NCBI GenBank assembly: GCA_009797885.1
Contig: WNKP01000006.1
Location: 248,001 to 312,000, forward strand
Direction of reading: 5' to 3'
Length of the DNA: 64,000 nucleotides
DNA from: Flavobacteriaceae bacterium GF1
Lineage (GTDB): Bacteria > Bacteroidota > Bacteroidia > Flavobacteriales > Flavobacteriaceae
Shown here: in pieces, positions 1 through 64,000 of the stretch
How positions within the stretch are numbered: position 1 is the first letter of the stretch
How the letters are laid out: each line of letters starts with the position of its first letter
Notes under the pieces: generated by a model
Told to the model about the DNA's origin: nothing
Database searches by the model: none
Seen by the model: the letters and a program-made list of their open reading frames with translations, nothing else
Position numbers and translations under genes: made by a program

Positions 1-936
1 CAATTCCTTAAAAGTCTTATGCTTATCGTCTTGTAGATTGAAGCCCCAAGATGTATTTATGGTTTCACAAACTTCTAACGGAAGCGTACCAATATCGTTT
101 GAACTGGTACCCCAACCTGTGGTGTTTTTTCCAGGCAGATCTTTCTCAAACATTTGAAAATCTTCCCCTTGAATTGGTGCCAAGTGATGGTTGTTCCCAA
201 TAAGGCAGTGGGGCTGTAATTCATGGATCAATTGATAAATTTCATCATAGTGCCAATCTACTTTTACTTTACCGAATCTTTTACCGTCCCACTCTTTTTG
301 ATCCCAATGGCCATCAAACCATATTCCAGCAATTTCGCCATAGTTGGTCAACAATTCGGTTAATTGTGCTTTCATAAATGAAATATAGGTGTTCCAGTCG
401 CCTTTTCCACGACCGGGTATGGTATTGCCCGTTCTTCCCCGTGGATAATAATCATCGCGATGCCAATCCAATAGGGAATAATAGAAAAACAGCTTAATAT
501 CCTCTTTTTTACAGGCTTCGGCAAGTTGTTTTAAGACGTCTTTTTTATATGGGGTACGATCAACAATATCATAATCCGTTGTATTGCTGTCGAACATCGA
601 AAAGCCATCATGGTGGCGACTGGTAATGGTAATGTATTTCATGCCTGCATCCTTGGCCATTTTTACCCAATCATCGGCATTGTAGGCAACAGGATTAAAT
701 AAATGGGGCAATTTTTCATAGTTGTCAATGGAGATATTCTGATTGTTCATGACCCATTCCCCATCACCAAGTACGCTATATACACCCCAATGTATAAATA
801 GGCCAAATTTGGCTTGTTGAAACCATTCGCGGGCCTCTAGATTTTCTGGTGTTGGTTGATAAGAACTGTCTTGTTGGCCAAATGTTACAGGACCCGAGAA
901 CAAAAGGCAAATGAATACGAATTGGATAGGTTTCAT
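1..936 (-). CDS. alpha-L-fucosidase (GH29), partial, C-terminus beyond left edge
   Basis: Only the N-terminal 312 residues are visible; the gene runs leftwards off the window. It begins with a signal peptide (KPIQFVFICLLFSGPVTFGQ) predicting export to the periplasm or surface. It then shows the GH29 pattern: WFQQAKFGLFIHWGVYSV near residue 38, the SRHHDGFSMFDS block near residue 106, and the nucleophile region GIWFDGHWD near residue 205, where the Asp of WFDG is the expected catalytic nucleophile. The family hydrolyses terminal alpha-L-fucose from glycans, so a role in using fucosylated polysaccharides such as algal material is likely; exact linkage specificity cannot be read. ATG start at 936. 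A TAnnTTTG-type element lies 18 nt upstream. The nearest gene to the right is divergent. Confidence 0.9.
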   Translation of the reverse strand, partial: MKPIQFVFICLLFSGPVTFGQQDSSYQPTPENLEAREWFQQAKFGLFIHWGVYSVLGDGEWVMNNQNISIDNYEKLPHLFNPVAYNADDWVKMAKDAGMKYITITSRHHDGFSMFDSNTTDYDIVDRTPYKKDVLKQLAEACKKEDIKLFFYYSLLDWHRDDYYPRGRTGNTIPGRGKGDWNTYISFMKAQLTELLTNYGEIAGIWFDGHWDQKEWDGKRFGKVKVDWHYDEIYQLIHELQPHCLIGNNHHLAPIQGEDFQMFEKDLPGKNTTGWGTSSNDIGTLPLEVCETINTSWGFNLQDDKHKTFKEL

Positions 937-954
937 CTATAAAAGGTGTATTCC

Positions 955-962
955 CAAATGTA
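955..962 (-). promoter_or_regulatory. candidate -7 promoter element for the GH29 gene
   Basis: On the minus strand the bases read TACATTTG, matching the Bacteroidetes -7 consensus TAnnTTTG. It lies 18 nt before the fucosidase ATG. A TTG that could be the -33 box sits only 14 nt further upstream, shorter than the usual 17-23, so the call is tentative. Confidence 0.35.
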
Positions 963-1118
963 GGGAATATAGCGGCCAAGTTTACCGCATATGACCGGGA
1001 TGTTTGGGAATTCGGGCGGTAAGGTTATACTGGCCCCTAAACTTTTTTCATGGGATGCTGTAACAAATTCGCCCCAACATTGTCTTCTAATACATTAAAC
1101 CTATGAAACCCCTAGACC

Positions 1119-2345
1119 ATGAAATTGTCCTTTCGTCCATCCCAGGCATTTACCTCTTTTACGGCCATTCTTTTCACGATTTTTGTTTTCGGTCAAAAAG
1201 ATTTGGGGTTGTCCATGGTTAAGCTGGAAAGCGAACTATCCAAAATCAGCGAAATAGGCTTGATCAAAGGGTATGGGGTTATCATAGTTTCCAAGGACAG
1301 CACTCTTTTTGCAAAAGGATATGGGTATTCCGATGTTCAGAATCAATCACCCTATACCCTAAACTCCATTCAGAATATAGCTTCGGTATCTAAAACCTTG
1401 ATCGGCATTGCGCTTTTGAAAGCCCAGGAAATGGGGAAGTTACAACTTGATGATGCTATTAATGACCACCTGGATTTTAAGGTTACCAATCCTTACCATC
1501 CCAAGAAACCCATTTTGATTCGGCATTTGGCCACCCATACAGGAACCATTTTGGACACGGATTTGTACGATGAAAAAGCGTATTACGTGATCAATGCGGA
1601 GGATTTGAAATTACCAGTGGTAAAAAATATTGGGGAAACCCTACATACGCTTGAAACGAAGGTTTCCATGGAAACCTATCTCAAGAATTTTCTTTCGGAA
1701 GAAGGTGTTTGGTACAAGAAAAAAAACTTTCTAAAGAAAAGACCAGGAACAACATATGAATATAGCAATGTGGGGGCCACTCTGGCGGCTTACGTTTTGG
1801 AAAAGGCCACAGGAATACCTTATGACGAATTTACCCGGCGACACGTTTTAGAGCCTTTGGGCATGAAAGCCAGCGGATGGACATTCGATACCATTGACCA
1901 AAGCAAGCATTCCAAATTGTATACGGACACAGGGGAAGAGATACCCCGCTACGCCTTGGTCACCTATCCAGATGGTGGGTTGTTGACTGATTTACATGAT
2001 TTTGGAACCTATCTTTCCGAATTGATGAAAGGCTATCATGGCGAGGGTACCTTATTGGACAAAGGGTCCTATCAGGAAATTTTCAGACAACAGTTACCGG
2101 CAAAAAAAGTACCCAAAAAACCCAATAGCTACGATGATGAGTTCAATTCGGGTATTTTTATGGGTTTCTCACCAAAGGGGACCATAGGCCATACCGGGGG
2201 AGATCCAGGAATCAGCACCTTTATGTTTTTTAATCCAAAAACAGGCCTGGGCCATATCGTAATGCTCAATACTTCTCTAAGTGAGGCATCCATAAACCAG
2301 CAACTGATACCGATTTTTAAGGCACTGCAAAAAGCCTTGAATTAG
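1119..2345 (+). CDS. serine hydrolase, class C beta-lactamase / penicillin-binding-protein-like
   Basis: 408 residues with an N-terminal hydrophobic export signal (residues about 10-27, ending near FVFGQ). The beta-lactamase class C fold motifs are in order: nucleophile SxxK as SVSK in NIASVSKTLIGIALLKA (about residue 90), YSN in TYEYSNVGATLAAYVLEKA (about residue 210), and HTG in GTIGHTGGDPG (about residue 350), which substitutes for the classical KTG. These enzymes are usually periplasmic peptidases or esterases rather than true beta-lactamases; the substrate cannot be inferred. It is a lone gene, divergent from the fucosidase. The stop codon TAG at 2343-2345 abuts the first palindromic unit of the downstream repeat array, whose first G is the last base of the stop. 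Confidence 0.88.
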   Translation: MKLSFRPSQAFTSFTAILFTIFVFGQKDLGLSMVKLESELSKISEIGLIKGYGVIIVSKDSTLFAKGYGYSDVQNQSPYTLNSIQNIASVSKTLIGIALLKAQEMGKLQLDDAINDHLDFKVTNPYHPKKPILIRHLATHTGTILDTDLYDEKAYYVINAEDLKLPVVKNIGETLHTLETKVSMETYLKNFLSEEGVWYKKKNFLKKRPGTTYEYSNVGATLAAYVLEKATGIPYDEFTRRHVLEPLGMKASGWTFDTIDQSKHSKLYTDTGEEIPRYALVTYPDGGLLTDLHDFGTYLSELMKGYHGEGTLLDKGSYQEIFRQQLPAKKVPKKPNSYDDEFNSGIFMGFSPKGTIGHTGGDPGISTFMFFNPKTGLGHIVMLNTSLSEASINQQLIPIFKALQKALN

Positions 2346-3409
2346 ATTTCCCAATCGTTGCTTTGCTCCTCATGTCGAAATGACTCTCTGGTTCAAATTG
2401 TCATTTCGAACGCATGTGAGAAATCTTATTATTGCGTGTTACAGGTATCAATGGTTATAATTGGATTTCTCAATCGTCGCTTCGCTCCTCATGTCGAAAT
2501 GACATTTGGGTCCTTTTTGTCATTTCGAACGTACGTGAGAAATCTTATGATTAATTGTTACAGGTATCAATGGTTATAATTGGATTTCTCAATCGTCGCC
2601 TTTGCTCCTCATGTCGAAATGACGATTGGGTCCTTTTGTCATTTCGAACGTACGTGAGAAATCTTATTATTGCGTGTTACAGGTATTGATAGTTCTAATT
2701 GGATTTCTCAATCGTCGCTTCGCTCCTCATGTCGAAATGACTCTCTGGTTGCAATTGTCATTTCGAACGCATGTGAGAAATCTTATGATTAATTGTTACA
2801 GGTATCAATGGTTATAATTGGATTTCTCAATCGTTGCTTCGCTCCTCATGTCGAAATGACTCTCTGGTTGCAATTGTCATTTCGAACGCATGTGAGAAAT
2901 CTCAAACCACCTCATGATTCAAAAACTCCCAATTCGAATTGAATGCTGAAATGAGTTCGTCTTTCTTTTCCCTACGCCATTTTTTTAATTCTTTTTCCCT
3001 TAAAATCGCAGATTCAATAGAATCAAAACCTTCATAATACAACAAATAGAAACAGTTGTATCTTCCTGCAAATGATTTCTTCGCATTTTGGCTGTCAAAG
3101 TAATGTTGGGAAAGTCTTTTTTGAATATCGTTTGTGACACCAATGTAAAGTGTGGTTTTGTTTTCGTTGGTGACGATATAGACAAAGTAGGAATGAAGCA
3201 TTCTTAAAGATAGTTTTTTTGAGATTTCTCAATTGTCGCTCTGCTCCTCATTTCGAAATGAATACCTGGTTCCGGTTGTCATTTCGAACGCATGTGAGAA
3301 ATCTTATTATTGAGTGTTACCGGTATTGATAGTTGTAATTGGATTTCTCAATCGTTGCTTCGCTCCTCATGTCGAAATGACTGTTGCGGTTCTTTTGTCA
3401 TTTCGAACC
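2345..3409. repeat. 119-bp-period array of 81-bp palindromic units
   Basis: Seven units start at 2345, 2464, 2583, 2702, 2821, 3223 and 3342, the last truncated after about 3409. Each full unit is 81 bp, and neighbours are separated by a 38-bp spacer, giving an exact 119-bp period. A unit begins GATTTCTCA and ends TGAGAAATC (9-bp outer stem), and holds an inner inverted repeat TCGAAATGAC / GTCATTTCGA around a variable loop, so each can fold into a long two-part hairpin. Spacers come in two alternating types (starting TTATTATTG or TTATGATTA). Between units five and six the spacer is replaced by 321 bp carrying a GIY-YIG gene. No cas genes are near and the spacers are not unique, so this is not CRISPR. 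It fills the gap between the serine hydrolase and mfd. Confidence 0.92.
2902..3201 (-). CDS. GIY-YIG family small nuclease, embedded in the palindrome array
   Basis: 99 residues, a complete minimal GIY-YIG domain of the YhbQ-like type. The N-terminus reads YFVYIVTNENKTTLYIGVT, giving the VYI...YIG signature, followed by the conserved Arg in NDIQKRLSQH and the catalytic-type Glu in ESAILREKELKKWRREKK. The family comprises metal-dependent DNA endonucleases or degenerate relatives; no target is known for this short class. ATG start at 3201. The stop codon begins at 2902, directly after palindromic unit five, and unit six starts 21 bp before the ATG, so the gene sits exactly where a 38-bp spacer should be. 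A paralogue lies at 10590-10898. The placement suggests mobility linked to the palindromes, which is inference. Confidence 0.85.
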   Translation of the reverse strand: MLHSYFVYIVTNENKTTLYIGVTNDIQKRLSQHYFDSQNAKKSFAGRYNCFYLLYYEGFDSIESAILREKELKKWRREKKDELISAFNSNWEFLNHEVV

Positions 3410-3483
3410 GAAACTGAACATCGTGAAATTGACCATGGGAAATCTGGATTCCATTGGGACACTTTCCAAAGAAGACGAATCCA

Positions 3484-6400
3484 CTACGGGAGTACTTCAC
3501 TCCGTTCCTGTAGTGGCCGTAGAACTTGCATTGCCTTCTCAATAGCGGTAATCCCCTCAAAGACCAATAACAACCGCAGTCCATTTCGGGTCTGTTTTTC
3601 TTTGAGTTGACATGCCCTTGGGTTGGCTTGAACGAATTGCAATACGCGGGTAAAAGCTTCAGTTTGGTAAAATGGGGATTGTTGGTCGGCAATAAAATAA
3701 CCCAAAAACTTGCCTTTTTTCAAAATCACTTTTTCAAGTCCAATTGAGGTGGCCATCCATTTCACACGAACGGAGTTGAGCAAGTCCACCGCCTGTTCCG
3801 GAAGTTCCCCAAAACGGTCCACCAACTCGGTTTCAAATTTCTGGAGTGCTTCCTCATCCTCCACTTCGTTAAGCTGTGTGTACAGGTTTAAGCGCTCTGT
3901 AATATTGTTCACATAATCATCGGGGAAGAGCAGTTCAAAATCGGTATCCAATTGGGTGTCTTTTACAAATACCTTTTCCTTTTCGCCCTCTACTTCATCA
4001 TACAACTCCTTAAATTCATTTTCCTTGAGCTCTTCTATGGCTTCGGTCAATATTTTTTGGTAGGTCTCAAATCCGATCTCATTGATAAATCCACTTTGTT
4101 CACCCCCAAGAAGATCACCAGCTCCACGGATTTCCAAATCTTTCATGGCAATATTGAAACCACTGCCCAGTTCGGTAAATTGTTCCAAGGCCTGAATTCG
4201 TTTTCGTGCATCCGGAGTCATCACTTCATAAGGTGGGGTAATGAAAAAGCAAAATGCCTTTTTGTTACTTCGACCAACACGTCCGCGCATTTGGTGCAGA
4301 TCACTTAACCCAAAATTATTGGCATTATGGATAAAAATGGTATTGGCATTGGTTACATCCAGGCCACTTTCCACGATGGTCGTGGAAACCAGGACATCAA
4401 ATTCCCCATTCATAAAGGCGAGCATCAGTTGTTCCAATTTCTTACCTTCCATCTGCCCATGACCAATGCCAATTTTGGCATCGGGCACCAGGCGTTGGAT
4501 CATCCCCGCCATTTCTTTTATATTTTCAATGCGGTTATGGATAAAGAATACCTGTCCGCCTCTTTGGATTTCATAGGAAATGGCATCCCTTATGATTTCC
4601 TCGTTAAAACGGATGACCCTGCTCTCAATGGGGTAACGGTTGGGAGGTGCCGTATTGATGACCGAAAGGTCCCGTGCCGCCATTAAGCTAAACTGTAGTG
4701 TCCTTGGAATGGGTGTTGCGGTCAAGGTGAGCACATCCACATTTTCCTTAATGGACTTGAGTTTGTCCTTAACGGCCACTCCAAACTTTTGTTCTTCATC
4801 CACAATAAGGAGTCCCAAGTCCTTAAATTGCACACTTTTGTTCACCAATTGGTGCGTACCGATAATAATATCGATTTTGCCCTGGGCCAGCTGTTCCAGT
4901 ATTTCACGTTTCTCTTTGGCCGTTCGAAACCGGTTAAGGTAGTCCACGGTAACCGGCAGTTCCCCAAACCGCTTTTTAAAGGTATTGTTGTGTTGAAAGG
5001 CCAGAATGGTGGTAGGAACCAAAATGGCCACTTGCTTACCATTGTCCACGGCCTTAAATGCGGCCCTAATGGCCACTTCGGTCTTACCGAAACCAACATC
5101 CCCACAGATAAGACGGTCCATAGGCCGCTCGCTCTCCATATCCTTTTTGACATCGGCAGTGGATTTGGCCTGATCGGGGGTATCCTCATAAATAAAGGAG
5201 GCTTCCAGTTCATGTTGCAAATAGGAGTCTGGGCCGTACTGAAATCCTTTTTCGAGCCTGCGTTTGGCATATACCTTAATGAGGTCAAAGGCAATCTTTT
5301 TGACCCTACTCTTTGTTTTCTGTTTTAATTTTTTCCAAGCTGCGGAGCCCAGTTTGTAAATCTTGGGAGCTGCACCATCCTTACCGTTGTATTTGGAGAT
5401 TTTATGGAGGGAATGGATACTGACATATAGGATATCCCGGTCCCCATATACCAATTTAATGGCCTCCTGTTTTTTGCCCTCAACATCAATTTTTTGTAGT
5501 CCCCCAAACTTGCCAATACCGTGGTCAATATGGGTCACGTAATCCCCAAGTTCCAATTTGTTCAGTTCCTTGAGCGTAATGGCCTGTTTTTTCGCATAAC
5601 CATTCTTTAAATGGAACTTGTGATAACGTTCAAAGATTTGATGGTCCGTATAACAGGCCAATTGCAAATCATGGTCAATAAAACCTTGGTATAGCGGAAA
5701 AACAAGGGTGTGGTAGCCAATGTCGTCATTGGTATCGTCATCATCACCTAAAATTACGGTCTTGATGATGTCCTTTAGTCGCTTGGCCTGTTGTTCCGTG
5801 GAGCAACAAATTACATTTTCAAAGCCTTTGTCATGATTTTCCTGAAGGTCTTGAACCAACAATTCAAATTTTTTATTGAAAGCGGGTTGTGGTTTGCTAC
5901 GGAAGGAAAAGGCATTTTCACCAGGATCGGTTCTTGAAGAAGGGGAATGGTTTTGGTGACCGAACGAGGCCGAAGCTCCCATTTCCACTACGGTAAAATC
6001 ACTTAGTTGACTTTTTAGCAAAGTGGAGTCCACAAAAAGTTCCCCTGGCTGGGCGTGCTTTATTTCCTTGCTCAGTTTTTCAAAGCTTTCTTTGGCCTTT
6101 TCAAAATTTGAGTCAATTCTATGAAAAACGAGGCTCAGGTTTTTGGAGAAGATGACCGTTTTTGGGGAAATATATTTTAGGAAACTCTCTCGGGTCTCTT
6201 GCAGGAATTTGTTCTCCACATTGGGGATAATGGTTATTTTTTTTACTTTTTCCGTGGAAAGCTGTGTTTCGACATCAAAAGTGCGAATACTGTCCACTTC
6301 GTCCCCAAAAAACTCAATTCTATAAGGTTCATCGTGTGAAAAGGAAAAGACATCCACGATACTCCCCCGAACTGAAAACTCTCCGGGTTCAGTTACAAAA

Positions 6401-6906
6401 TCCACCCTTTTGAACTCGTATTCAAACAAGACCTCGTTGAGAAAATCCAGGGAAAGGGTATCCTCCAATTTTATTTTTAGAGTGTTTTTTTCCAACTCTT
6501 TACGGGTGACCACTTTTTCAAAAAGCGCATCGGGATAGGTAACGATGACCGCTGGTTTCCTTCTGGAATTGATCCGATTCAGAACTTCGGCCCGCAAAAG
6601 CACATTGGCATTGTCCGTTTCCTCTATTTGATAGGGCCTTCTATAGCTTCCCGGGTAGAAGAGCACATCTTTTTCCCCAACCAATTGCTCCAGATCATTT
6701 AATATGTACGCGGCCTCTTCCTTATCGTTCAAAAGGACAAGGAATGGATTTTCGGATAATCCAAACAGACTGGAAATTGCAAAAGAAAAAGAGGATCCGA
6801 CAAGACCTTGGACATGGATGCCTTTTTGGGACTGGGCAATGGTTTCCCACAGTTCCCGAAGTTTCGGGGACTGTTCAAAACGTGCTAAAATGGACGATTT
6901 GGTCAA
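3484..6906 (-). CDS. mfd: transcription-repair coupling factor
   Basis: 1140 residues, the normal length of Mfd. Visible parts in order: an N-terminal UvrB-like region, the RNA polymerase interaction domain (LELGDYVTHIDHGIGKFGG, about residue 452), the RecG-like helicase core with Walker A GDVGFGKTEVAIRAAF (about residue 600), the DEEQ box in VDEEQKFG (about residue 702), TATPIPRTLQFSLMAARD, QMRGRVGRS, and a C-terminal TRCF domain. Mfd displaces RNA polymerase stalled at lesions and recruits UvrA. The initiation codon is TTG at 6906; no in-frame ATG lies upstream, and a TATTTTTG promoter element is 17 nt away. It runs in the same direction as the ligase-associated repair cassette but is separated from it by a short hairpin. 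Confidence 0.97.
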   Translation of the reverse strand: MTKSSILARFEQSPKLRELWETIAQSQKGIHVQGLVGSSFSFAISSLFGLSENPFLVLLNDKEEAAYILNDLEQLVGEKDVLFYPGSYRRPYQIEETDNANVLLRAEVLNRINSRRKPAVIVTYPDALFEKVVTRKELEKNTLKIKLEDTLSLDFLNEVLFEYEFKRVDFVTEPGEFSVRGSIVDVFSFSHDEPYRIEFFGDEVDSIRTFDVETQLSTEKVKKITIIPNVENKFLQETRESFLKYISPKTVIFSKNLSLVFHRIDSNFEKAKESFEKLSKEIKHAQPGELFVDSTLLKSQLSDFTVVEMGASASFGHQNHSPSSRTDPGENAFSFRSKPQPAFNKKFELLVQDLQENHDKGFENVICCSTEQQAKRLKDIIKTVILGDDDDTNDDIGYHTLVFPLYQGFIDHDLQLACYTDHQIFERYHKFHLKNGYAKKQAITLKELNKLELGDYVTHIDHGIGKFGGLQKIDVEGKKQEAIKLVYGDRDILYVSIHSLHKISKYNGKDGAAPKIYKLGSAAWKKLKQKTKSRVKKIAFDLIKVYAKRRLEKGFQYGPDSYLQHELEASFIYEDTPDQAKSTADVKKDMESERPMDRLICGDVGFGKTEVAIRAAFKAVDNGKQVAILVPTTILAFQHNNTFKKRFGELPVTVDYLNRFRTAKEKREILEQLAQGKIDIIIGTHQLVNKSVQFKDLGLLIVDEEQKFGVAVKDKLKSIKENVDVLTLTATPIPRTLQFSLMAARDLSVINTAPPNRYPIESRVIRFNEEIIRDAISYEIQRGGQVFFIHNRIENIKEMAGMIQRLVPDAKIGIGHGQMEGKKLEQLMLAFMNGEFDVLVSTTIVESGLDVTNANTIFIHNANNFGLSDLHQMRGRVGRSNKKAFCFFITPPYEVMTPDARKRIQALEQFTELGSGFNIAMKDLEIRGAGDLLGGEQSGFINEIGFETYQKILTEAIEELKENEFKELYDEVEGEKEKVFVKDTQLDTDFELLFPDDYVNNITERLNLYTQLNEVEDEEALQKFETELVDRFGELPEQAVDLLNSVRVKWMATSIGLEKVILKKGKFLGYFIADQQSPFYQTEAFTRVLQFVQANPRACQLKEKQTRNGLRLLLVFEGITAIEKAMQVLRPLQERSEVLP

Positions 6907-6923
6907 TCCATACGATTTGGAGG

Positions 6924-6931
6924 CAAAAATA
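6924..6931 (-). promoter_or_regulatory. candidate -7 element for mfd
   Basis: The minus strand reads TATTTTTG, a full match to TAnnTTTG, 17 nt upstream of the TTG start codon of mfd. No convincing -33 TTG was found at the expected distance, since the palindrome occupies that region. Confidence 0.4.
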
Positions 6932-6942
6932 AATTAATTTGT

Positions 6943-6964
6943 CATTCCTGCCTACGAAGGAATG
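6943..6964. repeat. short palindrome between pdeM and mfd
   Basis: CATTCCT at 6943-6949 pairs with AGGAATG at 6958-6964 around an 8-nt loop. A second palindrome, GAGAAT-CAA-ATTCTC, follows at once and runs into the last codons and stop of pdeM. The sequence resembles the repeated extragenic palindromes common in Flavobacteria and could also weakly terminate pdeM transcription, though no T-run follows the stem. Confidence 0.6.
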
Positions 6965-6970
6965 AGAGAA

Positions 6971-7603
6971 TCAAATTCTCACCACTTCCCCCTCAACGAT
7001 TACAAAGACCTCATCGGTTTTTTTTGGTTTCAGGGCATGGTTGCCCGTAAATTCGCCAAAAGCGGGGAGTATAAGCTGGTTTTTTGTTTTAAAAAAACAC
7101 GGTAGCTTTAAGCGTTGTCGTCCAAAACCTTGCAAACGGACGGCAGGGTGTATATGTCCACAAAAATTGAAAAACCCGTCCCGTTCTTCAGGATGGTGGG
7201 TGAAAAGGAAATCGTCCCATTGTAATTCCTTAAAAACCGTTATCCCCAGGGCTTCGAATTTTTCGGGGGCGATAATATCATGGTTTCCCACCACCAAACT
7301 GATTTTGGAGGGTGTCTTCGCCACCCAATTTTCAAAAAAGTCCCACTCCCTATTGAAGGAGGAATGGAATAAATCCCCGAGAAAACACAAATGAAAAGGT
7401 TGAAAATGGCCTACAATTTTATCCAGTAAGAGAAAGTTTTTGTGGATGGCCTTCCGTGGGACTGCGGCTCCAAACTTTCTAAAATGGGCGACCTTGCCCA
7501 GATGTACATCACCAATGAGCAACAGGGATTTTTCTTCCCAGAACATACCGCCCAGGGGGTGCAGGATAAAGGATTGGTTTTTTATTAGTACGGTATGGGT
7601 CAT
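6971..7603 (-). CDS. pdeM: ligase-associated DNA damage response phosphoesterase/endonuclease PdeM
   Basis: 210 residues of the calcineurin-like metallophosphoesterase fold, with metal-binding motifs in order: GDVHLGK (about residue 32), GDLFHSSFNREW (about residue 96), VVGNHDII (about residue 127), FTHHPEE and GHIHPAV (about residues 155-171). This is the PdeM-type protein that in many bacteria is encoded with an ATP-dependent ligase, an Lhr-like helicase and a beta-CASP exonuclease, all found just upstream here. The family's in vivo substrate is not settled. ATG start at 7603. The start lies two bases from the end of an inserted DUF559 element, so its former close contact with lhr has been interrupted. 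The last codons overlap a palindrome at 6966-6980. Confidence 0.93.
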   Translation of the reverse strand: MTHTVLIKNQSFILHPLGGMFWEEKSLLLIGDVHLGKVAHFRKFGAAVPRKAIHKNFLLLDKIVGHFQPFHLCFLGDLFHSSFNREWDFFENWVAKTPSKISLVVGNHDIIAPEKFEALGITVFKELQWDDFLFTHHPEERDGFFNFCGHIHPAVRLQGFGRQRLKLPCFFKTKNQLILPAFGEFTGNHALKPKKTDEVFVIVEGEVVRI

Positions 7604-7604
7604 G

Positions 7605-8098
7605 AAACCACCTCTTTCTCCGCCGAAGGCGGATTCATTCTCCTCCTTAAGAAGGAGGAGAGCTTTTAGTTGTTTTAAAATTTTCAGAAATGGTTTTCAG
7701 GACGCCATCCAAATCATCGAAAACCAATTTGTTTTCAAATCTTAGAACGGTAAAACCCAACTTTTCAAGGCGTTTATCCCTTTTCAGGTCTTTTTCCATC
7801 GCCTCTGGACGGTTGTGATATTCACCGTCAAGTTCAATTATCAGTTTTTCGAAAGGGCAATAAAAGTCTACTACAAAGTTTTCTATGCTTTGTTGTCTTC
7901 TAAATTTTCTGCCTCGCAATTTACTCTTGGAAAGGTATTTCCAAAGAAATGCTTCTGCTGAAGTAGCATTATTTCTAAGTTCCTTCCGTGTTTCCTTTAG
8001 GTATTTATGATTATACATCAACCCAAAAATACAGACAAAATACTCCCCTCCTAATTTTAGGAGGGGTGATTCCAACGAAGTTGGAATCGGGGTGGTTT
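7605..8098. mobile_element. putative 494-bp DUF559 nuclease element with inverted hairpin ends
   Basis: The left end reads AAACCACC (7605-7612), then a hairpin TCCGCC-GAA-GGCGGA (7619-7633), then CTCCTCCTT-AAG-AAGGAGGAG (7640-7660). The right end, read on the other strand, gives the same order: AAACCACC (8098-8091), a 9-bp stem with a three-base loop (8068-8088), then a 10-bp stem CCCCTCCTAA/TTAGGAGGGG (8045-8066). The two ends are therefore inverted copies in architecture, though not in stem sequence. The only gene inside is a DUF559 nuclease. The element lies exactly between the stop codon of lhr (8097-8099) and the start codon of pdeM (7601-7603). No clear target duplication was seen. Mobility is inferred from structure. 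Confidence 0.65.
7647..8018 (-). CDS. DUF559 endonuclease-domain protein (Vsr-like PD-(D/E)XK fold)
   Basis: 123 residues from the ATG at 8018. The DUF559 core is plain: LRNNATSAEAFLWKYL near the N-terminus, GRKFRRQQSI, VVDFYCPFEKLIIELDGEYH (the D...ELDG catalytic-type pattern) and LGFTVLRFEN. The fold is related to very-short-patch repair endonucleases; activity and target for this small family are not established. An upstream in-frame ATG at 8075 would add 19 residues encoded by the flanking hairpins, which looks like read-through of the repeat rather than native protein. The last five residues (SSPPS) are likewise encoded by the palindrome at 7640-7660. The gene splits lhr from pdeM and runs in the same direction, so it is probably co-transcribed. 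Confidence 0.8.
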   Translation of the reverse strand: MYNHKYLKETRKELRNNATSAEAFLWKYLSKSKLRGRKFRRQQSIENFVVDFYCPFEKLIIELDGEYHNRPEAMEKDLKRDKRLEKLGFTVLRFENKLVFDDLDGVLKTISENFKTTKSSPPS

Positions 8099-10526
8099 AC
8101 TTCATCAAGATTTTGGTCATTCGTTTAATGCGATCGGCCAATTTTTCATTGGAGAGTTTTTCCCGAAGCCTATCGGTGATCAATGGAAAGGAAAATGGAG
8201 TTGCATTTTGACATTGCTTCCAAACGATTTCTTGCGTAGCGATACGTTCCAGTGCCATTCGCAATCGGCCTTCTTCCAATTGATGTTCAAAGGTTTCCGT
8301 AAACGCTTGTTTAAAGAGGAGGTTTTCCGGTTCGTAATCCCGGAAGACATCAAACAAGAGTTGGGAACTGCTTTGAAGGTGCTTCATTTTTATTCCTTTT
8401 TCCGGATAGCCGGTAAAGACCATACCACTGATAACGGCAATGTCACGAAATTTTCTGCGGGCCATTTCATTGGAATTCAGACTTTTTTGCAAATCGGGGA
8501 GCATGTATTCGGAAGTAAACAGATTATTGTCTATTACCGCTTGAATGTCAATGGGTTTATCGGATAACATCTCAAAGCCATAGTCGTTAAAAGCCAATGA
8601 GCAAGTGATAGGGGAGAGCAGGCCTATGCGGTACGATAGCAAACTGCTCATAGCTTCGTGTACGGCACGTCCTTCAAAAGGATAAAAAATATGGTGGTAG
8701 CCGTCCCTTGTCTTAAAGGTTTCAATCAAAAATTCACTGGGTTTGGGAACGCTACTTTCCTCTCTTTGTTTCTCAAAGATATGTTGGAGTGCTACCAGTT
8801 CCTTGCTAAGATTGGCTTCGGTAGCCGCCTTGTACAGCTCCAATCGCAACAACTTGGACATTTCGGAAGAAAAACTCAATCGACCACCGGCCCAAGCAGG
8901 GACCTTATTGGTGCGTTTTGTGGAATTGCGCACCTGTACCTTCATGCTACGAATGCGGATAAATTCCAAATTCCGTCCGGCAAATACAAATACGTCCCCA
9001 GGATTGAGTTTTGAAACAAAATATTCTTCAATGGAACCGATATATCCCCCTTTTTGATAATGTACGGAAAGGTTGGCGTCGCCCACAATGGTCCCTATCT
9101 GAAAACGATGTCTCATCGCAATGCCTTTGTTGTTTACCTTGAACCTTCCATCCGCTTCCACTTCCACTTTTTTGTATTCATCGTAGCTTTTTAAGCTTTG
9201 GCTGCCCATAACCAAAAAATTGAGCAACCATTGCCATTCCTCTTCGGTAAGACCTTGGTAACAAAAGGTCTGTTTAATTTCAGGAAGGATTTCATCGGGA
9301 TAAAAGCCATCGGAAACGGCCAGGGTGGTCAAATATTGGATGAGCACGTCATAACTGTTTAAAAACGGTAAGCGGTCCTCAACAGCATTTTCCTTTACCG
9401 CAACCTGAAGTGCGGAAGCCTCGATCAGTTCAATGGCGTGGGTAGGTAAAAAATAGATGACACTTGTTTCCCCAGGGCGATGACCGCTGCGTCCGGCACG
9501 CTGTAAAAAGCGGGCCACCCCTTTTGGCCCGCCTATTTGGATGACGGTTTCCACCGGTGCAAAATCCACCCCCAAATCCAAACTGGAGGTGCAGACCACG
9601 GCCTTTAAACTTTCGTTTCGTATGGCCTGTTCCACCCATATGCGCGTTTCTTTGTTCACACTACCATGGTGCATGGCCATTTCACCGGCAAACTCCGGGT
9701 AACGTTCCAATATTTTTTGAAACCAAATCTCGCATTGACTACGTGTGTTGGTAAAAAGGAGTGTTGTTTTACTCTTTTTTATGATGGGGATAACATCATC
9801 CAGTAAATGCAGGCCCAAATGCCCACGCCATGGGAAGGTTTCCATCTGTTTTGGGATGATACTGTTGACCTTGATTTTCTTTTTGAGATTGGCCCTTACC
9901 AAAACCGAATTCTCCATTTCGGGAGAAGTGGGGCCTAGAAGTACTTGGCGGGCTTGGGGTAAATTGCCGATTGTGGCCGAAATGCCCCAAATACGAAGGT
10001 CTTTGCATACGGTCTTTAGCCGGGAAAGGCCCAACTCCATCTGGATTCCCCGCTTGGTCCCCAAAAGTTCATGCCACTCATCAACAACGATGGCCGAACA
10101 GTCTTTAAATGTTCTGTCATACGCTTTTGAAGCCAACAATAACTGTAGGCTTTCTGGGGTAGTAATCAGTAAATCGGGCATAGTGGTTCGTTGTCGTGCC
10201 CGCTCTTTTGTAGTAGTGTCCCCTGTTCTGATCCCTACGGTCATTGGGAGTTCCAAATCGGCCACTATACGTTCGGCAGATTGTTTTATTTCTTGGGAAA
10301 GGGCGCGCAAGGGGGTGATCCAAACCGCTTTCAATCCTTTTTTATGCTTGGTTTTGTATTCAGGATGGTTTTTAATGTAATTCAAGACAATGGGAAACCA
10401 AAGGGCATAGGTTTTTCCACTTCCCGTAGGGGCGTTCAATAATCCGTGTTTGCCCTGTAAAAAGGCCGTCCAGGTCTCTTTTTGGAATGCATGGGGTTTC
10501 CAACCTTGCTGTTGGAACCAGGTCAA
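8097..10526 (-). CDS. ligase-associated DEXH-box DNA helicase (Lhr-like)
   Basis: 809 residues. Superfamily 2 helicase motifs appear in order: Walker A APTGSGKTYALWFPI (about residue 36), WITPLRALSQEI, TTPESLQLLL, motif II VVDEWHELLGTKRG (about residue 148), ISATIGN, and motif VI QRAGRSGHRPGE (about residue 350). The remainder is the winged-helix and C-terminal part of the Lhr core. This is the helicase partner of the bacterial ATP-dependent ligase/PdeM/exonuclease repair set. The only usable start is TTG at 10526. The reading frame stays open for 15 more codons upstream, which read like family N-terminus (KQLFEIA), but there is no ATG, GTG or TTG before a TAA at 10572-10574. The original start may have been lost when the GIY-YIG gene entered upstream. 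Confidence 0.93.
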   Translation of the reverse strand: MTWFQQQGWKPHAFQKETWTAFLQGKHGLLNAPTGSGKTYALWFPIVLNYIKNHPEYKTKHKKGLKAVWITPLRALSQEIKQSAERIVADLELPMTVGIRTGDTTTKERARQRTTMPDLLITTPESLQLLLASKAYDRTFKDCSAIVVDEWHELLGTKRGIQMELGLSRLKTVCKDLRIWGISATIGNLPQARQVLLGPTSPEMENSVLVRANLKKKIKVNSIIPKQMETFPWRGHLGLHLLDDVIPIIKKSKTTLLFTNTRSQCEIWFQKILERYPEFAGEMAMHHGSVNKETRIWVEQAIRNESLKAVVCTSSLDLGVDFAPVETVIQIGGPKGVARFLQRAGRSGHRPGETSVIYFLPTHAIELIEASALQVAVKENAVEDRLPFLNSYDVLIQYLTTLAVSDGFYPDEILPEIKQTFCYQGLTEEEWQWLLNFLVMGSQSLKSYDEYKKVEVEADGRFKVNNKGIAMRHRFQIGTIVGDANLSVHYQKGGYIGSIEEYFVSKLNPGDVFVFAGRNLEFIRIRSMKVQVRNSTKRTNKVPAWAGGRLSFSSEMSKLLRLELYKAATEANLSKELVALQHIFEKQREESSVPKPSEFLIETFKTRDGYHHIFYPFEGRAVHEAMSSLLSYRIGLLSPITCSLAFNDYGFEMLSDKPIDIQAVIDNNLFTSEYMLPDLQKSLNSNEMARRKFRDIAVISGMVFTGYPEKGIKMKHLQSSSQLLFDVFRDYEPENLLFKQAFTETFEHQLEEGRLRMALERIATQEIVWKQCQNATPFSFPLITDRLREKLSNEKLADRIKRMTKILMK

Positions 10527-10589
10527 TGCAATTTCAAAGAGTTGTTTACGAGTGATAGCGAAGTAATCTTTTTATGTGTGTCTCTAAAA

Positions 10590-10898
10590 TTAAAAAGATT
10601 CTTTACTCCCATCAAACCAACTTTCTGACAAATCATTCCATTCCGGATTTATCGAGTTGATTAGTTTTTCCTTTCGTTTTCTGTTGCCTGCTTTCCATTG
10701 CCGCTCTCTTTTAAAGGAATCCTTGATAGTATCAAATTCTTCAAAATAGACCAAAAGGGTACAATTGTATTTTTTGGTGAAAGCGTTTTTGTATTTACCA
10801 TTCTTATGCTCGCTGACCCTTCTTTCCAAATTATTTGTAGCACCGACATACAGTACAGTTTTGTTTTTATTGGTAAGGATATAGCAGTAGCCTTTCAT
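10590..10898 (-). CDS. GIY-YIG family small nuclease, inserted in the repair cassette
   Basis: 102 residues, a paralogue of the protein at 2902-3201 with the same architecture: GYCYILTNKNKTVLYVGAT (GIY-YIG signature), NNLERRVSEH with the conserved Arg, then FTKKYNCTLLVYFEEFD and the Glu-bearing helix KDSFKRERQWKAGNRKRKEK. ATG start at 10898, stop at 10590. It lies between the ATP-dependent ligase and the lhr helicase, in the same direction, with about 60-100 bp on each side. Unlike the first copy, no palindromic units flank it. The domain suggests a DNA endonuclease, but no function is known for this class. Its position next to a damaged lhr start suggests a fairly recent insertion, which is inference. 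Confidence 0.83.
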   Translation of the reverse strand: MKGYCYILTNKNKTVLYVGATNNLERRVSEHKNGKYKNAFTKKYNCTLLVYFEEFDTIKDSFKRERQWKAGNRKRKEKLINSINPEWNDLSESWFDGSKESF

Positions 10899-10994
10899 AG
10901 CGGGCAGAGCGAAGTCAACGGTTTTATGGAGGTTCTTGTTTTATCTGATTTGGGTTCTTTTTTAGGTATTGGGTTTACCTACTAAAAGCTCCCT

Positions 10995-12674
10995 TCATTC
11001 CGCCTTAGCGGAATTCGGGATCAGTGATTTTAAATCTTCCAACGAATTCGCTTCCTCAATTTTTTTGTCCTTACGCCATCTTAAGATCCTGGGGAACCGT
11101 GTGGCCACACCACTTTTATGTCTTTTGGAAAAGGCAATGCCCTCAAAGGCAATCTCAAACACATGATGTGGTGTTACGCTGCGTACAGGACCAAAGCGTT
11201 CCAGGGTATTCCTTTTTATCCAGGCATCAACTTCCTGAAACTCCTTATCGGTCAGACCGGAATATGCCTTTGCAAAAGTGACCAGTTCCCGTTCCCCTTT
11301 TTCATTTGCTTTCCAAAGGGCAAAGGTGTAGTCGGTAAACAAATTACTTCTTCGACCATGCCCGCGCATGGCATACGTTAACACGGCGTCAATGGTCAAT
11401 GGGTCCACTTTCCATTTCCACCAGTCCCCTTTTTTACGCCCTACTTGGTACGGTGAATCCAAGCGTTTTACCATTAAACCTTCACTGTGTTTGGCTCTGG
11501 AGACCTCCCGTTCTTGGGCCACCTCGTCCCAGGAGTTGAACTGCATCCGCTCGGAGAGGAGTAACGGTAAGTCACTTCCACTGCCTTCGATCACGGACGA
11601 ATAAAGATTTTCCAGAAGTCGCCTCCGTTCCACAAATGGTTTATCCCGAATGTCCGTTCCATTCCATTCCAACAAATCATAGGCTTTTATGATTACCGGG
11701 GTTTTCTGCAAAAGCGATTTTGAGACCGTTTTCCGGCCGATGCGAGTCTGGAGGTCATTAAAGGTGCCAATAGTCCCATTGGGATAGGGAAGTAATTCGC
11801 CATCGAGTACTGTCCCATTGGGGAGTATTCCAATAAATTTTTGAAACTCTGGGTATTTATCCGTTACCAGTTCCTCCCCTCGGCTCCAAACAAACAATTG
11901 ATTGTTCCTAATAATAAGTTGTGCGCGGATGCCGTCCCATTTGTGTTCCACGGACCATTGGGTCACATCCCCCAACTCCCGGGGAAGGTCCTCCAGGGCA
12001 TAGGCCAAATAAAAGGGATAGGGTTTTGAGAGAAAATCACCTTCGTTTTCTTCCAATACCAGATTTTGGAATGAGATGGTACCGGGGTCCCAATTGCCCA
12101 TGAGTTTATAGGCCAAAATGTCTTCATCCACACCAGTGGCTTTGGAAAGGGCCTTGGTCATTAATTTTTGGCTTACCCCAATTCGAAAACCACCTGTAAT
12201 CAATTTTGTAAATACGAAACGGCCATAGTAATCCAATTGCTGCCAATTTTCAAAAAGATATGCCTTTTTATCCTCGTCCGTTTGTTTTTTCAACCATATC
12301 ATTTCTTCCAAAAAATGGGTCAAATCCTTATCCGTGGAATGTTCGTTAGATGGGACGACGAGGGCAATTGTTTCGGCCAGATCGCCTACAATATGATAAC
12401 TTTCCTCAAACAACCACAATGGGATTTTTGCGAGTTCGGAAGCCCATTCCCGCAATAAGGTGGTATTGACCGGTCTGGGCGGACGCCGATGTGAAAGGAT
12501 GGCAATGGTCCAGACTTTATCGGTATCCGGGGCCATCAAAAAATAATTGGCCAATGCCTGTACCTTGACATTGGTCTTGTTGGTGCTATCCAAAGTCTTG
12601 ATGAGTTGGGAAAAGCCCCCCATCCCCCGAAGGGGGGGTATCGGGTCTTTTTTATTTTTATTGGGGTTTTTCAT
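10995..12674 (-). CDS. ATP-dependent DNA ligase of the bacterial repair cassette
   Basis: 559 residues. The nucleotidyltransferase core is clear: motif I EHKWDGIRAQ with the adenylated Lys (about residue 243), the ERRRLLENL segment, motif IV EGLMVKRLDS and motif V WWKWK, followed by an OB-fold with motif VI-like RFPRILRWRKDK. It seals nicks using ATP, distinct from the essential NAD-dependent LigA, and belongs with the Lhr helicase, PdeM and exonuclease in this locus. The ATG at 12674 overlaps the exonuclease stop as ATGA. The first 17 residues (including IPPLRGMGG) are encoded by an inserted palindrome; the family-like sequence begins at FSQLIKTLD, so the ATG at 12623 may be the older start. 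Confidence 0.94.
   Translation of the reverse strand: MKNPNKNKKDPIPPLRGMGGFSQLIKTLDSTNKTNVKVQALANYFLMAPDTDKVWTIAILSHRRPPRPVNTTLLREWASELAKIPLWLFEESYHIVGDLAETIALVVPSNEHSTDKDLTHFLEEMIWLKKQTDEDKKAYLFENWQQLDYYGRFVFTKLITGGFRIGVSQKLMTKALSKATGVDEDILAYKLMGNWDPGTISFQNLVLEENEGDFLSKPYPFYLAYALEDLPRELGDVTQWSVEHKWDGIRAQLIIRNNQLFVWSRGEELVTDKYPEFQKFIGILPNGTVLDGELLPYPNGTIGTFNDLQTRIGRKTVSKSLLQKTPVIIKAYDLLEWNGTDIRDKPFVERRRLLENLYSSVIEGSGSDLPLLLSERMQFNSWDEVAQEREVSRAKHSEGLMVKRLDSPYQVGRKKGDWWKWKVDPLTIDAVLTYAMRGHGRRSNLFTDYTFALWKANEKGERELVTFAKAYSGLTDKEFQEVDAWIKRNTLERFGPVRSVTPHHVFEIAFEGIAFSKRHKSGVATRFPRILRWRKDKKIEEANSLEDLKSLIPNSAKAE
12616..12638. repeat. GC-rich palindrome inside the ligase N-terminal codons
   Basis: A C-run, then CCCCC-GAA-G-GGGGG (stems at 12624-12628 and 12632-12638), in frame with the ligase and encoding part of PIPPLRGMGG. 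The composition is unlike the surrounding gene and similar to the second palindrome 60 bp away. Confidence 0.7.
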
Positions 12675-13720
12675 AATGATACCTCATCGTTTTTAACTCC
12701 CTCCCCTTTGGGGAGGGCTGGGGAGGGGCTTTTATCTTCCTCCTCGCCATATTGGGTATGCTCGGTTCTTGCATCGTAACCCAGCTCCCGCAAATACCTG
12801 GAAAAGATTTCGGTATAACCATGGGTGCAGATTACTTTTTCTGCCGTGGTGTCCTTTATGGCCTTCAAAAGTCCCGGCCAATCACAATGATCGCTAAGTA
12901 CAAAGCCTTTATCCACAGCACGTCTTCGTCTGGCGCCTCTAAAGGCCATCCATCCGCTGGCGGTCCCGGTCACAAATGGGGTCATTTTTCGAATCCAGGT
13001 ACTGCCGTGTGCCGATGGTGGTGCCAGTACAAGGCTCCCCTTTAGGTCTTCTTTTTTAGTGTCCTTGGTCACCAATTCCGTTTGATGAAAATCCGCAAAC
13101 TGCCGGAGGACCTGGGTCATATTTTCAACCGCTCCATGGGTGTAAATTTTACCAATGGAAGGGTCCAATAGTTTTAAAAGGCGCTGTGCCTTTCCCAGCG
13201 AATAGCCAAAAAGTACGGAGGTTTGCCCATTGGCCCTATTGGTGGCCCACCACTCATTAATGTCTTTTTTAACCTCTTCCTGTGGTCTCCAGAGAAATGC
13301 GGGCAATCCAAAGGTGCATTCCGTGATAAACGTGTGGCACTTAACGGATTCGTAGGGTGTGGCCAAGCCATCGTCCTCAATTTTGTAGTCCCCCGTAAAG
13401 ACCCATACCTCACCTTTATGTTCCACACGGATCTGAGAAGATCCCAAAATGTGCCCTGCGGGGTGCAGACTGAATTTTACGCCTTTCACACTAAAGGTTT
13501 CCCCCCATTCTTTTCCTGAAATGGCAATGGTTCCCAAACGATGTTTTACGATAGGGACGTTTTGATGGTGGGTAATATAGTTTTTATGTCCCCAACGACT
13601 GTGATCGGCATGACCGTGGGAAATTATGGCCTTGGATACCGGCCGCCAGGGATCCAAGTACACATCTGCAGCTTCGCAATAAATGCCCTTGTCCGTAAAA
13701 CGTAGAAGAGGAGGGTTCAT
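12671..13720 (-). CDS. ligase-associated DNA damage response exonuclease (beta-CASP metallo-beta-lactamase)
   Basis: 349 residues from the ATG at 13720; an upstream TTG at 13738 is less likely because family similarity starts at NPPLLRFTDKGIYCEAADVY. The metallo-beta-lactamase metal motif is SHGHADHSRWG (about residue 35), followed by HPAGHILGSSQ, FTGDY, a beta-CASP region with GYSLGKAQRLLKLL, and the C-terminal VLSDHCDWPGLL and VICTHGYTEIF. It is the nuclease member of the four-gene repair cassette and first in its transcription order. The last 20 or so residues come from a GC-rich palindrome. The stop overlaps the ligase start as ATGA, consistent with translational coupling. Confidence 0.92.
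   Translation of the reverse strand: MNPPLLRFTDKGIYCEAADVYLDPWRPVSKAIISHGHADHSRWGHKNYITHHQNVPIVKHRLGTIAISGKEWGETFSVKGVKFSLHPAGHILGSSQIRVEHKGEVWVFTGDYKIEDDGLATPYESVKCHTFITECTFGLPAFLWRPQEEVKKDINEWWATNRANGQTSVLFGYSLGKAQRLLKLLDPSIGKIYTHGAVENMTQVLRQFADFHQTELVTKDTKKEDLKGSLVLAPPSAHGSTWIRKMTPFVTGTASGWMAFRGARRRRAVDKGFVLSDHCDWPGLLKAIKDTTAEKVICTHGYTEIFSRYLRELGYDARTEHTQYGEEEDKSPSPALPKGEGVKNDEVSL
12699..12717. repeat. GC-rich palindrome inside the exonuclease C-terminal codons
   Basis: CCCTCCCC (12699-12706) pairs with GGGGAGGG (12710-12717) around TTT, followed by a partial repeat CTGGGGAGGGG to 12729. It is read in frame as the exonuclease tail SPSPALPKGEGVK, a peptide typical of translated Bacteroidetes palindromes. 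Confidence 0.72.
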
Positions 13721-13892
13721 AGCATGGTGAAGATACAAATTTGTAGGTCAACCCGCGTTAGGGATTGTAGCGGTAACCCACAGCCCAATACAATATTGGG
13801 CGAGGATTTTAGCGAAAAGCCCGACCAAAAACAGGTTTTTGGGAACGCCCAAATTGGGTCTTTTTATTTCGTATTTCGGTAGTGAAATGGTT

Positions 13893-13900
13893 TATATTTG
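13893..13900 (+). promoter_or_regulatory. -7 promoter element for the TerB-like gene
   Basis: TATATTTG followed by C matches the Bacteroidetes -7 consensus TAnnTTTG and lies 19 nt before the ATG at 13920. The upstream -33 region is AT-rich without a perfect TTTG. It supports the internal ATG over upstream in-frame starts. Confidence 0.55.
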
Positions 13901-13919
13901 CGCAACAAAATTTTATACA

Positions 13920-14348
13920 ATGCCAATTGTTGACCTATACGAGCACAGTGATCAGCGGCATAATCTTGCCCATTTTGCCACATTGGCCAGTTTAGCGGCG
14001 GTTGATGGGGAAATCAATGAAAAGGAAAAAGCTGTTTTGGACAAGTTTGCCTTTAAGCTGAACATTACCAGTGCGGAATATAAGGAGGTAATGAAGAAAG
14101 AGAACAAGTATCCCATTCAGACCCCCCATAGTGGTGAGAAGCGGTTAAAGCGACTGTTCGAATTATTCCAGATGGTATTTGCCGATTATTTTATAGAAGA
14201 GGACCAAATGAACCTTATAGAGCGGTACGCCATAGGTCTGGGCTATTCGCCCGATGCGGCCAAGGTGCTTATTGAAAAATCCTATGCGATTTTTCGGGGA
14301 AAAATCGCTTTTGAGGACTATCAGTATTTGATGGAGAAACAGCCTTAG
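13920..14348 (+). CDS. TerB-like (tellurite-resistance family) protein
   Basis: 142 residues from the ATG at 13920. The all-helical TerB-like pattern is visible: [20 protein letters not shown] (the conserved DGxxxxxE metal-binding-type motif), [34 protein letters not shown] (a second acidic motif) and [16 protein letters not shown]. TerB-like proteins are small cytoplasmic proteins of largely unknown function, sometimes linked to membrane stress. An in-frame ATG further upstream (13839) would place a good promoter inside the coding region and is rejected. It converges on fbp, with stop codons overlapping by 4 nt. Confidence 0.82.
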
Positions 14349-15352
14349 TGGTATTTCGCCAAAAACTCCTGTAACTTCAATACCATATTTTTGCTTCCGC
14401 AGAAAAAAGGCACCCTTTGGTGCAGTTCTTTGGGAACGATATCCAGTATTCGGTTCTTTCCACCAATGGCAACTCCATTGGCCTGTTCGGCCAAAAAGGC
14501 CATGGGATTGCATTCGTAGAGCAATCTAAGTTTCCCGTTTCCGGTCACACTGCTTTTTGGATACATATAAATCCCTCCCTTGATCATGTTTCGGTGAAAG
14601 TCCGAAACCAAAGAGCCTATGTACCTTGAAGTATAAGGACGATCGCCCTCTTCCATTTGGCAATACTTTATATAGTCCTTTACCCCTTGTAAAAAATGGA
14701 TGTAGTTCCCCTCGTTTACGGAATAAATTTTTCCATTCTCGGGGAATTGCATGTTTGGATGCGACAAATAAAAGGTTCCGATGGCAGGATTTAACGTAAA
14801 ACCGTTCACCCCGTTCCCTGTGGTGTACACCAGCATTGTGGAAGTTCCATAAATAACATAGCCCGCCGCGACCTGTTGGTTACCGGGCTGTAAAAAGTCC
14901 TCGAGTTGCACAGGGGTGCCTACAGGTGTAATTCTCCGATAAATGGAAAATATGGTTCCAACGGAAACATTGACATCAATATTGGATGAACCATCCAGGG
15001 GATCGATAAGGACCACGTATTTGTTTTGGTGGTTTTCATCATGGCTGTTAATGGAAATAAAATGATCCTCTTCTTCCGAAGCAATACCACAGACAATTTC
15101 CCTGTTTTTTAGGGTTTGAATAAACTTTTCGTTGGCCAAGACATCCAATTTCTTTTGATCCTCACCTTGAATGTTGGTGTCCCCGGCATCCCCAAGAATA
15201 TCGACAAGTCCTGCTTTGTTCACTTCATGGTTGACTACTTTGGCCGCCAGGCGTATGGCATTGATCAATTTGGAAAGCTCCCCGGTTGAATATTGAAAAT
15301 CGGTTTGGTTTTCAATAATGAATTCTCCAAGGGTCTTGTTCTTTGTGTGCAT
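14345..15352 (-). CDS. fbp: class I fructose-1,6-bisphosphatase
   Basis: 335 residues, typical length. Catalytic metal-site sequences are present: ASEEEDHF (about residue 103), [20 protein letters not shown] (about residues 120-138), the substrate loop GTSTMLVYT and a C-terminal [15 protein letters not shown], with the acidic residue of the family replaced by the CNPM context usual in bacteria. The enzyme hydrolyses fructose-1,6-bisphosphate to fructose-6-phosphate in gluconeogenesis in the cytoplasm. ATG at 15352. It is transcribed leftwards and divergently from the GNAT-aspartokinase pair; the 112-bp gap holds both promoters, but none is strong enough to call. Confidence 0.96.
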
Positions 15353-15464
15353 TGAAAGAGGTTGTTTTATTTAGGTGCAAAGTTCGTGCTTTTTGTGATA
15401 CTACAACGATTTCGACAAACCTTTGTTGGTTTATATTATAACAAAGTGTTTTATTTGCAACAAT

Positions 15465-15941
15465 ATGGATTTTTTAATTCGAGAAGCAGTACAAGCGGAC
15501 ATGGAATCCGTCCACCAATTGGTAACTGAACTGGCGGTTTTTGAAAAAATGCCCAATGCCGTTAAGGTCACAGTTGAGGAGCTGACCAGGGATGGATTTG
15601 GGGAAAGACCGTTGTTCCACTGTTTTGTGGCAGAGGCGGACTCCACCCTTATCGGTATCGCGTTGGTGTACCCCAGATATTCCACATGGAATGGCCCGGT
15701 CATCCATTTGGAGGATTTGATAGTTACGCAATCCATGAGGGGAAAAGGAGTAGGGAAGGCCCTTTTAAAGCGGGTGGTTGCCTATGGTCTGGAGAAAAAA
15801 GTACGACGCATTGGATGGGAAGTGCTGGATTGGAACGAACCTGCCATACAATTTTATGAGAACAGTGGCGCCATTGTGCTCAGGGATTGGGATGTGGTAC
15901 AAATGGATAGGGCTGCCATGAAAAAATTTATGGAAGAATGA
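15465..15941 (+). CDS. GNAT family N-acetyltransferase
   Basis: 158 residues from ATG 15465. It starts FLIREAVQADMESVHQLV, the usual GNAT N-terminus; the acetyl-CoA pyrophosphate-binding motif is SMRGKGVGKALLKRVV (about residue 95), followed by RRIGWEVLDWNEPAIQFYE. It resembles the diamine/spermidine acetyltransferase-like GNAT group, but the substrate is unknown. The stop codon overlaps the aspartokinase ATG (ATGA at 15938-15941), so the pair is probably translated in a coupled way. An upstream ATG in the track-length frame (15423) would add 14 residues without family similarity. Confidence 0.87.
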   Translation: MDFLIREAVQADMESVHQLVTELAVFEKMPNAVKVTVEELTRDGFGERPLFHCFVAEADSTLIGIALVYPRYSTWNGPVIHLEDLIVTQSMRGKGVGKALLKRVVAYGLEKKVRRIGWEVLDWNEPAIQFYENSGAIVLRDWDVVQMDRAAMKKFMEE

Positions 15942-17188
15942 GAATATTCAAATTTGGGGGGGCATCCGTAAAGGACGCCGAAGGCGTACGCAATGTGGTC
16001 AAGGTATTGCAAACGGTGGGCCACGAAAATACCTTAATGGTAGTCTCAGCGATGGGGAAAATGACCAATGCCATGGAGGCCGTGGTCAATGCCTATTTTA
16101 AGGATGAGTCCCTTTTGGATGAAAAAATCCAGTTTATAGCGGATTACCATAAAGGTATTATCAATGACTTGTTTGAAGCCAAAAATCATGGGATACACCA
16201 CAAACTCAATAAACTGATTGAGGAGTTCCGCGGGTTTTTGCTCTGGAACAAATCACCAAAGTATGGTTTTGTCTATGATCAAGTGGTAGGGTATGGGGAG
16301 TTGATATCCACGGCAATCGTAAGTGCTTATCTTAGGGAAATAGGTATTGAAAACGAGTGGTTGGACGTCCGCGAATTGATCAAGACGGACAATGCCTATC
16401 GTGAAGGCAAAGTGGACTGGGAAGTCACAGGGAATCGTATCCGATCCCGTATCGATACCAAAAAATTGAATGTTACCCAGGGGTTTTTGGGAAGTGATGA
16501 GAATAACTTCACTACTACCTTGGGAAGGGAAGGTTCGGACTATACCGCTGCCATATTGGGGTATTGCCTGGATGCCGACTCCGTCACCATTTGGAAAGAC
16601 GTGCCCGGGGTTTTGAACGCCGATCCCAGACATTTTCAGGAAACCCGGAAACTGGAACAGATCAGTTATCGGGAAGCCATAGAACTGGCATTTTATGGAG
16701 CGTCGGTAATTCACCCTAAAACCCTACAGCCCTTACAGCGGAAGGGAATACCCCTGTTCGTGAAATCATTTGTGGATCCAAGGACCTCGGGAACCAAGGT
16801 GGGCAAAGGGGTGAAGATTTCCCCAGATGTCCCCTGTTTTATAGTGAAGAAGGAACAAGTACTTTTAAAACTGTCGTCATTGGATTTTTCCTTTATCGTG
16901 GAAGACAACATCAGTGCAATTTTCAAGCTCTTCCATGAGCATCGGTTAAAGGTGGATTTGATTCAAAATTCGGCCATTAGCTTTTCCGTCTGTTTGGACA
17001 ATAAATTTGATGGTTTAAAAACCCTTCTTCCCGTTTTGGAAGAACGGTTTAAAGTGGTATGCCACGAAGGGGTCTCCCTTTACACTATAAGACATTTTGA
17101 TGAAAATGCCGTTGAGTCCATCTTAAATGGGTTTGATGTTTTGGTGGAGCAAAGGGGAAAAGAGACGGTGCAACTTGTGGTGAAATAG
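15938..17188 (+). CDS. aspartate kinase
   Basis: 416 residues, the size of a monofunctional aspartokinase. The amino acid kinase domain starts at RIFKFGGASVKDAEGV (KFGG is the ATP/phosphate site) and continues with TTTLGREGSDYTAAIL (about residue 190) and VTIWKDVPGVLNADPR (about residue 215), then AIELAFYGASVIHPKTLQPL. The C-terminal 130 residues look like a degenerate ACT regulatory region. The enzyme makes aspartyl-phosphate, the first step to lysine, methionine and threonine. Other aspartokinase genes likely exist elsewhere, so no numbered symbol is given. It overlaps the upstream GNAT gene by 4 nt. Confidence 0.93.
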   Translation: MRIFKFGGASVKDAEGVRNVVKVLQTVGHENTLMVVSAMGKMTNAMEAVVNAYFKDESLLDEKIQFIADYHKGIINDLFEAKNHGIHHKLNKLIEEFRGFLLWNKSPKYGFVYDQVVGYGELISTAIVSAYLREIGIENEWLDVRELIKTDNAYREGKVDWEVTGNRIRSRIDTKKLNVTQGFLGSDENNFTTTLGREGSDYTAAILGYCLDADSVTIWKDVPGVLNADPRHFQETRKLEQISYREAIELAFYGASVIHPKTLQPLQRKGIPLFVKSFVDPRTSGTKVGKGVKISPDVPCFIVKKEQVLLKLSSLDFSFIVEDNISAIFKLFHEHRLKVDLIQNSAISFSVCLDNKFDGLKTLLPVLEERFKVVCHEGVSLYTIRHFDENAVESILNGFDVLVEQRGKETVQLVVK

Positions 17189-17247
17189 GATTTCTTCGGT
17201 CGCTACTTCTGCTATTTTTCTATATTTACCGTAACTAAATCAATCAC

Positions 17248-19047
17248 ATGGGGCTGGTTTCTGCGAAAGAGGTTGCCAAGGTTGTCCATTTGGATAAGTA
17301 CGGATTTGTTGGAACATTTATAGGTTGGTTGTTGATGCAGGTTACCCGTATCTCCACCATGAACAACTTTTATGACAAGCACCAGGATTTGGATGGCCAT
17401 GAGTTCTGCGAGGCTATCCTGGAGCATTATGAGATTGATTTTGAATTGGTTGAGGAAGAACTGAAACGTTTGCCCAAAAACGGTCCCTTTATTACCATCT
17501 CCAACCACCCATTGGGCGGGATAGATGGGGTACTTCTCTTAAAACTGATGCTGGAACAGCGATCGGACTTCAAAATCATTGCCAACTTCCTTTTGCACCG
17601 GATAGAACCTTTGAAGCCTTACATCATGCCGGTCAATCCTTTTGAAAATCATAAGGATGCCAAAAGTAGTATTACCGGTTTCAAAAATGCATTACAGCAC
17701 TTACAGGAAGGGCATCCGTTGGGGATTTTCCCGGCAGGTGAGGTATCCACATATCGCGATGGTAAATTGTTGGTGGATAAGCCTTGGGAGGAAGCCGCGT
17801 TAAAACTGATCAAGAAAGCGGAGGTACCCGTGGTACCGATTTATTTTCATGCGCGCAACAGCCGACTGTTTTACCGCCTTTCAAAAATCAATGATGTTTT
17901 TAGAACGGCAAAATTGCCCTCGGAACTGACCACCCAAAGTAGACGCCCCATTAAAGTTAGGATAGGCCAACCCATATCGGTGGCCGCCCAAAAGGAAGAG
18001 GAAACCTTGGAAGGTTTTACGGAATTACTCCGTAAAAAAACCTATCTCCTGGCCAATGTTTTTGAGAAGGAGCGATTAATAGATAAAGTACCCACAAGTT
18101 TAAAGATTCCCAAACCACCACGAAAGATTGCCACTGCGATACGCACGGAAGTCCTTGAAGGTGAAATTGGGAAACTTCGCGAAAAGGACATGCGCTTGTT
18201 ACAAAGTAAGAACTATGAAGTCTTCCTGGCCCAAGAAGGGGATATGCCCTTCCTTTTAAAGGAAATTGGGCGACAACGCGAGGTAACGTTCCGGGAAGTG
18301 GGGGAGGGTACCAATAATCCCATTGATCTGGATGAATTTGACTCCTATTACCACCACCTGTTCCTTTGGGATGACCAAGATAAATGTATTGTTGGGGCTT
18401 ACCGAATGGGACTTGGCTCGGAGATATTCAAAAACTACGGCATTGATGGTTTTTACCTACAGGACCTATTTGGTTTTGAACCGGAGTTGCACGGGATGAT
18501 GGCCAGATCCATTGAGATGGGCAGGGCTTATATTGTAAAGGAATATCAGCAAAAGCCCATGCCCCTATTTTTGCTTTGGAAGGGTATTGTGCACACCACA
18601 CTGCGCTTTCCGGAACACAAATATTTAATTGGTGGGGTAAGTATCAGCAACCAATTCTCGAACTTCTCCAAGTCATTGATGATCGAATTTATGAAGTCCC
18701 ATTATTGGGATCCTTATGTGGCACAGTATATCCATCCAAAAAAGGAATTTAAGGTAAAGCTTAAAGATGCCGATAAGGAGTTTGTGTTTGATGAAGCCAA
18801 AGCGGACCTCAATAAGTTTGACAGGCTTATTGAAGAAGTGGAACCGGGGAGTCTACGTTTACCGGTATTGATCAAAAAATACATTAAGCAAAACGCCAAG
18901 GTGGTGGCCTTTAATGTAGATCCACTTTTTAATAATTCAGTGGACGGATTGATGTACATAAGAATTGCGGACCTACCAGAAAGCACCGTAAAACCTGTGA
19001 TGGAGGAATTTCAAGCTGAATTGGAACGCAAAATGTCCGAACCTTAA
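17248..19047 (+). CDS. olsF: bifunctional acyltransferase, OlsF-like (ornithine lipid synthesis)
   Basis: 599 residues with two acyltransferase domains. The N-terminal half is PlsC-like, with the catalytic NHxxxxD as NHPLGGID (about residue 88) and the glycerolipid-site motif FPAGEVSTYRDG (about residue 165). The C-terminal half is the hemolysin/OlsB-like N-acyltransferase type, with GAYRMGLGSEIF, FYLQDLFGFEPEL and EMGRAYIVKEYQ. This fusion matches OlsF, which in Serratia and Flavobacterium johnsoniae carries out both acylation steps of ornithine lipid synthesis. The assignment is by architecture. ATG start at 17248, with a TATATTTA element at 17221-17228 as a possible promoter. It converges on arsC with a 4-nt overlap. 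Confidence 0.83.
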   Translation: MGLVSAKEVAKVVHLDKYGFVGTFIGWLLMQVTRISTMNNFYDKHQDLDGHEFCEAILEHYEIDFELVEEELKRLPKNGPFITISNHPLGGIDGVLLLKLMLEQRSDFKIIANFLLHRIEPLKPYIMPVNPFENHKDAKSSITGFKNALQHLQEGHPLGIFPAGEVSTYRDGKLLVDKPWEEAALKLIKKAEVPVVPIYFHARNSRLFYRLSKINDVFRTAKLPSELTTQSRRPIKVRIGQPISVAAQKEEETLEGFTELLRKKTYLLANVFEKERLIDKVPTSLKIPKPPRKIATAIRTEVLEGEIGKLREKDMRLLQSKNYEVFLAQEGDMPFLLKEIGRQREVTFREVGEGTNNPIDLDEFDSYYHHLFLWDDQDKCIVGAYRMGLGSEIFKNYGIDGFYLQDLFGFEPELHGMMARSIEMGRAYIVKEYQQKPMPLFLLWKGIVHTTLRFPEHKYLIGGVSISNQFSNFSKSLMIEFMKSHYWDPYVAQYIHPKKEFKVKLKDADKEFVFDEAKADLNKFDRLIEEVEPGSLRLPVLIKKYIKQNAKVVAFNVDPLFNNSVDGLMYIRIADLPESTVKPVMEEFQAELERKMSEP

Positions 19048-19466
19048 TTCACCAATTCCTCCTTAACAAAGGTCTCACAAAACTCTTTTATGTGGTTCCG
19101 GGTTTCCAAAAAAGCACGATGCTTCTCCTCACTGGTCCCTTCCACCTTGGAAGGGTCCTTAAAGTTATGGTGCAAACGTTGGGCATTTTTGGCGGGAATA
19201 AATGGACAGTTTTCCTTGGCATGGTCACAAACGGTAATAATGTAATCCCACTCTATGCCCTCATACTCATCCACGTGATTGGAGGTATGATGGGAAATAT
19301 CCACGCCATCTTCCTTCATAATGGAAACGGCGCCTGGATTTAGTCCATGTGTTTCTATACCGGCACTATACACCGTTGCCAATTCACTTTGGTAATAATT
19401 TAAGTACCCGTGAGCCATCTGACTGCGACAGGAATTTCCCGTGCACAACACCAATACATTTTTCAT
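19044..19466 (-). CDS. arsC: thioredoxin-coupled arsenate reductase (LMW phosphatase family)
   Basis: 140 residues. It opens with the phosphatase P-loop VLCTGNSCRSQMAHGYL (CX5R with the extra Cys and Ser typical of ArsC). The second redox pair is in ITVCDHAKENCPFIP, corresponding to the Cys82/Cys89 relay of the Staphylococcus enzyme. It therefore reduces arsenate to arsenite with thioredoxin. It is last in the leftward series arsR, DUF6428, ArsN1-like GNAT, arsC. No arsenite exporter follows; the next gene is the convergent olsF-like gene. Confidence 0.92.
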   Translation of the reverse strand: MKNVLVLCTGNSCRSQMAHGYLNYYQSELATVYSAGIETHGLNPGAVSIMKEDGVDISHHTSNHVDEYEGIEWDYIITVCDHAKENCPFIPAKNAQRLHHNFKDPSKVEGTSEEKHRAFLETRNHIKEFCETFVKEELVN

Positions 19467-19479
19467 AACTGAACTTTCT

Positions 19480-19974
19480 TTACGCTATTCCAACCTTTTT
19501 ACTTCGTCTTTCAAAAAGCAAGTTGTCTTTCCAAATCCCGTCATTGGTCTTCCCTATGGATTCCCTTTTGCCCAAAAATCGGAAACCAAGCCGTTCGTGC
19601 AATTTGATACTTGCTTTGTTTTCGGGAAAAATCCCGGATTGCAGGGTCCAATACCCAGCTTGCTCACTTTCTGCAATGAGTCGCGCCAATAGTACTTTCC
19701 CAACGCCTTTGCCCCGTGCGTTTTCACCGATATAAATACTGATTTCGGCAACCCCTCCATAGACACAACGACTGCTAACGGGTGAAAGGGCGGCCCAACC
19801 CTGAATGGAGCCATCTTCTTCGGCAATTAGGCGGCACAGTTTTATATGGGCCTTGTCCCAATCCCCATATTGGGGAACATTGGTCTCAAAAGTGGCATAT
19901 CCCGTGGCGATGCCTTCGTTATAGATTCGAGCTACATCGCTCCAATCGCTTTGAGTCATTTCTCTAATCACCAT
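19480..19974 (-). CDS. GNAT acetyltransferase, phosphinothricin/arsinothricin-resistance type (ArsN1-like)
   Basis: 164 residues from ATG 19974 (a GTG three codons upstream is possible). The sequence is of the phosphinothricin acetyltransferase group: REMTQSDWSDVARIYNEGI, TFETNVPQYGDWD, GWAALSPVSSRCVYGGVAE, the acetyl-CoA loop NARGKGVGKVLL (about residue 95), IFPENKASIKLHERLGF and a C-terminus GIWKDNLLFERRS. ArsN1 members acetylate the arsenic-containing antibiotic arsinothricin; the placement between arsC and arsR supports that reading, although phosphinothricin-type or orphan activity cannot be excluded. It follows the DUF6428 gene with about 10 bp between them. Confidence 0.85.
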   Translation of the reverse strand: MVIREMTQSDWSDVARIYNEGIATGYATFETNVPQYGDWDKAHIKLCRLIAEEDGSIQGWAALSPVSSRCVYGGVAEISIYIGENARGKGVGKVLLARLIAESEQAGYWTLQSGIFPENKASIKLHERLGFRFLGKRESIGKTNDGIWKDNLLFERRSKKVGIA

Positions 19975-19983
19975 AGGAGGCAC

Positions 19984-20472
19984 TTAACAACATCCGCTGC
20001 CGGGCACACAGGAAACGGCAACGTCTGAAACAACCTCTTCAGGGATACCACAGGTTTCCTTGGCCTTACAATCGGTTTTTTCTACCGCAAGTTTAATAAC
20101 TAATTCGTTAGCGTTCCACAACAGGTCATTAACAAAAAGTTGCGCGGTGTGAAAGTTATCGTTACTATATTCAAACTTTACTTCCGCTTCCCTTGCCATT
20201 GGTTTAATCTTGTCCACCCGATTTAGGATGGACAGTGCCTTACGAACGGTCATGAATTCCTTTTTATCCTTTTCTACCGGACTTTCATAAAGCTGTATTA
20301 CGGTTTCCTTCCAATAGTCCGTATTGGCTCCGCAATCAACGGAGTCCACGATGGTATTTTTGATTTCGGTAATATGGTAATTGGCTTTTACGAATTCTCC
20401 TTGCCGGTATTCAAATAATAGCGATTTGTTCTGATGGGATTCAAGTGTCTCCAATAATTCTTTTGTTTGCAT
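19984..20472 (-). CDS. DUF6428 family protein of the arsenic operon
   Basis: 162 residues from ATG 20472. I recognise the DUF6428 pattern found in Bacteroidetes ars operons: ELLETLESHQNKSLLFEY, VKANYHITEIKNTIVDSVDC, DYWKETVIQLYE and LVIKLAVEKTDCKAKETCG. No function is established. The protein ends in a cysteine-rich tail with SCVPGSGCC, and holds further cysteines at CGIPEE, so an arsenite-binding role is plausible but inferred. It starts 2 bp after the arsR stop and is followed by the ArsN1-like gene. Confidence 0.8.
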   Translation of the reverse strand: MQTKELLETLESHQNKSLLFEYRQGEFVKANYHITEIKNTIVDSVDCGANTDYWKETVIQLYESPVEKDKKEFMTVRKALSILNRVDKIKPMAREAEVKFEYSNDNFHTAQLFVNDLLWNANELVIKLAVEKTDCKAKETCGIPEEVVSDVAVSCVPGSGCC

Positions 20473-20474
20473 GA

Positions 20475-20798
20475 TTAACAGCAATTTTGATTAATACTAG
20501 AGAAAAAAGAGTTGAAAAACTGCTGCAGTTCCAACCATTTTTCCTGATCGATACAATAACAAAGGTTCTTACCTTCAAAGGTTCCCTTTAGTAACCCAAT
20601 TTTTTTGATTTCGTTTAGGTGTTGGGAAATAGTGGGTTGCGCAAGACCAATCTCATCCACCAAATCCGTGCAAATACAACTATCCTGTTTGCTTATAAAT
20701 TCCAGGATGGCTATCCTCGCTGGATGGGCCATGACTTTGGCGGCCTGGGCCAGTTCATTATGGCGGATGGAAAAGATATGTGTTTTTGTTGCTCCCAT
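20475..20798 (-). CDS. arsR: ArsR family transcriptional repressor
   Basis: 107 residues from ATG 20798; an upstream in-frame TTG at 20816 would put the operator palindrome inside the gene. The winged helix-turn-helix is clear: AQAAKVMAHPARIAILEFI, then CICTDLVDEIGLAQPTISQH (the metalloid-sensing CxC in the alpha3-type helix plus recognition helix), and LKKGTFEGKNL-like wing residues. The C-terminus ends NQNCC, giving an additional vicinal cysteine pair that could bind As(III), as C-terminal cysteines do in some ArsR proteins. It is the first gene of the operon and likely represses it through the palindrome just upstream. Confidence 0.92.
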   Translation of the reverse strand: MGATKTHIFSIRHNELAQAAKVMAHPARIAILEFISKQDSCICTDLVDEIGLAQPTISQHLNEIKKIGLLKGTFEGKNLCYCIDQEKWLELQQFFNSFFSSINQNCC

Positions 20799-20807
20799 TA
20801 TAAAATG

Positions 20808-20819
20808 ATATTGCAATAT
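20808..20819. promoter_or_regulatory. probable ArsR operator palindrome
   Basis: ATATTGCAATAT is a perfect 12-bp palindrome, 9 nt upstream of the arsR ATG. Its position over the likely start of transcription fits autorepression. On the minus strand TAATATTG overlaps it and resembles a -7 element. Confidence 0.5.
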
Positions 20820-20841
20820 TACGATGATATATTGAAATAAA

Positions 20842-20869
20842 AAAGGTCAGAAGCATTTTTCTGACCTTT
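20842..20869 (-). terminator. intrinsic terminator of the TM2 gene
   Basis: AAAGGTCAGAA pairs perfectly with TTCTGACCTTT around a 6-nt loop; on the minus strand the stem is followed by a T-rich tract. It lies 5 bp after the TM2-domain gene stop and isolates it from the ars operon. Confidence 0.85.
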
Positions 20870-20874
20870 GGAGT

Positions 20875-21309
20875 CTAGAACCAAGGTTTTTTGCCCACTT
20901 GATAGGTGTTGTAAAACTCTTCATCTGACTTGGTCAGATAAATAATTCCTTCAATAAGCCCAACTAGGCCTGTTGCCCATACTAAAAATACACCTACTCC
21001 TACACATGTTAGTACCATCCCGACAACCGTTATGCCCAACAAGATGAAACCTTCTTTTTGATACCCTAAAATGAATTTGTGGATACCTAGCGAACCTACA
21101 ATAATTCCGAGGATACCTGCCAAGATTTTTTTGTTGTCCCCGCTGGCATTTTTAAGTCCCTCTGAGAATTCATTAGCGGTTTTCTTGGCTTCATCGGCAA
21201 AATCACTGGCTGCTTCTTTGGCATCTGCAGCTGCATCCTTGGCGGCTTCCTTTGCTTTGTCAAAAGCTTCTTCGGCCTTATCTCCTAAATCTTTTTTTTC
21301 TTCAGACAT
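20875..21309 (-). CDS. TM2 domain-containing membrane protein
   Basis: 144 residues. The N-terminal 60 residues form a highly charged Ala/Lys/Glu/Asp helix (EEAFDKAKEAAKDAAADAKE), similar to apolipophorin-like or late-embryogenesis repeats and probably a coiled coil. The C-terminal part is a TM2 domain: KKILAGILGIIVGSLGIHKF, FILGYQKEGFILLGITVVG and a second hydrophobic segment ending GLVGLIEGIIYL. TM2 proteins sit in the inner membrane; no molecular function is known. It is a single gene with its own promoter (21339-21367) and terminator. Confidence 0.85.
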   Translation of the reverse strand: MSEEKKDLGDKAEEAFDKAKEAAKDAAADAKEAASDFADEAKKTANEFSEGLKNASGDNKKILAGILGIIVGSLGIHKFILGYQKEGFILLGITVVGMVLTCVGVGVFLVWATGLVGLIEGIIYLTKSDEEFYNTYQVGKKPWF

Positions 21310-21338
21310 GGTTTTTTTTTATGTGGGTTGAACAATGT

Positions 21339-21367
21339 TAAATGTAGCAATTTTTTTGATACTCCAA
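21339..21367 (-). promoter_or_regulatory. promoter of the TM2 gene
   Basis: On the minus strand a TTG (21367-21365) is followed after 18 nt by TACATTTA (21346-21339), close to TTG-N17-23-TAnnTTTG. The ATG is 29 nt downstream. Confidence 0.5.
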
Positions 21368-21393
21368 TGAATTGTCCATCAGTGTTTTACTCA

Positions 21394-21606
21394 GAGCCTG
21401 TTTGGGAATTTGTCAATTGTTTTCTTATGTCCCTTTTTGCAGCCAGCGCACCATCCGGCCCCTCTTTCAAAGGCCAAACCGTTGGCCTTTTCTTCCGGTC
21501 CTGTTAAAATTTTAGTCCATAACTATGGCTATGGACTAAAATTTTGCCTCGTTCCGCACTAAAAATGGCCTATAACAATTCCAATCACGAATTCCCAAAC
21601 AGGCTC
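21394..21606. mobile_element. MITE, 213 bp, with TCA target duplication
   Basis: The ends are inverted repeats: GAGCCTGTTTGGGAATT at the left and its complement AATTCCCAAACAGGCTC at the right (17 bp perfect, then partial). Both sides are flanked by TCA (21391-21393 and 21607-21609), a 3-bp TNA-type duplication. The core holds a perfect 16-bp hairpin (21506-21521 with 21530-21545) and a second hairpin AAAGGCCAA-ACCG-TTGGCCTTT. No transposase is encoded. The right-hand TCA is the complement of the ferredoxin TGA stop. Ends and TNA duplication resemble IS5-family (IS1031-like) elements, which I infer as the source of transposase. Confidence 0.88.
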
Positions 21607-21837
21607 TCAAACCAATTTGGTGCTGATAATTTTTACGGGACACGCTTTTTGGGCTTCCTTACATGGAGTATAGCTGGCATCATCAGTGGATTTGAAGGTA
21701 TGGAATCCCTTTTTCTCTACCGAATGTAATAAAACGCTCTTGCCATCATTACGTGCCATTTGAAAATACGCTGGCGCCAACTCCACACAGTAGTTACAGC
21801 CTATGCACTTTTTACGTTGTAGGGTAACCACTACCAT
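21607..21837 (-). CDS. 4Fe-4S ferredoxin
   Basis: 76 residues. The cluster ligands are CIGCNYC near residue 11 plus a later Cys, and CKEAQKACP near residue 58, giving one 4Fe-4S cluster in a monocluster ferredoxin. It carries electrons in the cytoplasm. The ATG overlaps the stop of the upstream U32 gene (TGATG), so the two are translationally coupled and probably functionally linked. The TGA stop is formed by the target-site copy of a MITE inserted immediately downstream. Confidence 0.87.
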   Translation of the reverse strand: MVVVTLQRKKCIGCNYCVELAPAYFQMARNDGKSVLLHSVEKKGFHTFKSTDDASYTPCKEAQKACPVKIISTKLV

Positions 21838-23081
21838 CAGGTATTCTTTACAATTTTATACAGTTTGTCCGATGGTCTTATGCGGAAATCCAAAGGGATG
21901 GTGCACGAATCGTTCTTGGTCGCCTTTTCCTTTTTTTCGTCATTGACCAACATTTGGGTGAGCACAAATTCCTTGGCACCCGTAGTGGGACCGGTTATCA
22001 ATACGGTGTCGCCAATGTTCAGGTCATAGGCCTCTATTTTGAACTCCCCGATTTTTGCTTTGGGAAAATAATGCTGCCCTTTACCTAAATAGACCTTTTT
22101 CTGGGTGGCCTTGGAACCATCCACATTGCTCCATTCCCCCAATTTCTGCCCCAGGTAATAGCCGCTCCAAAAGCCCCGGTTGTATACTTTTTTGAGCTCT
22201 TCCATCCAATGGGCCACCTTAACCTGGTCATAGGTTCCCTTATAATGGGTATCGATGGCCTCTCGATAGGTTTTTATTACCTTGGCCACATATTCAGGAG
22301 CACGCCCGCGCCCTTCAATTTTGAGTACTTTGGCCCCAGCAGCTATGACCTGATCCAAAAAATCCAATGTACAGAGATCTTTGGGGGACATCATGTATTC
22401 GTTATCCAATGCTATCTCGAAACCGGTATCCTGGTCGATTACTGTATACTTTTTCCGGCAGTTTTGCTTGCATGCCCCTCTATTGGCCGAAGAATTGTGG
22501 GCGTGTAGGCTTAGGTAACATTTTCCTGAAACCGCCATGCAGAGTGCTCCATGTCCAAAGATTTCAATTTCCACCAAATTACCCGAAGGCCCCCTAACAT
22601 TTTCCTTTTTGATCTGATCGGTGATTTTTTGGATTTGCCGTAGGCTCAGTTCCCTGCTCAGTACCATGGTGTCCGCAAACAAGGCATAAAATTTCACCGT
22701 TTCTATGTTGGTGATATTGATTTGTGTGGAGATGTGGACTTCCATCCCAATTTGGCGTGCATACGCAATAACGGCCTGGTCCATAGCGATTACCGCAGTG
22801 ATCTCCGCAGCTTTGGCCGCATTGAGGAGGGTCTTTACAAGCGATAGGTCATGGTCATAAATAATGGTGTTCAAGGTAAGGTAGGTACGTACATTTTTGG
22901 CCCTGCACCGTTCTGCCACCTCTTGCAGATCGTTAAGACCAAAGTTGATATTGGACCGTGCCCGCATATTGAGTTGTTCCACACCAAAATAGACCGAATC
23001 CGCCCCATTGTCCAAAGCGGCCTGAAGTGACTCAAAATTGCCCGCCGGGGCCATAAGCTCTATTTTTCCCGTTGTTGTCAT
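21837..23081 (-). CDS. U32 family protein, tRNA uridine hydroxylase (TrhP/YegQ-like)
   Basis: 414 residues. It begins KIELMAPAGNFESLQAALDN and GADSVYFGVEQLNMRARS, the U32 hallmark, and carries the cysteine-rich block FGHGALCMAVSGKCYLSLHA with NRGACKQNCRKKY (about residues 170-205), which includes the family signature and likely binds an Fe-S cluster. E. coli TrhP in this family hydroxylates U34 of tRNAs using prephenate. The original peptidase annotation is probably a misnomer here. The overlapping ferredoxin gene fits an Fe-S or electron requirement. Other U32 paralogues (ubiquinone UbiU/V, RlhA) are less likely given lack of neighbours. ATG at 23081. Confidence 0.85.
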   Translation of the reverse strand: MTTTGKIELMAPAGNFESLQAALDNGADSVYFGVEQLNMRARSNINFGLNDLQEVAERCRAKNVRTYLTLNTIIYDHDLSLVKTLLNAAKAAEITAVIAMDQAVIAYARQIGMEVHISTQINITNIETVKFYALFADTMVLSRELSLRQIQKITDQIKKENVRGPSGNLVEIEIFGHGALCMAVSGKCYLSLHAHNSSANRGACKQNCRKKYTVIDQDTGFEIALDNEYMMSPKDLCTLDFLDQVIAAGAKVLKIEGRGRAPEYVAKVIKTYREAIDTHYKGTYDQVKVAHWMEELKKVYNRGFWSGYYLGQKLGEWSNVDGSKATQKKVYLGKGQHYFPKAKIGEFKIEAYDLNIGDTVLITGPTTGAKEFVLTQMLVNDEKKEKATKNDSCTIPLDFRIRPSDKLYKIVKNT

Positions 23082-23150
23082 GCCAAGATTTCCAGTGGGG
23101 CAAAATTACAAAATGGGCGGCAATGCACTACGCATTTGAAGGTATTGGTC

Positions 23151-23543
23151 CTATTGGTCCAGGAAAGCTTTGTCCACGGGTTCCCAAAGTTCTATTTTAT
23201 TGCCCTCGGGGTCCAATATCCATCCAAATTTACCGTAATCGTATTCTTCCATTTCACCAACAACGGTTACGCCTTCCTCTTTGAGGACCTCCAAAAGCGC
23301 TTCTAGATTTTCCACCCGGAAGTTCATCATAAACTGTTTTTCACTGGGCTGAAAATAGGTGGTATTTTCCTTAAAGGGACTCCATTGTGTTGAACAGTCG
23401 TTTCCGTCCTGGTCTCTCCACCAGAATGTCCATCCGTATTGATCTGTGGGGATTCCCAAATGGGTCTTGTACCAACTTTTAATTTCATCCGGATTCTTGG
23501 TTTTAAAAAAGAATCCTCCCAGGCCTGTTACTCTTTTTTTCAT
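23151..23543 (-). CDS. VOC (glyoxalase/bleomycin resistance) family protein
   Basis: 130 residues of one vicinal oxygen chelate domain: GLGGFFFKTKNPDEIKSWYK, LGIPTDQYGWTFWWRD, MMNFRVENLEALLEVLKEEG and WILDPEGNKIELWEP. The C-terminal Glu in IELWEP matches the metal-ligand position of the fold. Members catalyse varied metal-dependent reactions, and this one cannot be assigned. The ATG overlaps the DUF1801 stop by 4 nt, so the two are co-transcribed. Confidence 0.87.
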   Translation of the reverse strand: MKKRVTGLGGFFFKTKNPDEIKSWYKTHLGIPTDQYGWTFWWRDQDGNDCSTQWSPFKENTTYFQPSEKQFMMNFRVENLEALLEVLKEEGVTVVGEMEEYDYGKFGWILDPEGNKIELWEPVDKAFLDQ

Positions 23544-23995
23544 CTTTTTGTGTTTTTTTCATATAGTGTAATCCAATCTTCCAAGGTCATTTTTTGACAC
23601 AGCTCCCCGATCAATGGATAGGGGATATTTTCCACTTTTTTAAATCGGATGCAACTTTTCCCCATATCCAATTTGGTCTTCACATACTTGGGATATTCCC
23701 CAACAAACCAGTCCAGCAGGTTTTTGTCAGCGTAGATACCGGAATGGTAAAGGGCCACAAAATTCTTCTGGGAGGCAATATTGATGAACGGTAAGGGCAA
23801 TTTTGGATCACAATGATACCCATGGGGATAAATGGAATGTGGGACAAAATACCCTATCATTTTATACGATATGCCCTCTTCAAAACCTTTGGGCAAATTG
23901 TTTTTAACGGTGTCCCGAAGTTTGGAAATTGCAGCAGTGCGTTCTTTGGGCACCTTTGTAATGTATTCCTCTACGGTATTGGCATCTATGGTCAT
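23540..23995 (-). CDS. DUF1801 domain-containing protein
   Basis: 151 residues with the DUF1801 (YdhG-like) pattern: TVEEYITKVPKERTAAIS, LRDTVKNNLPKGFEEGISYK, FINIASQKNFVALYHSGIY and a C-terminal KKVENIPYPLIGELCQ. Cytoplasmic; no biochemical function is known. ATG at 23995. It starts 12 bp after the DUF4199 stop and overlaps the VOC gene, forming a small leftward operon. Confidence 0.85.
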   Translation of the reverse strand: MTIDANTVEEYITKVPKERTAAISKLRDTVKNNLPKGFEEGISYKMIGYFVPHSIYPHGYHCDPKLPLPFINIASQKNFVALYHSGIYADKNLLDWFVGEYPKYVKTKLDMGKSCIRFKKVENIPYPLIGELCQKMTLEDWITLYEKNTKR

Positions 23996-24006
23996 GATAA
24001 AATGGT

Positions 24007-24513
24007 TTATTTACGTTGTAGGATTACCGCCGAAATCAAGGAAATAATGAATCCAATCACCAAAACCGTTCCACTCATTACGGCAAAAAGAAAAAAACTG
24101 TTCGAAAAAAGTTCCCGTTGCGACTCCAACTCCCGTAGTTTTAATTCAACTTCGTTGGCGGGTAATGTGTTCTTCATTTCCTCAATGGCATTGTTGTAAT
24201 ACGTTTGGGTGAAATCTGGATTGAGGTATTTCACATAAATGGTGTCGATTATCCCAAAACCTATCGCGGTAATAAGACTAATGAGGATACCGATCAACAA
24301 CGCCTTTTTAAAACTGATTCTTCCTGAATTTTCCTTATCCCTAAAGTTTTTGATACCGAAGAACACAAACGAGAGCGATACGATCATGGATAAATAGCCA
24401 AGGGCCTCGCCCGAAGCAAAATCACTGTCCTTTAAAAGGAACCAAGTGGCAAGAAATAGAATGGTGATGGTCAACGCTCCATAAAGGCCATATCTAAGGA
24501 CTGTTTTTTTCAT
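24007..24513 (-). CDS. DUF4199 family membrane protein
   Basis: 168 residues from ATG 24513 (an upstream start would add 19 residues without similarity). It has four hydrophobic segments: YGLYGALTITILFLATWFLL, YLSMIVSLSFVFFGI, ALLIGILISLITAIGFGIID and FLFAVMSGTVLVIGFIISLI, with a soluble loop containing YLNPDFTQTYYNNAIEEM between the third and fourth. DUF4199 proteins are inner-membrane proteins of Bacteroidetes without known role. The gene follows a membrane-anchored LuxR-type regulator, a pairing worth noting. Confidence 0.83.
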   Translation of the reverse strand: MKKTVLRYGLYGALTITILFLATWFLLKDSDFASGEALGYLSMIVSLSFVFFGIKNFRDKENSGRISFKKALLIGILISLITAIGFGIIDTIYVKYLNPDFTQTYYNNAIEEMKNTLPANEVELKLRELESQRELFSNSFFLFAVMSGTVLVIGFIISLISAVILQRK

Positions 24514-24614
24514 TGGATTTGTATTTTGATTGGACTCAAATGTAGGGCCGGTTGGACCAAAACCATTCATACTAAAGTACCAAAAAGCTGGTACTTTGGG
24601 CGGAACCCAAGGGC

Positions 24615-25028
24615 CTATTGGGGAATTAGCGAGAGTTCTTTGGCAATTTGGATGGCCTGCGTGCGCCGTTTGGCATTGAGTTTTACCAAAAGATTGGACA
24701 CGTGCGTCTTGATGGTACTTTCCGAAATATGAAGCTTTTTACCAATTTCCTTATTGGAAAGCCCTTTTGCTATTTCTATGAGCACCTCATATTCCCTATC
24801 GCTTATGCCAAGGGTCTTGACCTTTTTGAAATCAACGTGATTGGGTTCCCGGACGGATTGCGCTTTCCGCCGATTGATATACAGTCCAATTCCGAGGAAG
24901 ACAATGGCCACTATGGAGATAACGATTTCAATGGACGTATTCCCGGAAATAAAGGAATACTCTCCCAACTTAAATAGGACAAGCAAGGAAATGATTAGTG
25001 CCGAAAAGACAAAAATGGTCTTCTTCAC
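24615..25028 (-). CDS. membrane-anchored LuxR-type transcriptional regulator
   Basis: About 137 residues from a GTG at 25028, 9 nt after the dehydrogenase stop; an alternative TTG lies 15 nt upstream. Two transmembrane segments (TIFVFSALIISLLVLFKL and IEIVISIVAIVFLGIGLYI) are followed by a GerE/LuxR helix-turn-helix: ISDREYEVLIEIAKGLSNKE and LHISESTIKTHVSNLLVKL. There is no receiver domain, so the signal presumably comes through the membrane part or a partner. It could bind DNA while anchored in the inner membrane. DUF4199 is the downstream neighbour. Confidence 0.83.
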   Translation of the reverse strand: MKKTIFVFSALIISLLVLFKLGEYSFISGNTSIEIVISIVAIVFLGIGLYINRRKAQSVREPNHVDFKKVKTLGISDREYEVLIEIAKGLSNKEIGKKLHISESTIKTHVSNLLVKLNAKRRTQAIQIAKELSLIPQ

Positions 25029-25036
25029 CTTTAAAT

Positions 25037-25975
25037 TTAGCAAAATTTCGCCTTGATCTTGTCTACAATGGTCTGGGCCAGTTTTTCCTTACTTTCCACG
25101 GTCCAGCCGGCAACATGCGGGGTTAACAGAACATTGGGCGCTTTTCTCAGGTATTTAAAAGGTTTGGGTTTGTTCATGAACCAATCCTCAAAGTCAAAGG
25201 ACTTTTTTTCATATTCCAAAACATCCAATCCAGCCCCAAGGATCTTGCCCGATTTTAAGGCTTCTACCAGGTCCTTGGTCACCACACATTTTCCACGGGC
25301 CGTGTTCAAAAACCAAAAAGGGTTGTGGAAGGCATTGATGAACTCGCGATTTATCATCCCGTTGCTGGTTTCCGTCAAGGGAACGTGCAGGCTGATCACA
25401 TCCGATTTTTGCTGGAGTTCCAAAATCCCTACCTGACGGGCGTTTTCATCGCCCACACCACCAATAATGTCATAGCAAATGACTTCAACATCAAAACCCT
25501 GTAACTTTTTGGCAAAAGCTTTTCCCATATTGCCATAACCGATGATTCCAACAGTCTTTCCGTTGAGTTCCGTTCCCCGATTTCCTTCACGGTCCCATTT
25601 TCCCTTTCGGACCTCGCGGTGGGCCTTGATCATTTTGTTCATTAGGGAAAGCAACAGTCCAAGGGTATGTTCCCCTACGGCGTTTCTGTTTCCTTCCGGG
25701 GCATTGGCCAAAAACACATCCCTTTCCCGGGCATAACGAACATCAATATTTTCTAGCCCGGCACCTACCCTCCCAACAAATTTTAGGTTTTTCGCTTTGT
25801 CCAAAAAGCGTTGATCGATAGGGAAACGACTTCTGATGATAATACCATCGTACTCTTGGATCTTTTCCTCAATTTCCTTTTTGGAAGAGGTATAGTCTTC
25901 ATGGTTTTCGAATCCCAACTCGGCCAACTTCTCCAGCAGTAGGGGGTGATTGGTATCTAAATGAAGGACCTTCAT
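25037..25975 (-). CDS. D-2-hydroxyacid dehydrogenase (phosphoglycerate dehydrogenase-like)
   Basis: 312 residues. The NAD-binding motif is VGIIGYGNMGKAFAKKLQ (about residue 147). Catalytic Arg is in LNTARGKCVV, Glu in LDVLEYEKKS, and His in LTPHVAGWTVES, all in the usual order. The N-terminal catalytic domain contains IIIRSRFPIDQRFLDKAKN and VGRVGAGLENIDV. It reduces a 2-keto acid or oxidises a D-2-hydroxyacid with NAD(H); the absence of an ACT domain makes a serine-biosynthetic SerA possible but unproven. ATG at 25975 overlaps the cupin stop by 4 nt. Confidence 0.9.
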   Translation of the reverse strand: MKVLHLDTNHPLLLEKLAELGFENHEDYTSSKKEIEEKIQEYDGIIIRSRFPIDQRFLDKAKNLKFVGRVGAGLENIDVRYARERDVFLANAPEGNRNAVGEHTLGLLLSLMNKMIKAHREVRKGKWDREGNRGTELNGKTVGIIGYGNMGKAFAKKLQGFDVEVICYDIIGGVGDENARQVGILELQQKSDVISLHVPLTETSNGMINREFINAFHNPFWFLNTARGKCVVTKDLVEALKSGKILGAGLDVLEYEKKSFDFEDWFMNKPKPFKYLRKAPNVLLTPHVAGWTVESKEKLAQTIVDKIKAKFC

Positions 25976-26337
25976 ATTCTTGGGTAATGGTTTTGGGTCA
26001 TTTCATGTGCTACATTGCCCGTATGGGCGGTGCTCAATTTTTCAAAAAGCAATAGATGGACTTCTTCATTATCCTTTGTGGAAGGGCAGTGTTCCACTCC
26101 TTTGGGGACAACAATCAGTTCCCCCTCTTTAACGACCTCGGTCCGGTCCCTGAATTTCATATACAGGGTTCCCTTTAGTACCTGAAAAAGCTCATCCTCA
26201 TTTTCATGGGAATGCCAAACAAATTCACCCTGAATTTTGGCCAGGATGACCTGCATATCGTCGACCACGGCAATTTGGTGCGGGTGCCATTGTTTGGTAA
26301 ACAAGCCATGTTTTTCTTTTAAGTTGATGGGTTTCAT
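25972..26337 (-). CDS. cupin domain-containing protein
   Basis: 121 residues, a single cupin: FVWHSHENEDELFQVLKGTL gives the two His and Glu of cupin motif 1, and GVEHCPSTKDNEEVHLLLFE the second. A metal ion is expected; the substrate is unknown. It is coupled to the dehydrogenase by a 4-nt overlap and lies 9 bp downstream of mgtE. Confidence 0.87.
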   Translation of the reverse strand: MKPINLKEKHGLFTKQWHPHQIAVVDDMQVILAKIQGEFVWHSHENEDELFQVLKGTLYMKFRDRTEVVKEGELIVVPKGVEHCPSTKDNEEVHLLLFEKLSTAHTGNVAHEMTQNHYPRI

Positions 26338-26346
26338 AAAAAGGAA

Positions 26347-27699
26347 TTAAATACCTAGGATTAGTTTGGCGATCCAGAAATAAATTAAAATACCAAAAAT
26401 ATCATTACTGGTGGTGATAAATGGTCCTGTTGCAATGGCAGGGTCTATATTTCTCTTGTCCAGGAACAAGGGAATAAAGGTTCCGATCAGTCCGGCCACT
26501 ACGATAACGGCCACCAGGGACAATGAAATGGCCAGGGCGGTGTTGAACTCCCCTTTCCACAACCAGGTAAACAATAGCAACAATATGGAGAGGATAAATC
26601 CATTTAAAAGTGCCAGGAGCATTTCTTTCCAAAGGCGATTGCCAATACTTCCCTTTAGGTCATCGTTGGCCAACCCCTGAACTATAATGGCACTTGATTG
26701 CACCCCAACATTACCGGCCATTGCGGCAATAAGTGGCGTGAAAAAAAGGATTTCGGGAGCATTTTTGACAATGGTCTCAAAACTTCCCATGATGACAGCT
26801 GCCCCCAATCCCCCAAAGAGCCCTAAAATCAACCAGGGTAGGCGAGCGCGGGTCAGTTCCCAAATACTGTCGTCCGCCTCCACATCCTGGGAGATACCGG
26901 CCGCCAGTTGGTAATCCCTTTCGGCTTCGTCCCGGATGACATCCACAATATCGTCAATAGTGATACGGCCTACCAACCGTCCAATTTCATCCACAACGGG
27001 AATGGCCTCCAAGTCGTATTTGGACATAATTTTAGCAACTTCCTCTGGCTTTTCATTGACATTTACGGAATCTACCTTAGGAATATAAACCTCTTTGATA
27101 TGGGTTGTGGTGGAAGTGGTCAATAAGTCTTTTAAGGATAGGCGTCCTTTTAGTTTTTCCTCATCGTCCACAACATAAATGGAGTGTACCCTTGTAACAT
27201 TTTCTGCTTGGGCACGCATCTCCTTCACACATTTGAGTACGTTCCAATTTTCATTGACCTTAACAAGCTCCTTTGCCATTAGACCACCTGCCGTATCCTC
27301 ATCATAGCGCAAGAGGTCTACGATGTACTTGGCATGCTCCCTGTCCTCTATCTCTGAAATGACCTCCTGGACAATTTCCTTGGGAAGTTCCCCAACAATA
27401 TCCGCAGCGTCATCGGTATCCAATTCCTCGATCTCACCGGCAATTTCCTTGGGGGAGAGATTGCTCAAAATGGCTTCACGCACATCTTCATCAAGCTCGG
27501 TAAGTGCGTCCGAGGTTTTTTCACTGTCCAACAGCTTGATCAAATAGGTTGCCTGTTCCTCTTCCAGTTCATTGGCAATTTCTGCCACGTCCGCATAGTG
27601 GAATTCCTTCATCAAAAGACGTAGGTCACCATCTTTTTGGCCTTCAATGAGCATTTCTATCTGCTCGATCAGTTCGTCTGTGAGTTTAAACGGCGTCAT
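26347..27699 (-). CDS. mgtE: magnesium transporter MgtE
   Basis: 450 residues, usual length. The N-terminal superhelical MgtE_N region contains repeats such as [19 protein letters not shown] and [20 protein letters not shown]. Two CBS domains follow ([20 protein letters not shown] and [20 protein letters not shown]), and then a five-helix membrane domain carrying the conserved pore sequence [14 protein letters not shown] (about residue 330). The CBS and N domains close the channel when cytoplasmic Mg2+ is high. ATG at 27699 overlaps ksgA by 14 nt. Confidence 0.96.
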
Positions 27700-28558
27700 T
27701 TGTGATCATTCTAGTAAGTGTTACAAAATCGATGACACTCAGCTGTTCCGGTCGCTTGTCAAATATAGTGTCTTCCTTAAGATTTAGGGAAAGCTTAAAG
27801 GATTTCAAACTATTTCTAATGGTTTTACGTCTTTGGTTAAATGCCGCCTTTACCACTTTAAAGAAAAGGGTTTCGTCACATTGGAGTTGATAATCGGTTT
27901 TCCTGATTAATCGCAGTACCCCGGACTGTACCTTGGGAGGGGGGTCAAAAACCTGGGGATGAACGGTAAACAGGTATTCGGCGTCATAAAAGGCCTGTAC
28001 CAAAACGGACAGGATACCATAGGTTTTGTTCCCTGGGGGTTCACAAATGCGTTGGGCCACTTCCTTTTGGAACATTCCTGAAAATTCTGGAATTTGATTG
28101 CGCATTTCCAATACTTTGAATACAATTTGGGTGGAAATATTGTAAGGGAAGTTGCCCGTTATCGCAAATTGGTCTTTTCCATAGAGTTGATTTAAATCGA
28201 ATTTCAGAAAGTCACCTTCAATGACCTGAAACCTGTTGTTTTGCCCTAAAACCTTGGGATGCTCCAAAGGAAAGCTATGTTTGAGATAGACGATGGACTC
28301 GCCATCCAAATCCATTGCCGTTAAATCTATACCCCGAAGTAATAAATATTTGGTAAGGACCCCCGTTCCCGGACCAATTTCCAAAACATGGCCATAACCT
28401 TCCAATGACAGGGTTTCAGCAATACGTTGCGCAATGGTTTCATCCTTGAGAAAATGTTGACCGAGGTGTTTTTTTGCTTTTACGGATGGGGAACTCCCTT
28501 GTTTTTCAGATGGCCCTTGCTTTTGAGAAGCATATTTTTTGTTCCCTTTTTTAGCCAT
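27686..28558 (-). CDS. ksgA: 16S rRNA dimethyladenosine transferase
   Basis: 290 residues from ATG 28558; upstream in-frame starts add sequence outside the family. After a basic tail it shows [23 protein letters not shown] motif [16 protein letters not shown] (about residue 55), and the catalytic [17 protein letters not shown] (the N-x-PY motif), then [18 protein letters not shown] and [12 protein letters not shown]. It dimethylates A1518 and A1519 near the 3' end of 16S rRNA. The N-terminal basic Lys/Ser/Gln extension of about 28 residues is longer than in E. coli KsgA. Confidence 0.96.
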
Positions 28559-28587
28559 AGGAGGATTTTCATGACAAGGTAAGGTGA

Positions 28588-28905
28588 TCAATCGAAATTT
28601 TCGACATATGTCCAGGCTTTTATACCGGACTTTACCATGATTTGAATGCGTTTGTAAACCGAAGTTTCATAGTGATCGATTTCATGCAGTTCAAAATGGG
28701 AAACTTTGAACAGCATTCCCTGAACAACGTCTGATTCCGTTGATGAGGGTTCAATTAAAGGATACCTCCCATGGACCTTCTTTTTGGACATCCGATACCC
28801 CACCAAAACGGCAACTTTCCCGGAAAGTGTCCTGTTCAAAACCACTTTTTGTACTTCTTTGTTTTGAAGGGTGCCGTAGGCAAAAAGATATTGTGTATAT
28901 CTCAA
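28588..28905 (-). CDS. gamma-glutamylcyclotransferase-like (AIG2/GGACT) protein
   Basis: 105 residues. The fold signature [14 protein letters not shown] (YGTL phosphate/glycine loop) and the acidic [13 protein letters not shown] (the Glu is the expected catalytic residue) are both present. Family members cyclise gamma-glutamyl groups to 5-oxoproline. The start codon is TTG at 28905, overlapping the DUF4286 stop as TTGA; no ATG lies in the right place. Confidence 0.82.
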
Positions 28906-29219
28906 AGGGTTTGTTCGTTAATTATTTCCAATTCGGTTCTAAAGGCCACAAATTTGTTTGGGAACAATCGATTTCCTTCACTCCGCATCCTTTCCGCATC
29001 TTCCTGATAATAACGCTCCAGGGTTTCCCTATCCGGGGTTTTGTATTGAATGGAATAGGTAGTGCCACCCATTTCCTCTTCAACCATTACCCTGCACATT
29101 TTCGCTTCCAGAAATTTTTGGGTCGCCAGCATATCCGGAATATGCTTGTCCCTCATCCAAATGAGCCAGTCCTCATGGACGGAATCGTCAATGTTTATGG
29201 TAACATTATAAATAAGCAT
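28902..29219 (-). CDS. DUF4286 family protein
   Basis: 105 residues beginning MLIYNVTINIDDSVHEDWL and continuing with WMRDKHIPDMLATQKFLEAK and YSIQYKTPDRETLERYYQ. This is the small ferredoxin-like-fold DUF4286 family of Bacteroidetes, unknown in function. It is the first gene of the overlapping leftward series DUF4286, GGACT-like, ksgA, mgtE, cupin, dehydrogenase, LuxR. ATG at 29219. Confidence 0.85.
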   Translation of the reverse strand: MLIYNVTINIDDSVHEDWLIWMRDKHIPDMLATQKFLEAKMCRVMVEEEMGGTTYSIQYKTPDRETLERYYQEDAERMRSEGNRLFPNKFVAFRTELEIINEQTL

Positions 29220-29332
29220 GTTTGTAGCGCTACTTTGGTTTTGATGGAAAACGGTTAAGTTAAGTTAAAGTGTCCAATGAATTTAGTGGGGGAGATAAAA
29301 TTCGCCGGACGGCATGACAAAAGTCAATAAGT

Positions 29333-31117
29333 TCAATTTATACTGTCCCCACGAAGCCTTCTGAAATTTTTTCGTGCTTGGGGAAAGTAATAACTATCCT
29401 GGTAATTGTATATTATTTTTTCGTAGTGATATTTTGCCTTTTCAGTATCGGAAATATGATTTTCATACAGTTGTGCCAAGGCAAAATGGGCATCATCGGC
29501 CAAAATATCCTCACCGTAAAACTCCACTATTTTTTGGTAGTTGAACCTGGCCCCGGAAAAATTCTTTTGGGCCTCAAAAAGTTTACCTTGCCGCAGTAAG
29601 GCTTCATCCTCAATTTTTTCCCCTTTGTGGTTTTCAAGAATATCATCCAATATGGAAATGGCCTCCCCATCGTTGTTCTGATAGGCCAAAAGGTCGGCTC
29701 GGGCATATTTCTTTAGGGCGGTTTGGGTGGAATCTTCCAGGCTATTGTCAGATATCAACAAACTCAATTGCATGGCATCATTGGCAATAAGCTGCGAAGT
29801 GGAACCACGCAATACTTTTAGTTGGGTAAGCGCCCAATCAAAATCCCCTTTATAAAAACTGGTTTGGGCCACTTTAAAACGGGCATCCTGCCCCAAAACA
29901 TCATTTTTGAGGCTTTTTTGGACCTGGGTAAAATAGATCAAAGCTTCGTTAAAGCGTTGGTCGTATACCAAAATATCGCCCAGGGCCAATTTAATGTAGG
30001 CCTTCCCAAACCGACCCAGGGATTCTTCCAAACTTCGCTTTAACATGCCAATGGCAGGTTCTGGATTTTCTTTTTTGAAGGTTAGGAAATTGGCATAGGC
30101 AATTTGCAACTGAAGGGTCTTGTTATCATAACCATAGTCCTCCAGTAAGGATTCGAACTTTTTGCCCACAGCATCCAGTTTTTTGCCCTTGGCATCCATC
30201 AATTCAATATCTATAAGGCTTAGCTGTGCATTTAACCTAATGCCGGGTTGGCCGGCATTTTCAACAATGAATTCAAAGATTGTGGTGGCGGTTTCCCTAT
30301 CACCATTCTCGAGCGTAATTTCCCCTAAATTGACCATGCGGTCCAACGAAGATTCCCCCGTTCGTTTATAAATCGCCTTTTCTTGGGCGAAGGCACTTTT
30401 GTATTGCGCCTGTTGGATGAAAAGCCAACTCAACAACTCGTTCCACAGGACATCCGGATTTTTTTGGGCGTTGAGCAATAAGGTCTTTCTGAGCGTTATG
30501 TTATTTTGGTTGTTGGGGTCTTCCGTTATAAAATCATCCAGGTTTCGCAATACATTGGCCCTTGAGGTTTTCCCTTCGTAAATAAGCCTTAGGTACGATT
30601 GGTACATTTTTTCAATGTCCCCCTTTTCCCCATAGATCCGTGCCAGTTGAAAATCGTAATTGAGCTCCGACTTCAACGCCATTGCTTTTGTGTATGCTGT
30701 TATGGCCTCCTCCAACAGGGCATACTTTTGAAAGCGATACCCTACGGCATAGCCAAAGTTTGGGTTTTCCTCAATCTTTTGAATGGCACGTTGGTAGTAT
30801 TCCGAAGCTTTTTCCGGTTGGTTCTGAAGGGTATAATTATAGCCTAACTCAATGAAAAACGTAGGGAAGGCATAGGTCTGTTCAATTTTGTTCAAAAGAA
30901 AGGTTTCTGCATCCCCGTAGCGTTCCAATTGTTGGTAGCAAGCGACCAATCCTTCTGAATAATCCGTTCTTCTTGGGTTTTGTTCCACCAACTTTTCGTA
31001 GAAAACAACAGCTTTTTCAAATTCACCGTCATTAAAATACTGCTTGGCCAAGAAATCCTCCTGGGCCTTGGCCCCGAGCAAAAAAAGCAAACACAAAATA
31101 AGGTAAATGCTACGCAT
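29333..31117 (-). CDS. tetratricopeptide repeat protein, exported
   Basis: 594 residues. A signal peptide (SIYLILCLLFLLGAKAQ) is followed by TPR helices across the whole length, for example AKQYFNDGEFEKAVVFYEKL, AETFLLNKIEQTYAFPTFFI, PEKASEYYQRAIQKIEENP and, at the C-terminus, AHFALAQLYENHISDTEKAK. It is probably periplasmic and acts as a scaffold in protein assembly; no enzyme motif was seen. It lies downstream of serS, separated by 52 bp. Confidence 0.87.
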   Translation of the reverse strand: MRSIYLILCLLFLLGAKAQEDFLAKQYFNDGEFEKAVVFYEKLVEQNPRRTDYSEGLVACYQQLERYGDAETFLLNKIEQTYAFPTFFIELGYNYTLQNQPEKASEYYQRAIQKIEENPNFGYAVGYRFQKYALLEEAITAYTKAMALKSELNYDFQLARIYGEKGDIEKMYQSYLRLIYEGKTSRANVLRNLDDFITEDPNNQNNITLRKTLLLNAQKNPDVLWNELLSWLFIQQAQYKSAFAQEKAIYKRTGESSLDRMVNLGEITLENGDRETATTIFEFIVENAGQPGIRLNAQLSLIDIELMDAKGKKLDAVGKKFESLLEDYGYDNKTLQLQIAYANFLTFKKENPEPAIGMLKRSLEESLGRFGKAYIKLALGDILVYDQRFNEALIYFTQVQKSLKNDVLGQDARFKVAQTSFYKGDFDWALTQLKVLRGSTSQLIANDAMQLSLLISDNSLEDSTQTALKKYARADLLAYQNNDGEAISILDDILENHKGEKIEDEALLRQGKLFEAQKNFSGARFNYQKIVEFYGEDILADDAHFALAQLYENHISDTEKAKYHYEKIIYNYQDSYYFPQARKNFRRLRGDSIN

Positions 31118-31169
31118 GGTCTAAATATAACGAAGCAATCAACGGTATTGTGTTAACTTATCCTGAAAA

Positions 31170-32441
31170 CTAATCGATAACCTCAAATCCGCAGTAAGGA
31201 ACCAATACCTCTGGAATGGCAATACCGTTTTCCGTTTGATAGTTCTCCAAAATGCCGGCCAAAACACGGGGTAAGGCCAAAGCACTGCCATTTAGGGTGT
31301 GTGCCAGATGCCGTTTTCCATCCGCATCCTTAAAACGAAGCTTTAACCGATTGGCCTGATAGGTTTCAAAATTGGAAACGGAACTGATTTCCAACCATCG
31401 ATCCTGTGCCGTGGAAAACACTTCAAAATCATAGGTCAGGGCAGAAGTGAACCCGAGATCACCACCGCAAAGCCTAAGAATACGGTAGGGAAGTTTCAAT
31501 TCCCTTAAGATGTTTTTGACATGTTCCACCATCTCATCCAATGCTTTGTAGGAGTGGTCCGGATGCTCTACCCGTACAATTTCGACCTTATCAAATTGGT
31601 GCAGTCGGTTCAAACCACGTACATGTGCACCGTAACTGCCTGCTTCCCTTCTAAAGCACGGGGTATAGCCTGTATATTTTATTGGGAAATTGGATGCGTT
31701 CAAAATTTCGCCCCTAAAAATATTGGTGACCGGTACTTCCGCAGTAGGGATCAGATACAGATTGTCTTCCCCAATATGGTACATCTGTCCCTCTTTATCC
31801 GGTAACTGTCCGGTCCCATACCCTGAAGCCTCGTTCACCAAATGGGGCACCTGTATTTCGGTATAGCCGGCTTTGGTATTTTTGTCCAAAAAGTAGGAAA
31901 TCAAGGCCCTTTGCAAACGGGCCCCCTTTCCTTTATAAATCGGGAAACCGGCACCAGTGACTTTTACCCCAAGTTCAAAGTCTATGATGTCATACTTTTT
32001 GGCCAACTCCCAATGGGGGAGTGCCCCTTGCTGCAATTCGGGGATTTCCCCTTCCCTAAAAATTTCCTCATTGTCTTCGTCGGCATTTCCCTTGGGCACG
32101 GAATCATGGGGAATATTGGGAATCTGGTACAACAGTTCCTGAAGTTCCTCTGAGACCAGATTAAGCTGCTCCCCAAGATTTTTGGACGTTTCCTTGAGCT
32201 CGGCGGTCGTAGCTTTTATGGCGTTTGCTTCGGCTGTCTTGCCACTTTTAAAGAGCATTCCTATTTCCCTGGAAAGTGTATTGGATTTTGCCAAAGTGGC
32301 ATCCAGCTCGGTTTGTGTTGCACGGCGTTTTTCATCAAGCTGTAACGCATCGTCCAGAAGTTTGCCCCCTTCAATGTTTCTTTTTGCCAAGGCCTCAATA
32401 TAGGCTTCTTTATTCTCCCTTATTTTCTGCAGCTGAAGCAT
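31170..32441 (-). CDS. serS: seryl-tRNA synthetase
   Basis: 423 residues. The N-terminal coiled-coil tRNA-binding arm (RATQTELDATLAKSNTLS to LQELLYQIPNIPHDSVP) is followed by class II catalytic motifs: motif 2 as CFRREAGSYGAHVRGLNRLH (about residue 255) and motif 3 near HTLNGSALALPRVLAGILEN (about residue 385). It charges tRNA-Ser and tRNA-Sec. ATG at 32441; a minus-strand TAATTTTG element at 32468-32461 lies 19 nt upstream. Confidence 0.97.
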   Translation of the reverse strand: MLQLQKIRENKEAYIEALAKRNIEGGKLLDDALQLDEKRRATQTELDATLAKSNTLSREIGMLFKSGKTAEANAIKATTAELKETSKNLGEQLNLVSEELQELLYQIPNIPHDSVPKGNADEDNEEIFREGEIPELQQGALPHWELAKKYDIIDFELGVKVTGAGFPIYKGKGARLQRALISYFLDKNTKAGYTEIQVPHLVNEASGYGTGQLPDKEGQMYHIGEDNLYLIPTAEVPVTNIFRGEILNASNFPIKYTGYTPCFRREAGSYGAHVRGLNRLHQFDKVEIVRVEHPDHSYKALDEMVEHVKNILRELKLPYRILRLCGGDLGFTSALTYDFEVFSTAQDRWLEISSVSNFETYQANRLKLRFKDADGKRHLAHTLNGSALALPRVLAGILENYQTENGIAIPEVLVPYCGFEVID

Positions 32442-32460
32442 AGTTTTTGCTTTAGGGGTG

Positions 32461-32468
32461 CAAAATTA
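32461..32468 (-). promoter_or_regulatory. candidate -7 element for serS
   Basis: The minus strand reads TAATTTTG, a full match to TAnnTTTG, 19 nt before the serS ATG and overlapping the end of the HTTM gene. No -33 TTG was seen at the usual spacing. Confidence 0.4.
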
Positions 32469-33806
32469 CTTTTTTGGATTCGATTTTTCATTTTCCCGGG
32501 GCAAAATCCATTCATGATGGGAGAAATGTTTCCAGGGAACGGCTGCCAAATCGATATTTGGGTCTATGAGGGTATGATACTTCCCTGCATTGACCTTGAC
32601 CCTTGAAGTGACAAATACGCTTACGTCCTCTCCTTTTTTGGCATACTCCTTTTTGAGCCTTTGTGCAAATTGCCAAATATAGTCCGGATAGCTGCCTGTC
32701 TTACGGCGTTGTTTTTTTGTGAGGTAATCATCTAAATTCACGGATATGGTATCCTTGGTTTCTTTGTTCACCACTTTAAAATGTGTGTATCCGGAACGCG
32801 TTCGCAACATCATCCGCCAACTTAATCGATGTCCTTCTTCGGTCCAAAGCACATCATCTTCAAAGGTGTGGTGCCTTAGGGGGAGTAGAAGCTGTATGAT
32901 CAAATAGATACTTATGGCTCCAGTTATCCATTTGTACCTACTCGGAAAACCCAACTTTGAAGGAATATCAGCATTTTTCTTCTTCAAGAATACGTTTCTT
33001 ATGGTCTGTGCATCAAAGAAAAACACGCAAAATGCCAGTGAGAGATAAGGAAAAATCCCAATTCGGAATACATAACTGTTAAAAAGATGGAAAAAGATGG
33101 AAAAGCCAAAGGCAACCTTTCTGGTCGGTTTCCACAATAGGGCGGGAATCACCAATAGATCAAAGAGAATCCCAAACACGGCAACTGCTTTATGCAACCA
33201 TTTCTCCTGAAGCAGTTCGCCAATCAACCAATACTCTTTTTTTCCTTTCATCAAAAGTTCAATGATGCTAAAATCCAGCCAATCGGCATATAGCTTTGCT
33301 ACGGAGGCATAGGTGTATACAATGAACAATTGTGCAATGATCAACCATCGTACCCAATTGTGCATCCAATCCTTTTTTATCTTGGGGTTGCGGCTGGCAT
33401 CAAGGGAAAGGTTTTTGTGCGCGGGCAAAAGTCCCATTACAAATGCCAACAACATTAAAAGGTAATAGTGGTTATTGTACGAGGTTTTTTGCATGAGATA
33501 TACCCCGGACCACATAAACGCAAACGCAAATGCACTGAAACGATACTTATAGCCCAAAGTGATGAGGATTCCAAAGATTCCCATAACTACAAAATAGTAG
33601 TACATACCATCCCCGGGCAGTGGTTGCAACCACTCGAAGCCAATGAAATTAAAAGTGAACTTAGGTTCAATAAAAGTACGTCTTACCCAGCCTGTGGCAA
33701 TGGCACCAAAGGCTTCACAACAGACGAGGATACCATAAAAAACCCGAAAGACCACCAACTGGGCATTGTCAATTTTACGGAAGAGGAACTGGTTAATAGA
33801 TTTCAT
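32466..33806 (-). CDS. HTTM-domain membrane protein (vitamin K-dependent gamma-carboxylase-like)
   Basis: 446 residues with at least five transmembrane segments (for example AQLVVFRVFYGILVCCEAFG, YYFVVMGIFGILITLGY and AVFGILFDLLVIPALLW), the HTTM arrangement shared with vertebrate gamma-glutamyl carboxylase. YNNHYYLLMLLAFVMGLLPA matches the conserved His-containing loop of the domain. The C-terminal half is soluble, probably periplasmic, with RMMLRTRSGYTHFKVVNKET. Whether bacterial members carboxylate protein is unknown. It overlaps ribF by 14 nt and runs in the same direction. Confidence 0.82.
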   Translation of the reverse strand: MKSINQFLFRKIDNAQLVVFRVFYGILVCCEAFGAIATGWVRRTFIEPKFTFNFIGFEWLQPLPGDGMYYYFVVMGIFGILITLGYKYRFSAFAFAFMWSGVYLMQKTSYNNHYYLLMLLAFVMGLLPAHKNLSLDASRNPKIKKDWMHNWVRWLIIAQLFIVYTYASVAKLYADWLDFSIIELLMKGKKEYWLIGELLQEKWLHKAVAVFGILFDLLVIPALLWKPTRKVAFGFSIFFHLFNSYVFRIGIFPYLSLAFCVFFFDAQTIRNVFLKKKNADIPSKLGFPSRYKWITGAISIYLIIQLLLPLRHHTFEDDVLWTEEGHRLSWRMMLRTRSGYTHFKVVNKETKDTISVNLDDYLTKKQRRKTGSYPDYIWQFAQRLKKEYAKKGEDVSVFVTSRVKVNAGKYHTLIDPNIDLAAVPWKHFSHHEWILPRENEKSNPKK

Positions 33807-34728
33807 TTTTCAGGAATTCCAGTGCATTTTCTTTATCTGTCCTTAATTGATTACTGAGGGATTGGAGCGAGTCAAATTTTTGTTCGTCCCTAATTTTTTT
33901 TATGAGGCGTATCTGAAGGTCCTTGTTATATAGGTCCTGGTCCACATTAAAAAGGTGCACCTCTATGTTCTTGTTTTTGCCGTCCACAGTAGGGTTATAC
34001 CCTATATTCATCATTCCCTGGGTGATTTTATCCTCAAATTCACAGGTTATGATGTAGGCCCCGTTTTGCGGAATGAGTTTGTAAGCCTCCTCAATTTTTA
34101 GATTTGCCGTTGGGAATCCTAAATCCTTTCCAAGTCCCTTACCCCTTACCACCTTTCCGGAAAGCATGTATTTATATCCCAAATAGGCGTTCGCCGTTTC
34201 GATATCCCCATTGAGCAATGCATTTCTGATTTTTGTTGAACTTACCGAAACTTCGTCAATTTCCTGGGCGGGGATTTCTTCAACCCTAAAATCAAAGGTA
34301 TTTCCAAAACCTATGAGATCCTTGATATTGGCATTCCTGTTGCGTCCAAATCTGTGATCGTAGCCGATTACCACACTTTTGACCTTAAGTTTATTGACCA
34401 AAATGTCACGGACAAATTCCAATGCGGTAAGTCTTGAAAATGCTTTGGTAAATGGATGGACAATAAGGAAATCCAGTCCCATTTCCCTTAAAATCTGTTG
34501 TTTTTCTGCAAGGGTGTTCAACAGCTTTATTTCCGAGTCCTTTTGGAGCACCATCCTTGGGTGCGGAAAAAAAGTGAGCACGGTAGACCGGGTTCCTGTA
34601 TTTTTGGCATTGTTTATGAGGCGTTCCAAGATACGTTTATGACCAATGTGCACGCCATCAAATGTGCCAATGGTAATTGCGGTGTTATTATAAGAGTTGA
34701 ATTGTGAGATGCCTTGGATCGTTTCCAC
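33793..34728 (-). CDS. ribF: bifunctional riboflavin kinase/FAD synthetase
   Basis: 311 residues from a GTG at 34728. The upstream TTG at 34761 adds 11 residues not expected in the family, which starts near ETIQGISQFN. FAD synthetase motif: AITIGTFDGVHIGHKRILER (about residue 22), and the internal SSTKIRNALLNGDIETAN. Flavokinase motif: GKDLGFPTANLKIEEAYKL (about residue 195). It makes FMN and FAD in the cytoplasm. Its stop lies within the HTTM gene. Confidence 0.95.
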   Translation of the reverse strand: METIQGISQFNSYNNTAITIGTFDGVHIGHKRILERLINNAKNTGTRSTVLTFFPHPRMVLQKDSEIKLLNTLAEKQQILREMGLDFLIVHPFTKAFSRLTALEFVRDILVNKLKVKSVVIGYDHRFGRNRNANIKDLIGFGNTFDFRVEEIPAQEIDEVSVSSTKIRNALLNGDIETANAYLGYKYMLSGKVVRGKGLGKDLGFPTANLKIEEAYKLIPQNGAYIITCEFEDKITQGMMNIGYNPTVDGKNKNIEVHLFNVDQDLYNKDLQIRLIKKIRDEQKFDSLQSLSNQLRTDKENALEFLKNEIY

Positions 34729-34778
34729 GGGACAAAAATAAAAAGGCTTACTTTTGATCAAGTATCGCCCCCTTTTAG

Positions 34779-37700
34779 ATGAAAGCTAAGTTACACTTTG
34801 TTTTATCAATAACCATACTTTTTAGTGGGTTTTATGGCTTGGCCCAGGAAGGCTATTGGAAGCAAATGCAATCTTCGGTTTCCAATGGTACTTCCAAGTT
34901 GTCAAGTGAAAAGACTGTTTTTGAATTACGTCCGGATCAATTTGGGAAAGTCCTCCAACAAATTGACGTGGAAAAATCCGAAATGCTCCAACTTCCCGAC
35001 CAGCAGGGCAATTTGCGTGCTTTTACGGTAAGGGAAACCCCTGTATTCCATCCGGACCTCGCTAAGAAATATCCACAGATTCAATCTTTTACCGGGACTT
35101 CACTGGATGGTGAACAAAGAGTTCGTTTTAGTTATTCCCCCAAGGGATTGCAAGGCACATTGCTGGACTATAAAACAGGAGTACGCAGTTTCATTGAAAA
35201 GGAGGATGGAATCTCACACAGGTACCATGTCCACCAAGGATCCAGAACAACCGAAAAATCCGGTTTTATATGTTCTACCATGGGTATATCCGGTCTAAAA
35301 CATAGTCTTACATCAAAAAATCTTGTGGGTGATCGGATTCTCAGGAAATATAGGATAGCCGTATCCGTAACAGGCGAGTACACCACTTATCATGGGGGAA
35401 CGGTCACGGATGCCCTAACGGCCATTAATGCAACCCTTACCCGGGTCAATGAAGTTTTTGAAACAGATTTGGGGGTGACTTTGGAACTTGTTCCCAATAA
35501 TGACTTGGTCATATTTACCAATGCAGCTACAGACCCCTATACCGGGAGCTTCAACGCCCAAGTTCAGAATACGCTAAGTACCATTATCGGGGAGGAAAAC
35601 TATGATGTTGGACATTTATTCCACAGGGATAATGATAGCGGCAACGCTGGATTTATAGGTTCCGTTTGCGTGGACAATAGAAAGGGAAGTGCATTTGCTT
35701 CGGCACTTGTTCCGGAGGGCGACCTATTCGATTTGGATTTTGTGGCCCATGAATTGGGGCATCAATTTGGTGCCAACCATACGTGGTCTTTTCAGTCCGA
35801 AGGAACCGGAGTCCAATCCGAACCTGCGAGTGGAACCACTATTATGGGTTATGCCGGTATTGTGGAGACCGACAATAACGTGGCTCCCAATGGGGACGAT
35901 TATTTTCACCATAACAGTATAGTTCAAATCCAGGATTATTTGGAAACTACCAGCTGTTCCCAAAACACCACATTACTAAATAGTCCTCCCATTCTAAATC
36001 CGTTATCAGACCATATCATACCCAAGGGCACCGCATTTGTCCTTACCGGTGACGCAACGGATATTGATGGGGATGTCCTGACCTATGCATGGGAACAAAT
36101 TGATGATGGCGTGGTCATAAGCTCCACTTTTGGTCCCGACAACGTTTCCGGGGCCAATTTTAGATCGTTGCCGCCAACAACGAGATCCTCTAGGTATTTT
36201 CCGCGACTTTCCCGGATTCTCAGCGGCAACCTGGAACAGCTGAACCCAATTACCAATGATGCCTGGGAGACCGTTGCCAATGTGGAGCGTGAACTAAACT
36301 TTGCCATAACGGTAAGGGACAATAATGCAGAAGGGGGACAAGTGGCTTCGGACTCCGTAAAGATCAGTGTGGTGAATGGGGCCGGACCATTTGTGGTCAC
36401 TTCCCAAAATAGCAATGAGGTCTATACTGCGGGAAGTGTACAGGACATTACCTGGGATGTTGCCAACACCAATACGGCTCCCATTAATGCCGAAACCGTG
36501 GATATCCTGCTATCAACGGACGGAGGTTCCAGTTTTTCCGAAGTATTGGCAGAGGATGTCCCCAATACCGGTCTTGCACAGCTTCAACTACCCGGAATTG
36601 CCACTACGAATGCAAGAATCATGGTCATGGCCAACAACAATGTTTTTTTTGCCATCAATAGTTCGCAATTCACCATTGAAGAATCCCAGGCCATTCTCAA
36701 TATTGATCAATTGGTCCGGACTACTTGCCAACCAAATGCTATTGTAGTTCCTTTTGTATATGAAACCTATGGTGGTTTTTCAGAGCCAATGGATTTGACC
36801 GTAAACACTTCGGTGCCATTCACTATTTCTTTCTCGCAGGACAATGTGGTGGACAATGGTACGGACGTTACGTTGACCCTTGGCAATGTGGAGAACGTAC
36901 CCGTGGGGTCGCATCAAGTAGAGGTGGTGGCTACGGGGCCCAGTTTTTCTACTGCTACCATTTTACAGGTCAATGTGCAGGATAATACTTTTAATGATGT
37001 TGTTCTTACCTTCCCAGAAGATTTAGCTATAGGAACCCGTATTAATCCTGAGTTTACCTGGCAGGAAGACACTAATTTTTCATCATTCGATATAGAAATT
37101 GCCACTGATGAAGCGTTCACTGATATCGTTGAATCGGCACGGGTATCCTTTAATTTCTATCAAAGTTCTGCCCTCCTCCCCGAAACTACATATTATTGGC
37201 GGGTAAAACCCAACAATCCATGTGGGGAAGGGACTTTTGGGCTGCCCTTTAGTTTTATCACCTCCGTGGTCAATTGCAAGGTTTTTAGTGCCAATGGGCA
37301 ACCTTTGGAGATTTCCGCAGAAGGCACCCCAATAGTTACGTCCAGTATCTTTTTGGCTGAAAATTTGGTTATATCGGATGTGAATGTAAATCTTGAACTG
37401 TCCCATACCTTTTTGGAAGATTTGGTGGTAACCTTAATTTCTCCTTTAGGGACCAAGGTCGTATTGGTTTCAAAGAATTGTGGCGATTCAAATAATATTA
37501 ATGCTGTTTTTGATGATGGGGGAGATCCCATAAACTGCTCTGGTAACCCAGCGATTTCGGGTATTGTAAAACCTTTGGGGTCATTATCGGCTTTAAATGG
37601 GGAATCAACATTGGGGGAGTGGATATTGGAGGTTGAGGATACCGTACCTTCTGATGGGGGGTTCCTGGAAGATTTTTCCCTGGAATTTTGTGTTGAAGGA

Positions 37701-38531
37701 GCTTTTAGGCCCGATGATGATGAAGATGGCGTCTTTGATGATGGGGATGACCTTTGCCTGGGAACGCCAAAAGGTGTCCAGGTGGATACTTCCGGATGTC
37801 CGTTAAATGCCTTCCCGTCCAATAACTTTTCTGTTTCCATACAAAGTGAAGCCTGTAGGGGGAACAATGATGGTGCCGTTTCTATTTCTGCCTTGGATAC
37901 TACAATCGATTATGCGGCAACCCTAACGGGAAATGGAATTGATATATTGAATCAATTTACGGAAGAAGCACAATTTGTAAACCTGGGTTCAGGAACCTAT
38001 CAACTTTGTATCAATGGTAGTGATGGGTCAATCAACTATAGGGAAACCTGTTTTGAAATTGTAATTGAAGAGCCTGAGGAATTAAGTGTGTTGGCAAATT
38101 TACTGGCGAATGAAAACCAGGTGCGCTTACAGATGTCCGGAAGTGAATTCTATTCCATTGAACTGAATGGATTGGTTACCCAGACCACCGAAAGTGAAAT
38201 CACACTGAATTTAAACAAAGGATTGAACCAATTAAGGGTATCAACGGGATTATTGTGCCAAGGCGTTTTTGAAACACAGTTTTTTGTTGGGGATGCCCCT
38301 GTGCTTTTGCCAAATCCAACCTCGGATTGGGTGACCATTACATCCCAATTTCAGAATCAAGATGTAATGGTCAATGTCTTTGGTTCGGATGGGAGGTTAG
38401 TGATGCAACGGCTAAAGCGGACCACAAACTTTATTTTTGACTTGGACGTTACCAGATTATCCAACGGACTGTATTATTTGGTAATGGAGTCCAATGGGGT
38501 GTCCTTAACCACTAAAATGATAAAACGATGA
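34779..38531 (+). CDS. secreted reprolysin-like zinc metalloprotease, T9SS type A cargo
   Basis: 1250 residues. Signal peptide ends near YGLAQEG. A propeptide-like region leads to a catalytic domain with HELGHQFGANH (HExxHxxGxxH zinc site, about residue 325) and a Met-turn in TTIMGYAGI. After this come Ig/Fn3-like repeats and a proprotein-convertase P domain (LELSHTFLEDLVVTLISPLG, about residue 870). The end is the type A sorting domain for T9SS, with PNPTSDWVTI, LVMQRLKR and GLYYLVMES. It is thus exported through Sec, then across the outer membrane by T9SS. DDDEDGVFDDGDD suggests a calcium-binding thrombospondin-3-like linker. The stop overlaps the start of a lipoprotein gene (ATGA), suggesting a partnership. 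Confidence 0.93.
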   Translation: MKAKLHFVLSITILFSGFYGLAQEGYWKQMQSSVSNGTSKLSSEKTVFELRPDQFGKVLQQIDVEKSEMLQLPDQQGNLRAFTVRETPVFHPDLAKKYPQIQSFTGTSLDGEQRVRFSYSPKGLQGTLLDYKTGVRSFIEKEDGISHRYHVHQGSRTTEKSGFICSTMGISGLKHSLTSKNLVGDRILRKYRIAVSVTGEYTTYHGGTVTDALTAINATLTRVNEVFETDLGVTLELVPNNDLVIFTNAATDPYTGSFNAQVQNTLSTIIGEENYDVGHLFHRDNDSGNAGFIGSVCVDNRKGSAFASALVPEGDLFDLDFVAHELGHQFGANHTWSFQSEGTGVQSEPASGTTIMGYAGIVETDNNVAPNGDDYFHHNSIVQIQDYLETTSCSQNTTLLNSPPILNPLSDHIIPKGTAFVLTGDATDIDGDVLTYAWEQIDDGVVISSTFGPDNVSGANFRSLPPTTRSSRYFPRLSRILSGNLEQLNPITNDAWETVANVERELNFAITVRDNNAEGGQVASDSVKISVVNGAGPFVVTSQNSNEVYTAGSVQDITWDVANTNTAPINAETVDILLSTDGGSSFSEVLAEDVPNTGLAQLQLPGIATTNARIMVMANNNVFFAINSSQFTIEESQAILNIDQLVRTTCQPNAIVVPFVYETYGGFSEPMDLTVNTSVPFTISFSQDNVVDNGTDVTLTLGNVENVPVGSHQVEVVATGPSFSTATILQVNVQDNTFNDVVLTFPEDLAIGTRINPEFTWQEDTNFSSFDIEIATDEAFTDIVESARVSFNFYQSSALLPETTYYWRVKPNNPCGEGTFGLPFSFITSVVNCKVFSANGQPLEISAEGTPIVTSSIFLAENLVISDVNVNLELSHTFLEDLVVTLISPLGTKVVLVSKNCGDSNNINAVFDDGGDPINCSGNPAISGIVKPLGSLSALNGESTLGEWILEVEDTVPSDGGFLEDFSLEFCVEGAFRPDDDEDGVFDDGDDLCLGTPKGVQVDTSGCPLNAFPSNNFSVSIQSEACRGNNDGAVSISALDTTIDYAATLTGNGIDILNQFTEEAQFVNLGSGTYQLCINGSDGSINYRETCFEIVIEEPEELSVLANLLANENQVRLQMSGSEFYSIELNGLVTQTTESEITLNLNKGLNQLRVSTGLLCQGVFETQFFVGDAPVLLPNPTSDWVTITSQFQNQDVMVNVFGSDGRLVMQRLKRTTNFIFDLDVTRLSNGLYYLVMESNGVSLTTKMIKR

Positions 38532-39211
38532 GGAATTGGACAGCCGTAGTTGTTTTTGGCCTCCTACTCGGATGTGGGGGAGGGGATGATGGCCCACCAC
38601 CTTCACCAGAAGGGGTTGTATTGGTATTTCCCTTTGAGAATTCTGAGTGTACCACAGGGGTGGATGTAACTGAGGACCTTAGTCAAGTAACTTTTGAATG
38701 GCAACCAGCCAACAATACGGATAATTACACCCTAACGGTAATCAATTTACTTACCAATATACCACAGACAATTAGTACAACAAGCACTTCTGTGGCCCTT
38801 TCCATAGAAAAGGGCGCGCCCTTCTCTTGGTCCGTACTGTCTACCAATAATGAATCTGACGAAACCGCCACTAGCGAATCCTGGCTTTTCTACAATGCAG
38901 GTTCGCAGACAACCTATGCCCCGTTTCCAGCGCAAATCAGGTCACCCGAAGCAGGCAGTACGGTGCAGGCGACAGCTAATGAGGTGGTACTTTCTTGGAC
39001 CGGTGCGGATGTGGAAGGGGATATCGAAACTTTTGAGGTTTATTTCTCTGAAAACAACCCGCCGGAAACACTTTTGATTACTACTGATCCACAAACTATG
39101 GAAACTATGGGGAATGTGGTTTCAGGTCAAATTTACTATTGGAAAGTCATTACCATTGATGCAGAAGGCAATAAATCGGATTCGGGAGTCTTTGATTTTA
39201 AGGTGTTTTAA
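38528..39211 (+). CDS. Fn3-like surface lipoprotein coupled to the protease
   Basis: 227 residues. It starts RNWTAVVVFGLLLGCGGG, a lipoprotein signal with Cys as the new N-terminus, followed by a Gly/Asp/Pro linker. Two fibronectin-III-like modules follow (VTFEWQPANNTDNYTLTVIN and VLSWTGADVEGDIETFEVYF). Outer membrane localisation is probable. The ATGA overlap couples it to the T9SS metalloprotease. A similar lipoprotein is present at 57570-58265 near another T9SS cargo. No enzymatic motif was seen. Confidence 0.83.
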   Translation: MRNWTAVVVFGLLLGCGGGDDGPPPSPEGVVLVFPFENSECTTGVDVTEDLSQVTFEWQPANNTDNYTLTVINLLTNIPQTISTTSTSVALSIEKGAPFSWSVLSTNNESDETATSESWLFYNAGSQTTYAPFPAQIRSPEAGSTVQATANEVVLSWTGADVEGDIETFEVYFSENNPPETLLITTDPQTMETMGNVVSGQIYYWKVITIDAEGNKSDSGVFDFKVF

Positions 39212-39216
39212 AGGGC

Positions 39217-39849
39217 TTAAGTGCCATTAAAGAGGTTCATGGTGTTTTTTGCGCCAGCAAAAATAAAGGAACGTATAAGTTCAGTGCTTCTTTTCAAGCG
39301 CTCTTCTAAAGCTTGTTCTTCACTTTCCGTCCATTTCCCCAGTACGTAGTCCACTTGCCTGCCTTGGGAAAATTCTGCACCAATGCCAAAACGAAATCTG
39401 TGATAGTGAGTGGTCCGTAACACATGCTGAATATCCTTTAATCCATTATGTCCGCCATCACTTCCCTTGCCCTTTAAACGCAGCGTTCCAAAGGGAAGGT
39501 TAATATCATCCGTAACGATAAGTACATTTTCCAATGGGATTTTTTCGTGCTCCATCCAATATTTCACAGCTTTTCCACTAAGGTTCATATAGGTCGAAGG
39601 CTTAAGGCATACTATAGCCTTTCCTTTAAACTTAAAACTGGCCACTGCCCCCAATCTAACATCTTTAAATATAAAATCTTCCTCCGTTGCCAACTGGTCC
39701 AAGACCGCAAATCCAATATTGTGTCTTGTCCCGGCATATTTTTCCCCAATATTGCCCAGGCCTACGACCAAAAACTTTTTCATGCCATCGATTTCTTCAA
39801 GTATAGGTGCACTGGTGTTGGTCAACAGTGATTTTAAAAATTGAAACAC
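39217..39849 (-). CDS. pth: peptidyl-tRNA hydrolase
   Basis: About 210 residues from the GTG at 39849 (TTG at 39864 is also possible; the classical start by comparison with E. coli is the ATG at 39783, KKFLVVGLGNIGEKYAGTRH). Family motifs: GLGNIGEKYAGTRHNIGF with the catalytic His, VCLKPSTYMNLSGKAV, VLIVTDDINLPFGTLRLK and GSDGGHNGLKDI. It releases tRNA from peptidyl-tRNA. It follows rplY in the same direction, the usual rplY-pth order, though a strong terminator stands between them. Confidence 0.95.
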   Translation of the reverse strand: MFQFLKSLLTNTSAPILEEIDGMKKFLVVGLGNIGEKYAGTRHNIGFAVLDQLATEEDFIFKDVRLGAVASFKFKGKAIVCLKPSTYMNLSGKAVKYWMEHEKIPLENVLIVTDDINLPFGTLRLKGKGSDGGHNGLKDIQHVLRTTHYHRFRFGIGAEFSQGRQVDYVLGKWTESEEQALEERLKRSTELIRSFIFAGAKNTMNLFNGT

Positions 39850-39870
39850 TTTGTTTTTCTTCAAAAATAA

Positions 39871-39904
39871 AAAAGCATCCGAAACAAGGAGTCCGGATGC
39901 TTTT
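39871..39904 (-). terminator. intrinsic terminator downstream of rplY
   Basis: AAAAGCATCCG (39871-39881) pairs with CGGATGCTTTT (39894-39904) around a 12-nt loop; on the minus strand a T-rich tract follows the stem. Partial read-through would be needed to express pth, as no separate promoter is evident. Confidence 0.85.
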
Positions 39905-39924
39905 GTTTCGATAGCGTTAAAAGG

Positions 39925-40566
39925 TTAACTTTCCGCTGATGCCGCTGCATCTGCTGAAGGTGCTTCCGCACCCTCTGCTGCGGCACCTTCTTCCTCTTCT
40001 TCCTCTTCATCCGCAACAGCATTACGGGAGGCCTTCACTTGTACAACGGTAATGTTGTCTGGATGCACAATGGTATACTCATCCGTTCTAAGGGTTTCCA
40101 CGGCTACCTTACCCCCAATTTTTAATTTGGAAATATCGACGGTAATCTCGTCTGGAAGCAAATCCGGTAATGCCTTCACAGAAAGCTTTCTTTTGCGGAA
40201 CAATAGGCGTCCACCATTTCTGACCCCCGGAGAATTTCCTTCCAAACGGACAGGGATTTCCATGGTTACGGGCTTGTCCTTAAAGAGCTGATAGAAGTCG
40301 ATATGCAAAATCTTATCCGTTACCGGATGAAATTGAATATCCTGTAATACAGCTTTGAAGGTCTCACCACCTTCCAATTCAACTACCGCTGTGTAGGCAT
40401 TGGGGGTATACACTAAATCTTTAAACGCGATTTCATCAGCTGAAAAGTGCATTGGTTTTTCCCCTCCGTACAGCACGCAAGGGACCTTTCCAGCATTACG
40501 TAAGGCTTTGGTCGAAACCTTGCCCACGCTTTCTCTTTGGGATCCTTTGATCGTAATTGATTTCAT
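39925..40566 (-). CDS. rplY: 50S ribosomal protein L25/general stress protein Ctc
   Basis: 213 residues, the long CTC-type form. The N-terminal L25 domain contains [20 protein letters not shown] and [14 protein letters not shown], and the second domain [20 protein letters not shown] and [17 protein letters not shown]. It ends in an acidic Glu/Ala tail of about 30 residues, common in Bacteroidetes. It binds 5S rRNA in the large subunit. ATG at 40566. Confidence 0.96.
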
Positions 40567-40637
40567 TTTTTCTAATAAATAATTAAACTTTCATTGTATC
40601 GATTTGCCGGGCAGTTCACTCCTGGCGTAGTCGAAGG

Positions 40638-41579
40638 CTACATAATAAATTTGGACGAGATTGAAGTATTGTGGTGCACGCGGTGCATGACATCCGCGAA
40701 TAGTTCCGCACAACTTAAAACCCGTATTTTTTCACTGTTTTCATGAGAAGGAATAGAGTCTGTTATGATCAATTCCTGTAACTTGGATTTTTTAATTTTT
40801 TCATAGGCATCACCGGATAACAGCCCATGAGTGGTAATGGCCCGCACACTCAATGCGCCCCTTTCCATCATCAGATCGGCCGCCTTGGTCAGTGTACCAG
40901 CGGTATCCACCATGTCATCCACCAATACCACGTTTTTGCCCTTTACTTCCCCGATCAATTCCATTTTGGAAATAACATTGGCCTTGGCACGTTGCTTGTA
41001 ACAAATGACCACATCACTTTCCAGTGCTTTGGAATACGCATAGGCCCTTTTGGATCCCCCCATGTCCGGGGAAGCGATACAAAGGTTCTCCAGATTAAGG
41101 TTTTGTAGATAGGGAAAGAAAAGGGTGGAGGCAAACAAGTGATCCACCGGTTTTTCGAAAAAACCTTGAATTTGATCGGCATGCAAATCCATGGTAATGA
41201 TCCGTGTTGCACCCGCAGTTTCCAACATTTTGGCAATCAACTTGGCTGCAATTGGAACCCTGGGCTTATCCTTTCTATCCTGTCTGGCCCACCCAAAATA
41301 GGGCATTACCGCTGTAATATGTCTTGCTGAGGCCCTTTTGGCGGCATCCAGCATCAATAGCATTTCCATCAAATTTTCCGGGCCGGGATTGGTGGAACCA
41401 ATGATAAAAATTCGGGCCCCTCTTATGGATTCCTCAAAGGAGGGCTGGAACTCTCCGTCACTGTATCTTGAGAAATGTACTTTTCCCAAATCGGCCCCAT
41501 ACGCTTTGGCAATATTTTCGCCCAATACGGTACTTTGCGTACATGCAAATATTTTTGGTTCCGGAACTTGATATGGCAT
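40638..41579 (-). CDS. prs: ribose-phosphate pyrophosphokinase
   Basis: 313 residues. Markers: FACTQSTVLGENIAKAYG at the start, ATP-binding FGWARQDRKDKPRVPIAAKL (about residue 95), DLHADQIQGFFEKPVDHLFA, and the PRPP loop VVLVDDMVDTAGTLTKAAD (about residue 216). The enzyme makes PRPP from ribose-5-phosphate and ATP. ATG at 41579. A minus-strand TAAATTTG at 41637-41630 could serve as -7 element. The prs, rplY, pth order is typical. Confidence 0.97.
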   Translation of the reverse strand: MPYQVPEPKIFACTQSTVLGENIAKAYGADLGKVHFSRYSDGEFQPSFEESIRGARIFIIGSTNPGPENLMEMLLMLDAAKRASARHITAVMPYFGWARQDRKDKPRVPIAAKLIAKMLETAGATRIITMDLHADQIQGFFEKPVDHLFASTLFFPYLQNLNLENLCIASPDMGGSKRAYAYSKALESDVVICYKQRAKANVISKMELIGEVKGKNVVLVDDMVDTAGTLTKAADLMMERGALSVRAITTHGLLSGDAYEKIKKSKLQELIITDSIPSHENSEKIRVLSCAELFADVMHRVHHNTSISSKFIM

Positions 41580-41681
41580 TGCTTACAATTTATAACAGTG
41601 CTAAAAGCTAAGCCTGTTCAAAAGCGGTGCAAATTTAAAAATTAATCTGGCTTGCTAAAGGATAATTGTGGTTATTTTGGT

Positions 41682-41710
41682 TTTGGGATTCAAATTATTT
41701 TTTAGCTTTG
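41682..41710 (+). promoter_or_regulatory. promoter of tRNA-Leu
   Basis: TTTG at 41682-41685, a 17-nt spacer, then TAGCTTTG at 41703-41710: a full match to the Bacteroidetes consensus TTTG-N17-23-TAnnTTTG. The mature tRNA begins 12 nt downstream. Confidence 0.72.
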
Positions 41711-41721
41711 CAGTCCCATTG

Positions 41722-41805
41722 GCCGAAGTGGCGGAATTGGTAGACGCGCTGGATTCAAAATCCAGTGGTAGCAATACCGTGTGGGTTCGATTCCCACCTT
41801 CGGTA
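41722..41805 (+). tRNA. tRNA-Leu (anticodon CAA)
   Basis: 84 nt, class II. Acceptor GCCGAAG pairs with CTTCGGT (G-T at the first pair), discriminator A at 41805. Anticodon stem CTGGA/TCCAG encloses the loop TTCAAAA, so the anticodon is CAA for UUG codons. A long variable arm (TGGTAGCAATACCGTG) and a T-loop GTTCGATTC support the call. CCA is not encoded. A clear terminator follows. Confidence 0.93.
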
Positions 41806-41812
41806 CAAATTG

Positions 41813-41836
41813 AGCCCCTGAAATTTTTCAGGGGCT
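41813..41836 (+). terminator. intrinsic terminator of tRNA-Leu
   Basis: AGCCCCTG (41813-41820, extended by AAA) pairs with CAGGGGCT (41829-41836), followed by a T-run. It lies 7 bp after the tRNA. Confidence 0.87.
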
Positions 41837-41966
41837 TTTTGTTTCAGATCAATTTTTCCCACCATTACGTCATCATATGCTTTTTAATAATCAATGGATA
41901 ACCTTAAGCTAATTCAGGGAACCTAATTTTGGAGTGGACATTCAGTGATTTCGGCATATCCTTGTT

Positions 41967-42587
41967 ATGGAACGACCAATCAATACAGACCACGAGAATT
42001 TTGACCTTTTCCATTATTTAAGGGATGGTTTGGGCCATAACCTCGACGACAAAGTATCTGAACTGATTGTTCAAAAAAATGAATATGTATACAAACCTGC
42101 ATTGGAACACAAGTATATTTATGAAGTGATCAATGGAGCCCTGAAGTTGGGAAGTTATACCGAACAGGGTGAGGAATTTGTCTATGATGTAGTATCGGAA
42201 AAAGATTTCTTCGGAAATCTTAAATATCTCAACAATCAATTCTTTGAATTTTCAAAAACACTTACGGCTACCCGATTGCGGGTCTATCAATTGTCCTTTT
42301 TTAAGGGGGTAATCATAGAAGAACCCGCTATTGCAGAATGGTTTATCTCCTACATTGTAAAAAGATGGTGCACCGCAGAGAAGAAACTGCGCAAAATAAA
42401 CGAAAGGAACACTTCGGAAAAACTTCGGTTTTTGGAATCCTATTTTAACAAAAATATCAATGATGATACGGGTTCCATGCACAAGCTGTATGACCTTTTA
42501 ACCCAAAAGGACCTTGGTGATCTTATTGGGGCAACCCGACAGACCATCTCCAGTGCCTTGAAGAAAAAATCAGTTTCCACGATTTAA
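41967..42587 (+). CDS. Crp/Fnr family transcriptional regulator
   Basis: 206 residues. The N-terminal double-stranded beta-helix of the cNMP-binding domain is recognisable (HKYIYEVINGALKLGSYTEQ, GEEFVYDVVSEKDFFGNLKY), but the canonical phosphate-binding arginine loop is not evident, so cAMP binding is doubtful. The C-terminal winged helix is LTQKDLGDLIGATRQTISSA. No FNR-type cysteines were seen. It is single, and converges on the TonB-dependent receptor gene, with a hairpin between them. Confidence 0.88.
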   Translation: MERPINTDHENFDLFHYLRDGLGHNLDDKVSELIVQKNEYVYKPALEHKYIYEVINGALKLGSYTEQGEEFVYDVVSEKDFFGNLKYLNNQFFEFSKTLTATRLRVYQLSFFKGVIIEEPAIAEWFISYIVKRWCTAEKKLRKINERNTSEKLRFLESYFNKNINDDTGSMHKLYDLLTQKDLGDLIGATRQTISSALKKKSVSTI

Positions 42588-42693
42588 AACACCTGATGAA
42601 ATACCCCAGCATACAATGAACCAGTTTCGTCCTTTTTCTCATCAGGGTCTATTTATAAAATTCATTTTAAAAAGTAAGGTGACGTTTTCATAA

Positions 42694-42720
42694 GAGGGGT
42701 TTGTTCAGTTCAAACCCCTC
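42694..42720. terminator. hairpin between convergent crp-like and TonB receptor genes
   Basis: GAGGGGTTTG (42694-42703) pairs perfectly with CAAACCCCTC (42711-42720) around TTCAGTT. No strong T-run follows on either strand, so bidirectional termination is a reasonable but not certain reading. Confidence 0.55.
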
Positions 42721-42744
42721 TCCATAGCTAATAAACAACTCAAC

Positions 42745-45700
42745 TTAATTAAAGGTGTATCGTGCGCCCAGCTGAAGTCGCCAAGGGGTACCGTTTATAG
42801 GCTCGGTGCCAGCTCCTGTCTGTACGCTATAATCGTATGAATTTGTTGCCTGATCAAAGCCGTTGATACGCATAAAATCCCTTCTCCTTCCAAAGTTGTT
42901 GGTACGCCCCCATTCCTTGTTCAATAAATTGGCAAAATTGAACACGTCCGCTGTGAGTTCAAGACCATGTTTGTTCCTGTTAAAGCTGAACCTTTTCTGT
43001 AAGCGCAGGTCAATGATGGCCCTAAAGGGGTTTTTGCCTCCGTTGCGCTCTGCAAAACCACCAAAGCTTTCCCGTAAATATTCCTTAAATCCATCGGGGG
43101 TCTCGGGATCGTTCAATACTTCATTGTAGCCGTCTATAATGGCTTGCGGTGTATTGGGATCACCGGGGTCAAAAATATAGGCAATATCATTTCGTAAATT
43201 GAAATCCCCATTGGCACTGGTATTGTCGTCTACATGAAGTGAATAACGAGTACCTCCCGTTCCAATAATGGTAGCTCCAAAGTTGAATCCTTTCCAAGTG
43301 GGCGTGGAACCATTAAGGACCACTTTGGTGTCAAAATGATTGTCGGAAAAGCCGTAGTTCAGATCCCTGGGATCTCCTTCCACAGGTAAGAACGTAGAGG
43401 TATTGGCCACACAACAGTTATAGGAGGAATTGTCCTTGGTCCTGTTCCATGTAAAACTACCGTTTACATAACCATCGCGACCAATACGGGCAGATCCTTC
43501 CACAATGACCGAGATGTTGTCCAATACCCCATCGGATGTCAAGACCAAAGTACGCCCTACCTGATCGGATACCCTTGAATTTGTCCAATCGGTAAGTCCG
43601 TTCTCACCAATCGTATTTGCCGGGACAAATACTTCACGTCCTTCTATGGGCGTGGTAAAAAAAGGCTCTGCCACCAAGTTGGCTTCCTGATATACATAAT
43701 TGTTGGTCGTATGGCTAAAAATAGCATTGATGCCCAACGTGTAACGATCTCCAAAAAAACGGGTATAACTAATGTTTCCTTTGTATATGGTGGGGACTTC
43801 AAAATTGGGGCTAACCGCATTTATGGTTGAAAATGGGGTCTCTCCCTCCGGAACTCCCGGTACGGTACTGGGATCATTGCGATAGGAAATAAAATCAGGT
43901 GTTGGAACGGCATCCCCCGTCACATCTATGGCGCCGAGCAAAGTGCCACTATTTTGAATATTGTTCACCTGGGCATAATAATGGGGCTGTGCACTAAAGG
44001 CACCCCCTCCAATTTTGATGATATCGGTATTCTTGCCTTTTACGTTCCACGTTAATTGAAAGCGAGGTTGGATATTGTCAAAGTCGTCGATTTTTTCATT
44101 GGTGCGTATGCCCAATTCTTGAAATACGGTGGGATTGAATTCGGCCTCATCCATAAATATGGTGGCATCCCAACGGATTCCGGCCATTAAGTTGAGGTTT
44201 TTTGCCAGATCAAACTCCACCTGTCCAAACAAGGAAAGATCTAGAACGGTCTGTTCCACCAAAGGTAATCCTTGCAACGGAACCTCACGGGCATATCTGG
44301 ATGCGTTCAAATTTTCAAAATCATCAAGGGAGTCAAAGAAAAAACGCCCGTTCTGCTCATTTGAAAGCAATGTTTCCAAATAGGTGATAAGATTGTCCGT
44401 TCCAAATGTAAAATTGAATTTTCCGGAGTTGACATAGGTTGTATTGGCGATTTGTAATTGGTTTTCCAAATTCGTTTCCGGGGTAAAGCGTTGTCCGCCC
44501 AATTGCACACTGCGGTTTCTTGTATTACCATTGGGCAATACCGAAGACACCTCAACAATGGCCCTGGGGATATTGGAAGAAGGGAGTTCGGTATTTGGGG
44601 TGAATTGGCGTTCGGCATGTTGGTACTGTATTTTGAACTCGTTGATCACTGTTGGGGAAAATATGGAACGTAAGGACAACAATGTGCTATTTTCCTGTGA
44701 TTCAAAATTTGAAAAGGATTCCGCTACTTCAATATTGGAGTTGTCACTTACACTGAAGGGATTCTCCCATTTGTTGTATAGGTTCCTAAGGGTAAGCCTA
44801 TGTTTGTCATTAATCTGCCAATCCAGGCGGACAAACAAGTTGTTAGCCTCGGTTTCCCTATCAAACTGACCGGTCTGTCTAGAGTCGCTCAGGCCATACA
44901 CATCACGTCCTATCTGTAAAAAACGATTTAAATTCTCTTGGGAAATACCTAAAAGGTTTTGATCATTGTCACTTTGAATGTCCGCGATGCTTAGGGGCTC
45001 CCCAGCATCCTGTCGCTCATAAACCGCAAAGAAGTGTAACTTGTCTTTGATGATGGGACCGGATAAACTAAACCCATACTGGGAGGTAAAGAAATTGGCA
45101 TCGCGATCTTCTCCGCGAATGTTGAATTGGCTTTGTAGTGCATCGGCCCTATGATAGAAAAAGGCGCTTCCACTAAGTGTGTTGGTCCCGGATTTGGTCA
45201 CGGCGTTGATGGCGCCCCCACCTTGTCTGCCCTGGAGCACGGAATAATCATTTGTGGCCACTTCAAACTCCCTAATGGCTTCTTGGGAAATGGTGTAAGG
45301 GCCCCTTCCAATTTCTCCTGCCGTTAATTGGTTTCTGGCGTTCACCCCATCTATGGTGACATTGGTAGAGGTACGTCTTTGCCCTGCCAAATTGATGGAT
45401 CCACCACCCTGTAATGGGGAAAGACTGGTGAGGCCGGTAAAGTTCCTTCCTTCCAGGGGAAGTGTTTTTATTTGATCGGTGCCTATTTTGGTGGATGCGC
45501 CCAATTGCTCTATCCGTTTGGTAAGGGTATTGGATGTTACGACCACTTCATCCAGTTCGGTGGAAGCTTCTTGCATCACAAAATCCAAAACCAGGGCATC
45601 ACTTAAGTTAAGGGTAAACCCTTCCCTTACGCTATCTTGAAAACCCAGATATTGAACAGTAACCGAATAGGGTCCCCCCAGTGGTAATTGTTGTACCCTA

Positions 45701-45939
45701 TAGTTTCCATTTTCATTGGTCACCGTACCCGAAACGAATCCGGTGGACGTATTCTTTACCACTATGGCGGCTCCCATTAGGGATTCACCATTTGCATCTG
45801 TAATCTTACCCCGGATTGAGGCATTGGTGGCTTGGCCAAAGGACACCGAGTAAAACATTACAATACCTAAAAAGGCAATTAATTTTTGTGCCCCTTTACC
45901 TTGTTTTTGACGGCTGGGTCGGTAGATTTTCATTTTCAT
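42745..45939 (-). CDS. TonB-dependent receptor with carboxypeptidase-regulatory-like domain (Oar-like)
   Basis: 1064 residues. A signal peptide (LIAFLGIVMFYSVSFGQ) is followed by a CarboxypepD_reg-like beta-sandwich (SIRGKITDANGESLMGAAIV), then a plug domain with a TonB-box-like stretch (LDEVVVTSNTLTKRIEQLG) and RNFTGLTSLSPLQGGGSINL, then a large 22-strand-type barrel with TNVTIDGVNARNQ, GGGAINAVTKSGTNTLSGSA, and a C-terminal ending in aromatic residues (WRLQLGARYTFN). It is an outer membrane importer or T9SS-linked Oar-like receptor; no substrate partner (SusD) is adjacent. The promoter region holds three copies of CATGTTAA. Confidence 0.92.
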   Translation of the reverse strand: MKMKIYRPSRQKQGKGAQKLIAFLGIVMFYSVSFGQATNASIRGKITDANGESLMGAAIVVKNTSTGFVSGTVTNENGNYRVQQLPLGGPYSVTVQYLGFQDSVREGFTLNLSDALVLDFVMQEASTELDEVVVTSNTLTKRIEQLGASTKIGTDQIKTLPLEGRNFTGLTSLSPLQGGGSINLAGQRRTSTNVTIDGVNARNQLTAGEIGRGPYTISQEAIREFEVATNDYSVLQGRQGGGAINAVTKSGTNTLSGSAFFYHRADALQSQFNIRGEDRDANFFTSQYGFSLSGPIIKDKLHFFAVYERQDAGEPLSIADIQSDNDQNLLGISQENLNRFLQIGRDVYGLSDSRQTGQFDRETEANNLFVRLDWQINDKHRLTLRNLYNKWENPFSVSDNSNIEVAESFSNFESQENSTLLSLRSIFSPTVINEFKIQYQHAERQFTPNTELPSSNIPRAIVEVSSVLPNGNTRNRSVQLGGQRFTPETNLENQLQIANTTYVNSGKFNFTFGTDNLITYLETLLSNEQNGRFFFDSLDDFENLNASRYAREVPLQGLPLVEQTVLDLSLFGQVEFDLAKNLNLMAGIRWDATIFMDEAEFNPTVFQELGIRTNEKIDDFDNIQPRFQLTWNVKGKNTDIIKIGGGAFSAQPHYYAQVNNIQNSGTLLGAIDVTGDAVPTPDFISYRNDPSTVPGVPEGETPFSTINAVSPNFEVPTIYKGNISYTRFFGDRYTLGINAIFSHTTNNYVYQEANLVAEPFFTTPIEGREVFVPANTIGENGLTDWTNSRVSDQVGRTLVLTSDGVLDNISVIVEGSARIGRDGYVNGSFTWNRTKDNSSYNCCVANTSTFLPVEGDPRDLNYGFSDNHFDTKVVLNGSTPTWKGFNFGATIIGTGGTRYSLHVDDNTSANGDFNLRNDIAYIFDPGDPNTPQAIIDGYNEVLNDPETPDGFKEYLRESFGGFAERNGGKNPFRAIIDLRLQKRFSFNRNKHGLELTADVFNFANLLNKEWGRTNNFGRRRDFMRINGFDQATNSYDYSVQTGAGTEPINGTPWRLQLGARYTFN

Positions 45940-45956
45940 AAATTTTGATTGAAATG

Positions 45957-46017
45957 TAAATCTAGACCCAGGTCAGAGGGATTACATGTTAAGTTTTAAC
46001 ATGCACATTCATGTTAA
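45957..46017 (-). promoter_or_regulatory. candidate promoter and operator of the TonB-dependent receptor gene
   Basis: On the minus strand TAGATTTA (45964-45957) resembles the -7 box. Upstream lie a perfect inverted repeat CATGTTAA-GTT-TTAACATG (45985-46003) and a third CATGTTAA at 46010-46017. This spacing would place a regulator over the -33 region. The regulator is not identified. Confidence 0.5.
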
Positions 46018-46101
46018 CCTTAACTTTAATTTTTTTTAAAATTACAGGGATACGCGTTTTGCGCCTTCACGGAAATACACATGAAAGTCCGTACGAATGG
46101 A

Positions 46102-46362
46102 TCAAACGTCTTTTAGACCATATTTATCCAGGAAAACATCGAGATCTTTAATGGAAGGGTTTTTTAGAAAATCAGTGCCGTAGGTCACCGTTGGGAATTT
46201 TAGATCCCCATTGTAGAGTTTGCGAACGCTTTGTTCCGCCTCGGCATCGGTCTCCACATTATAATCGTCAAATGTGACCCAAATCGATTGCAGGTAATTG
46301 CGCAAATTGGCAGATTTGGGACACCAGTCGGCGCCATATAGTTTTAGGGTATCCTTAGCCAT
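46102..46362 (-). CDS. glutaredoxin-like (mycoredoxin-type) protein
   Basis: 86 residues of a single thioredoxin fold. The active site is YGADWCPKSANLRNYL, a monothiol CPKS rather than CPxC, and the cis-proline loop is FPTVTYG. The pattern DYNVETDAEAEQSVRKL is typical of mycoredoxin-like proteins. It likely reduces or senses mixed disulfides. ATG at 46362 lies inside the last codons of the Kef-type antiporter gene (8-nt overlap), so the two are coupled. Confidence 0.83.
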   Translation of the reverse strand: MAKDTLKLYGADWCPKSANLRNYLQSIWVTFDDYNVETDAEAEQSVRKLYNGDLKFPTVTYGTDFLKNPSIKDLDVFLDKYGLKDV

Positions 46363-47545
46363 GGGTCTTTATTTTGAGGAGTTTGGCAAACCTGGGGTGT
46401 ATATGTTCTGCCTGGGTCACGATTATGGGCGTTACGGACATCAACAGAATGGATACGGCCAAAAAGATTTGATAGTTGTTCTGGCTGATCAGTTCGTATT
46501 GCAATCCACTTTGTGCCAATACAAAGGAGAACTCCCCAATCTGCGCAATGGAAAAGCCAACGGCCAGGGCGGTCTTCCATTCCAGTTTCATCACTTTTAC
46601 GGCCAAAATGCCCGCAATGGCCTTAACGGTCAACGCAAAGAAGAACCAAAAAACGATCCATCCCCCATCCGTAGTGAAAATGCGATAATCCAACAACATG
46701 CCCATTGAAATAAAGAAAAAGCTCATGAACACATATCGGAAGGGTAAAAAGCAAGAAATGGCCATACGGTTATAATCCGTTTCTGCAATGATAAGTCCGG
46801 CAATAAAGGCACCCAATGCCAGTGACAGTCCCAATTTCTCGGTCAGTAGGGCAATGCCGGTCACAATGAACACCAGGGCAATCAAAAAAACCTCCTGACT
46901 TTGTATTTTCATGACCGTCTTCAAGAAATAAGGAATAATGAACCGTGCCAATAAATAGGCTATTCCACCCATTAGTACCAATTTACCCAATAACCATAGC
47001 AAAGCCTCAAAGGCACTGCTTTCCCCCGCACCTGCCAAAATGGGTGTAAACAGCATAAGGGGGACAATCATAATGTCCTGGAACAACAAGACCGCCAAAA
47101 TGAACTTGCCATGGGGCGTATTGATTTTGTTGCTATCCTGTAATACCTTGACCACGATGGCCGTGCTGCTCAAGGCATAGAGGAAGCCCCAAAACAGGCT
47201 TTCCTCCAAAGAGGGACGCATTAACAACCAAATAAGCGCCGCTGTAAGGAATATGGTAAAAAACACTTGTGAGGCCCCGCCTACAAGCACATAGTTTTTT
47301 ATGCGCTTCAAATTGCTGAACGAAAATTCCAGTCCAACGGTGAACAGTAAGAGGATAATGCCTATTTCGGCATACACTTCCACCTCCTCCATATCGGCAA
47401 AATAAGAGGTGGTGTTTGGACTTAACAGAACGCCGGTAATGAGATATCCGATAATGTATCGGATTTTCAGAAATTTACAAATGATGATGACCGCCGTAGC
47501 AACTCCGAAAATAGCAAAGAGGTTAAGGAGTACATGATGCTGCAT
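46355..47545 (-). CDS. Kef-type cation:proton antiporter (CPA2)
   Basis: 396 residues, about 11-12 transmembrane helices. Sequence includes IRYIIGYLITGVLLSPNTTS, EIGIILLLFTVGLEFSFSNL, LSSTAIVVKVLQDSNKIN and IAQIGEFSFVLAQSGLQYEL, all typical of the CPA2 exchanger domain. There is no RCK/TrkA-N domain at the C-terminus, so gating must differ from E. coli KefC. The coupled glutaredoxin-like gene hints at redox control, which is inference. ATG at 47545; divergent from the histidine kinase. Confidence 0.88.
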   Translation of the reverse strand: MQHHVLLNLFAIFGVATAVIIICKFLKIRYIIGYLITGVLLSPNTTSYFADMEEVEVYAEIGIILLLFTVGLEFSFSNLKRIKNYVLVGGASQVFFTIFLTAALIWLLMRPSLEESLFWGFLYALSSTAIVVKVLQDSNKINTPHGKFILAVLLFQDIMIVPLMLFTPILAGAGESSAFEALLWLLGKLVLMGGIAYLLARFIIPYFLKTVMKIQSQEVFLIALVFIVTGIALLTEKLGLSLALGAFIAGLIIAETDYNRMAISCFLPFRYVFMSFFFISMGMLLDYRIFTTDGGWIVFWFFFALTVKAIAGILAVKVMKLEWKTALAVGFSIAQIGEFSFVLAQSGLQYELISQNNYQIFLAVSILLMSVTPIIVTQAEHIHPRFAKLLKIKTHG

Positions 47546-47654
47546 AGCTTGGTTTTAGTGCAAGGTGAAATTACGAATATTAAGTGATTTCTTAAGGAAG
47601 AATCCATGTGGTATTTGCCAAAATACAATAGGTGGTTTTTCCCTACAAGTTCCC

Positions 47655-47688
47655 TATCTTTCAGTTATGAAAAAACATGCTTTTTCAT
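47655..47688 (+). promoter_or_regulatory. candidate promoter and 5' leader hairpin of the histidine kinase gene
   Basis: TATCTTTC (47655-47662) is a near match to TAnnTTTG. Just downstream ATGAAAAA (47667-47674) pairs perfectly with TTTTTCAT (47681-47688) around ACATGC, ending 16 nt before the ATG at 47705. It may affect translation of the kinase. Confidence 0.4.
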
Positions 47689-47704
47689 AAAAAAGAAATG
47701 TTGT

Positions 47705-49096
47705 ATGATTGAGGCTTTAAACGACTTTTCCAAACTCAATAATGTGCCTGAGGCGCAGTTGCAATGGTTAAGTAAGCATATGGAAATGGTGGATATTCCC
47801 AAAGGAGGGTTTCTTTTCCAAAAGGGTAGCCCAATAGACCATTTGATGCTCATTTTTGAAGGTGATTTTGAGTTGTACCTGGTAAACAATAACAGTAGAA
47901 AAGCCTTTGGCCGCTTGCAAAAACATGATATTACGGGGATGCTTCCTTTTTCCAGGGCAAAGCAGGCCACTGGTTTTGCCGTTGCCAGAAAACCGGCAAA
48001 GGTGGGGAAGCTACATCGGGAAAAAATGCGGGAGTTGATAAGGGACCATTATGAGTTGACGGAAGTTCTGGTCCATGAAATGAACAACCGTATTCGAAAC
48101 ATCACCCAAATCGAGGTGCAGAATGAGAAACTGATTGCGTTGGGAAAACTTTCCGCCGGTCTGGCGCATGAATTGAACAATCCCGCTTCGGCAATGGTCC
48201 GCAGTGCTTCCTTATTGGAACAGCACCTTATGGGATTACCGGCCGATTTTAAACGTGTCATTAAAATAAAGACCGATGATGCCGCCATAGACGCCGTCAA
48301 CGACTTCATGTATCAAAAGCTAACGGAAAAGCCCTCGGAACTTACGCTTCTGGAGCAAAACATTTTGGAAGATGAGTTGTACGACTGGTTTTCAGATTGC
48401 AGTCTCGATGACAAATATGACTTGGTACCCCTGTTGGTGGAATATCAGTTCAACGTTGAGGACCTGCAATTTGTAAAGTCGTTGCTCAGGGAAGAGGATT
48501 TCAATCCCGTCCTCAAATGGATCGTACAGAATATGACTACGAACAAAACGGTAACTGATATCAAAGAGGCCTCATCGCGAATTGAAACACTGATACAATC
48601 CGTAAAGACATACTCCTACATGGACCAGAGCCTGGACTTTCAATGGTTGGACCTTCACCAGGGTATCCAAAGTACGTTGAACGTGCTTAATCATAAATTG
48701 CGGAAAGTAGGACATGAGGTGGTCACGGAATTTGATGAAGCCATGCCAAAAATCATGGGATTGCCGGGCGAATTGAATCAGGTATGGACAAATCTTATTG
48801 ATAACGCGATAGATGCCCTGCCCCCAAAAGGAGGCCGATTGACCATACGCACAAAGGCAACGGAAAATTTTGCCTATACCTATGTACAGGATAATGGCCA
48901 TGGCATTGCCCAAGAGCACCTGAACCACATTTTTGAACCCTTTTATACGACCAAGGAAGTAGGTAAGGGGACAGGTCTTGGATTGGACGTAACCCAAAAA
49001 ATCATAAAGCAACATAACGGTCAGGTAAAGGCCACCTCAAAACCTGGTGAGACCATTTTTGAGGTCTGCTTGCCCATTGACCCTAATCCAGAATAA
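47705..49096 (+). CDS. sensor histidine kinase with N-terminal cyclic-nucleotide-binding domain
   Basis: 463 residues from ATG 47705. Residues about 10-130 form a cNMP-binding beta-roll (HMEMVDIPKGGFLFQKGSPI, LMLIFEGDFELYLVNN). The dimerisation/phosphoacceptor helix has the H-box LGKLSAGLAHELNNPASAM (His about residue 156). The ATPase domain shows N box NLIDNAIDALPPKGG, G1 VQDNGHGIAQ, F box FEPFYTTKEVG and G2 GKGTGLGLDVTQKII. No transmembrane segment is seen, so it is cytoplasmic. The next gene, 7 bp after the stop, encodes a receiver fused to a flavoprotein, presumably its partner. Confidence 0.9.
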   Translation: MIEALNDFSKLNNVPEAQLQWLSKHMEMVDIPKGGFLFQKGSPIDHLMLIFEGDFELYLVNNNSRKAFGRLQKHDITGMLPFSRAKQATGFAVARKPAKVGKLHREKMRELIRDHYELTEVLVHEMNNRIRNITQIEVQNEKLIALGKLSAGLAHELNNPASAMVRSASLLEQHLMGLPADFKRVIKIKTDDAAIDAVNDFMYQKLTEKPSELTLLEQNILEDELYDWFSDCSLDDKYDLVPLLVEYQFNVEDLQFVKSLLREEDFNPVLKWIVQNMTTNKTVTDIKEASSRIETLIQSVKTYSYMDQSLDFQWLDLHQGIQSTLNVLNHKLRKVGHEVVTEFDEAMPKIMGLPGELNQVWTNLIDNAIDALPPKGGRLTIRTKATENFAYTYVQDNGHGIAQEHLNHIFEPFYTTKEVGKGTGLGLDVTQKIIKQHNGQVKATSKPGETIFEVCLPIDPNPE

Positions 49097-49103
49097 GATT
49101 TTC

Positions 49104-50765
49104 GTGAAAAAACCCATTATACTAGCCGTGGACGATGATGCCCAAGTATTGGCCGCCATTAGAAGTGACCTTCGTTCACGTTACCGAAACGATTACCGAA
49201 TCATGGCCACCACCTCTGCCAATGAGGCGCTGGAAGCCATTGTTTCCTTGAAGAACAAAGGTGAGGAAGCTGCACTGTTTCTTTCTGACCAGCGCATGCC
49301 GGAAATGCTGGGGGTCGACTTTTTGGAAAAGGCATTGGTCACTTTTCCACAGGCCAAGCGTGTCTTGCTTACCGCATACTCCGATACGGATGCCGCCATC
49401 AAGGCCATAAATGATGTTCAGCTAGATTACTACTTGCTAAAACCCTGGAACCCACCTGAAGAAAAACTGTTTCCTGTAATTGATGATGTCCTCCAAGATT
49501 GGTTGGCGCACTACTCACCACCATTTACGGGCCTGCGGATAGTGGGGTATCAATTTTCACCCAATACACATTATATCAAGGATTTTTTGGCGGGCAATAT
49601 GTTTCCCTACCAATTCCTGAATATTGAAAATGATGCAACGGCCAAAGAATTGAGCGAAAGCAATTCTCTGGAAGACAAAGACTTGCCCGTAGTTTTCCTC
49701 GAGGACGGCAGCTTATTGAAAAATCCGAAGCTTACCACCATTGCTGAAAAATTGGGGCTCAATATCAAAGCCCAGGAAGAACTGTACGATGTCATCATCA
49801 TAGGAGCCGGACCAGCGGGATTGGCAGCGGCGGTTTATGGAGGAAGCGAAGGACTTAAGACCCTTCTCATTGATAAAAAAGCCCCTGGAGGGCAAGCGGG
49901 AACAAGTTCACGCATCGAAAACTATTTGGGTTTTCCCAAAGGGCTTAGTGGGTCTGATTTGGCCCGGCGCGCCATTACCCAGGCCACACGTTTTGGCATT
50001 GAGTTCCTATCCCCGGTTGAGGTCAAGGCCATTGAGGTCAAGGATTCCTACAAAATCGTTACCCTGTCCAACAACGCCCAGGTAAAGAGCAAAACAGTGG
50101 TCATTGCCACGGGTGTTGATTATCGTAAACTCCCTAATAAGGGGATGGAAGAATTCACGGGTGCCGGGGTGTATTATGGAGCCGCCACTACTGAAGCGCA
50201 TACCTGTAAGAACGGTGAGGTATATGTTGTAGGCGGCGGGAACAGTGCTGGTCAGGGTGCAATGTACTTATCCAAATTTGCAAAAAGGGTATACATTGTA
50301 ATTCGCCGTGATTCCTTGGTATCCACCATGAGTTCGTATTTGATAGACCAAATCAATACTACGGAGAATATTGAGGTCCTGCCCAATTCGGAAATTATTG
50401 AAGCCAAAGGCGATAGCCATTTAGAAGCTTTAGTGCTACGTAATAATATAAATGGCCAGGAAACGGACCATGAGGCAAGGGCCATCTTTATCTTTATTGG
50501 GGCAAAGCCCTATACCGAGTGGACGGGTAATCTGTTCCTTAAGGATAACAAGGGTTTTTTAGTCACCGGACGGGAGGTATTGGACCACGAAAATGGAAGC
50601 ATGGTATGGAAACAGGACAAAACACCTTATCTTTTGGAAACCAGTGTGCCGGGTATTTTTGCATCCGGTGATGTGCGCAGTGGTGCGATGAATCGCGTAG
50701 CCTCTGCTGTTGGGGAGGGTTCTATGTCCATCAGTTTGGTACACAAATATTTGAACGAGAACTAA
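49104..50765 (+). CDS. response regulator receiver fused to thioredoxin-reductase-like flavoprotein
   Basis: About 553 residues from a GTG at 49104, directly before KKPIILAVDDDAQVL. The receiver has the acidic pocket (VDDD), phospho-Asp in LSDQRMPEMLG (about residue 60), Thr in LTAYSD and Lys in LLKPW. A linker domain (residues about 135-225) is followed by a TrxR-like FAD/NAD(P)H module: VIIIGAGPAGLAAAVYGG (about residue 233), NYLGFPKGLSGSDLA and VVGGGNSAGQGAMYLS. The region that holds CxxC in thioredoxin reductase reads GVYYGAATTEAHTC, so the redox disulfide is missing. It may sense flavin or NAD(P)H redox state instead. The stop TAA is also the left target copy of a MITE. Confidence 0.9.
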   Translation: MKKPIILAVDDDAQVLAAIRSDLRSRYRNDYRIMATTSANEALEAIVSLKNKGEEAALFLSDQRMPEMLGVDFLEKALVTFPQAKRVLLTAYSDTDAAIKAINDVQLDYYLLKPWNPPEEKLFPVIDDVLQDWLAHYSPPFTGLRIVGYQFSPNTHYIKDFLAGNMFPYQFLNIENDATAKELSESNSLEDKDLPVVFLEDGSLLKNPKLTTIAEKLGLNIKAQEELYDVIIIGAGPAGLAAAVYGGSEGLKTLLIDKKAPGGQAGTSSRIENYLGFPKGLSGSDLARRAITQATRFGIEFLSPVEVKAIEVKDSYKIVTLSNNAQVKSKTVVIATGVDYRKLPNKGMEEFTGAGVYYGAATTEAHTCKNGEVYVVGGGNSAGQGAMYLSKFAKRVYIVIRRDSLVSTMSSYLIDQINTTENIEVLPNSEIIEAKGDSHLEALVLRNNINGQETDHEARAIFIFIGAKPYTEWTGNLFLKDNKGFLVTGREVLDHENGSMVWKQDKTPYLLETSVPGIFASGDVRSGAMNRVASAVGEGSMSISLVHKYLNEN

Positions 50766-50923
50766 GCGCCTGTTTGGGAATTTGTCAATTGTTTTCTTAT
50801 GTCCCTTTTACGGCACATTGTTAAAATTTTAGTCCTTAACTATGGCTATGGACAAAAATTTTGCCTCGTTCCGCACTAAAAATGACCTATAACAATTCCA
50901 ATCACAAATTCCTAAACAGGCTC
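50766..50923. mobile_element. MITE, 158 bp, with TAA target duplication
   Basis: Same family as the element at 21394-21606: left end CCTGTTTGGGAATTTGTCAA, right end AATTCCTAAACAGGCTC, with one outer mismatch at the left end (GCGCC for GAGCC). TAA flanks both sides (50763-50765 and 50924-50926). The hairpin core AAATTTTAGTCC...GGAC-AAAAATTTT is preserved, less perfectly, but about 55 bp present in the first copy are absent. No coding capacity. The left TAA is the stop codon of the upstream receiver-flavoprotein gene. Confidence 0.87.
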
Positions 50924-50947
50924 TAAGGTTCACAGTTAGGTTGAAAG

Positions 50948-51151
50948 CTATTCAGGGGCGCAATACAACAAATGAATGGCCTTGGATATGGAAGAAATCC
51001 CATCGGTTTGTGCCCTTAAACGTTCTGGGACCCGTATCGGAATGTGCAGATCTGGGATAAATTGTCCGTAAGGTTTTGTCCGATTCGCCCAGAGGTACTC
51101 AAAAGATTTTGGAAATGCCTTGGTGACGATGACAAACCTGTATACTACCAT
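50948..51151 (-). CDS. short hypothetical ORF, uncertain
   Basis: 67 codons from an ATG at 51151, reading MVVYRFVIVTKAFPKSFEYL and ending AIHLLYCAPE. Codon choice is not unlike real genes here, but I recognise no family, and it lies between a MITE and a terminator. It may be a remnant of a larger gene. Apart from the MITE and this ORF, the 460-bp gap 50766-51224 shows nothing else. Confidence 0.3.
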   Translation of the reverse strand: MVVYRFVIVTKAFPKSFEYLWANRTKPYGQFIPDLHIPIRVPERLRAQTDGISSISKAIHLLYCAPE

Positions 51152-51158
51152 AAAAAAA

Positions 51159-51177
51159 GCACGGTTTTAAACCGTGC
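51159..51177 (-). terminator. intrinsic terminator after the DUF1080 gene
   Basis: GCACGG (51159-51164) pairs with CCGTGC (51172-51177) around TTTTAAA, with A/T runs on both sides so that a T-run follows on the minus strand. It lies about 50 bp after the DUF1080 stop. Confidence 0.78.
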
Positions 51178-51224
51178 TTTTTACTTCTATGGATTCAATG
51201 GATTCTCCTAGGGATACCCTTGAA

Positions 51225-52028
51225 TTAAAGCTCCTTAATTTTTATGTTTCGGAACCACACATCATCGCCATGGTCCTGTAAACCTATATAGCCCTCCGTG
51301 GCAACATCGGCCCAATTTTCATTTAATCCCGGGAATTTGCTTCCGGCTACCATTTCATTCCATTCCGGGGTCCATAAATGATATTCCACAACTTTCTCCC
51401 CATTCATTTTATGCCAAACAGAGCCTTTGTAGACCATTATTTCCACTTGGTTCCACTCCCCAACGGGTTTTGCATTTTGGGGCTTGGCAGGAATAAGGTC
51501 ATATAGGGATCCCGCTTGTCTGTTCCCGTCCGTACCCATCTTTGCATCCGGGTGTTTGTCATTGTCCAAAACCTGCATTTCCGGAGCGGTTTTCCAGATA
51601 TAATCAAGCTCATCGGATTCCTGTCCTAAGTAGAATATGCCGGAATTACCACCTTCAGAAATTTTCCATTCCAATTTCAAGTGAAAATTTGAAAACATGG
51701 AACCTCCATAAATGATATCCCCTCTATCCTTTCCTCCGGCTTCGCCCCTGCCGGAACCGGGGCAGTGTATCATTCCATCCGCAATGACCCAACCTTCAGG
51801 AAAGGTTTCCTTTCCATAACTTCTCCAACCGGATGGGCCGTCCCCATCAAACAGGAGTTTCCAGCCTTCTGCCTTTTCTTCATCAGTAAGGGCATTGGGT
51901 ACCATTGCCATCTCGGTTTTTTCCATTACCGGTTCTTCCTGTGCTGCTTGTTTTTCTTCTTTTTTGGAAGAATTACATGAAAATAACAGTCCTGCGAGCA
52001 CCACTACAATTATTTGTGATTTTTTCAT
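51225..52028 (-). CDS. DUF1080 (3-keto-disaccharide hydrolase) family lipoprotein
   Basis: 267 residues. Lipoprotein signal: KKSQIIVVVLAGLLFSCNSS, Cys at residue 19. The DUF1080 concanavalin-like fold shows WKLLFDGDGPSGWRSYGKET, WVIADGMIHCPGSGRGE, GNSGIFYLGQESDEL and GYIGLQDHGDDVWFRNIKIK. Members hydrolyse 3-ketoglycosides, or bind sugars, on the periplasmic or surface side. The Gfo/Idh/MocA oxidoreductase just upstream fits a 3-keto-sugar pathway, though the reaction pairing is inferred. Confidence 0.9.
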   Translation of the reverse strand: MKKSQIIVVVLAGLLFSCNSSKKEEKQAAQEEPVMEKTEMAMVPNALTDEEKAEGWKLLFDGDGPSGWRSYGKETFPEGWVIADGMIHCPGSGRGEAGGKDRGDIIYGGSMFSNFHLKLEWKISEGGNSGIFYLGQESDELDYIWKTAPEMQVLDNDKHPDAKMGTDGNRQAGSLYDLIPAKPQNAKPVGEWNQVEIMVYKGSVWHKMNGEKVVEYHLWTPEWNEMVAGSKFPGLNENWADVATEGYIGLQDHGDDVWFRNIKIKEL

Positions 52029-52048
52029 TGACTTTGTTTTGTTTGTTA

Positions 52049-53527
52049 TTAATAGCTCCAGCCTTCCCTATAGGTCTTTTTGATATAGCTTTCGGCGGCT
52101 TCTTTTGCATTTAGATTGGCGTATTGCGTATCAAATTTTGGATCACCATCAATTACGGTAAAACTATCAGTGGTTACCACTCGAATTTCATCTGAATCGC
52201 TGATGTTCGTGATTTTCATATTTTCGGCATCCCATTCCAGTCTTCTACGTAGATCTTGTAAACGTACCGCAAGATTTCCGGCAACGACCGTTTCGTTCAA
52301 TGGTCCTGCATATTCAAAATTGGAACTACACTCCACGCGGTTTTCCTTATTTTCTTTGCACGCACGGACCCAATCCATTTCATGACCACCTTCCATGGCA
52401 TTCGGAATTCTTCGCAATTCATTGGTGATTCGAGGTGGATTGTCCTCCCTGCCTATGATAAATGGATCCCTCGCATAGGTTCCGCAGATAAGGGTTCCTT
52501 TGGTGCCGTAAAAAATGGCACCACCTCCCCAGTCGCCCAGGAATACGCCAGGTTTTAGCCCTTCAGGACGTTTTGGAGTCAGACCGCCATCGTACCAAGT
52601 AAACTGTACGGCCGGCATTTTTACCTTTCCTTTCTTTGGTCGCTCACCAAAATAGTAGGTTACTTTTTCCGATATGGGTGCACTTTCCGTGTTCACCTGG
52701 GAAGAAGAGGCCTCAAAAGCATATGGGAATCCTAAATTCAACGCTTTATAGACTGGATCCATAATATGGCACGCCATATCCCCCAATGCCCCGGTTCCAA
52801 AATCCCACCAGGCCCTCCAGTTCCATGGGGTATAGGACGGGTGGTAAGGACGCCATTCCGCTGGTCCAATGAACAAATCCCAGTCAAGGGTGGGAGGTAG
52901 GGAAGGTGTTTCCAATGGTCTTTCCAACCCTTGTGGCCATATGGGACGATTTGTCCAGGCATCCACTTTGGTTACGGTTCCAATCTCGCCGTTCCAAATC
53001 CATTCGCATACTTTTCGCATATCATCACTGGAGTTCCCTTGATTTCCCATTTGAGTGGCAACTCCTGTCTCTTGGGCAAGTTCTCGGAGTTTTCGGGATT
53101 CATACACGGAATGTGTCAAGGGCTTTTGAAGATAAACGTGTTTGCCCATCCGCATGGAATCCGCTGCGGAAACATAGTGGGTATGGTCTGGGGTAGCGAT
53201 TACCACCGCATCTACATCCTTACCCATTTCATCCAGCATTTTTCGATAATCCTTGTACTTTTTTGCATCGGGGTAGTCATCGAAACAGCGTTTGGCATAT
53301 TTCCAATCCACATCTACCAGGGCCACAATATTCTGGGTGTTCATATTTCTCAGGTTTGCGCGGCCCATTCCGCCTACACCGATACCGGCGATATTCAGTT
53401 TATCGCTCGGGGCGGTGTGTCCCATTCCTGAAATGACATGGCTTGGTACTATGGAAATGCCTGCCAAGGCTACCCCCGACTTTTTTAAAAAGTCCCTTCT
53501 CTCATTTTTTGCTTTCTTATGTGTCAT
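52049..53527 (-). CDS. Gfo/Idh/MocA family oxidoreductase with Tat-like leader
   Basis: 492 residues. It begins with NERRDFLKKSGVALAGISIV, a twin-arginine-like signal (RRDFLKK), so it is probably exported folded with its cofactor. The Rossmann motif is IAGIGVGGMGRANLRNM, followed by AVVIATPDHTHYVSAADSM and the catalytic-type HVYLQKPLTHSVYESRKLRE (EKP is QKP here). The C-terminal domain continues with WDFGTGALGDMACHIMDPVY. It oxidises or reduces a sugar with NAD(P). It precedes the DUF1080 lipoprotein by 20 bp. Confidence 0.91.
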   Translation of the reverse strand: MTHKKAKNERRDFLKKSGVALAGISIVPSHVISGMGHTAPSDKLNIAGIGVGGMGRANLRNMNTQNIVALVDVDWKYAKRCFDDYPDAKKYKDYRKMLDEMGKDVDAVVIATPDHTHYVSAADSMRMGKHVYLQKPLTHSVYESRKLRELAQETGVATQMGNQGNSSDDMRKVCEWIWNGEIGTVTKVDAWTNRPIWPQGLERPLETPSLPPTLDWDLFIGPAEWRPYHPSYTPWNWRAWWDFGTGALGDMACHIMDPVYKALNLGFPYAFEASSSQVNTESAPISEKVTYYFGERPKKGKVKMPAVQFTWYDGGLTPKRPEGLKPGVFLGDWGGGAIFYGTKGTLICGTYARDPFIIGREDNPPRITNELRRIPNAMEGGHEMDWVRACKENKENRVECSSNFEYAGPLNETVVAGNLAVRLQDLRRRLEWDAENMKITNISDSDEIRVVTTDSFTVIDGDPKFDTQYANLNAKEAAESYIKKTYREGWSY

Positions 53528-53915
53528 ACATTTTTATTTTGCAATTTGCTTAATTGGTTCCGATTTGTCCCAAAAATACAGAACTTTTTGATGTTTTATC
53601 AATGCTGGCCATTGTTATGTGTGATATTCTTAAAAACGAAATACCGACTATCCCCTAAAGTTCGATGCCAAAACCGTTTTTTCCAAACAAAAAGGCTTAA
53701 AAATGACCTGTTCCATAAAGGCGGCTTTATTTAGCGGATCTCAAATTGGTCTCTACTTTCGCGACAAAAAAGTGTTAAGATACTATTTCCCATTATGAAT
53801 TCAAATAGTCCAGGTGTTTGAAAAATGAAGGGAAACGAGCTTAAATCTTTTTGAGTGCAGTAGGACGCTTCCATTACTTTTGGAAGCCCTCGTCATCCTA
53901 TGGACTAAAGGGCCA
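53528..53915. other. 388-bp gap without a gene
   Basis: Between the Gfo/Idh/MocA start and the gspF-like stop. Besides the promoter at 53571-53602 it holds a 7-bp hairpin (GCTTCCA 53867-53873 with TGGAAGC 53881-53887) downstream of the gspF-like gene that could weakly terminate the pseudopilus operon. I see no other gene, RNA or repeat. Confidence 0.5.
53571..53602 (-). promoter_or_regulatory. promoter of the Gfo/Idh/MocA-DUF1080 operon
   Basis: Minus-strand TTG (53602-53600), a 21-nt spacer and TATTTTTG (53578-53571) fit TTG-N17-23-TAnnTTTG. The ATG is 43 nt downstream. Confidence 0.55.
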
Positions 53916-55052
53916 TTATCCCAGTACACTGCCCAACTTGAACATGGGAAGGTACATGGCAATAAGAATGACGCCCACAAAAATCCCGACCACCAGGATG
54001 ATCATTGGTTCCAATAGGGTTGAAAGCAATTTGGACCGTTGTTGGACTTCTATACTGTATTGGGAGTTTAATCGCTCAAAGATATATTCGGTCTGGTTGG
54101 TCTCCTCCGCCACTTTGACCAGGGAAACCATTTTGGAATCGAACAATGTATTGTCTTTTAAGCTTTGGGACAGGCTCTTTCCCTGCAGTATTTTTTGGTT
54201 TACTTCCGCCAGGGCATCTTTTAAAGGAATAAAATCTATCATTTTTCCGGCCAGCTCAATACTGTTCAGCATGGGCAATCGGGAAGCGGTCAATAGACTC
54301 AATGCCCGGGTAAATTGGGCTAGATAGACTGCCTTAATAAAAGTACCCACATAGGGAATCCTTAATAGGATACGATCGCGCATCCTTTTAACGGATACAT
54401 TGTTCCGCAGCAGCCTCCTTGAAAAAATGATGGCTAAAACCACCAATAAAAACCACAATCCATACGATTGTAGGAAATCAGAGGCCGAGACCACCACTTT
54501 AGTGATCCAGGGCAATTCCACATTGTTTTGTTCAAAGATGTCCTGAAACATGGGTACCACCAAACGAAGCATAAAAAGAACGACCAATATTGCTGTGACC
54601 AGAATAATGATGGGATAAGTCAGGGCGTTGATCAGGTTTCTGCGCTGTTCATTTTTTTTGGCAAAAAAATTACCCAGTTCATCGGTTATCTCAGCCAATG
54701 TTCCGGATTCCTCCCCTATTTTGATGGAATGGTATTCGTATTCCGTAAATTCCTTCTTTTGGCGAATGGATTCGGAAAAACTTCGACCGGATACCAGGTG
54801 TTCCGTCAACCCTTCAAAGAAATCTGCCAGTTTTTCCTTTTTTTGGCCTTTTTGTATAAGTTCCAGGGCTTCCTTTAACGTAATTCCCGCTTTTAACAGT
54901 ACACCGAGTTCCGTGTAGAAATCCTCTTTTTTCTTATTGGAAAAAAGCGACCCAAACCAATGGATTTCCTTTTTCCAGATATCCACACTGGGCTTGGTTT
55001 TTGCTTTTCCCCCAACGGTACCTGTTGCTATGTTGTCCAGTTTAAATCCCAT
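53916..55052 (-). CDS. type II secretion/pilus platform protein, GspF/PilC-like
   Basis: 378 residues. Two T2SSF domains are visible: FYTELGVLLKAGITLKEALE with GRSFSESIRQ and HSIKIGEESGTLAEITDELG in the first, and AQFTRALSLLTASRLPMLNS with GKSLSQSLKD and LVKVAEETNQTEYIFERLN in the second. Transmembrane helices lie near LTYPIIILVTAILVVLFMLR, LWFLLVVLAIIFSRRLL and the C-terminal EPMIILVVGIFVGVILIAMY. It is the inner-membrane platform of a T2SS or type IV pilus-like machine. It is the last gene of the operon and directly abuts the prepilin gene. No GspE ATPase is adjacent. Confidence 0.92.
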   Translation of the reverse strand: MGFKLDNIATGTVGGKAKTKPSVDIWKKEIHWFGSLFSNKKKEDFYTELGVLLKAGITLKEALELIQKGQKKEKLADFFEGLTEHLVSGRSFSESIRQKKEFTEYEYHSIKIGEESGTLAEITDELGNFFAKKNEQRRNLINALTYPIIILVTAILVVLFMLRLVVPMFQDIFEQNNVELPWITKVVVSASDFLQSYGLWFLLVVLAIIFSRRLLRNNVSVKRMRDRILLRIPYVGTFIKAVYLAQFTRALSLLTASRLPMLNSIELAGKMIDFIPLKDALAEVNQKILQGKSLSQSLKDNTLFDSKMVSLVKVAEETNQTEYIFERLNSQYSIEVQQRSKLLSTLLEPMIILVVGIFVGVILIAMYLPMFKLGSVLG

Positions 55053-55517
55053 TCAATCCATAAATGATTCGGCGGCATTGATCTTATAGACCAATAACGG
55101 CTGTCTTATGCTGTCGTTCCATTGCAGTTCCAAAGCATCCACTTCACCGGATATTATAGGTCTGCCCATGAAATAGTATTTTTTGTGCCCGATTGCCACC
55201 TCAAAGGTATCGTTGGCCCGTACGATGTAATCCCTATAAAACAAGTACTGGATTTGCCCCCCTGGACCATCACAGAAGAGTCCATCCCCATTTTCGGTGG
55301 CGTATATTCTGGAAAACGTTCTTACGTCCTTCCAAAGTGCTTGTTTCAATAAACGTACTTCCATATTGGCCCCATACTCCTTACGAACGCCTGCCATTTG
55401 TTTTTGTACCAGATTCAATACCGAAAAGGCCAGGCCCACTACAATAACGGTGAGTAAAAGGACCACCATCATCTCACTTAGGGTAAACGCTTTTATTTTT
55501 TGGTTAAAATGGATCAT
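55053..55517 (-). CDS. prepilin-like protein, GspJ-like minor pseudopilin
   Basis: 154 residues from ATG 55517 (the upstream TTG at 55523 is less likely). Class III signal: KIKAFTLSEMMVVLLLTVIV, with cleavage expected after Ala, Phe at +1 and Glu at +5. The hydrophobic helix extends to about residue 32, followed by a soluble domain with RLLKQALWKDVRTFSRIYAT, typical of the longer minor pseudopilins (J-like). Ala rather than Gly at -1 is unusual. The start lies within the preceding prepilin gene (14-nt overlap). Confidence 0.83.
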   Translation of the reverse strand: MIHFNQKIKAFTLSEMMVVLLLTVIVVGLAFSVLNLVQKQMAGVRKEYGANMEVRLLKQALWKDVRTFSRIYATENGDGLFCDGPGGQIQYLFYRDYIVRANDTFEVAIGHKKYYFMGRPIISGEVDALELQWNDSIRQPLLVYKINAAESFMD

Positions 55518-55845
55518 TGGCAACTAGAATGGATTCGAGGTTTTTTTGGGACGTTTTATGTGTAGCTTCCAGTCGGACCACGGGAACATTGATGTCTTTT
55601 TCAAGGATAGCCCTTATGCTCCAGTCGTTCCAATCCTCCTGATAGGGCAATTGCAGCAATCCATTGACATACTGATATTCCAATCGATGTAGTCGTTCCG
55701 AGATATTACCTGTATTTGCTGTTACCTGAGCGGCCATCAGTGAATTCATAATCAGGCTGGCCACCATGAAGATGATGACGATCAGGATGGTGGCCACCAT
55801 GGTCTCCATAAGTGTGGATGCCCGTATTTTTTTTAGTAGAGCCAT
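55504..55845 (-). CDS. prepilin-like protein, GspI/H-like minor pseudopilin
   Basis: 113 residues. N-terminus RASTLMETMVATILIVIIFM is a class III signal with Ala at -1 and Glu at +5 (STLME), then one transmembrane helix and a short soluble domain (EDWNDWSIRAILEKDINVPV). The size fits GspI or GspH. It overlaps the preceding K-like gene by 13 nt and the following J-like gene by 14 nt. Processing would need a prepilin peptidase (GspO/PilD), not seen in this window. Confidence 0.8.
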   Translation of the reverse strand: MALLKKIRASTLMETMVATILIVIIFMVASLIMNSLMAAQVTANTGNISERLHRLEYQYVNGLLQLPYQEDWNDWSIRAILEKDINVPVVRLEATHKTSQKNLESILVANDPF

Positions 55846-57107
55846 TTGGCCACCCCTCCTTTCCCTTGCTGTCCATAACCCAGCCCCACATACTGTAAGG
55901 GTAGGACCCCGGCATCTATTTTGCCCTGAAAGAGGTGGTTTTGGTATACACTGCCATTCTCCATGGCAACAAAACTGTCCGTGGTTACATTACCGTGGAC
56001 ACTGCCCTTTAACTCCAAATGCTTTTCACAATAGACCTGTCCAATCACAGTGGCCCCTGCATCAATCCTTACCTGGGGATGGTATCGCTGCTTGTGTTCC
56101 CTAACGTCCTCCCAATACCCTATGATGCCTTTTAGACTGCTATTGGTCTGTATTTGAATGTTGGGCACGGGAATACCCTGATTTAAATCGGTGCGACTTT
56201 CCTTATGGAAGACCGCCAATGCCGAGGGGTAGCGCAACAAACAGTTTTTTCCTACCACAATGGTTTTGGAAGCTATGGCCTGAAAACTTCCCGTGACACC
56301 ATCCTGAATCACAATTTCCGGGGCTACCAGAATTACATCAGTGAGTAGGGTAGTGGCAGAGACCACAATCCTATAATCCGCCTTAAGGACAACATTGCCC
56401 GTTATTTTTTTTCCTGCCAACTGCAATACCTCTCCCCAAACTACCAGGGGAGGTTCCAAAAAGGAATGGACCAGTTCATTGGTCTGCAGGCCATTCAAGC
56501 GTTTTGATCGTGCCGGGATAAAAGCCGGTGATGCCCATTGTTCCAAACTGTTTTTTAGTTGTCCTGCTATCGGGGGGAGTGCACTATTGCTCCGTTTTTG
56601 CTTGCCCTGTACCGGGGTATTGCCATAAAAGGACTGTCCTGCAATATTGCCGGGACGTATACCTTGATCGGGCAAATACGCATCCCCTTTGATACGGGCA
56701 TGGCCCACAATGATCATGGGACGTTGATTGTCCTTAAGGTAAAGTGCCGCATCATTTGTGGGCCTTCTCGTTCCCACAAGGGCCATTTTGGTAAACTGGG
56801 TTTTTTGGAAGGAGGCGTCAATCCTATATACATCAAATAAGCCCCAGCGCTCCTGAACCACAATGGTTTCAATGCCTTTTTGGGAGAAGTCCCTTAATCC
56901 CACCTGGCCTCCATTGGGATTGTTCAAGGCCATTTCCAGAGCCAAATCGGCCTGTTTGATAATCTCAATATAGGTATCCGACTTTTTTGAAAACTGAATG
57001 TGCATATGGCTCAACAACACAAAGGTGAGCAGGAGTACCGCAATGACCGCTCCAATGAACAGGACAAACTGCAGGGAACCGCCCTTTATTTTGGTGAGCC
57101 ACTTCAT
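55833..57107 (-). CDS. large GspK/PilX-like protein with bactofilin-like repeats
   Basis: 424 residues. One transmembrane helix near the N-terminus (LQFVLFIGAVIAVLLLTFVL) follows KIKGG, in the position of a pseudopilin leader but without Glu at +5, as in GspK tip pseudopilins. EIIKQADLALEMALNN follows. The C-terminal part has hydrophobic stacked repeats (GATVIGQVYCEKHLELKGSV, HGNVTTDSFVAMENGSVYQN) resembling a bactofilin or beta-helix fold. Size and place suggest a tip component or anchor; GspK is the best guess, but similarity is by architecture only. Confidence 0.62.
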   Translation of the reverse strand: MKWLTKIKGGSLQFVLFIGAVIAVLLLTFVLLSHMHIQFSKKSDTYIEIIKQADLALEMALNNPNGGQVGLRDFSQKGIETIVVQERWGLFDVYRIDASFQKTQFTKMALVGTRRPTNDAALYLKDNQRPMIIVGHARIKGDAYLPDQGIRPGNIAGQSFYGNTPVQGKQKRSNSALPPIAGQLKNSLEQWASPAFIPARSKRLNGLQTNELVHSFLEPPLVVWGEVLQLAGKKITGNVVLKADYRIVVSATTLLTDVILVAPEIVIQDGVTGSFQAIASKTIVVGKNCLLRYPSALAVFHKESRTDLNQGIPVPNIQIQTNSSLKGIIGYWEDVREHKQRYHPQVRIDAGATVIGQVYCEKHLELKGSVHGNVTTDSFVAMENGSVYQNHLFQGKIDAGVLPLQYVGLGYGQQGKGGVAKWLY

Positions 57108-57565
57108 TGTTGCAATTCAATCTTCTTGAGAATGCCCTTATAGCGTACCGTAATGGTCTTTTCCGAACCGTTGACCAGGCTTACCCCTTGTGCCTGCTTG
57201 CCTTTTTCCATCAAGGATTGCTGACCATTTATGCTCACAAAGAAAATACGTTGTCCACTATTACTGTTCAACATGGAACCTGTATAGCGCACATCAATGT
57301 CAAAGCGTTCTTTCTTTGGCCCGTTTCGTTTGGTTTTCTTTTTAACTTTTGGATGATGTAGGGTCCCTAAAAAAGGATCTCTATAGTCTGCCTTAATGCT
57401 AAAGGTGTCCCTTTCAATTTTTTCCAAAGGTTTTAGTACCGTCTCTGTGAGAACCAATTGCTCGTTTGGTTCCGGAGAAATTGTGGAAAGTATACGGTAC
57501 CCTATGATTCCCCAGATGACAAGTACCAGGCCCAACAAGAGATATGTTTTTGTGTTTGCGTTCAA
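57104..57565 (-). CDS. GspC/PilP-like inner-membrane protein
   Basis: 153 residues from a TTG at 57565 (no ATG available). One N-terminal transmembrane helix (TYLLLGLVLVIWGIIGYRIL), then a linker with ADYRDPFLGTLHHP, which recalls the DPF motif of PilP and GspC, a Lys-rich patch, and a small beta domain (RIFFVSINGQQSLMEKG, VSLVNGSEKTITVRYKGI) like the homology region of GspC. It would connect the inner-membrane platform with an outer-membrane secretin. It overlaps the K-like gene by 4 nt. Confidence 0.6.
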   Translation of the reverse strand: MNANTKTYLLLGLVLVIWGIIGYRILSTISPEPNEQLVLTETVLKPLEKIERDTFSIKADYRDPFLGTLHHPKVKKKTKRNGPKKERFDIDVRYTGSMLNSNSGQRIFFVSINGQQSLMEKGKQAQGVSLVNGSEKTITVRYKGILKKIELQQ

Positions 57566-57569
57566 TAAT

Positions 57570-58265
57570 TTAGTTTATGGTAAAACTGAACACCGTACTG
57601 TCCTCGCTTTCATTGCCGGCCAGGTCAAAGGCTTTGACGAACCAGTAAAAGGTGCCCGCGGCAAAATCAGCGGAAAAGGTCTTATTGGCACCAATATCCT
57701 TACCGACCAGATTTTGTAGGGCTTCATCGGAAAAGAAATAAATGCTATCGCGTTCTGCCGTCCCGGGAATATCTTCCCTTGTCCAACGGAACGTCACTGT
57801 GGCCTCATCCTGTGTGGCCCCGTTTACAGGTGCCACCAATTGCGGGGTATTGGGTGGGTCCAGATCAATATTTTCATCCCCGTTCACCACAAAGGTCTGC
57901 AATGCATAGGGGGTTTCAAAACCGCTGTTCAGGGCCTTGATGCGCCATGCATAATTCCCGTTCAGCAAATCCTGTTGGATTTGGGTAGCGACCCTACCCA
58001 GGGTGTCCTCCACAAAAAGGGTGTCCAACAATATCTGGGCCGTATCCACAAAATCCGGTGCGGCCAGTTGAAAGCGGTAGGACGTGGCATCCGTGAGGCG
58101 ATCCCAGTTAAACCGTACGCTATTGTCCGTTACCGTGGTACTGTCCAAAGGGGCAAATACGGTAACACGTTGATTGGAGATGTCCACCTCTTCCAAAATA
58201 TCCTCACAACTGGCCATCCCCATTAAAGCCAATACTAATCCCAACTTTACTATCCGCAACTGCAT
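57570..58265 (-). CDS. Fn3-like lipoprotein of the pseudopilus operon
   Basis: 231 residues from ATG 58265 (a TTG at 58271 overlaps the upstream stop). Lipobox: VKLGLVLALMGMASCEDIL. Two Fn3-like modules follow (SVRFNWDRLTDATSYRFQLA and TVTFRWTREDIPGTAERDSI). It resembles the lipoprotein at 38528-39211. Probably anchored in the outer membrane, it may act as pilotin or partner of the adhesin or the machine; none of this can be proven from sequence. Confidence 0.8.
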   Translation of the reverse strand: MQLRIVKLGLVLALMGMASCEDILEEVDISNQRVTVFAPLDSTTVTDNSVRFNWDRLTDATSYRFQLAAPDFVDTAQILLDTLFVEDTLGRVATQIQQDLLNGNYAWRIKALNSGFETPYALQTFVVNGDENIDLDPPNTPQLVAPVNGATQDEATVTFRWTREDIPGTAERDSIYFFSDEALQNLVGKDIGANKTFSADFAAGTFYWFVKAFDLAGNESEDSTVFSFTIN

Positions 58266-58267
58266 AT

Positions 58268-58996
58268 TCAAAATTTTACATAAGATTGATTTGCTTTGAC
58301 CTTATCGGGCTTGGTATACGTTCCCTTGGGACATTTTTCCCCTTCGGGCGCGATATGCTCAATCTGGAGCCTGTGGTATTGGTCCTCCCCCCAACAAAAA
58401 CTGGAATATCCATAATTGAATACCCGCAGATCTGATAGGTAATAGGCTTGTTCCGTACCACTATCCACAATATTCAGTATAACGGTACCATAATCGTCCT
58501 TTCGTAGTTCAAAGGCTTCGGCTTGATTGAAAAAAGTGATTTCCGTCTCAGAGAGGGCCAAATCGACCGAAGTGACCATTTTTAGGTCCCCATCTTTTTC
58601 CAGATAGCTCCGGACCGTTCTGTTTTTTGAGGTATTGAGCAGTTCGGTGATTTCTATTTTGTCCAATAGTTGTAGCCGAATGTACTTAGGTTTGTACTGT
58701 AGGGAATCCATGTAGGGAATGCTATTGATCTTACCTGCCCTATGGGTGGCTTTGGCATAGGCAAAGTAGCTTTCCCGGTTGAAGGGCATTTCCTGGGCCG
58801 TGACCCTAAGCTGGGTCCATTGGGGCAACCCTACTTGTTCCGTGGCACTGTACCAAAGATTGCCCTTTACCTTAACAATGGCACCCAGTTCCGGAAAGGG
58901 TAATAAAGCTTCCTGTTTTTTGGCCTGGTAAGAGGAACATGAAAAAGTGAATAGGGCTATACAACTGATTAGGAAGTAGGTAAACGTTGTTTTCAA
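58268..58996 (-). CDS. lipoprotein of the pseudopilus operon, no recognised family
   Basis: 242 residues from a TTG at 58996. Lipoprotein signal: KTTFTYFLISCIALFTFSCS, Cys at residue 20. The rest is soluble and beta-rich (LRVTAQEMPFNRESYFAYAK, TEITFFNQAEAFELRKDDYG). No domain was recognised. It precedes the Fn3-like lipoprotein with touching ends and lies 70 bp downstream of the giant adhesin gene, suggesting a common transcript. Confidence 0.72.
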   Translation of the reverse strand: MKTTFTYFLISCIALFTFSCSSYQAKKQEALLPFPELGAIVKVKGNLWYSATEQVGLPQWTQLRVTAQEMPFNRESYFAYAKATHRAGKINSIPYMDSLQYKPKYIRLQLLDKIEITELLNTSKNRTVRSYLEKDGDLKMVTSVDLALSETEITFFNQAEAFELRKDDYGTVILNIVDSGTEQAYYLSDLRVFNYGYSSFCWGEDQYHRLQIEHIAPEGEKCPKGTYTKPDKVKANQSYVKF

Positions 58997-59066
58997 GGGG
59001 ATAGTATTTACTATTAAAAGTAAGAAATTTAACAGGAATTATCCCAACGAGGACGTAATTTTAATT

Positions 59067-62000
59067 TTATCGTTTTAGGGAGAAATGCCCGGAAAGTATT
59101 TTGCCATTATGATATTCAAACTTAAACCAGTAGTCATCGGGTGGGGCTGGATTTCCCAAATAGTTGCCATCCCAGCCCTTACTGTTTGTTGGGATCTGTT
59201 GTATAAGTTTTCCAAATTGGTCATAGATGGCCGTTGAAGCGTCAGGAAGGCGCTCCGCCCCAATGATGTTCCAATAATCGTTGGCATTATCCCCATTCGG
59301 GGTAAAAAACTTTTGATACCCAATTGCGGCCACCTCTTCCATCAATATCCTACATCGGGAAGATGTTCTGGCATACACGGTATACACCCCGGGAAAGATT
59401 TGAAATACGTTGTCGGTCTGGTAGGTGTTCCCATCTACCGAATATTCAAGGTCCCCGGTTCCGGTGGCGGTCACAGTTAAGGTGATCACATCGGAAAACC
59501 CACTTGTGGAAACCGATAGGGTTTCCGGAACATCGGAGTCGAACACTTCAAAGTATACGGTCTTTTCACAGTCAATTCCATTTTGGGTTTGTATTGCGGT
59601 TAGGGAATACTTTCCGGAATCCTCGATTACAACGGTTCTGTCTTCGCTTATAATTTCTCCATTTTCTTTTTTAATCCATACCCAACTATCAAAATTATCA
59701 CCACCATCCAGTTGAAGTGCCGCGTCGTCTGGGCAAATGAAGTACGTTTCTTTCAGATTTGGTTGTGGCAAAGGATTGATGAATAACTGAAAAGAGGAGG
59801 TCGTATAGCAATGATCATTTGCGATTCGCACGAAAATAGTTTGTTCAGGGGCAGTAGTGGAAAATGTGGTGGGATTCTCTAGCCAGTCCTTACCCTTATC
59901 CGCATCTTCCCATGAGGTATAATAGGTGATGTTGAACTGTGAGGCTTCCTGTTGGCCGGCCAAGATCTCATCTTCCTTTTCGGTAAGGTCAAAGGTATGG
60001 AACCCATCATTGTTGTTATCGCAGACCACCCAATTTTCGACTTTGTTTGCCACCGGGGTATCGTTGACGATCAGCTGAAAGGAGGAGGTGGCATGGCAAT
60101 CGGCACTGTCCCGATTCTCAATCCGTGCATAAACGGTTTGTCCGGGAGCCTTAGTGGAAAATGCGCTGGGATTCAGCAGCGGATTCGTACCCGAGTCCGC
60201 ATGTTCCTGGGAGGTATGGTAGGTGATGTTGAACTGTGAGGCCCCCTGTTGGTCGGTCAAGGTCAAGATCTCATCTTCCTTTTTGGTAAGGTCAAAGGTA
60301 TGTTCTCCATCATTGTCGTCATCGCATACGGTCCAATTTTCGACCTTTTCCGCCACGGGGACATCGATGACCAATTGAAAGGATGTGGTGGCATGGCAAC
60401 TGGCATTTGCGACCCGTACGTAAATGGTTTGTTGGTACCGGAGCGTATTGGTAAATGTGGTAGGATTCTCCAGCGGATTTGTACCCTTCTCCGCATTTTC
60501 CGGGGTGGTGTGGTAGGTAATGATGAACTGCGAGGCCCCCTGTTGGCCGGTCAGGGTCAAGATTTCATTTTCCTTTTCGGTAAGGTCAAAGGTATGAAAC
60601 CCATCATTGTTATCGTCGCAGACTGTCCAATTGTCCACGTCCTTTTCCACAGAGGGGTATTCGTTGACAATCAAATTAAAGGAAGTGGTGCTATGGCAAT
60701 TTTCATTCACAATGCGAGCGTAAATGGTCTGTGCAGGGTCCGTACTTGATAGGGTGACATTCAGCAGTGGACTGACATTGTTTTGGGCATCGCCCGGGCT
60801 ACTGTGGTAGCTTACCGAATATTCGTGTGTCGGCTGCCCTCCGAGGATTTTATCGTTTTGTTCGGTAAGGTCGAAGGTATAACTTCCAGCACCGCTGTCA
60901 AGGCATACGGTCAAGTTTTCAATCGGTTTCGCCAAGGGGGTATTGCTGACGATCAGGTCAAAAGTGGCTGTGCTATGGCAATGTTCATTTGAGATGCGCG
61001 CGTAAATGGTCTGTCTGGGTTCCGTAGTGGATAGGGTGACGTCCTTCAGTTTATTGGCATCATTTTGGGCATCGTCCTGGCTGCCGTGATAGGTTATAGT
61101 GTAGTCATCCGACGATCGCCCGTCCAGGATCTCATCATCTTTGTCGGAAAGCTTGAAGGTATAAAGTCCATCACCGTGATCGCAGACCGCCCAATCGTTC
61201 ACTTCCTTTGCCATAGGGGTAGGGTGGATGATCAGGTCAAAAGAAGTGGTGCTATAGCATTGGGTTGTCCGATTCTCGACCCTTGTGTAAATAGTTTGTA
61301 GGTTCGGGACGGTATTGGAAAATGCCATAGCATTCAACGGATTCACATCCCCTTCGGCATCCACTAGGCTAGGGTGGTAGCTTACCGCATATTCGGTTGG
61401 CGATTGCCTGCCGAGGATTTCACCGTCTTTGTCGGAAAGCTCAAAGGTATACAATCCGTCATTGTTGTCATCGCAGACCTCCCAATCGTTCACTTCGTTT
61501 GCTACAGGAGTATCGATGATCAAATCAAAAAGGGTAGTGCTATAGCATTGGGTTGCTAGATTCTCGACCCGCGCGTAAATAGTTTGCCCGGGGGCCGCGC
61601 TGGAGAATGTGGTAGCATTCTGTGGATTCGTATCCCCTTCAGCATCCGTCTGGCTGAGGTGGTAGCTTACGGCATGCTCGGTTGGCGATTGCCCGCCCAG
61701 GATGCCATCATCATTAATGGTAAGGTCAAAGGTATGGAAGCCATCAATGTCGTCATCGCAGACCGACCAGTCGTCCACTTCGTTTGCCACAGGGGTATCA
61801 CTAATGATCAGATCAAAATTTGTCACATCGTAACAATCGGGCTTTTTATTCGCGTAGATCCTTGCATAAATGGTCTGTTGGTCCGGAATGGTATTGGAAA
61901 ATGCGGTGATGTTGAGTGGGTTCATATTCCCTTCGGCCTCCGTTTGGCTGAGGTGGTAGCTTACCACATATTCGGTTGGCGATTGCGTGCCCAGGATTTC

Positions 62001-64000
62001 ACCGTTTTTGTCGGAAAGCTTGAAGGTATAAGACCCATCATGGTTGTCATCGCAGACCGACCAGTCGTCTACTTCGTTCGCCACAGGGGTAGCGTTGATG
62101 ATCAGGTCAAAATCCGTCACATCGTAACAATTGGGGTTTTTATTCGCCTGGATCCGTGCATAAATTGTTAGTTCGGGGGCAGTACTGGAAAATACGTTGG
62201 CATTCAGCGGATTCGTATTCCCTTCGGCCTCCGTTTGGCTGAGGTGGTAGCTTACGGTATGTTCGGTTGGCGATTGCCCGCCCAGAACATCATCATTTTT
62301 GTCAGAAAGCTTGAAGGTATAAGACCCATCATTGTTGTCATCGCAGACCGACCAGTCGTCTACTTCGTTCGCCACAGGGGTATTGTGGACGATCAGGTTA
62401 AAATCCGTCACATCGTAACAATCGGGGTTATTGTTCGCCTGGATCCGTGCGTAAATGGCTTGTTGGTACGTGATGGTATTGGAAAATGCGGTAGCGTTCA
62501 GGGGATTCGCACCCCCTTGGGCATCCGTGAGGCTTATGTGGTAGCTTACTGCATGTTCGGTTGGTGATTGCCCTCCGAGGATTTCACCGTCTTTGTCAGT
62601 AAGCTCAAAGGTATACAATCCATCATTGTTGTCATCGCAGACCGTCCAATCGTTCACTTGGTTTGCCACAGGGGGGGCATTGATGATCAGTTGAAATGAA
62701 GTGGTGCTATAGCACCGGGTTGCCCTATTCTCGATACGCACGTAAATGGTTTGTCCAGGAGCGGTACTGGAAAATGCGGTAGCGTTCAATGGATTCGTAC
62801 CCCCTTGGGCGTCCGAGATGTTCGTGTGGTAGCTTAGGGTGTATTCGGTTGGTGACTGCGTCCCCAGGATCTCACCATCTTTGTCGGAAAGCTTGAAGGT
62901 ATAACTTCCATGATTGTTATCATCACAGGCCAACCAATCGTCCACTTCGTTCGCCACAGGGGGGGTATTGATGATCAGGTCAAAAGAGGTGGTGCTATAA
63001 CATTGGGTCGCCCGATTCTCGACCCGGACGTAAATAATTTGTAGGTTTGGGACGGTATTGGAAAACGCGGTAGCGTTCAGAGGATTCGCATCCCCTTCGG
63101 CATCCGTCAGACTGGTATGGTAGCTTAGGGGGTAGTCGGATGGTGATTGCCCGCCCAGAATTTCCCCATCTTTGTCGGTGAGTTTAAAGGTATACAACCC
63201 ATCATCGTTGTCATCGCAGACTATCCAGTCGTTTACGCTGTTTACAACAGGGATATCGTTGATGATCAGGTCAAAAGAGGTAGTACCATAACATTGGGTC
63301 GCCTTACTCTCAACACGCGCGTAAATAGTTTGTTGATCCGGGACGGTATTGGAAAATGCGGTTGCGTTCAGCGGATTCGTATTTCCTTCGGCATCTGTCT
63401 GGCTTGTGTGGTAGCTTACGGTATACTGGTCTGGCGACTGTGTGCCCAGAATGTCCCTATTTTTGTCGGAAAGTTTGAAGGTATACAATCCATCATTGTT
63501 GTCATCGCAGACCGTCCAATCGTCCACTTGGCTTGCCAAAGGGGGGGTATTGATGATCAGGTCAAAAGTGGTGGTGCTATAGCAATACGTTGTAAGATTC
63601 TCGACCCTTGCGTAAATGGTTTGTAGGTTTGGAACGGTATTGGAAAATGCCGAAGTGTTCAGCGAATTCACATCGCCTTCGGCCTCCGCTAGGCTGGTGT
63701 GGTAGCTTACGGCGTATTTGGTAGGCGACTGCGTGCCCAGAATATCCCCGTTTTTGTCGGAGAGTTTGAAGGTATACAATCCATCATTGTTGTCATCGCA
63801 GACAGACCAATCGTTGATGTTGTTGACTACTGGTGGGGTATTGATGATCAGGTTAAAAGAGGTGGTGCTATAACACTGTGTTGTAAGATTCTCGACCCGG
63901 ACGTAAATAGTTTGTAGGTTTGGGACGGTATTGGAAAATGCAGTAGCGTTCAGTGGATTCGTATCCCCTTCGGCATCCGTTAGGCTGGTGTGATAGCTTA
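59067..64000 (-). CDS. giant repeat adhesin with T9SS type B sorting domain, partial
   Basis: At least 1640 residues; the N-terminus lies beyond the right edge and the frame stays open to it. It consists of about 14 visible copies of a 97-residue domain with signature VCDDNNDGLYTFKLSDKDGE, SYHTSLTDAEGDTNPLNATA, FSNTVPNLQTIYARVENRTT and QCYSTTSFDLIIN. Each has two cysteines likely forming a disulfide, and a DDNNDG loop resembling a calcium site. An Ig-like domain then leads to the type B C-terminal signal (FFTPNGDNANDYWNI, IYDQFGKLIQQIP, GWDGNYLGNPAPPDDYWFKF). It is thus exported by T9SS as in gliding-motility-associated proteins. It is a likely adhesin. It precedes the lipoprotein and pseudopilus genes. 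Confidence 0.92.
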   Translation of the reverse strand, partial: SYHTSLTDAEGDTNPLNATAFSNTVPNLQTIYVRVENLTTQCYSTTSFNLIINTPPVVNNINDWSVCDDNNDGLYTFKLSDKNGDILGTQSPTKYAVSYHTSLAEAEGDVNSLNTSAFSNTVPNLQTIYARVENLTTYCYSTTTFDLIINTPPLASQVDDWTVCDDNNDGLYTFKLSDKNRDILGTQSPDQYTVSYHTSQTDAEGNTNPLNATAFSNTVPDQQTIYARVESKATQCYGTTSFDLIINDIPVVNSVNDWIVCDDNDDGLYTFKLTDKDGEILGGQSPSDYPLSYHTSLTDAEGDANPLNATAFSNTVPNLQIIYVRVENRATQCYSTTSFDLIINTPPVANEVDDWLACDDNNHGSYTFKLSDKDGEILGTQSPTEYTLSYHTNISDAQGGTNPLNATAFSSTAPGQTIYVRIENRATRCYSTTSFQLIINAPPVANQVNDWTVCDDNNDGLYTFELTDKDGEILGGQSPTEHAVSYHISLTDAQGGANPLNATAFSNTITYQQAIYARIQANNNPDCYDVTDFNLIVHNTPVANEVDDWSVCDDNNDGSYTFKLSDKNDDVLGGQSPTEHTVSYHLSQTEAEGNTNPLNANVFSSTAPELTIYARIQANKNPNCYDVTDFDLIINATPVANEVDDWSVCDDNHDGSYTFKLSDKNGEILGTQSPTEYVVSYHLSQTEAEGNMNPLNITAFSNTIPDQQTIYARIYANKKPDCYDVTNFDLIISDTPVANEVDDWSVCDDDIDGFHTFDLTINDDGILGGQSPTEHAVSYHLSQTDAEGDTNPQNATTFSSAAPGQTIYARVENLATQCYSTTLFDLIIDTPVANEVNDWEVCDDNNDGLYTFELSDKDGEILGRQSPTEYAVSYHPSLVDAEGDVNPLNAMAFSNTVPNLQTIYTRVENRTTQCYSTTSFDLIIHPTPMAKEVNDWAVCDHGDGLYTFKLSDKDDEILDGRSSDDYTITYHGSQDDAQNDANKLKDVTLSTTEPRQTIYARISNEHCHSTATFDLIVSNTPLAKPIENLTVCLDSGAGSYTFDLTEQNDKILGGQPTHEYSVSYHSSPGDAQNNVSPLLNVTLSSTDPAQTIYARIVNENCHSTTSFNLIVNEYPSVEKDVDNWTVCDDNNDGFHTFDLTEKENEILTLTGQQGASQFIITYHTTPENAEKGTNPLENPTTFTNTLRYQQTIYVRVANASCHATTSFQLVIDVPVAEKVENWTVCDDDNDGEHTFDLTKKEDEILTLTDQQGASQFNITYHTSQEHADSGTNPLLNPSAFSTKAPGQTVYARIENRDSADCHATSSFQLIVNDTPVANKVENWVVCDNNNDGFHTFDLTEKEDEILAGQQEASQFNITYYTSWEDADKGKDWLENPTTFSTTAPEQTIFVRIANDHCYTTSSFQLFINPLPQPNLKETYFICPDDAALQLDGGDNFDSWVWIKKENGEIISEDRTVVIEDSGKYSLTAIQTQNGIDCEKTVYFEVFDSDVPETLSVSTSGFSDVITLTVTATGTGDLEYSVDGNTYQTDNVFQIFPGVYTVYARTSSRCRILMEEVAAIGYQKFFTPNGDNANDYWNIIGAERLPDASTAIYDQFGKLIQQIPTNSKGWDGNYLGNPAPPDDYWFKFEYHNGKILSGHFSLKR
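59790..64000 (-). repeat. tandem ~291-bp coding repeats of the adhesin
   Basis: The segment corresponding to GTCATCGCAGAC recurs at 63792, 63501, 63210, 62919, 62631, 62337, 62046, 61752, 61467 and on leftwards: steps of 285-294 bp, mostly 291. DNA identity between neighbours is high enough to suggest ongoing duplication or gene conversion, and copies towards the 3' end of the gene (59800-61200) are more diverged. Confidence 0.9.

Follow-up and report, generated by a model that had tools for sequence, protein, structure and literature searches.

What kind of unit places a DUF559 nuclease gene with two matching ends between lhr and pdeM while leaving both genes intact, and what might move it? 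The relevant features of the window, by which we mean the whole 64-kb stretch of DNA analysed, are as follows.

7605-8098: mobile-like unit, DUF559 nuclease gene plus two ends, 494 bp between outer edges
7605-7661, minus strand: pdeM-side end, purine-type intrastrand triplex motif (triplex finder, fold scores)
7619-7633: pdeM-side small stem, TCCGCC-GAA-GGCGGA
7639-7661: pdeM-side main stem, TCTCCTCCTT-AAG-AAGGAGGAGA
7647-8018, minus strand: nuclease gene of the DUF559 family (PF04480), encoding 123 aa when started at ATG 8018
8045-8098, plus strand: lhr-side end, purine-type intrastrand triplex motif (triplex finder, fold scores)
8045-8066: lhr-side main stem, CCCCTCCTA-ATTT-TAGGAGGGG
8068-8088: lhr-side small stem, GATTCCAAC-GAA-GTTGGAATC
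8089-8098: lhr-side third strand, GGGGTGGTTT
6971-7603, minus strand: pdeM (phosphoesterase), intact neighbour
8097-10526, minus strand: lhr (helicase), intact neighbour
12615-12729, no strand assigned: gene-less solo copy at an exonuclease/ligase junction (triplex finder, genome comparison)

Structure of the unit and its ends

The layout given in a preliminary description of this DNA, namely inverted matching ends around a DUF559 gene, each built of a small stem, closed by a loop of three bases, followed by a CCTCC-type stem, is borne out by the sequence. So is a unit of 494 bp that fits between lhr and pdeM and disrupts neither, with the refinement that its two outermost lhr-side bases are shared with the stop codon of lhr (8097-8099); its other edge stands 1 bp off the start codon of pdeM (7601-7603). 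Inverted copies of AAACCACC stand at both edges (7605-7612, plus strand; 8091-8098, minus strand), and the final codons of the DUF559 gene fall within the pdeM-side end hairpin. The reading frame as listed (7647-8075, minus strand) reaches a TTG at 8075; we chose the ATG at 8018 as the likely start. Fold z-scores of the end stems range from -2.4 to -6.4 (both strands; RNA parameters).

Each end has a pyrimidine arm, a loop and a purine arm, and then a mirror-image third strand of the purine type, such that the ends could fold as three-stranded DNA. On the lhr side the arm TAGGAGGGG is mirrored by the third strand GGGGTGGTTT, with one arm T misfitting, and the triplex finder reports a motif at 8045-8096 that is perfect over an arm of 8, with a spacer of 22. 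On the pdeM side the arm AAGGAGGAGA is mirrored by AGAGGTGGTTT on the minus strand (AAACCACC on the plus strand), in a perfect motif at 7606-7661 with an arm of 10 and a spacer of 23. The stem sequences are unlike between the two ends, and each third strand matches its own stem. The earlier proposal of selection on structure is supported, although an intrastrand triplex fits better than the two hairpins then envisaged. AAACCACC, which had been put forward as a shared feature, is indeed in both ends, but its complement is part of the possible third strand mirroring the adjacent stem arm; we reject it as a family-wide tag and regard it as a local third strand.

With the finder set to perfect triplets and arms of at least 6, and with reversed sequence as the control, the window contains 3 motifs (the two unit ends and one at the solo copy) versus 0 when reversed. 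With arms of at least 5 the count is 8 versus 6 reversed, and 5-base arms alone therefore mean little window-wide. Covariation is evident across copies: 100 of 140 C-rich hairpins have a perfect third strand for their own arm, versus a mean of 10.8 and a maximum of 20 when arms were swapped (200 shuffles). A direct repeat of the stem arm in place of the mirror was rejected, being perfect in 13 of the same 140. The two ends of one copy have 5.5 stem letters in common versus 4.96 by chance (58 copies), which is slightly above chance (maximum of 500 shuffles, 5.29).

The protein matches PF04480 (DUF559) with an E-value of 1.4e-33 and 115.5 bits, versus a curated cut-off of 20.6; its only other Pfam match is a weak one to MTES_1575. 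It has the conserved residues E41, D70, E81, D83 and H87, and the four catalytic residues are retained in 111 of 114 full-length copies. It is related to 3hrl and to the homing endonuclease I-Bth0305I (PDB 3r3p; sequence E 5.4e-6, fold E 1.2e-4). Plasmid records gave no nucleotide match to the unit; relatives of a Bradyrhizobium DUF559 protein occur in 63 of 72,556 such records. Viral contigs hold mostly weaker DUF559 relatives.

Triplex ends at other DUF559 genes

The preliminary description proposed looking for such ends at other DUF559 genes, and many have them. Among 118 copies from the genome itself and its relatives, a motif with an arm of at least 6 lies to the left of 66, to the right of 57 and on both sides of 44, versus 0, 2 and 0 for the reversed flanks; the corresponding values for arms of at least 5 are 80, 78 and 61, versus 4, 3 and 0. 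In 38 of the 44 doubly framed copies the two motifs are inverted to each other. These copies are related to one another, and the counts are not counts of independent events. They come from 116 loci and were drawn from 147 profile matches, leaving out 16 that scored 60 or less and matches in the overlapping loci L033-L055; fragments are included, and 114 count as full length. Family matches above 75 bits were taken in 95 of 102 cases (7 left out), and the full-length genus matches left out were G005:C121 and G004:C1:2400990.

At ordinary ORFs the motif is rare. With arms of at least 6, none was found to the left, right or both sides of 281 ORFs in sampled stretches of the same genome (358,506 bases from two contigs carrying DUF559 copies, a non-random sample), and 94 ordinary ORFs in family loci gave 2 left, 2 right and 0 both. 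The pairing extends to many other taxa: 69 named loci, from the best 80 of 552 matches, gave 37 left, 26 right and 13 both, versus 1, 2 and 0 reversed. (Of these 80 loci, the triplex count took the 69 whose match starts at 2501, L224 being left out, and the hairpin count took 79.) DUF559 genes with triplex ends occur in Cyanobacteria, Chloroflexota, Bradyrhizobium and others. The coupling of DUF559 to these ends has a far wider scope than was supposed, taking in several phyla and in-frame copies in housekeeping genes. It is also incomplete: with arms of at least 5, 57 of the 118 copies, including 4 of 6 metH and 2 of 2 rnpA copies, have at least one end at which no triplex can be recognised, and some copies (e.g. 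L011, L017, L105, L116 and L142) have a strict hairpin on neither side. These recurring packages suggest a type of mobile element that has yet to be named.

E. coli K-12 provides one further case. Its DUF559 gene, ycjD, adjoins a BoxC repeat, and the motif after ycjD is identical letter for letter to TM_ECO no. 9 as given in the available text of Holder et al. (PMC4666352). Of the 23 TM_ECO motifs in E. coli MG1655, this one is linked to a DUF559 gene.

Insertion sites and candidate movers

There is good support for the unit being insertional. The empty site whose existence had been raised as a check was found, with lhr adjoining pdeM without DUF559 in G004, G010, G001, G008 and G009; each of the lhr-pdeM, recG and metH sites is occupied in 2 of the 11 genus genomes. 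DUF559 copies also lie in frame inside recG, metH and leuS and at hemD, in host genes confirmed by Pfam, with uninterrupted sites in relatives. In these four, and in the exonuclease/ligase solo copy, the palindrome is translated in frame within the host gene. The solo copy has one end with an arm of 8 (12699-12728) and an inverted second end with an arm of 5 only (12617-12638), and is read in frame into the C-terminus of the exonuclease and the N-terminus of the ligase (MKNPNKNKKDPIPPLRGMGG); it is present in G000, G004 and G006 and absent in G010, G009, G001, G008 and G002. In a tree of 113 rows the recG, metH and hemD copies form one clade per site, and the 80 free-standing copies divide into 48 context groups. 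In recG and metH insert divergence follows host divergence, and inheritance at the site may therefore be largely vertical. No target-site duplication was seen by eye at recG, where about 9 bp of target is replaced.

A scenario that probably accounts for these data is that of a minimal mobile element, widespread as a class and represented here by one copy, consisting of one Vsr-like DUF559 gene and mostly inverted triplex ends of BoxC/PIT architecture, whose nuclease cuts at or near the ends or the target and which host repair copies in. In single-stranded DNA, on the lagging strand or in a repair intermediate, each end would fold into a triplex marking the element boundary. We infer that the nuclease moves the unit by acting on these ends: it would cut a new target, or at or near the ends, or both, and the element would then be copied into the break by host repair. 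The copies that survive would be those that landed in an intergenic stretch, or in a tolerant loop with the frame kept. Within an essential gene, an in-frame copy would be expressed with its host and could not be removed by a frame-breaking deletion, and solo copies may be deletion derivatives or non-autonomous forms.

The alternative that survives best, although we consider it unlikely, is that another agent disperses BoxC-type triplex repeats, which provoke breakage, and that DUF559 was captured between two of them by recombination and is not the mover. Triplex motifs and C-rich hairpins do exist without DUF559, and genomes lacking it hold three or more such hairpins in 15 of 135 cases (no phylogenetic correction). 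In addition, TM loci are reported to be rearrangement-prone, and for the E. coli motif five inverted pairs of type A with type B are described, with no gene between them named in the text available (PMC4666352). Three E. coli strains without ycjD (L446, L447 and L449) have an efflux operon in its place at sapF rather than a clean empty site. A passenger, however, would not be expected to show the same enzyme family framed in unrelated phyla, mostly inverted ends or one clade per in-frame site, and the motif is rare not only at ordinary ORFs: GIY-YIG genes of the same genome have neither a C-rich hairpin nor a triplex motif at all 11 loci (with one right flank limited to 129 bases).

Somewhat less probable again is a free-standing EDxHD homing endonuclease that spreads by gene conversion after cutting the allele that lacks it, its triplex ends being incidental or serving only to keep flanking expression undisturbed. 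The catalytic domain and fold are related to those of I-Bth0305I, occupancy is patchy with one clade per in-frame site, and single copies decay (E81K and D83N in the G006 copy, a stop codon in L031) as in a homing cycle. On the other hand, 48 context groups are more than fixed-site homing would give, and homing alone leaves the stem-covarying third strands and the solo copies unexplained. The unit also differs from I-Bth0305I in that no intron or intein was seen to surround it, in its triplex ends and in its many insertion sites, and while EDxHD proteins are described as long and multi-domain with a DNA-binding region (PMC3943268, available text), the proteins here are single domains of 123-142 aa.

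We consider it improbable that a RAYT/IS200-like Y1 (HuH) transposase moves the palindromic ends in trans, as has been proposed for REPs. Single-stranded REPs are reported to be processed by TnpA_REP (PMC8266576, available text), and Y1_Tnp matches occur in 7 of 11 genus genomes, although the one strong match (G007) has three stop codons. The statement that no transposase is present holds for the unit, where the Pfam scan of ORFs found no HuH Y1 transposase; the genome has one weak match (25 bits) on another contig. G002, G003, G005 and G010 carry DUF559 units yet have no Y1_Tnp match, and inspection by eye found no GTAG or CGTC tag beside the main stems of the target.

Least of all do we expect an ordinary Vsr-like repair gene, as proposed for the Caulobacter DUF559 protein VsrA (PMC12907096, available text), flanked by terminators or mRNA stabilisers: both main stems score terminator-like (4 sites versus 0.6 expected), the lhr-side one on the minus strand, in the direction of lhr transcription, with the tail AGTATTTTGT, but intrinsic terminators rank low because the same kind of ends lies in translated recG, leuS and hemD frames, where a terminator would truncate the gene, the mirror third strand has no terminator role, and sites differ among close relatives. 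An RNA element likewise ranks low, since purine mirror symmetry points to DNA and RNA is said not to form triplexes of the purine motif (PMC4666352, available text).

Comparison with known mobile and repeated elements

Several known systems resemble the preferred mobile unit in part. A classical insertion sequence was rejected, the unit having no transposase and the recG site no visible duplication. Inteins also place a nuclease domain in frame within a housekeeping enzyme at a recurrent site, but we reject this identity because Pfam scans of six host proteins (recG, metH, leuS, hemD, rnpA and hisD) found no splicing domain, and the host protein is presumably made with its insert. Rickettsia palindromic elements are inserted in frame and are not known to carry a nuclease gene. 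They too are palindromes within protein genes (PMC3733652, available text), but of other sequences and in another host group. The analogy to RAYT/REP pairs drawn in the preliminary description holds as a likeness in working: in both, a nuclease goes with repeats that are also found on their own. REPtrons and REPINs have a small nuclease gene framed by palindromes, and REP palindromes likewise occur as solo copies, as inverted dimers and in some cases inside genes (PMC3733652, available text). The enzyme, however, is a HuH tyrosine transposase in their case and DUF559 here, GTAG/CGTC tags are replaced by untagged triplex motifs, and the unit has few copies in the sampled part of its own genome.

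A close likeness is to the BoxC/PIT/TM repeats of Holder et al. (2015; PMC4666352), which in the available text likewise consist of a hairpin and a mirror third strand; for TM_ECO there is CD and NMR evidence of a triplex in solution. Their minimum pattern (a pyrimidine arm, a purine arm and a mirror third strand, 6 nt or longer) is present at 7606-7661 and 8045-8096. Holder et al. searched loops of 1-6 nt, and the spacers here, which contain a small stem, exceed that range; the target ends, unlisted by that search, are therefore BoxC-like and not counted as BoxC members, while spacers of 0-6 occur in 81 of 145 motifs at DUF559 ends. In E. coli K-12, BoxC motifs of two unlike types also stand as inverted pairs, some 100 bp from each other, which the solo copy here resembles. 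These repeats, conserved in many genomes, have been orphans since the 1990s, described as intergenic and with no mobility gene nearby (PMC4666352, available text), whereas ends of the type described here enclose a nuclease gene and are also present inside coding frames. A search of DUF559 titles and abstract openings, with subscription papers mostly outside its reach, found no account of such coupling.

A family so often framed by triplex motifs is a concrete candidate for the mover of BoxC. Tentatively, and with somewhat less than even confidence, we propose that the BoxC/PIT triplex repeats of diverse bacteria all belong to a single unrecognised class of mobile element, as its ends or its relics, and that the mover is a DUF559 (Vsr-like) nuclease that recognises folded single-stranded triplex DNA. 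Members would enter essential genes in frame and stay on there as nuclease domains of housekeeping enzymes, and ycjD with its BoxC repeat and the type A/type B pairs of E. coli K-12 would be living examples. The presence of ycjD in K-12 makes the question of the mover testable at the bench. If the proposal is true, this would be a mobile element with three-stranded DNA ends, and it would explain how nuclease domains come to lie inside LeuRS, MetH, RecG and PriA, or to be joined to HemD, with no splicing device involved.

The lhr-pdeM unit and its ends

The sequence agrees with the preliminary description in placing a 494-bp unit at 7605 to 8098, fitted between the lhr stop codon and the pdeM start codon, and fold computation recovered at both ends the small stem with a three-base loop followed by a CCTCC-type stem. 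One end contains the final codons of the DUF559 gene. The features concerned are:

Within 7605-8098, minus strand: DUF559 open reading frame of the unit (PF04480 profile match)
12615-12729: solo copy (ends without a gene) at the exonuclease/ligase junction, found in G000 (apparently the window's own genome) and in its genus relatives G004 and G006
12699-12728: third triplex motif in the window besides the two unit ends (finder with arms of at least 6)

Comparisons of sequence and of predicted structure (mean pLDDT 80.4) relate the protein to PDB 3hrl, itself a DUF559 protein, and to I-Bth0305I, a homing endonuclease (3r3p).

Each end runs in the order pyrimidine arm, loop, purine arm, spacer and mirror image of the purine arm, the mirror strand placing G opposite G and A or T opposite A; judged from sequence, a purine-type intrastrand triplex is laid out in this way. 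The lhr-side end reads TAGGAGGGG, small stem, then GGGGTGGTTT, and the pdeM-side end AAGGAGGAGA, then AGAGGTGGTTT. It had been proposed that the ends share one sequence while their stems differ. Both points stand; the shared AAACCACC is a portion of the third-strand complement, since the third strand mirrors the neighbouring purine arm; the stem difference is paralleled by a third-strand difference. With a finder restricted to perfect triplets and a minimum arm of 6, the 64,000 bases hold three motifs against none in the reversed window, and 358,506 bases from other stretches of the same genome hold eight against four, only two of the eight (the recG insert ends) having arms of at least 7. Shortening the arm to 5 brings the window down to chance level (8 motifs, 6 reversed). 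Seen on the plus strand, the small-stem tip (8068-8088) is CCAACGAAGTTGG here and CCAACTTCGCTGG in the G006 copy (L019), as if a hairpin tip had been flipped.

Triplex-type ends beside other DUF559 genes

The DUF559 family is present in all 11 genus genomes and is matched in 89 of 199 family genomes at E <= 0.001 (64 of them over 75 bits), which yielded 118 copies, the window's genome included. Similar ends, which the preliminary description had suggested looking for beside other DUF559 genes, are common: a strict C-rich hairpin within 200 bp of the gene stands at the left of 65 copies, the right of 51 and both sides of 41. Controls gave 3/235 for random windows of the same loci and 0/236 for shuffled flanks, and beside ordinary ORFs there were one upstream, two downstream and none on both sides (own-genome stretches, n=242) or two, three and none (family loci, n=74). 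A perfect mirror third strand for its own arm accompanies 100 of 140 C-rich hairpins; swapping arms among copies left a mean of 10.8 and a maximum of 20 (200 shuffles), and a direct repeat in place of the mirror was perfect in 13.

The triplex finder itself scored 66 copies at left, 57 at right and 44 at both (reversed flanks 0, 2 and 0); with arms of at least 5 these figures were 80, 78 and 61 (reversed 4, 3 and 0), and ordinary ORFs at arms of at least 6 gave 0, 0, 0 (n=281) and 2, 2, 0 (n=94). Where both ends were scored, they face opposite ways in 38 of 44 copies at arm >= 6 and in 52 of 61 at arm >= 5. Because copies share ancestry, these flank counts cannot be treated as independent, and even at arm >= 5 one or both triplex ends are missing from 57 of the 118 copies. 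In a raw comparison of the 199 family genomes that ignores kinship, the density of CCCTCC-N3..12-GGAGGG was 0.97 per Mb where DUF559 is matched over 75 bits (64 genomes) and 0.33 per Mb in the other 135, against 0.17 and 0.12 for the reversed pattern, so the repeats accompany the gene yet exist without it.

The pairing extends beyond Flavobacteriaceae. Among the best 80 of 552 named DUF559 loci from a scan of genome contigs, 54 of the 79 with sufficient flank have the strict C-rich hairpin at left, right or both (control windows 4/185), and the triplex finder, run on 69, gave 37 left, 26 right and 13 both (reversed 1, 2 and 0). Motif-bearing loci within these 80 come from Acaryochloris (L212), Bradyrhizobium (L235), Chloroflexota (L234), Desulfobacterales (L215), Zixibacteria (L245, L263) and Patescibacteria (L226, L229, L237). 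A Gastranaerophilales locus (L241, 1787-4417) carries DUF559 in frame inside the PriA helicase (Pfam); visual inspection shows C-rich hairpin sequence to its left and right, and the triplex finder reports a motif on the left. The E. coli K-12 gene is ycjD, with sapF and fabI on either side (L445, 1374-2095), and the motif 174 bp downstream of it matches TM_ECO no. 9 of Holder et al. 2015 (PMC4666352, Table 1) in all 36 letters. A 52-base query around it matched 5,375 of 5,426 E. coli genomes, with a median of 16 matching places in each, and 3,365 of the 5,426 cover 80% or more of a query made of ycjD plus flanks; an efflux operon lies at sapF in the three strains without ycjD that were read. 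Examination of neighbours covered TM_ECO no. 9, one of 23 motifs in K-12, and linked it to a DUF559 gene.

Occupied sites, empty sites and inheritance

DUF559 fills the lhr-pdeM gap in G000 and G006, whose pdeM genes are 99.5% identical. The empty site that had been predicted in relatives exists: G004 (pdeM 97%), G010, G001, G008 and G009 have no DUF559 there, the lhr-pdeM distance in G004 being about 90 bp, and G005, G007, G002 and G003 have different sequence upstream of pdeM. The DUF559-free gap of G004 (L165) and G008 (L169) holds another palindrome, GTCATTCCTGCGAAAGCAGGAATCC or a variant. The solo copy is absent from G010, G009, G001 and G008 (ligase start MKQF or MKRF) and from G002.

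DUF559 lies between lig and lhr in G002 and in four genomes of other genera (G017, G084, G124, G154); the same gap holds instead a GIY-YIG gene (10590-10898) in G000, G004, G006 and G008 (72% identical). On sequence comparison, the exo-lig-lhr-pdeM operon is a repeated landing place. Another GIY-YIG ORF (about 2905-3205, minus strand) sits within a repeat array at 2375-3410 with 119-bp spacing (CATTTCGA ... GAGAAATC), and a contig-end GIY-YIG gene (L421) likewise has two CATTTCGA 119 bp apart; this is possibly a second nuclease-palindrome pair.

Elsewhere DUF559 is inserted within genes. Hosts were verified by Pfam in one example each of RecG, MetH, LeuRS, HemD, RnpA and histidinol dehydrogenase (L082), the remainder being assigned by flanking-sequence match. 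In recG it lies in frame between WHK and PPHI in G000 and G004 (the sole close recG match of each); recG is uninterrupted in 8/11 genus genomes, among them G006 (96% identity over the matched C-terminal part), and in that of G001 a brief in-frame stretch, WHKGAQSSAEIGGVSLPPH, looks like the two insert borders joined and is perhaps the scar of an insert. Since eight of the nine remaining genus members have an unbroken recG and the ninth no more than this stretch, a gain is the easier reading of the G000/G004 insert. DUF559 is in frame in metH of G003 and G004 (uninterrupted in 9/11), in leuS before TTRPDT in 4 of 58 query-matched genomes (G012, G033, G046, G060), and in fusions upstream of hemD and rnpA. 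The same LeuRS turn in other genera (L418, L414, L392) carries other in-frame palindromes or short repeats, such as GTCATTCCGAGCGAAGCGAAGGAATC, and so may be a tolerant hotspot. The 80 free-standing loci fall into 48 context groups (ORFs of at least 90 aa within 1.6 kb), and some pairs found in unlike contexts reach 90% identity. In G004 (L016 500-1500; G004:C1:3981074-3982074), end motifs alternate with truncated DUF559 5' pieces in a tandem array, behind which stands an intact copy.

A domain tree (113 domains, only 105 columns) gave one supported group each for recG (7), metH (6), hemD (6), lhr-pdeM (2) and rnpA (2), the last two being pairs of close species; it leaves a single group of the 13 leuS copies unresolved, a supported group joining them with recG, metH and one other fusion. 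The target copy is one of 34 free-standing copies that form a supported group. Host and insert divergence rise together, and vertical inheritance at the site is therefore likely for many pairs. All four of the residues E41, D70, E81 and D83 are retained by 111 of 114 full-length copies (26/26 of those in recG, metH and leuS), and dN/dS is 0.03-0.27 in 11 of 15 pairs (two pairs are saturated). The L008/L016 pair has no amino-acid changes, and L001/L019 has dN/dS 0.51 on three changes; as E81K and D83N are two of these, the G006 copy is probably dead. Copy L031 has a stop codon.

Proposed mode of movement and known systems

The sequences show triplex-type ends that are paired and mostly inverted, a nuclease that is conserved, and insertion between genes or in frame, and we consider it highly probable that this is a mobile or insertional unit. 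Because purine triplexes do not form in RNA, according to PMC4666352, the ends would act as folded single-stranded DNA. The nuclease would recognise them, or would make the cut that host repair then fills with a copy of the element, and gene-breaking insertions would be purged by selection. That the unit's own nuclease moves it through the triplex ends is a tentative proposal, with chances a little short of even; that the usual route is mainly homing at fixed sites seems rather unlikely. These readings overlap. Further results fall on both sides, with the TM_ECO no. 9 identity, the A/B pairs of the E. coli repeats and the Pfam-confirmed hosts in favour and the terminator-like scores of the end stems against, and they do not shift these probabilities.

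The analogy with RAYT/REP pairs drawn in the preliminary description is apt in that the unit works like such a pair, but it is not one of them, having no HuH enzyme and no GTAG/CGTC tag. In the open-licence literature we found nothing joining DUF559 with palindromes or triplexes; given this and the differences from known systems, the coupling would be of a new kind, in which the nuclease has a putative enzymatic role. The protein has its nuclease fold in common with EDxHD homing endonucleases and, unlike them, is a short single domain. The ends have the architecture of BoxC/PIT/TM repeats, although the long spacers of the target ends exceed the search rule of PMC4666352, and the inverted type A/type B pairs of the E. 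coli TM repeats, which lie about 100 bp apart by its table, are like the solo copy of the window.
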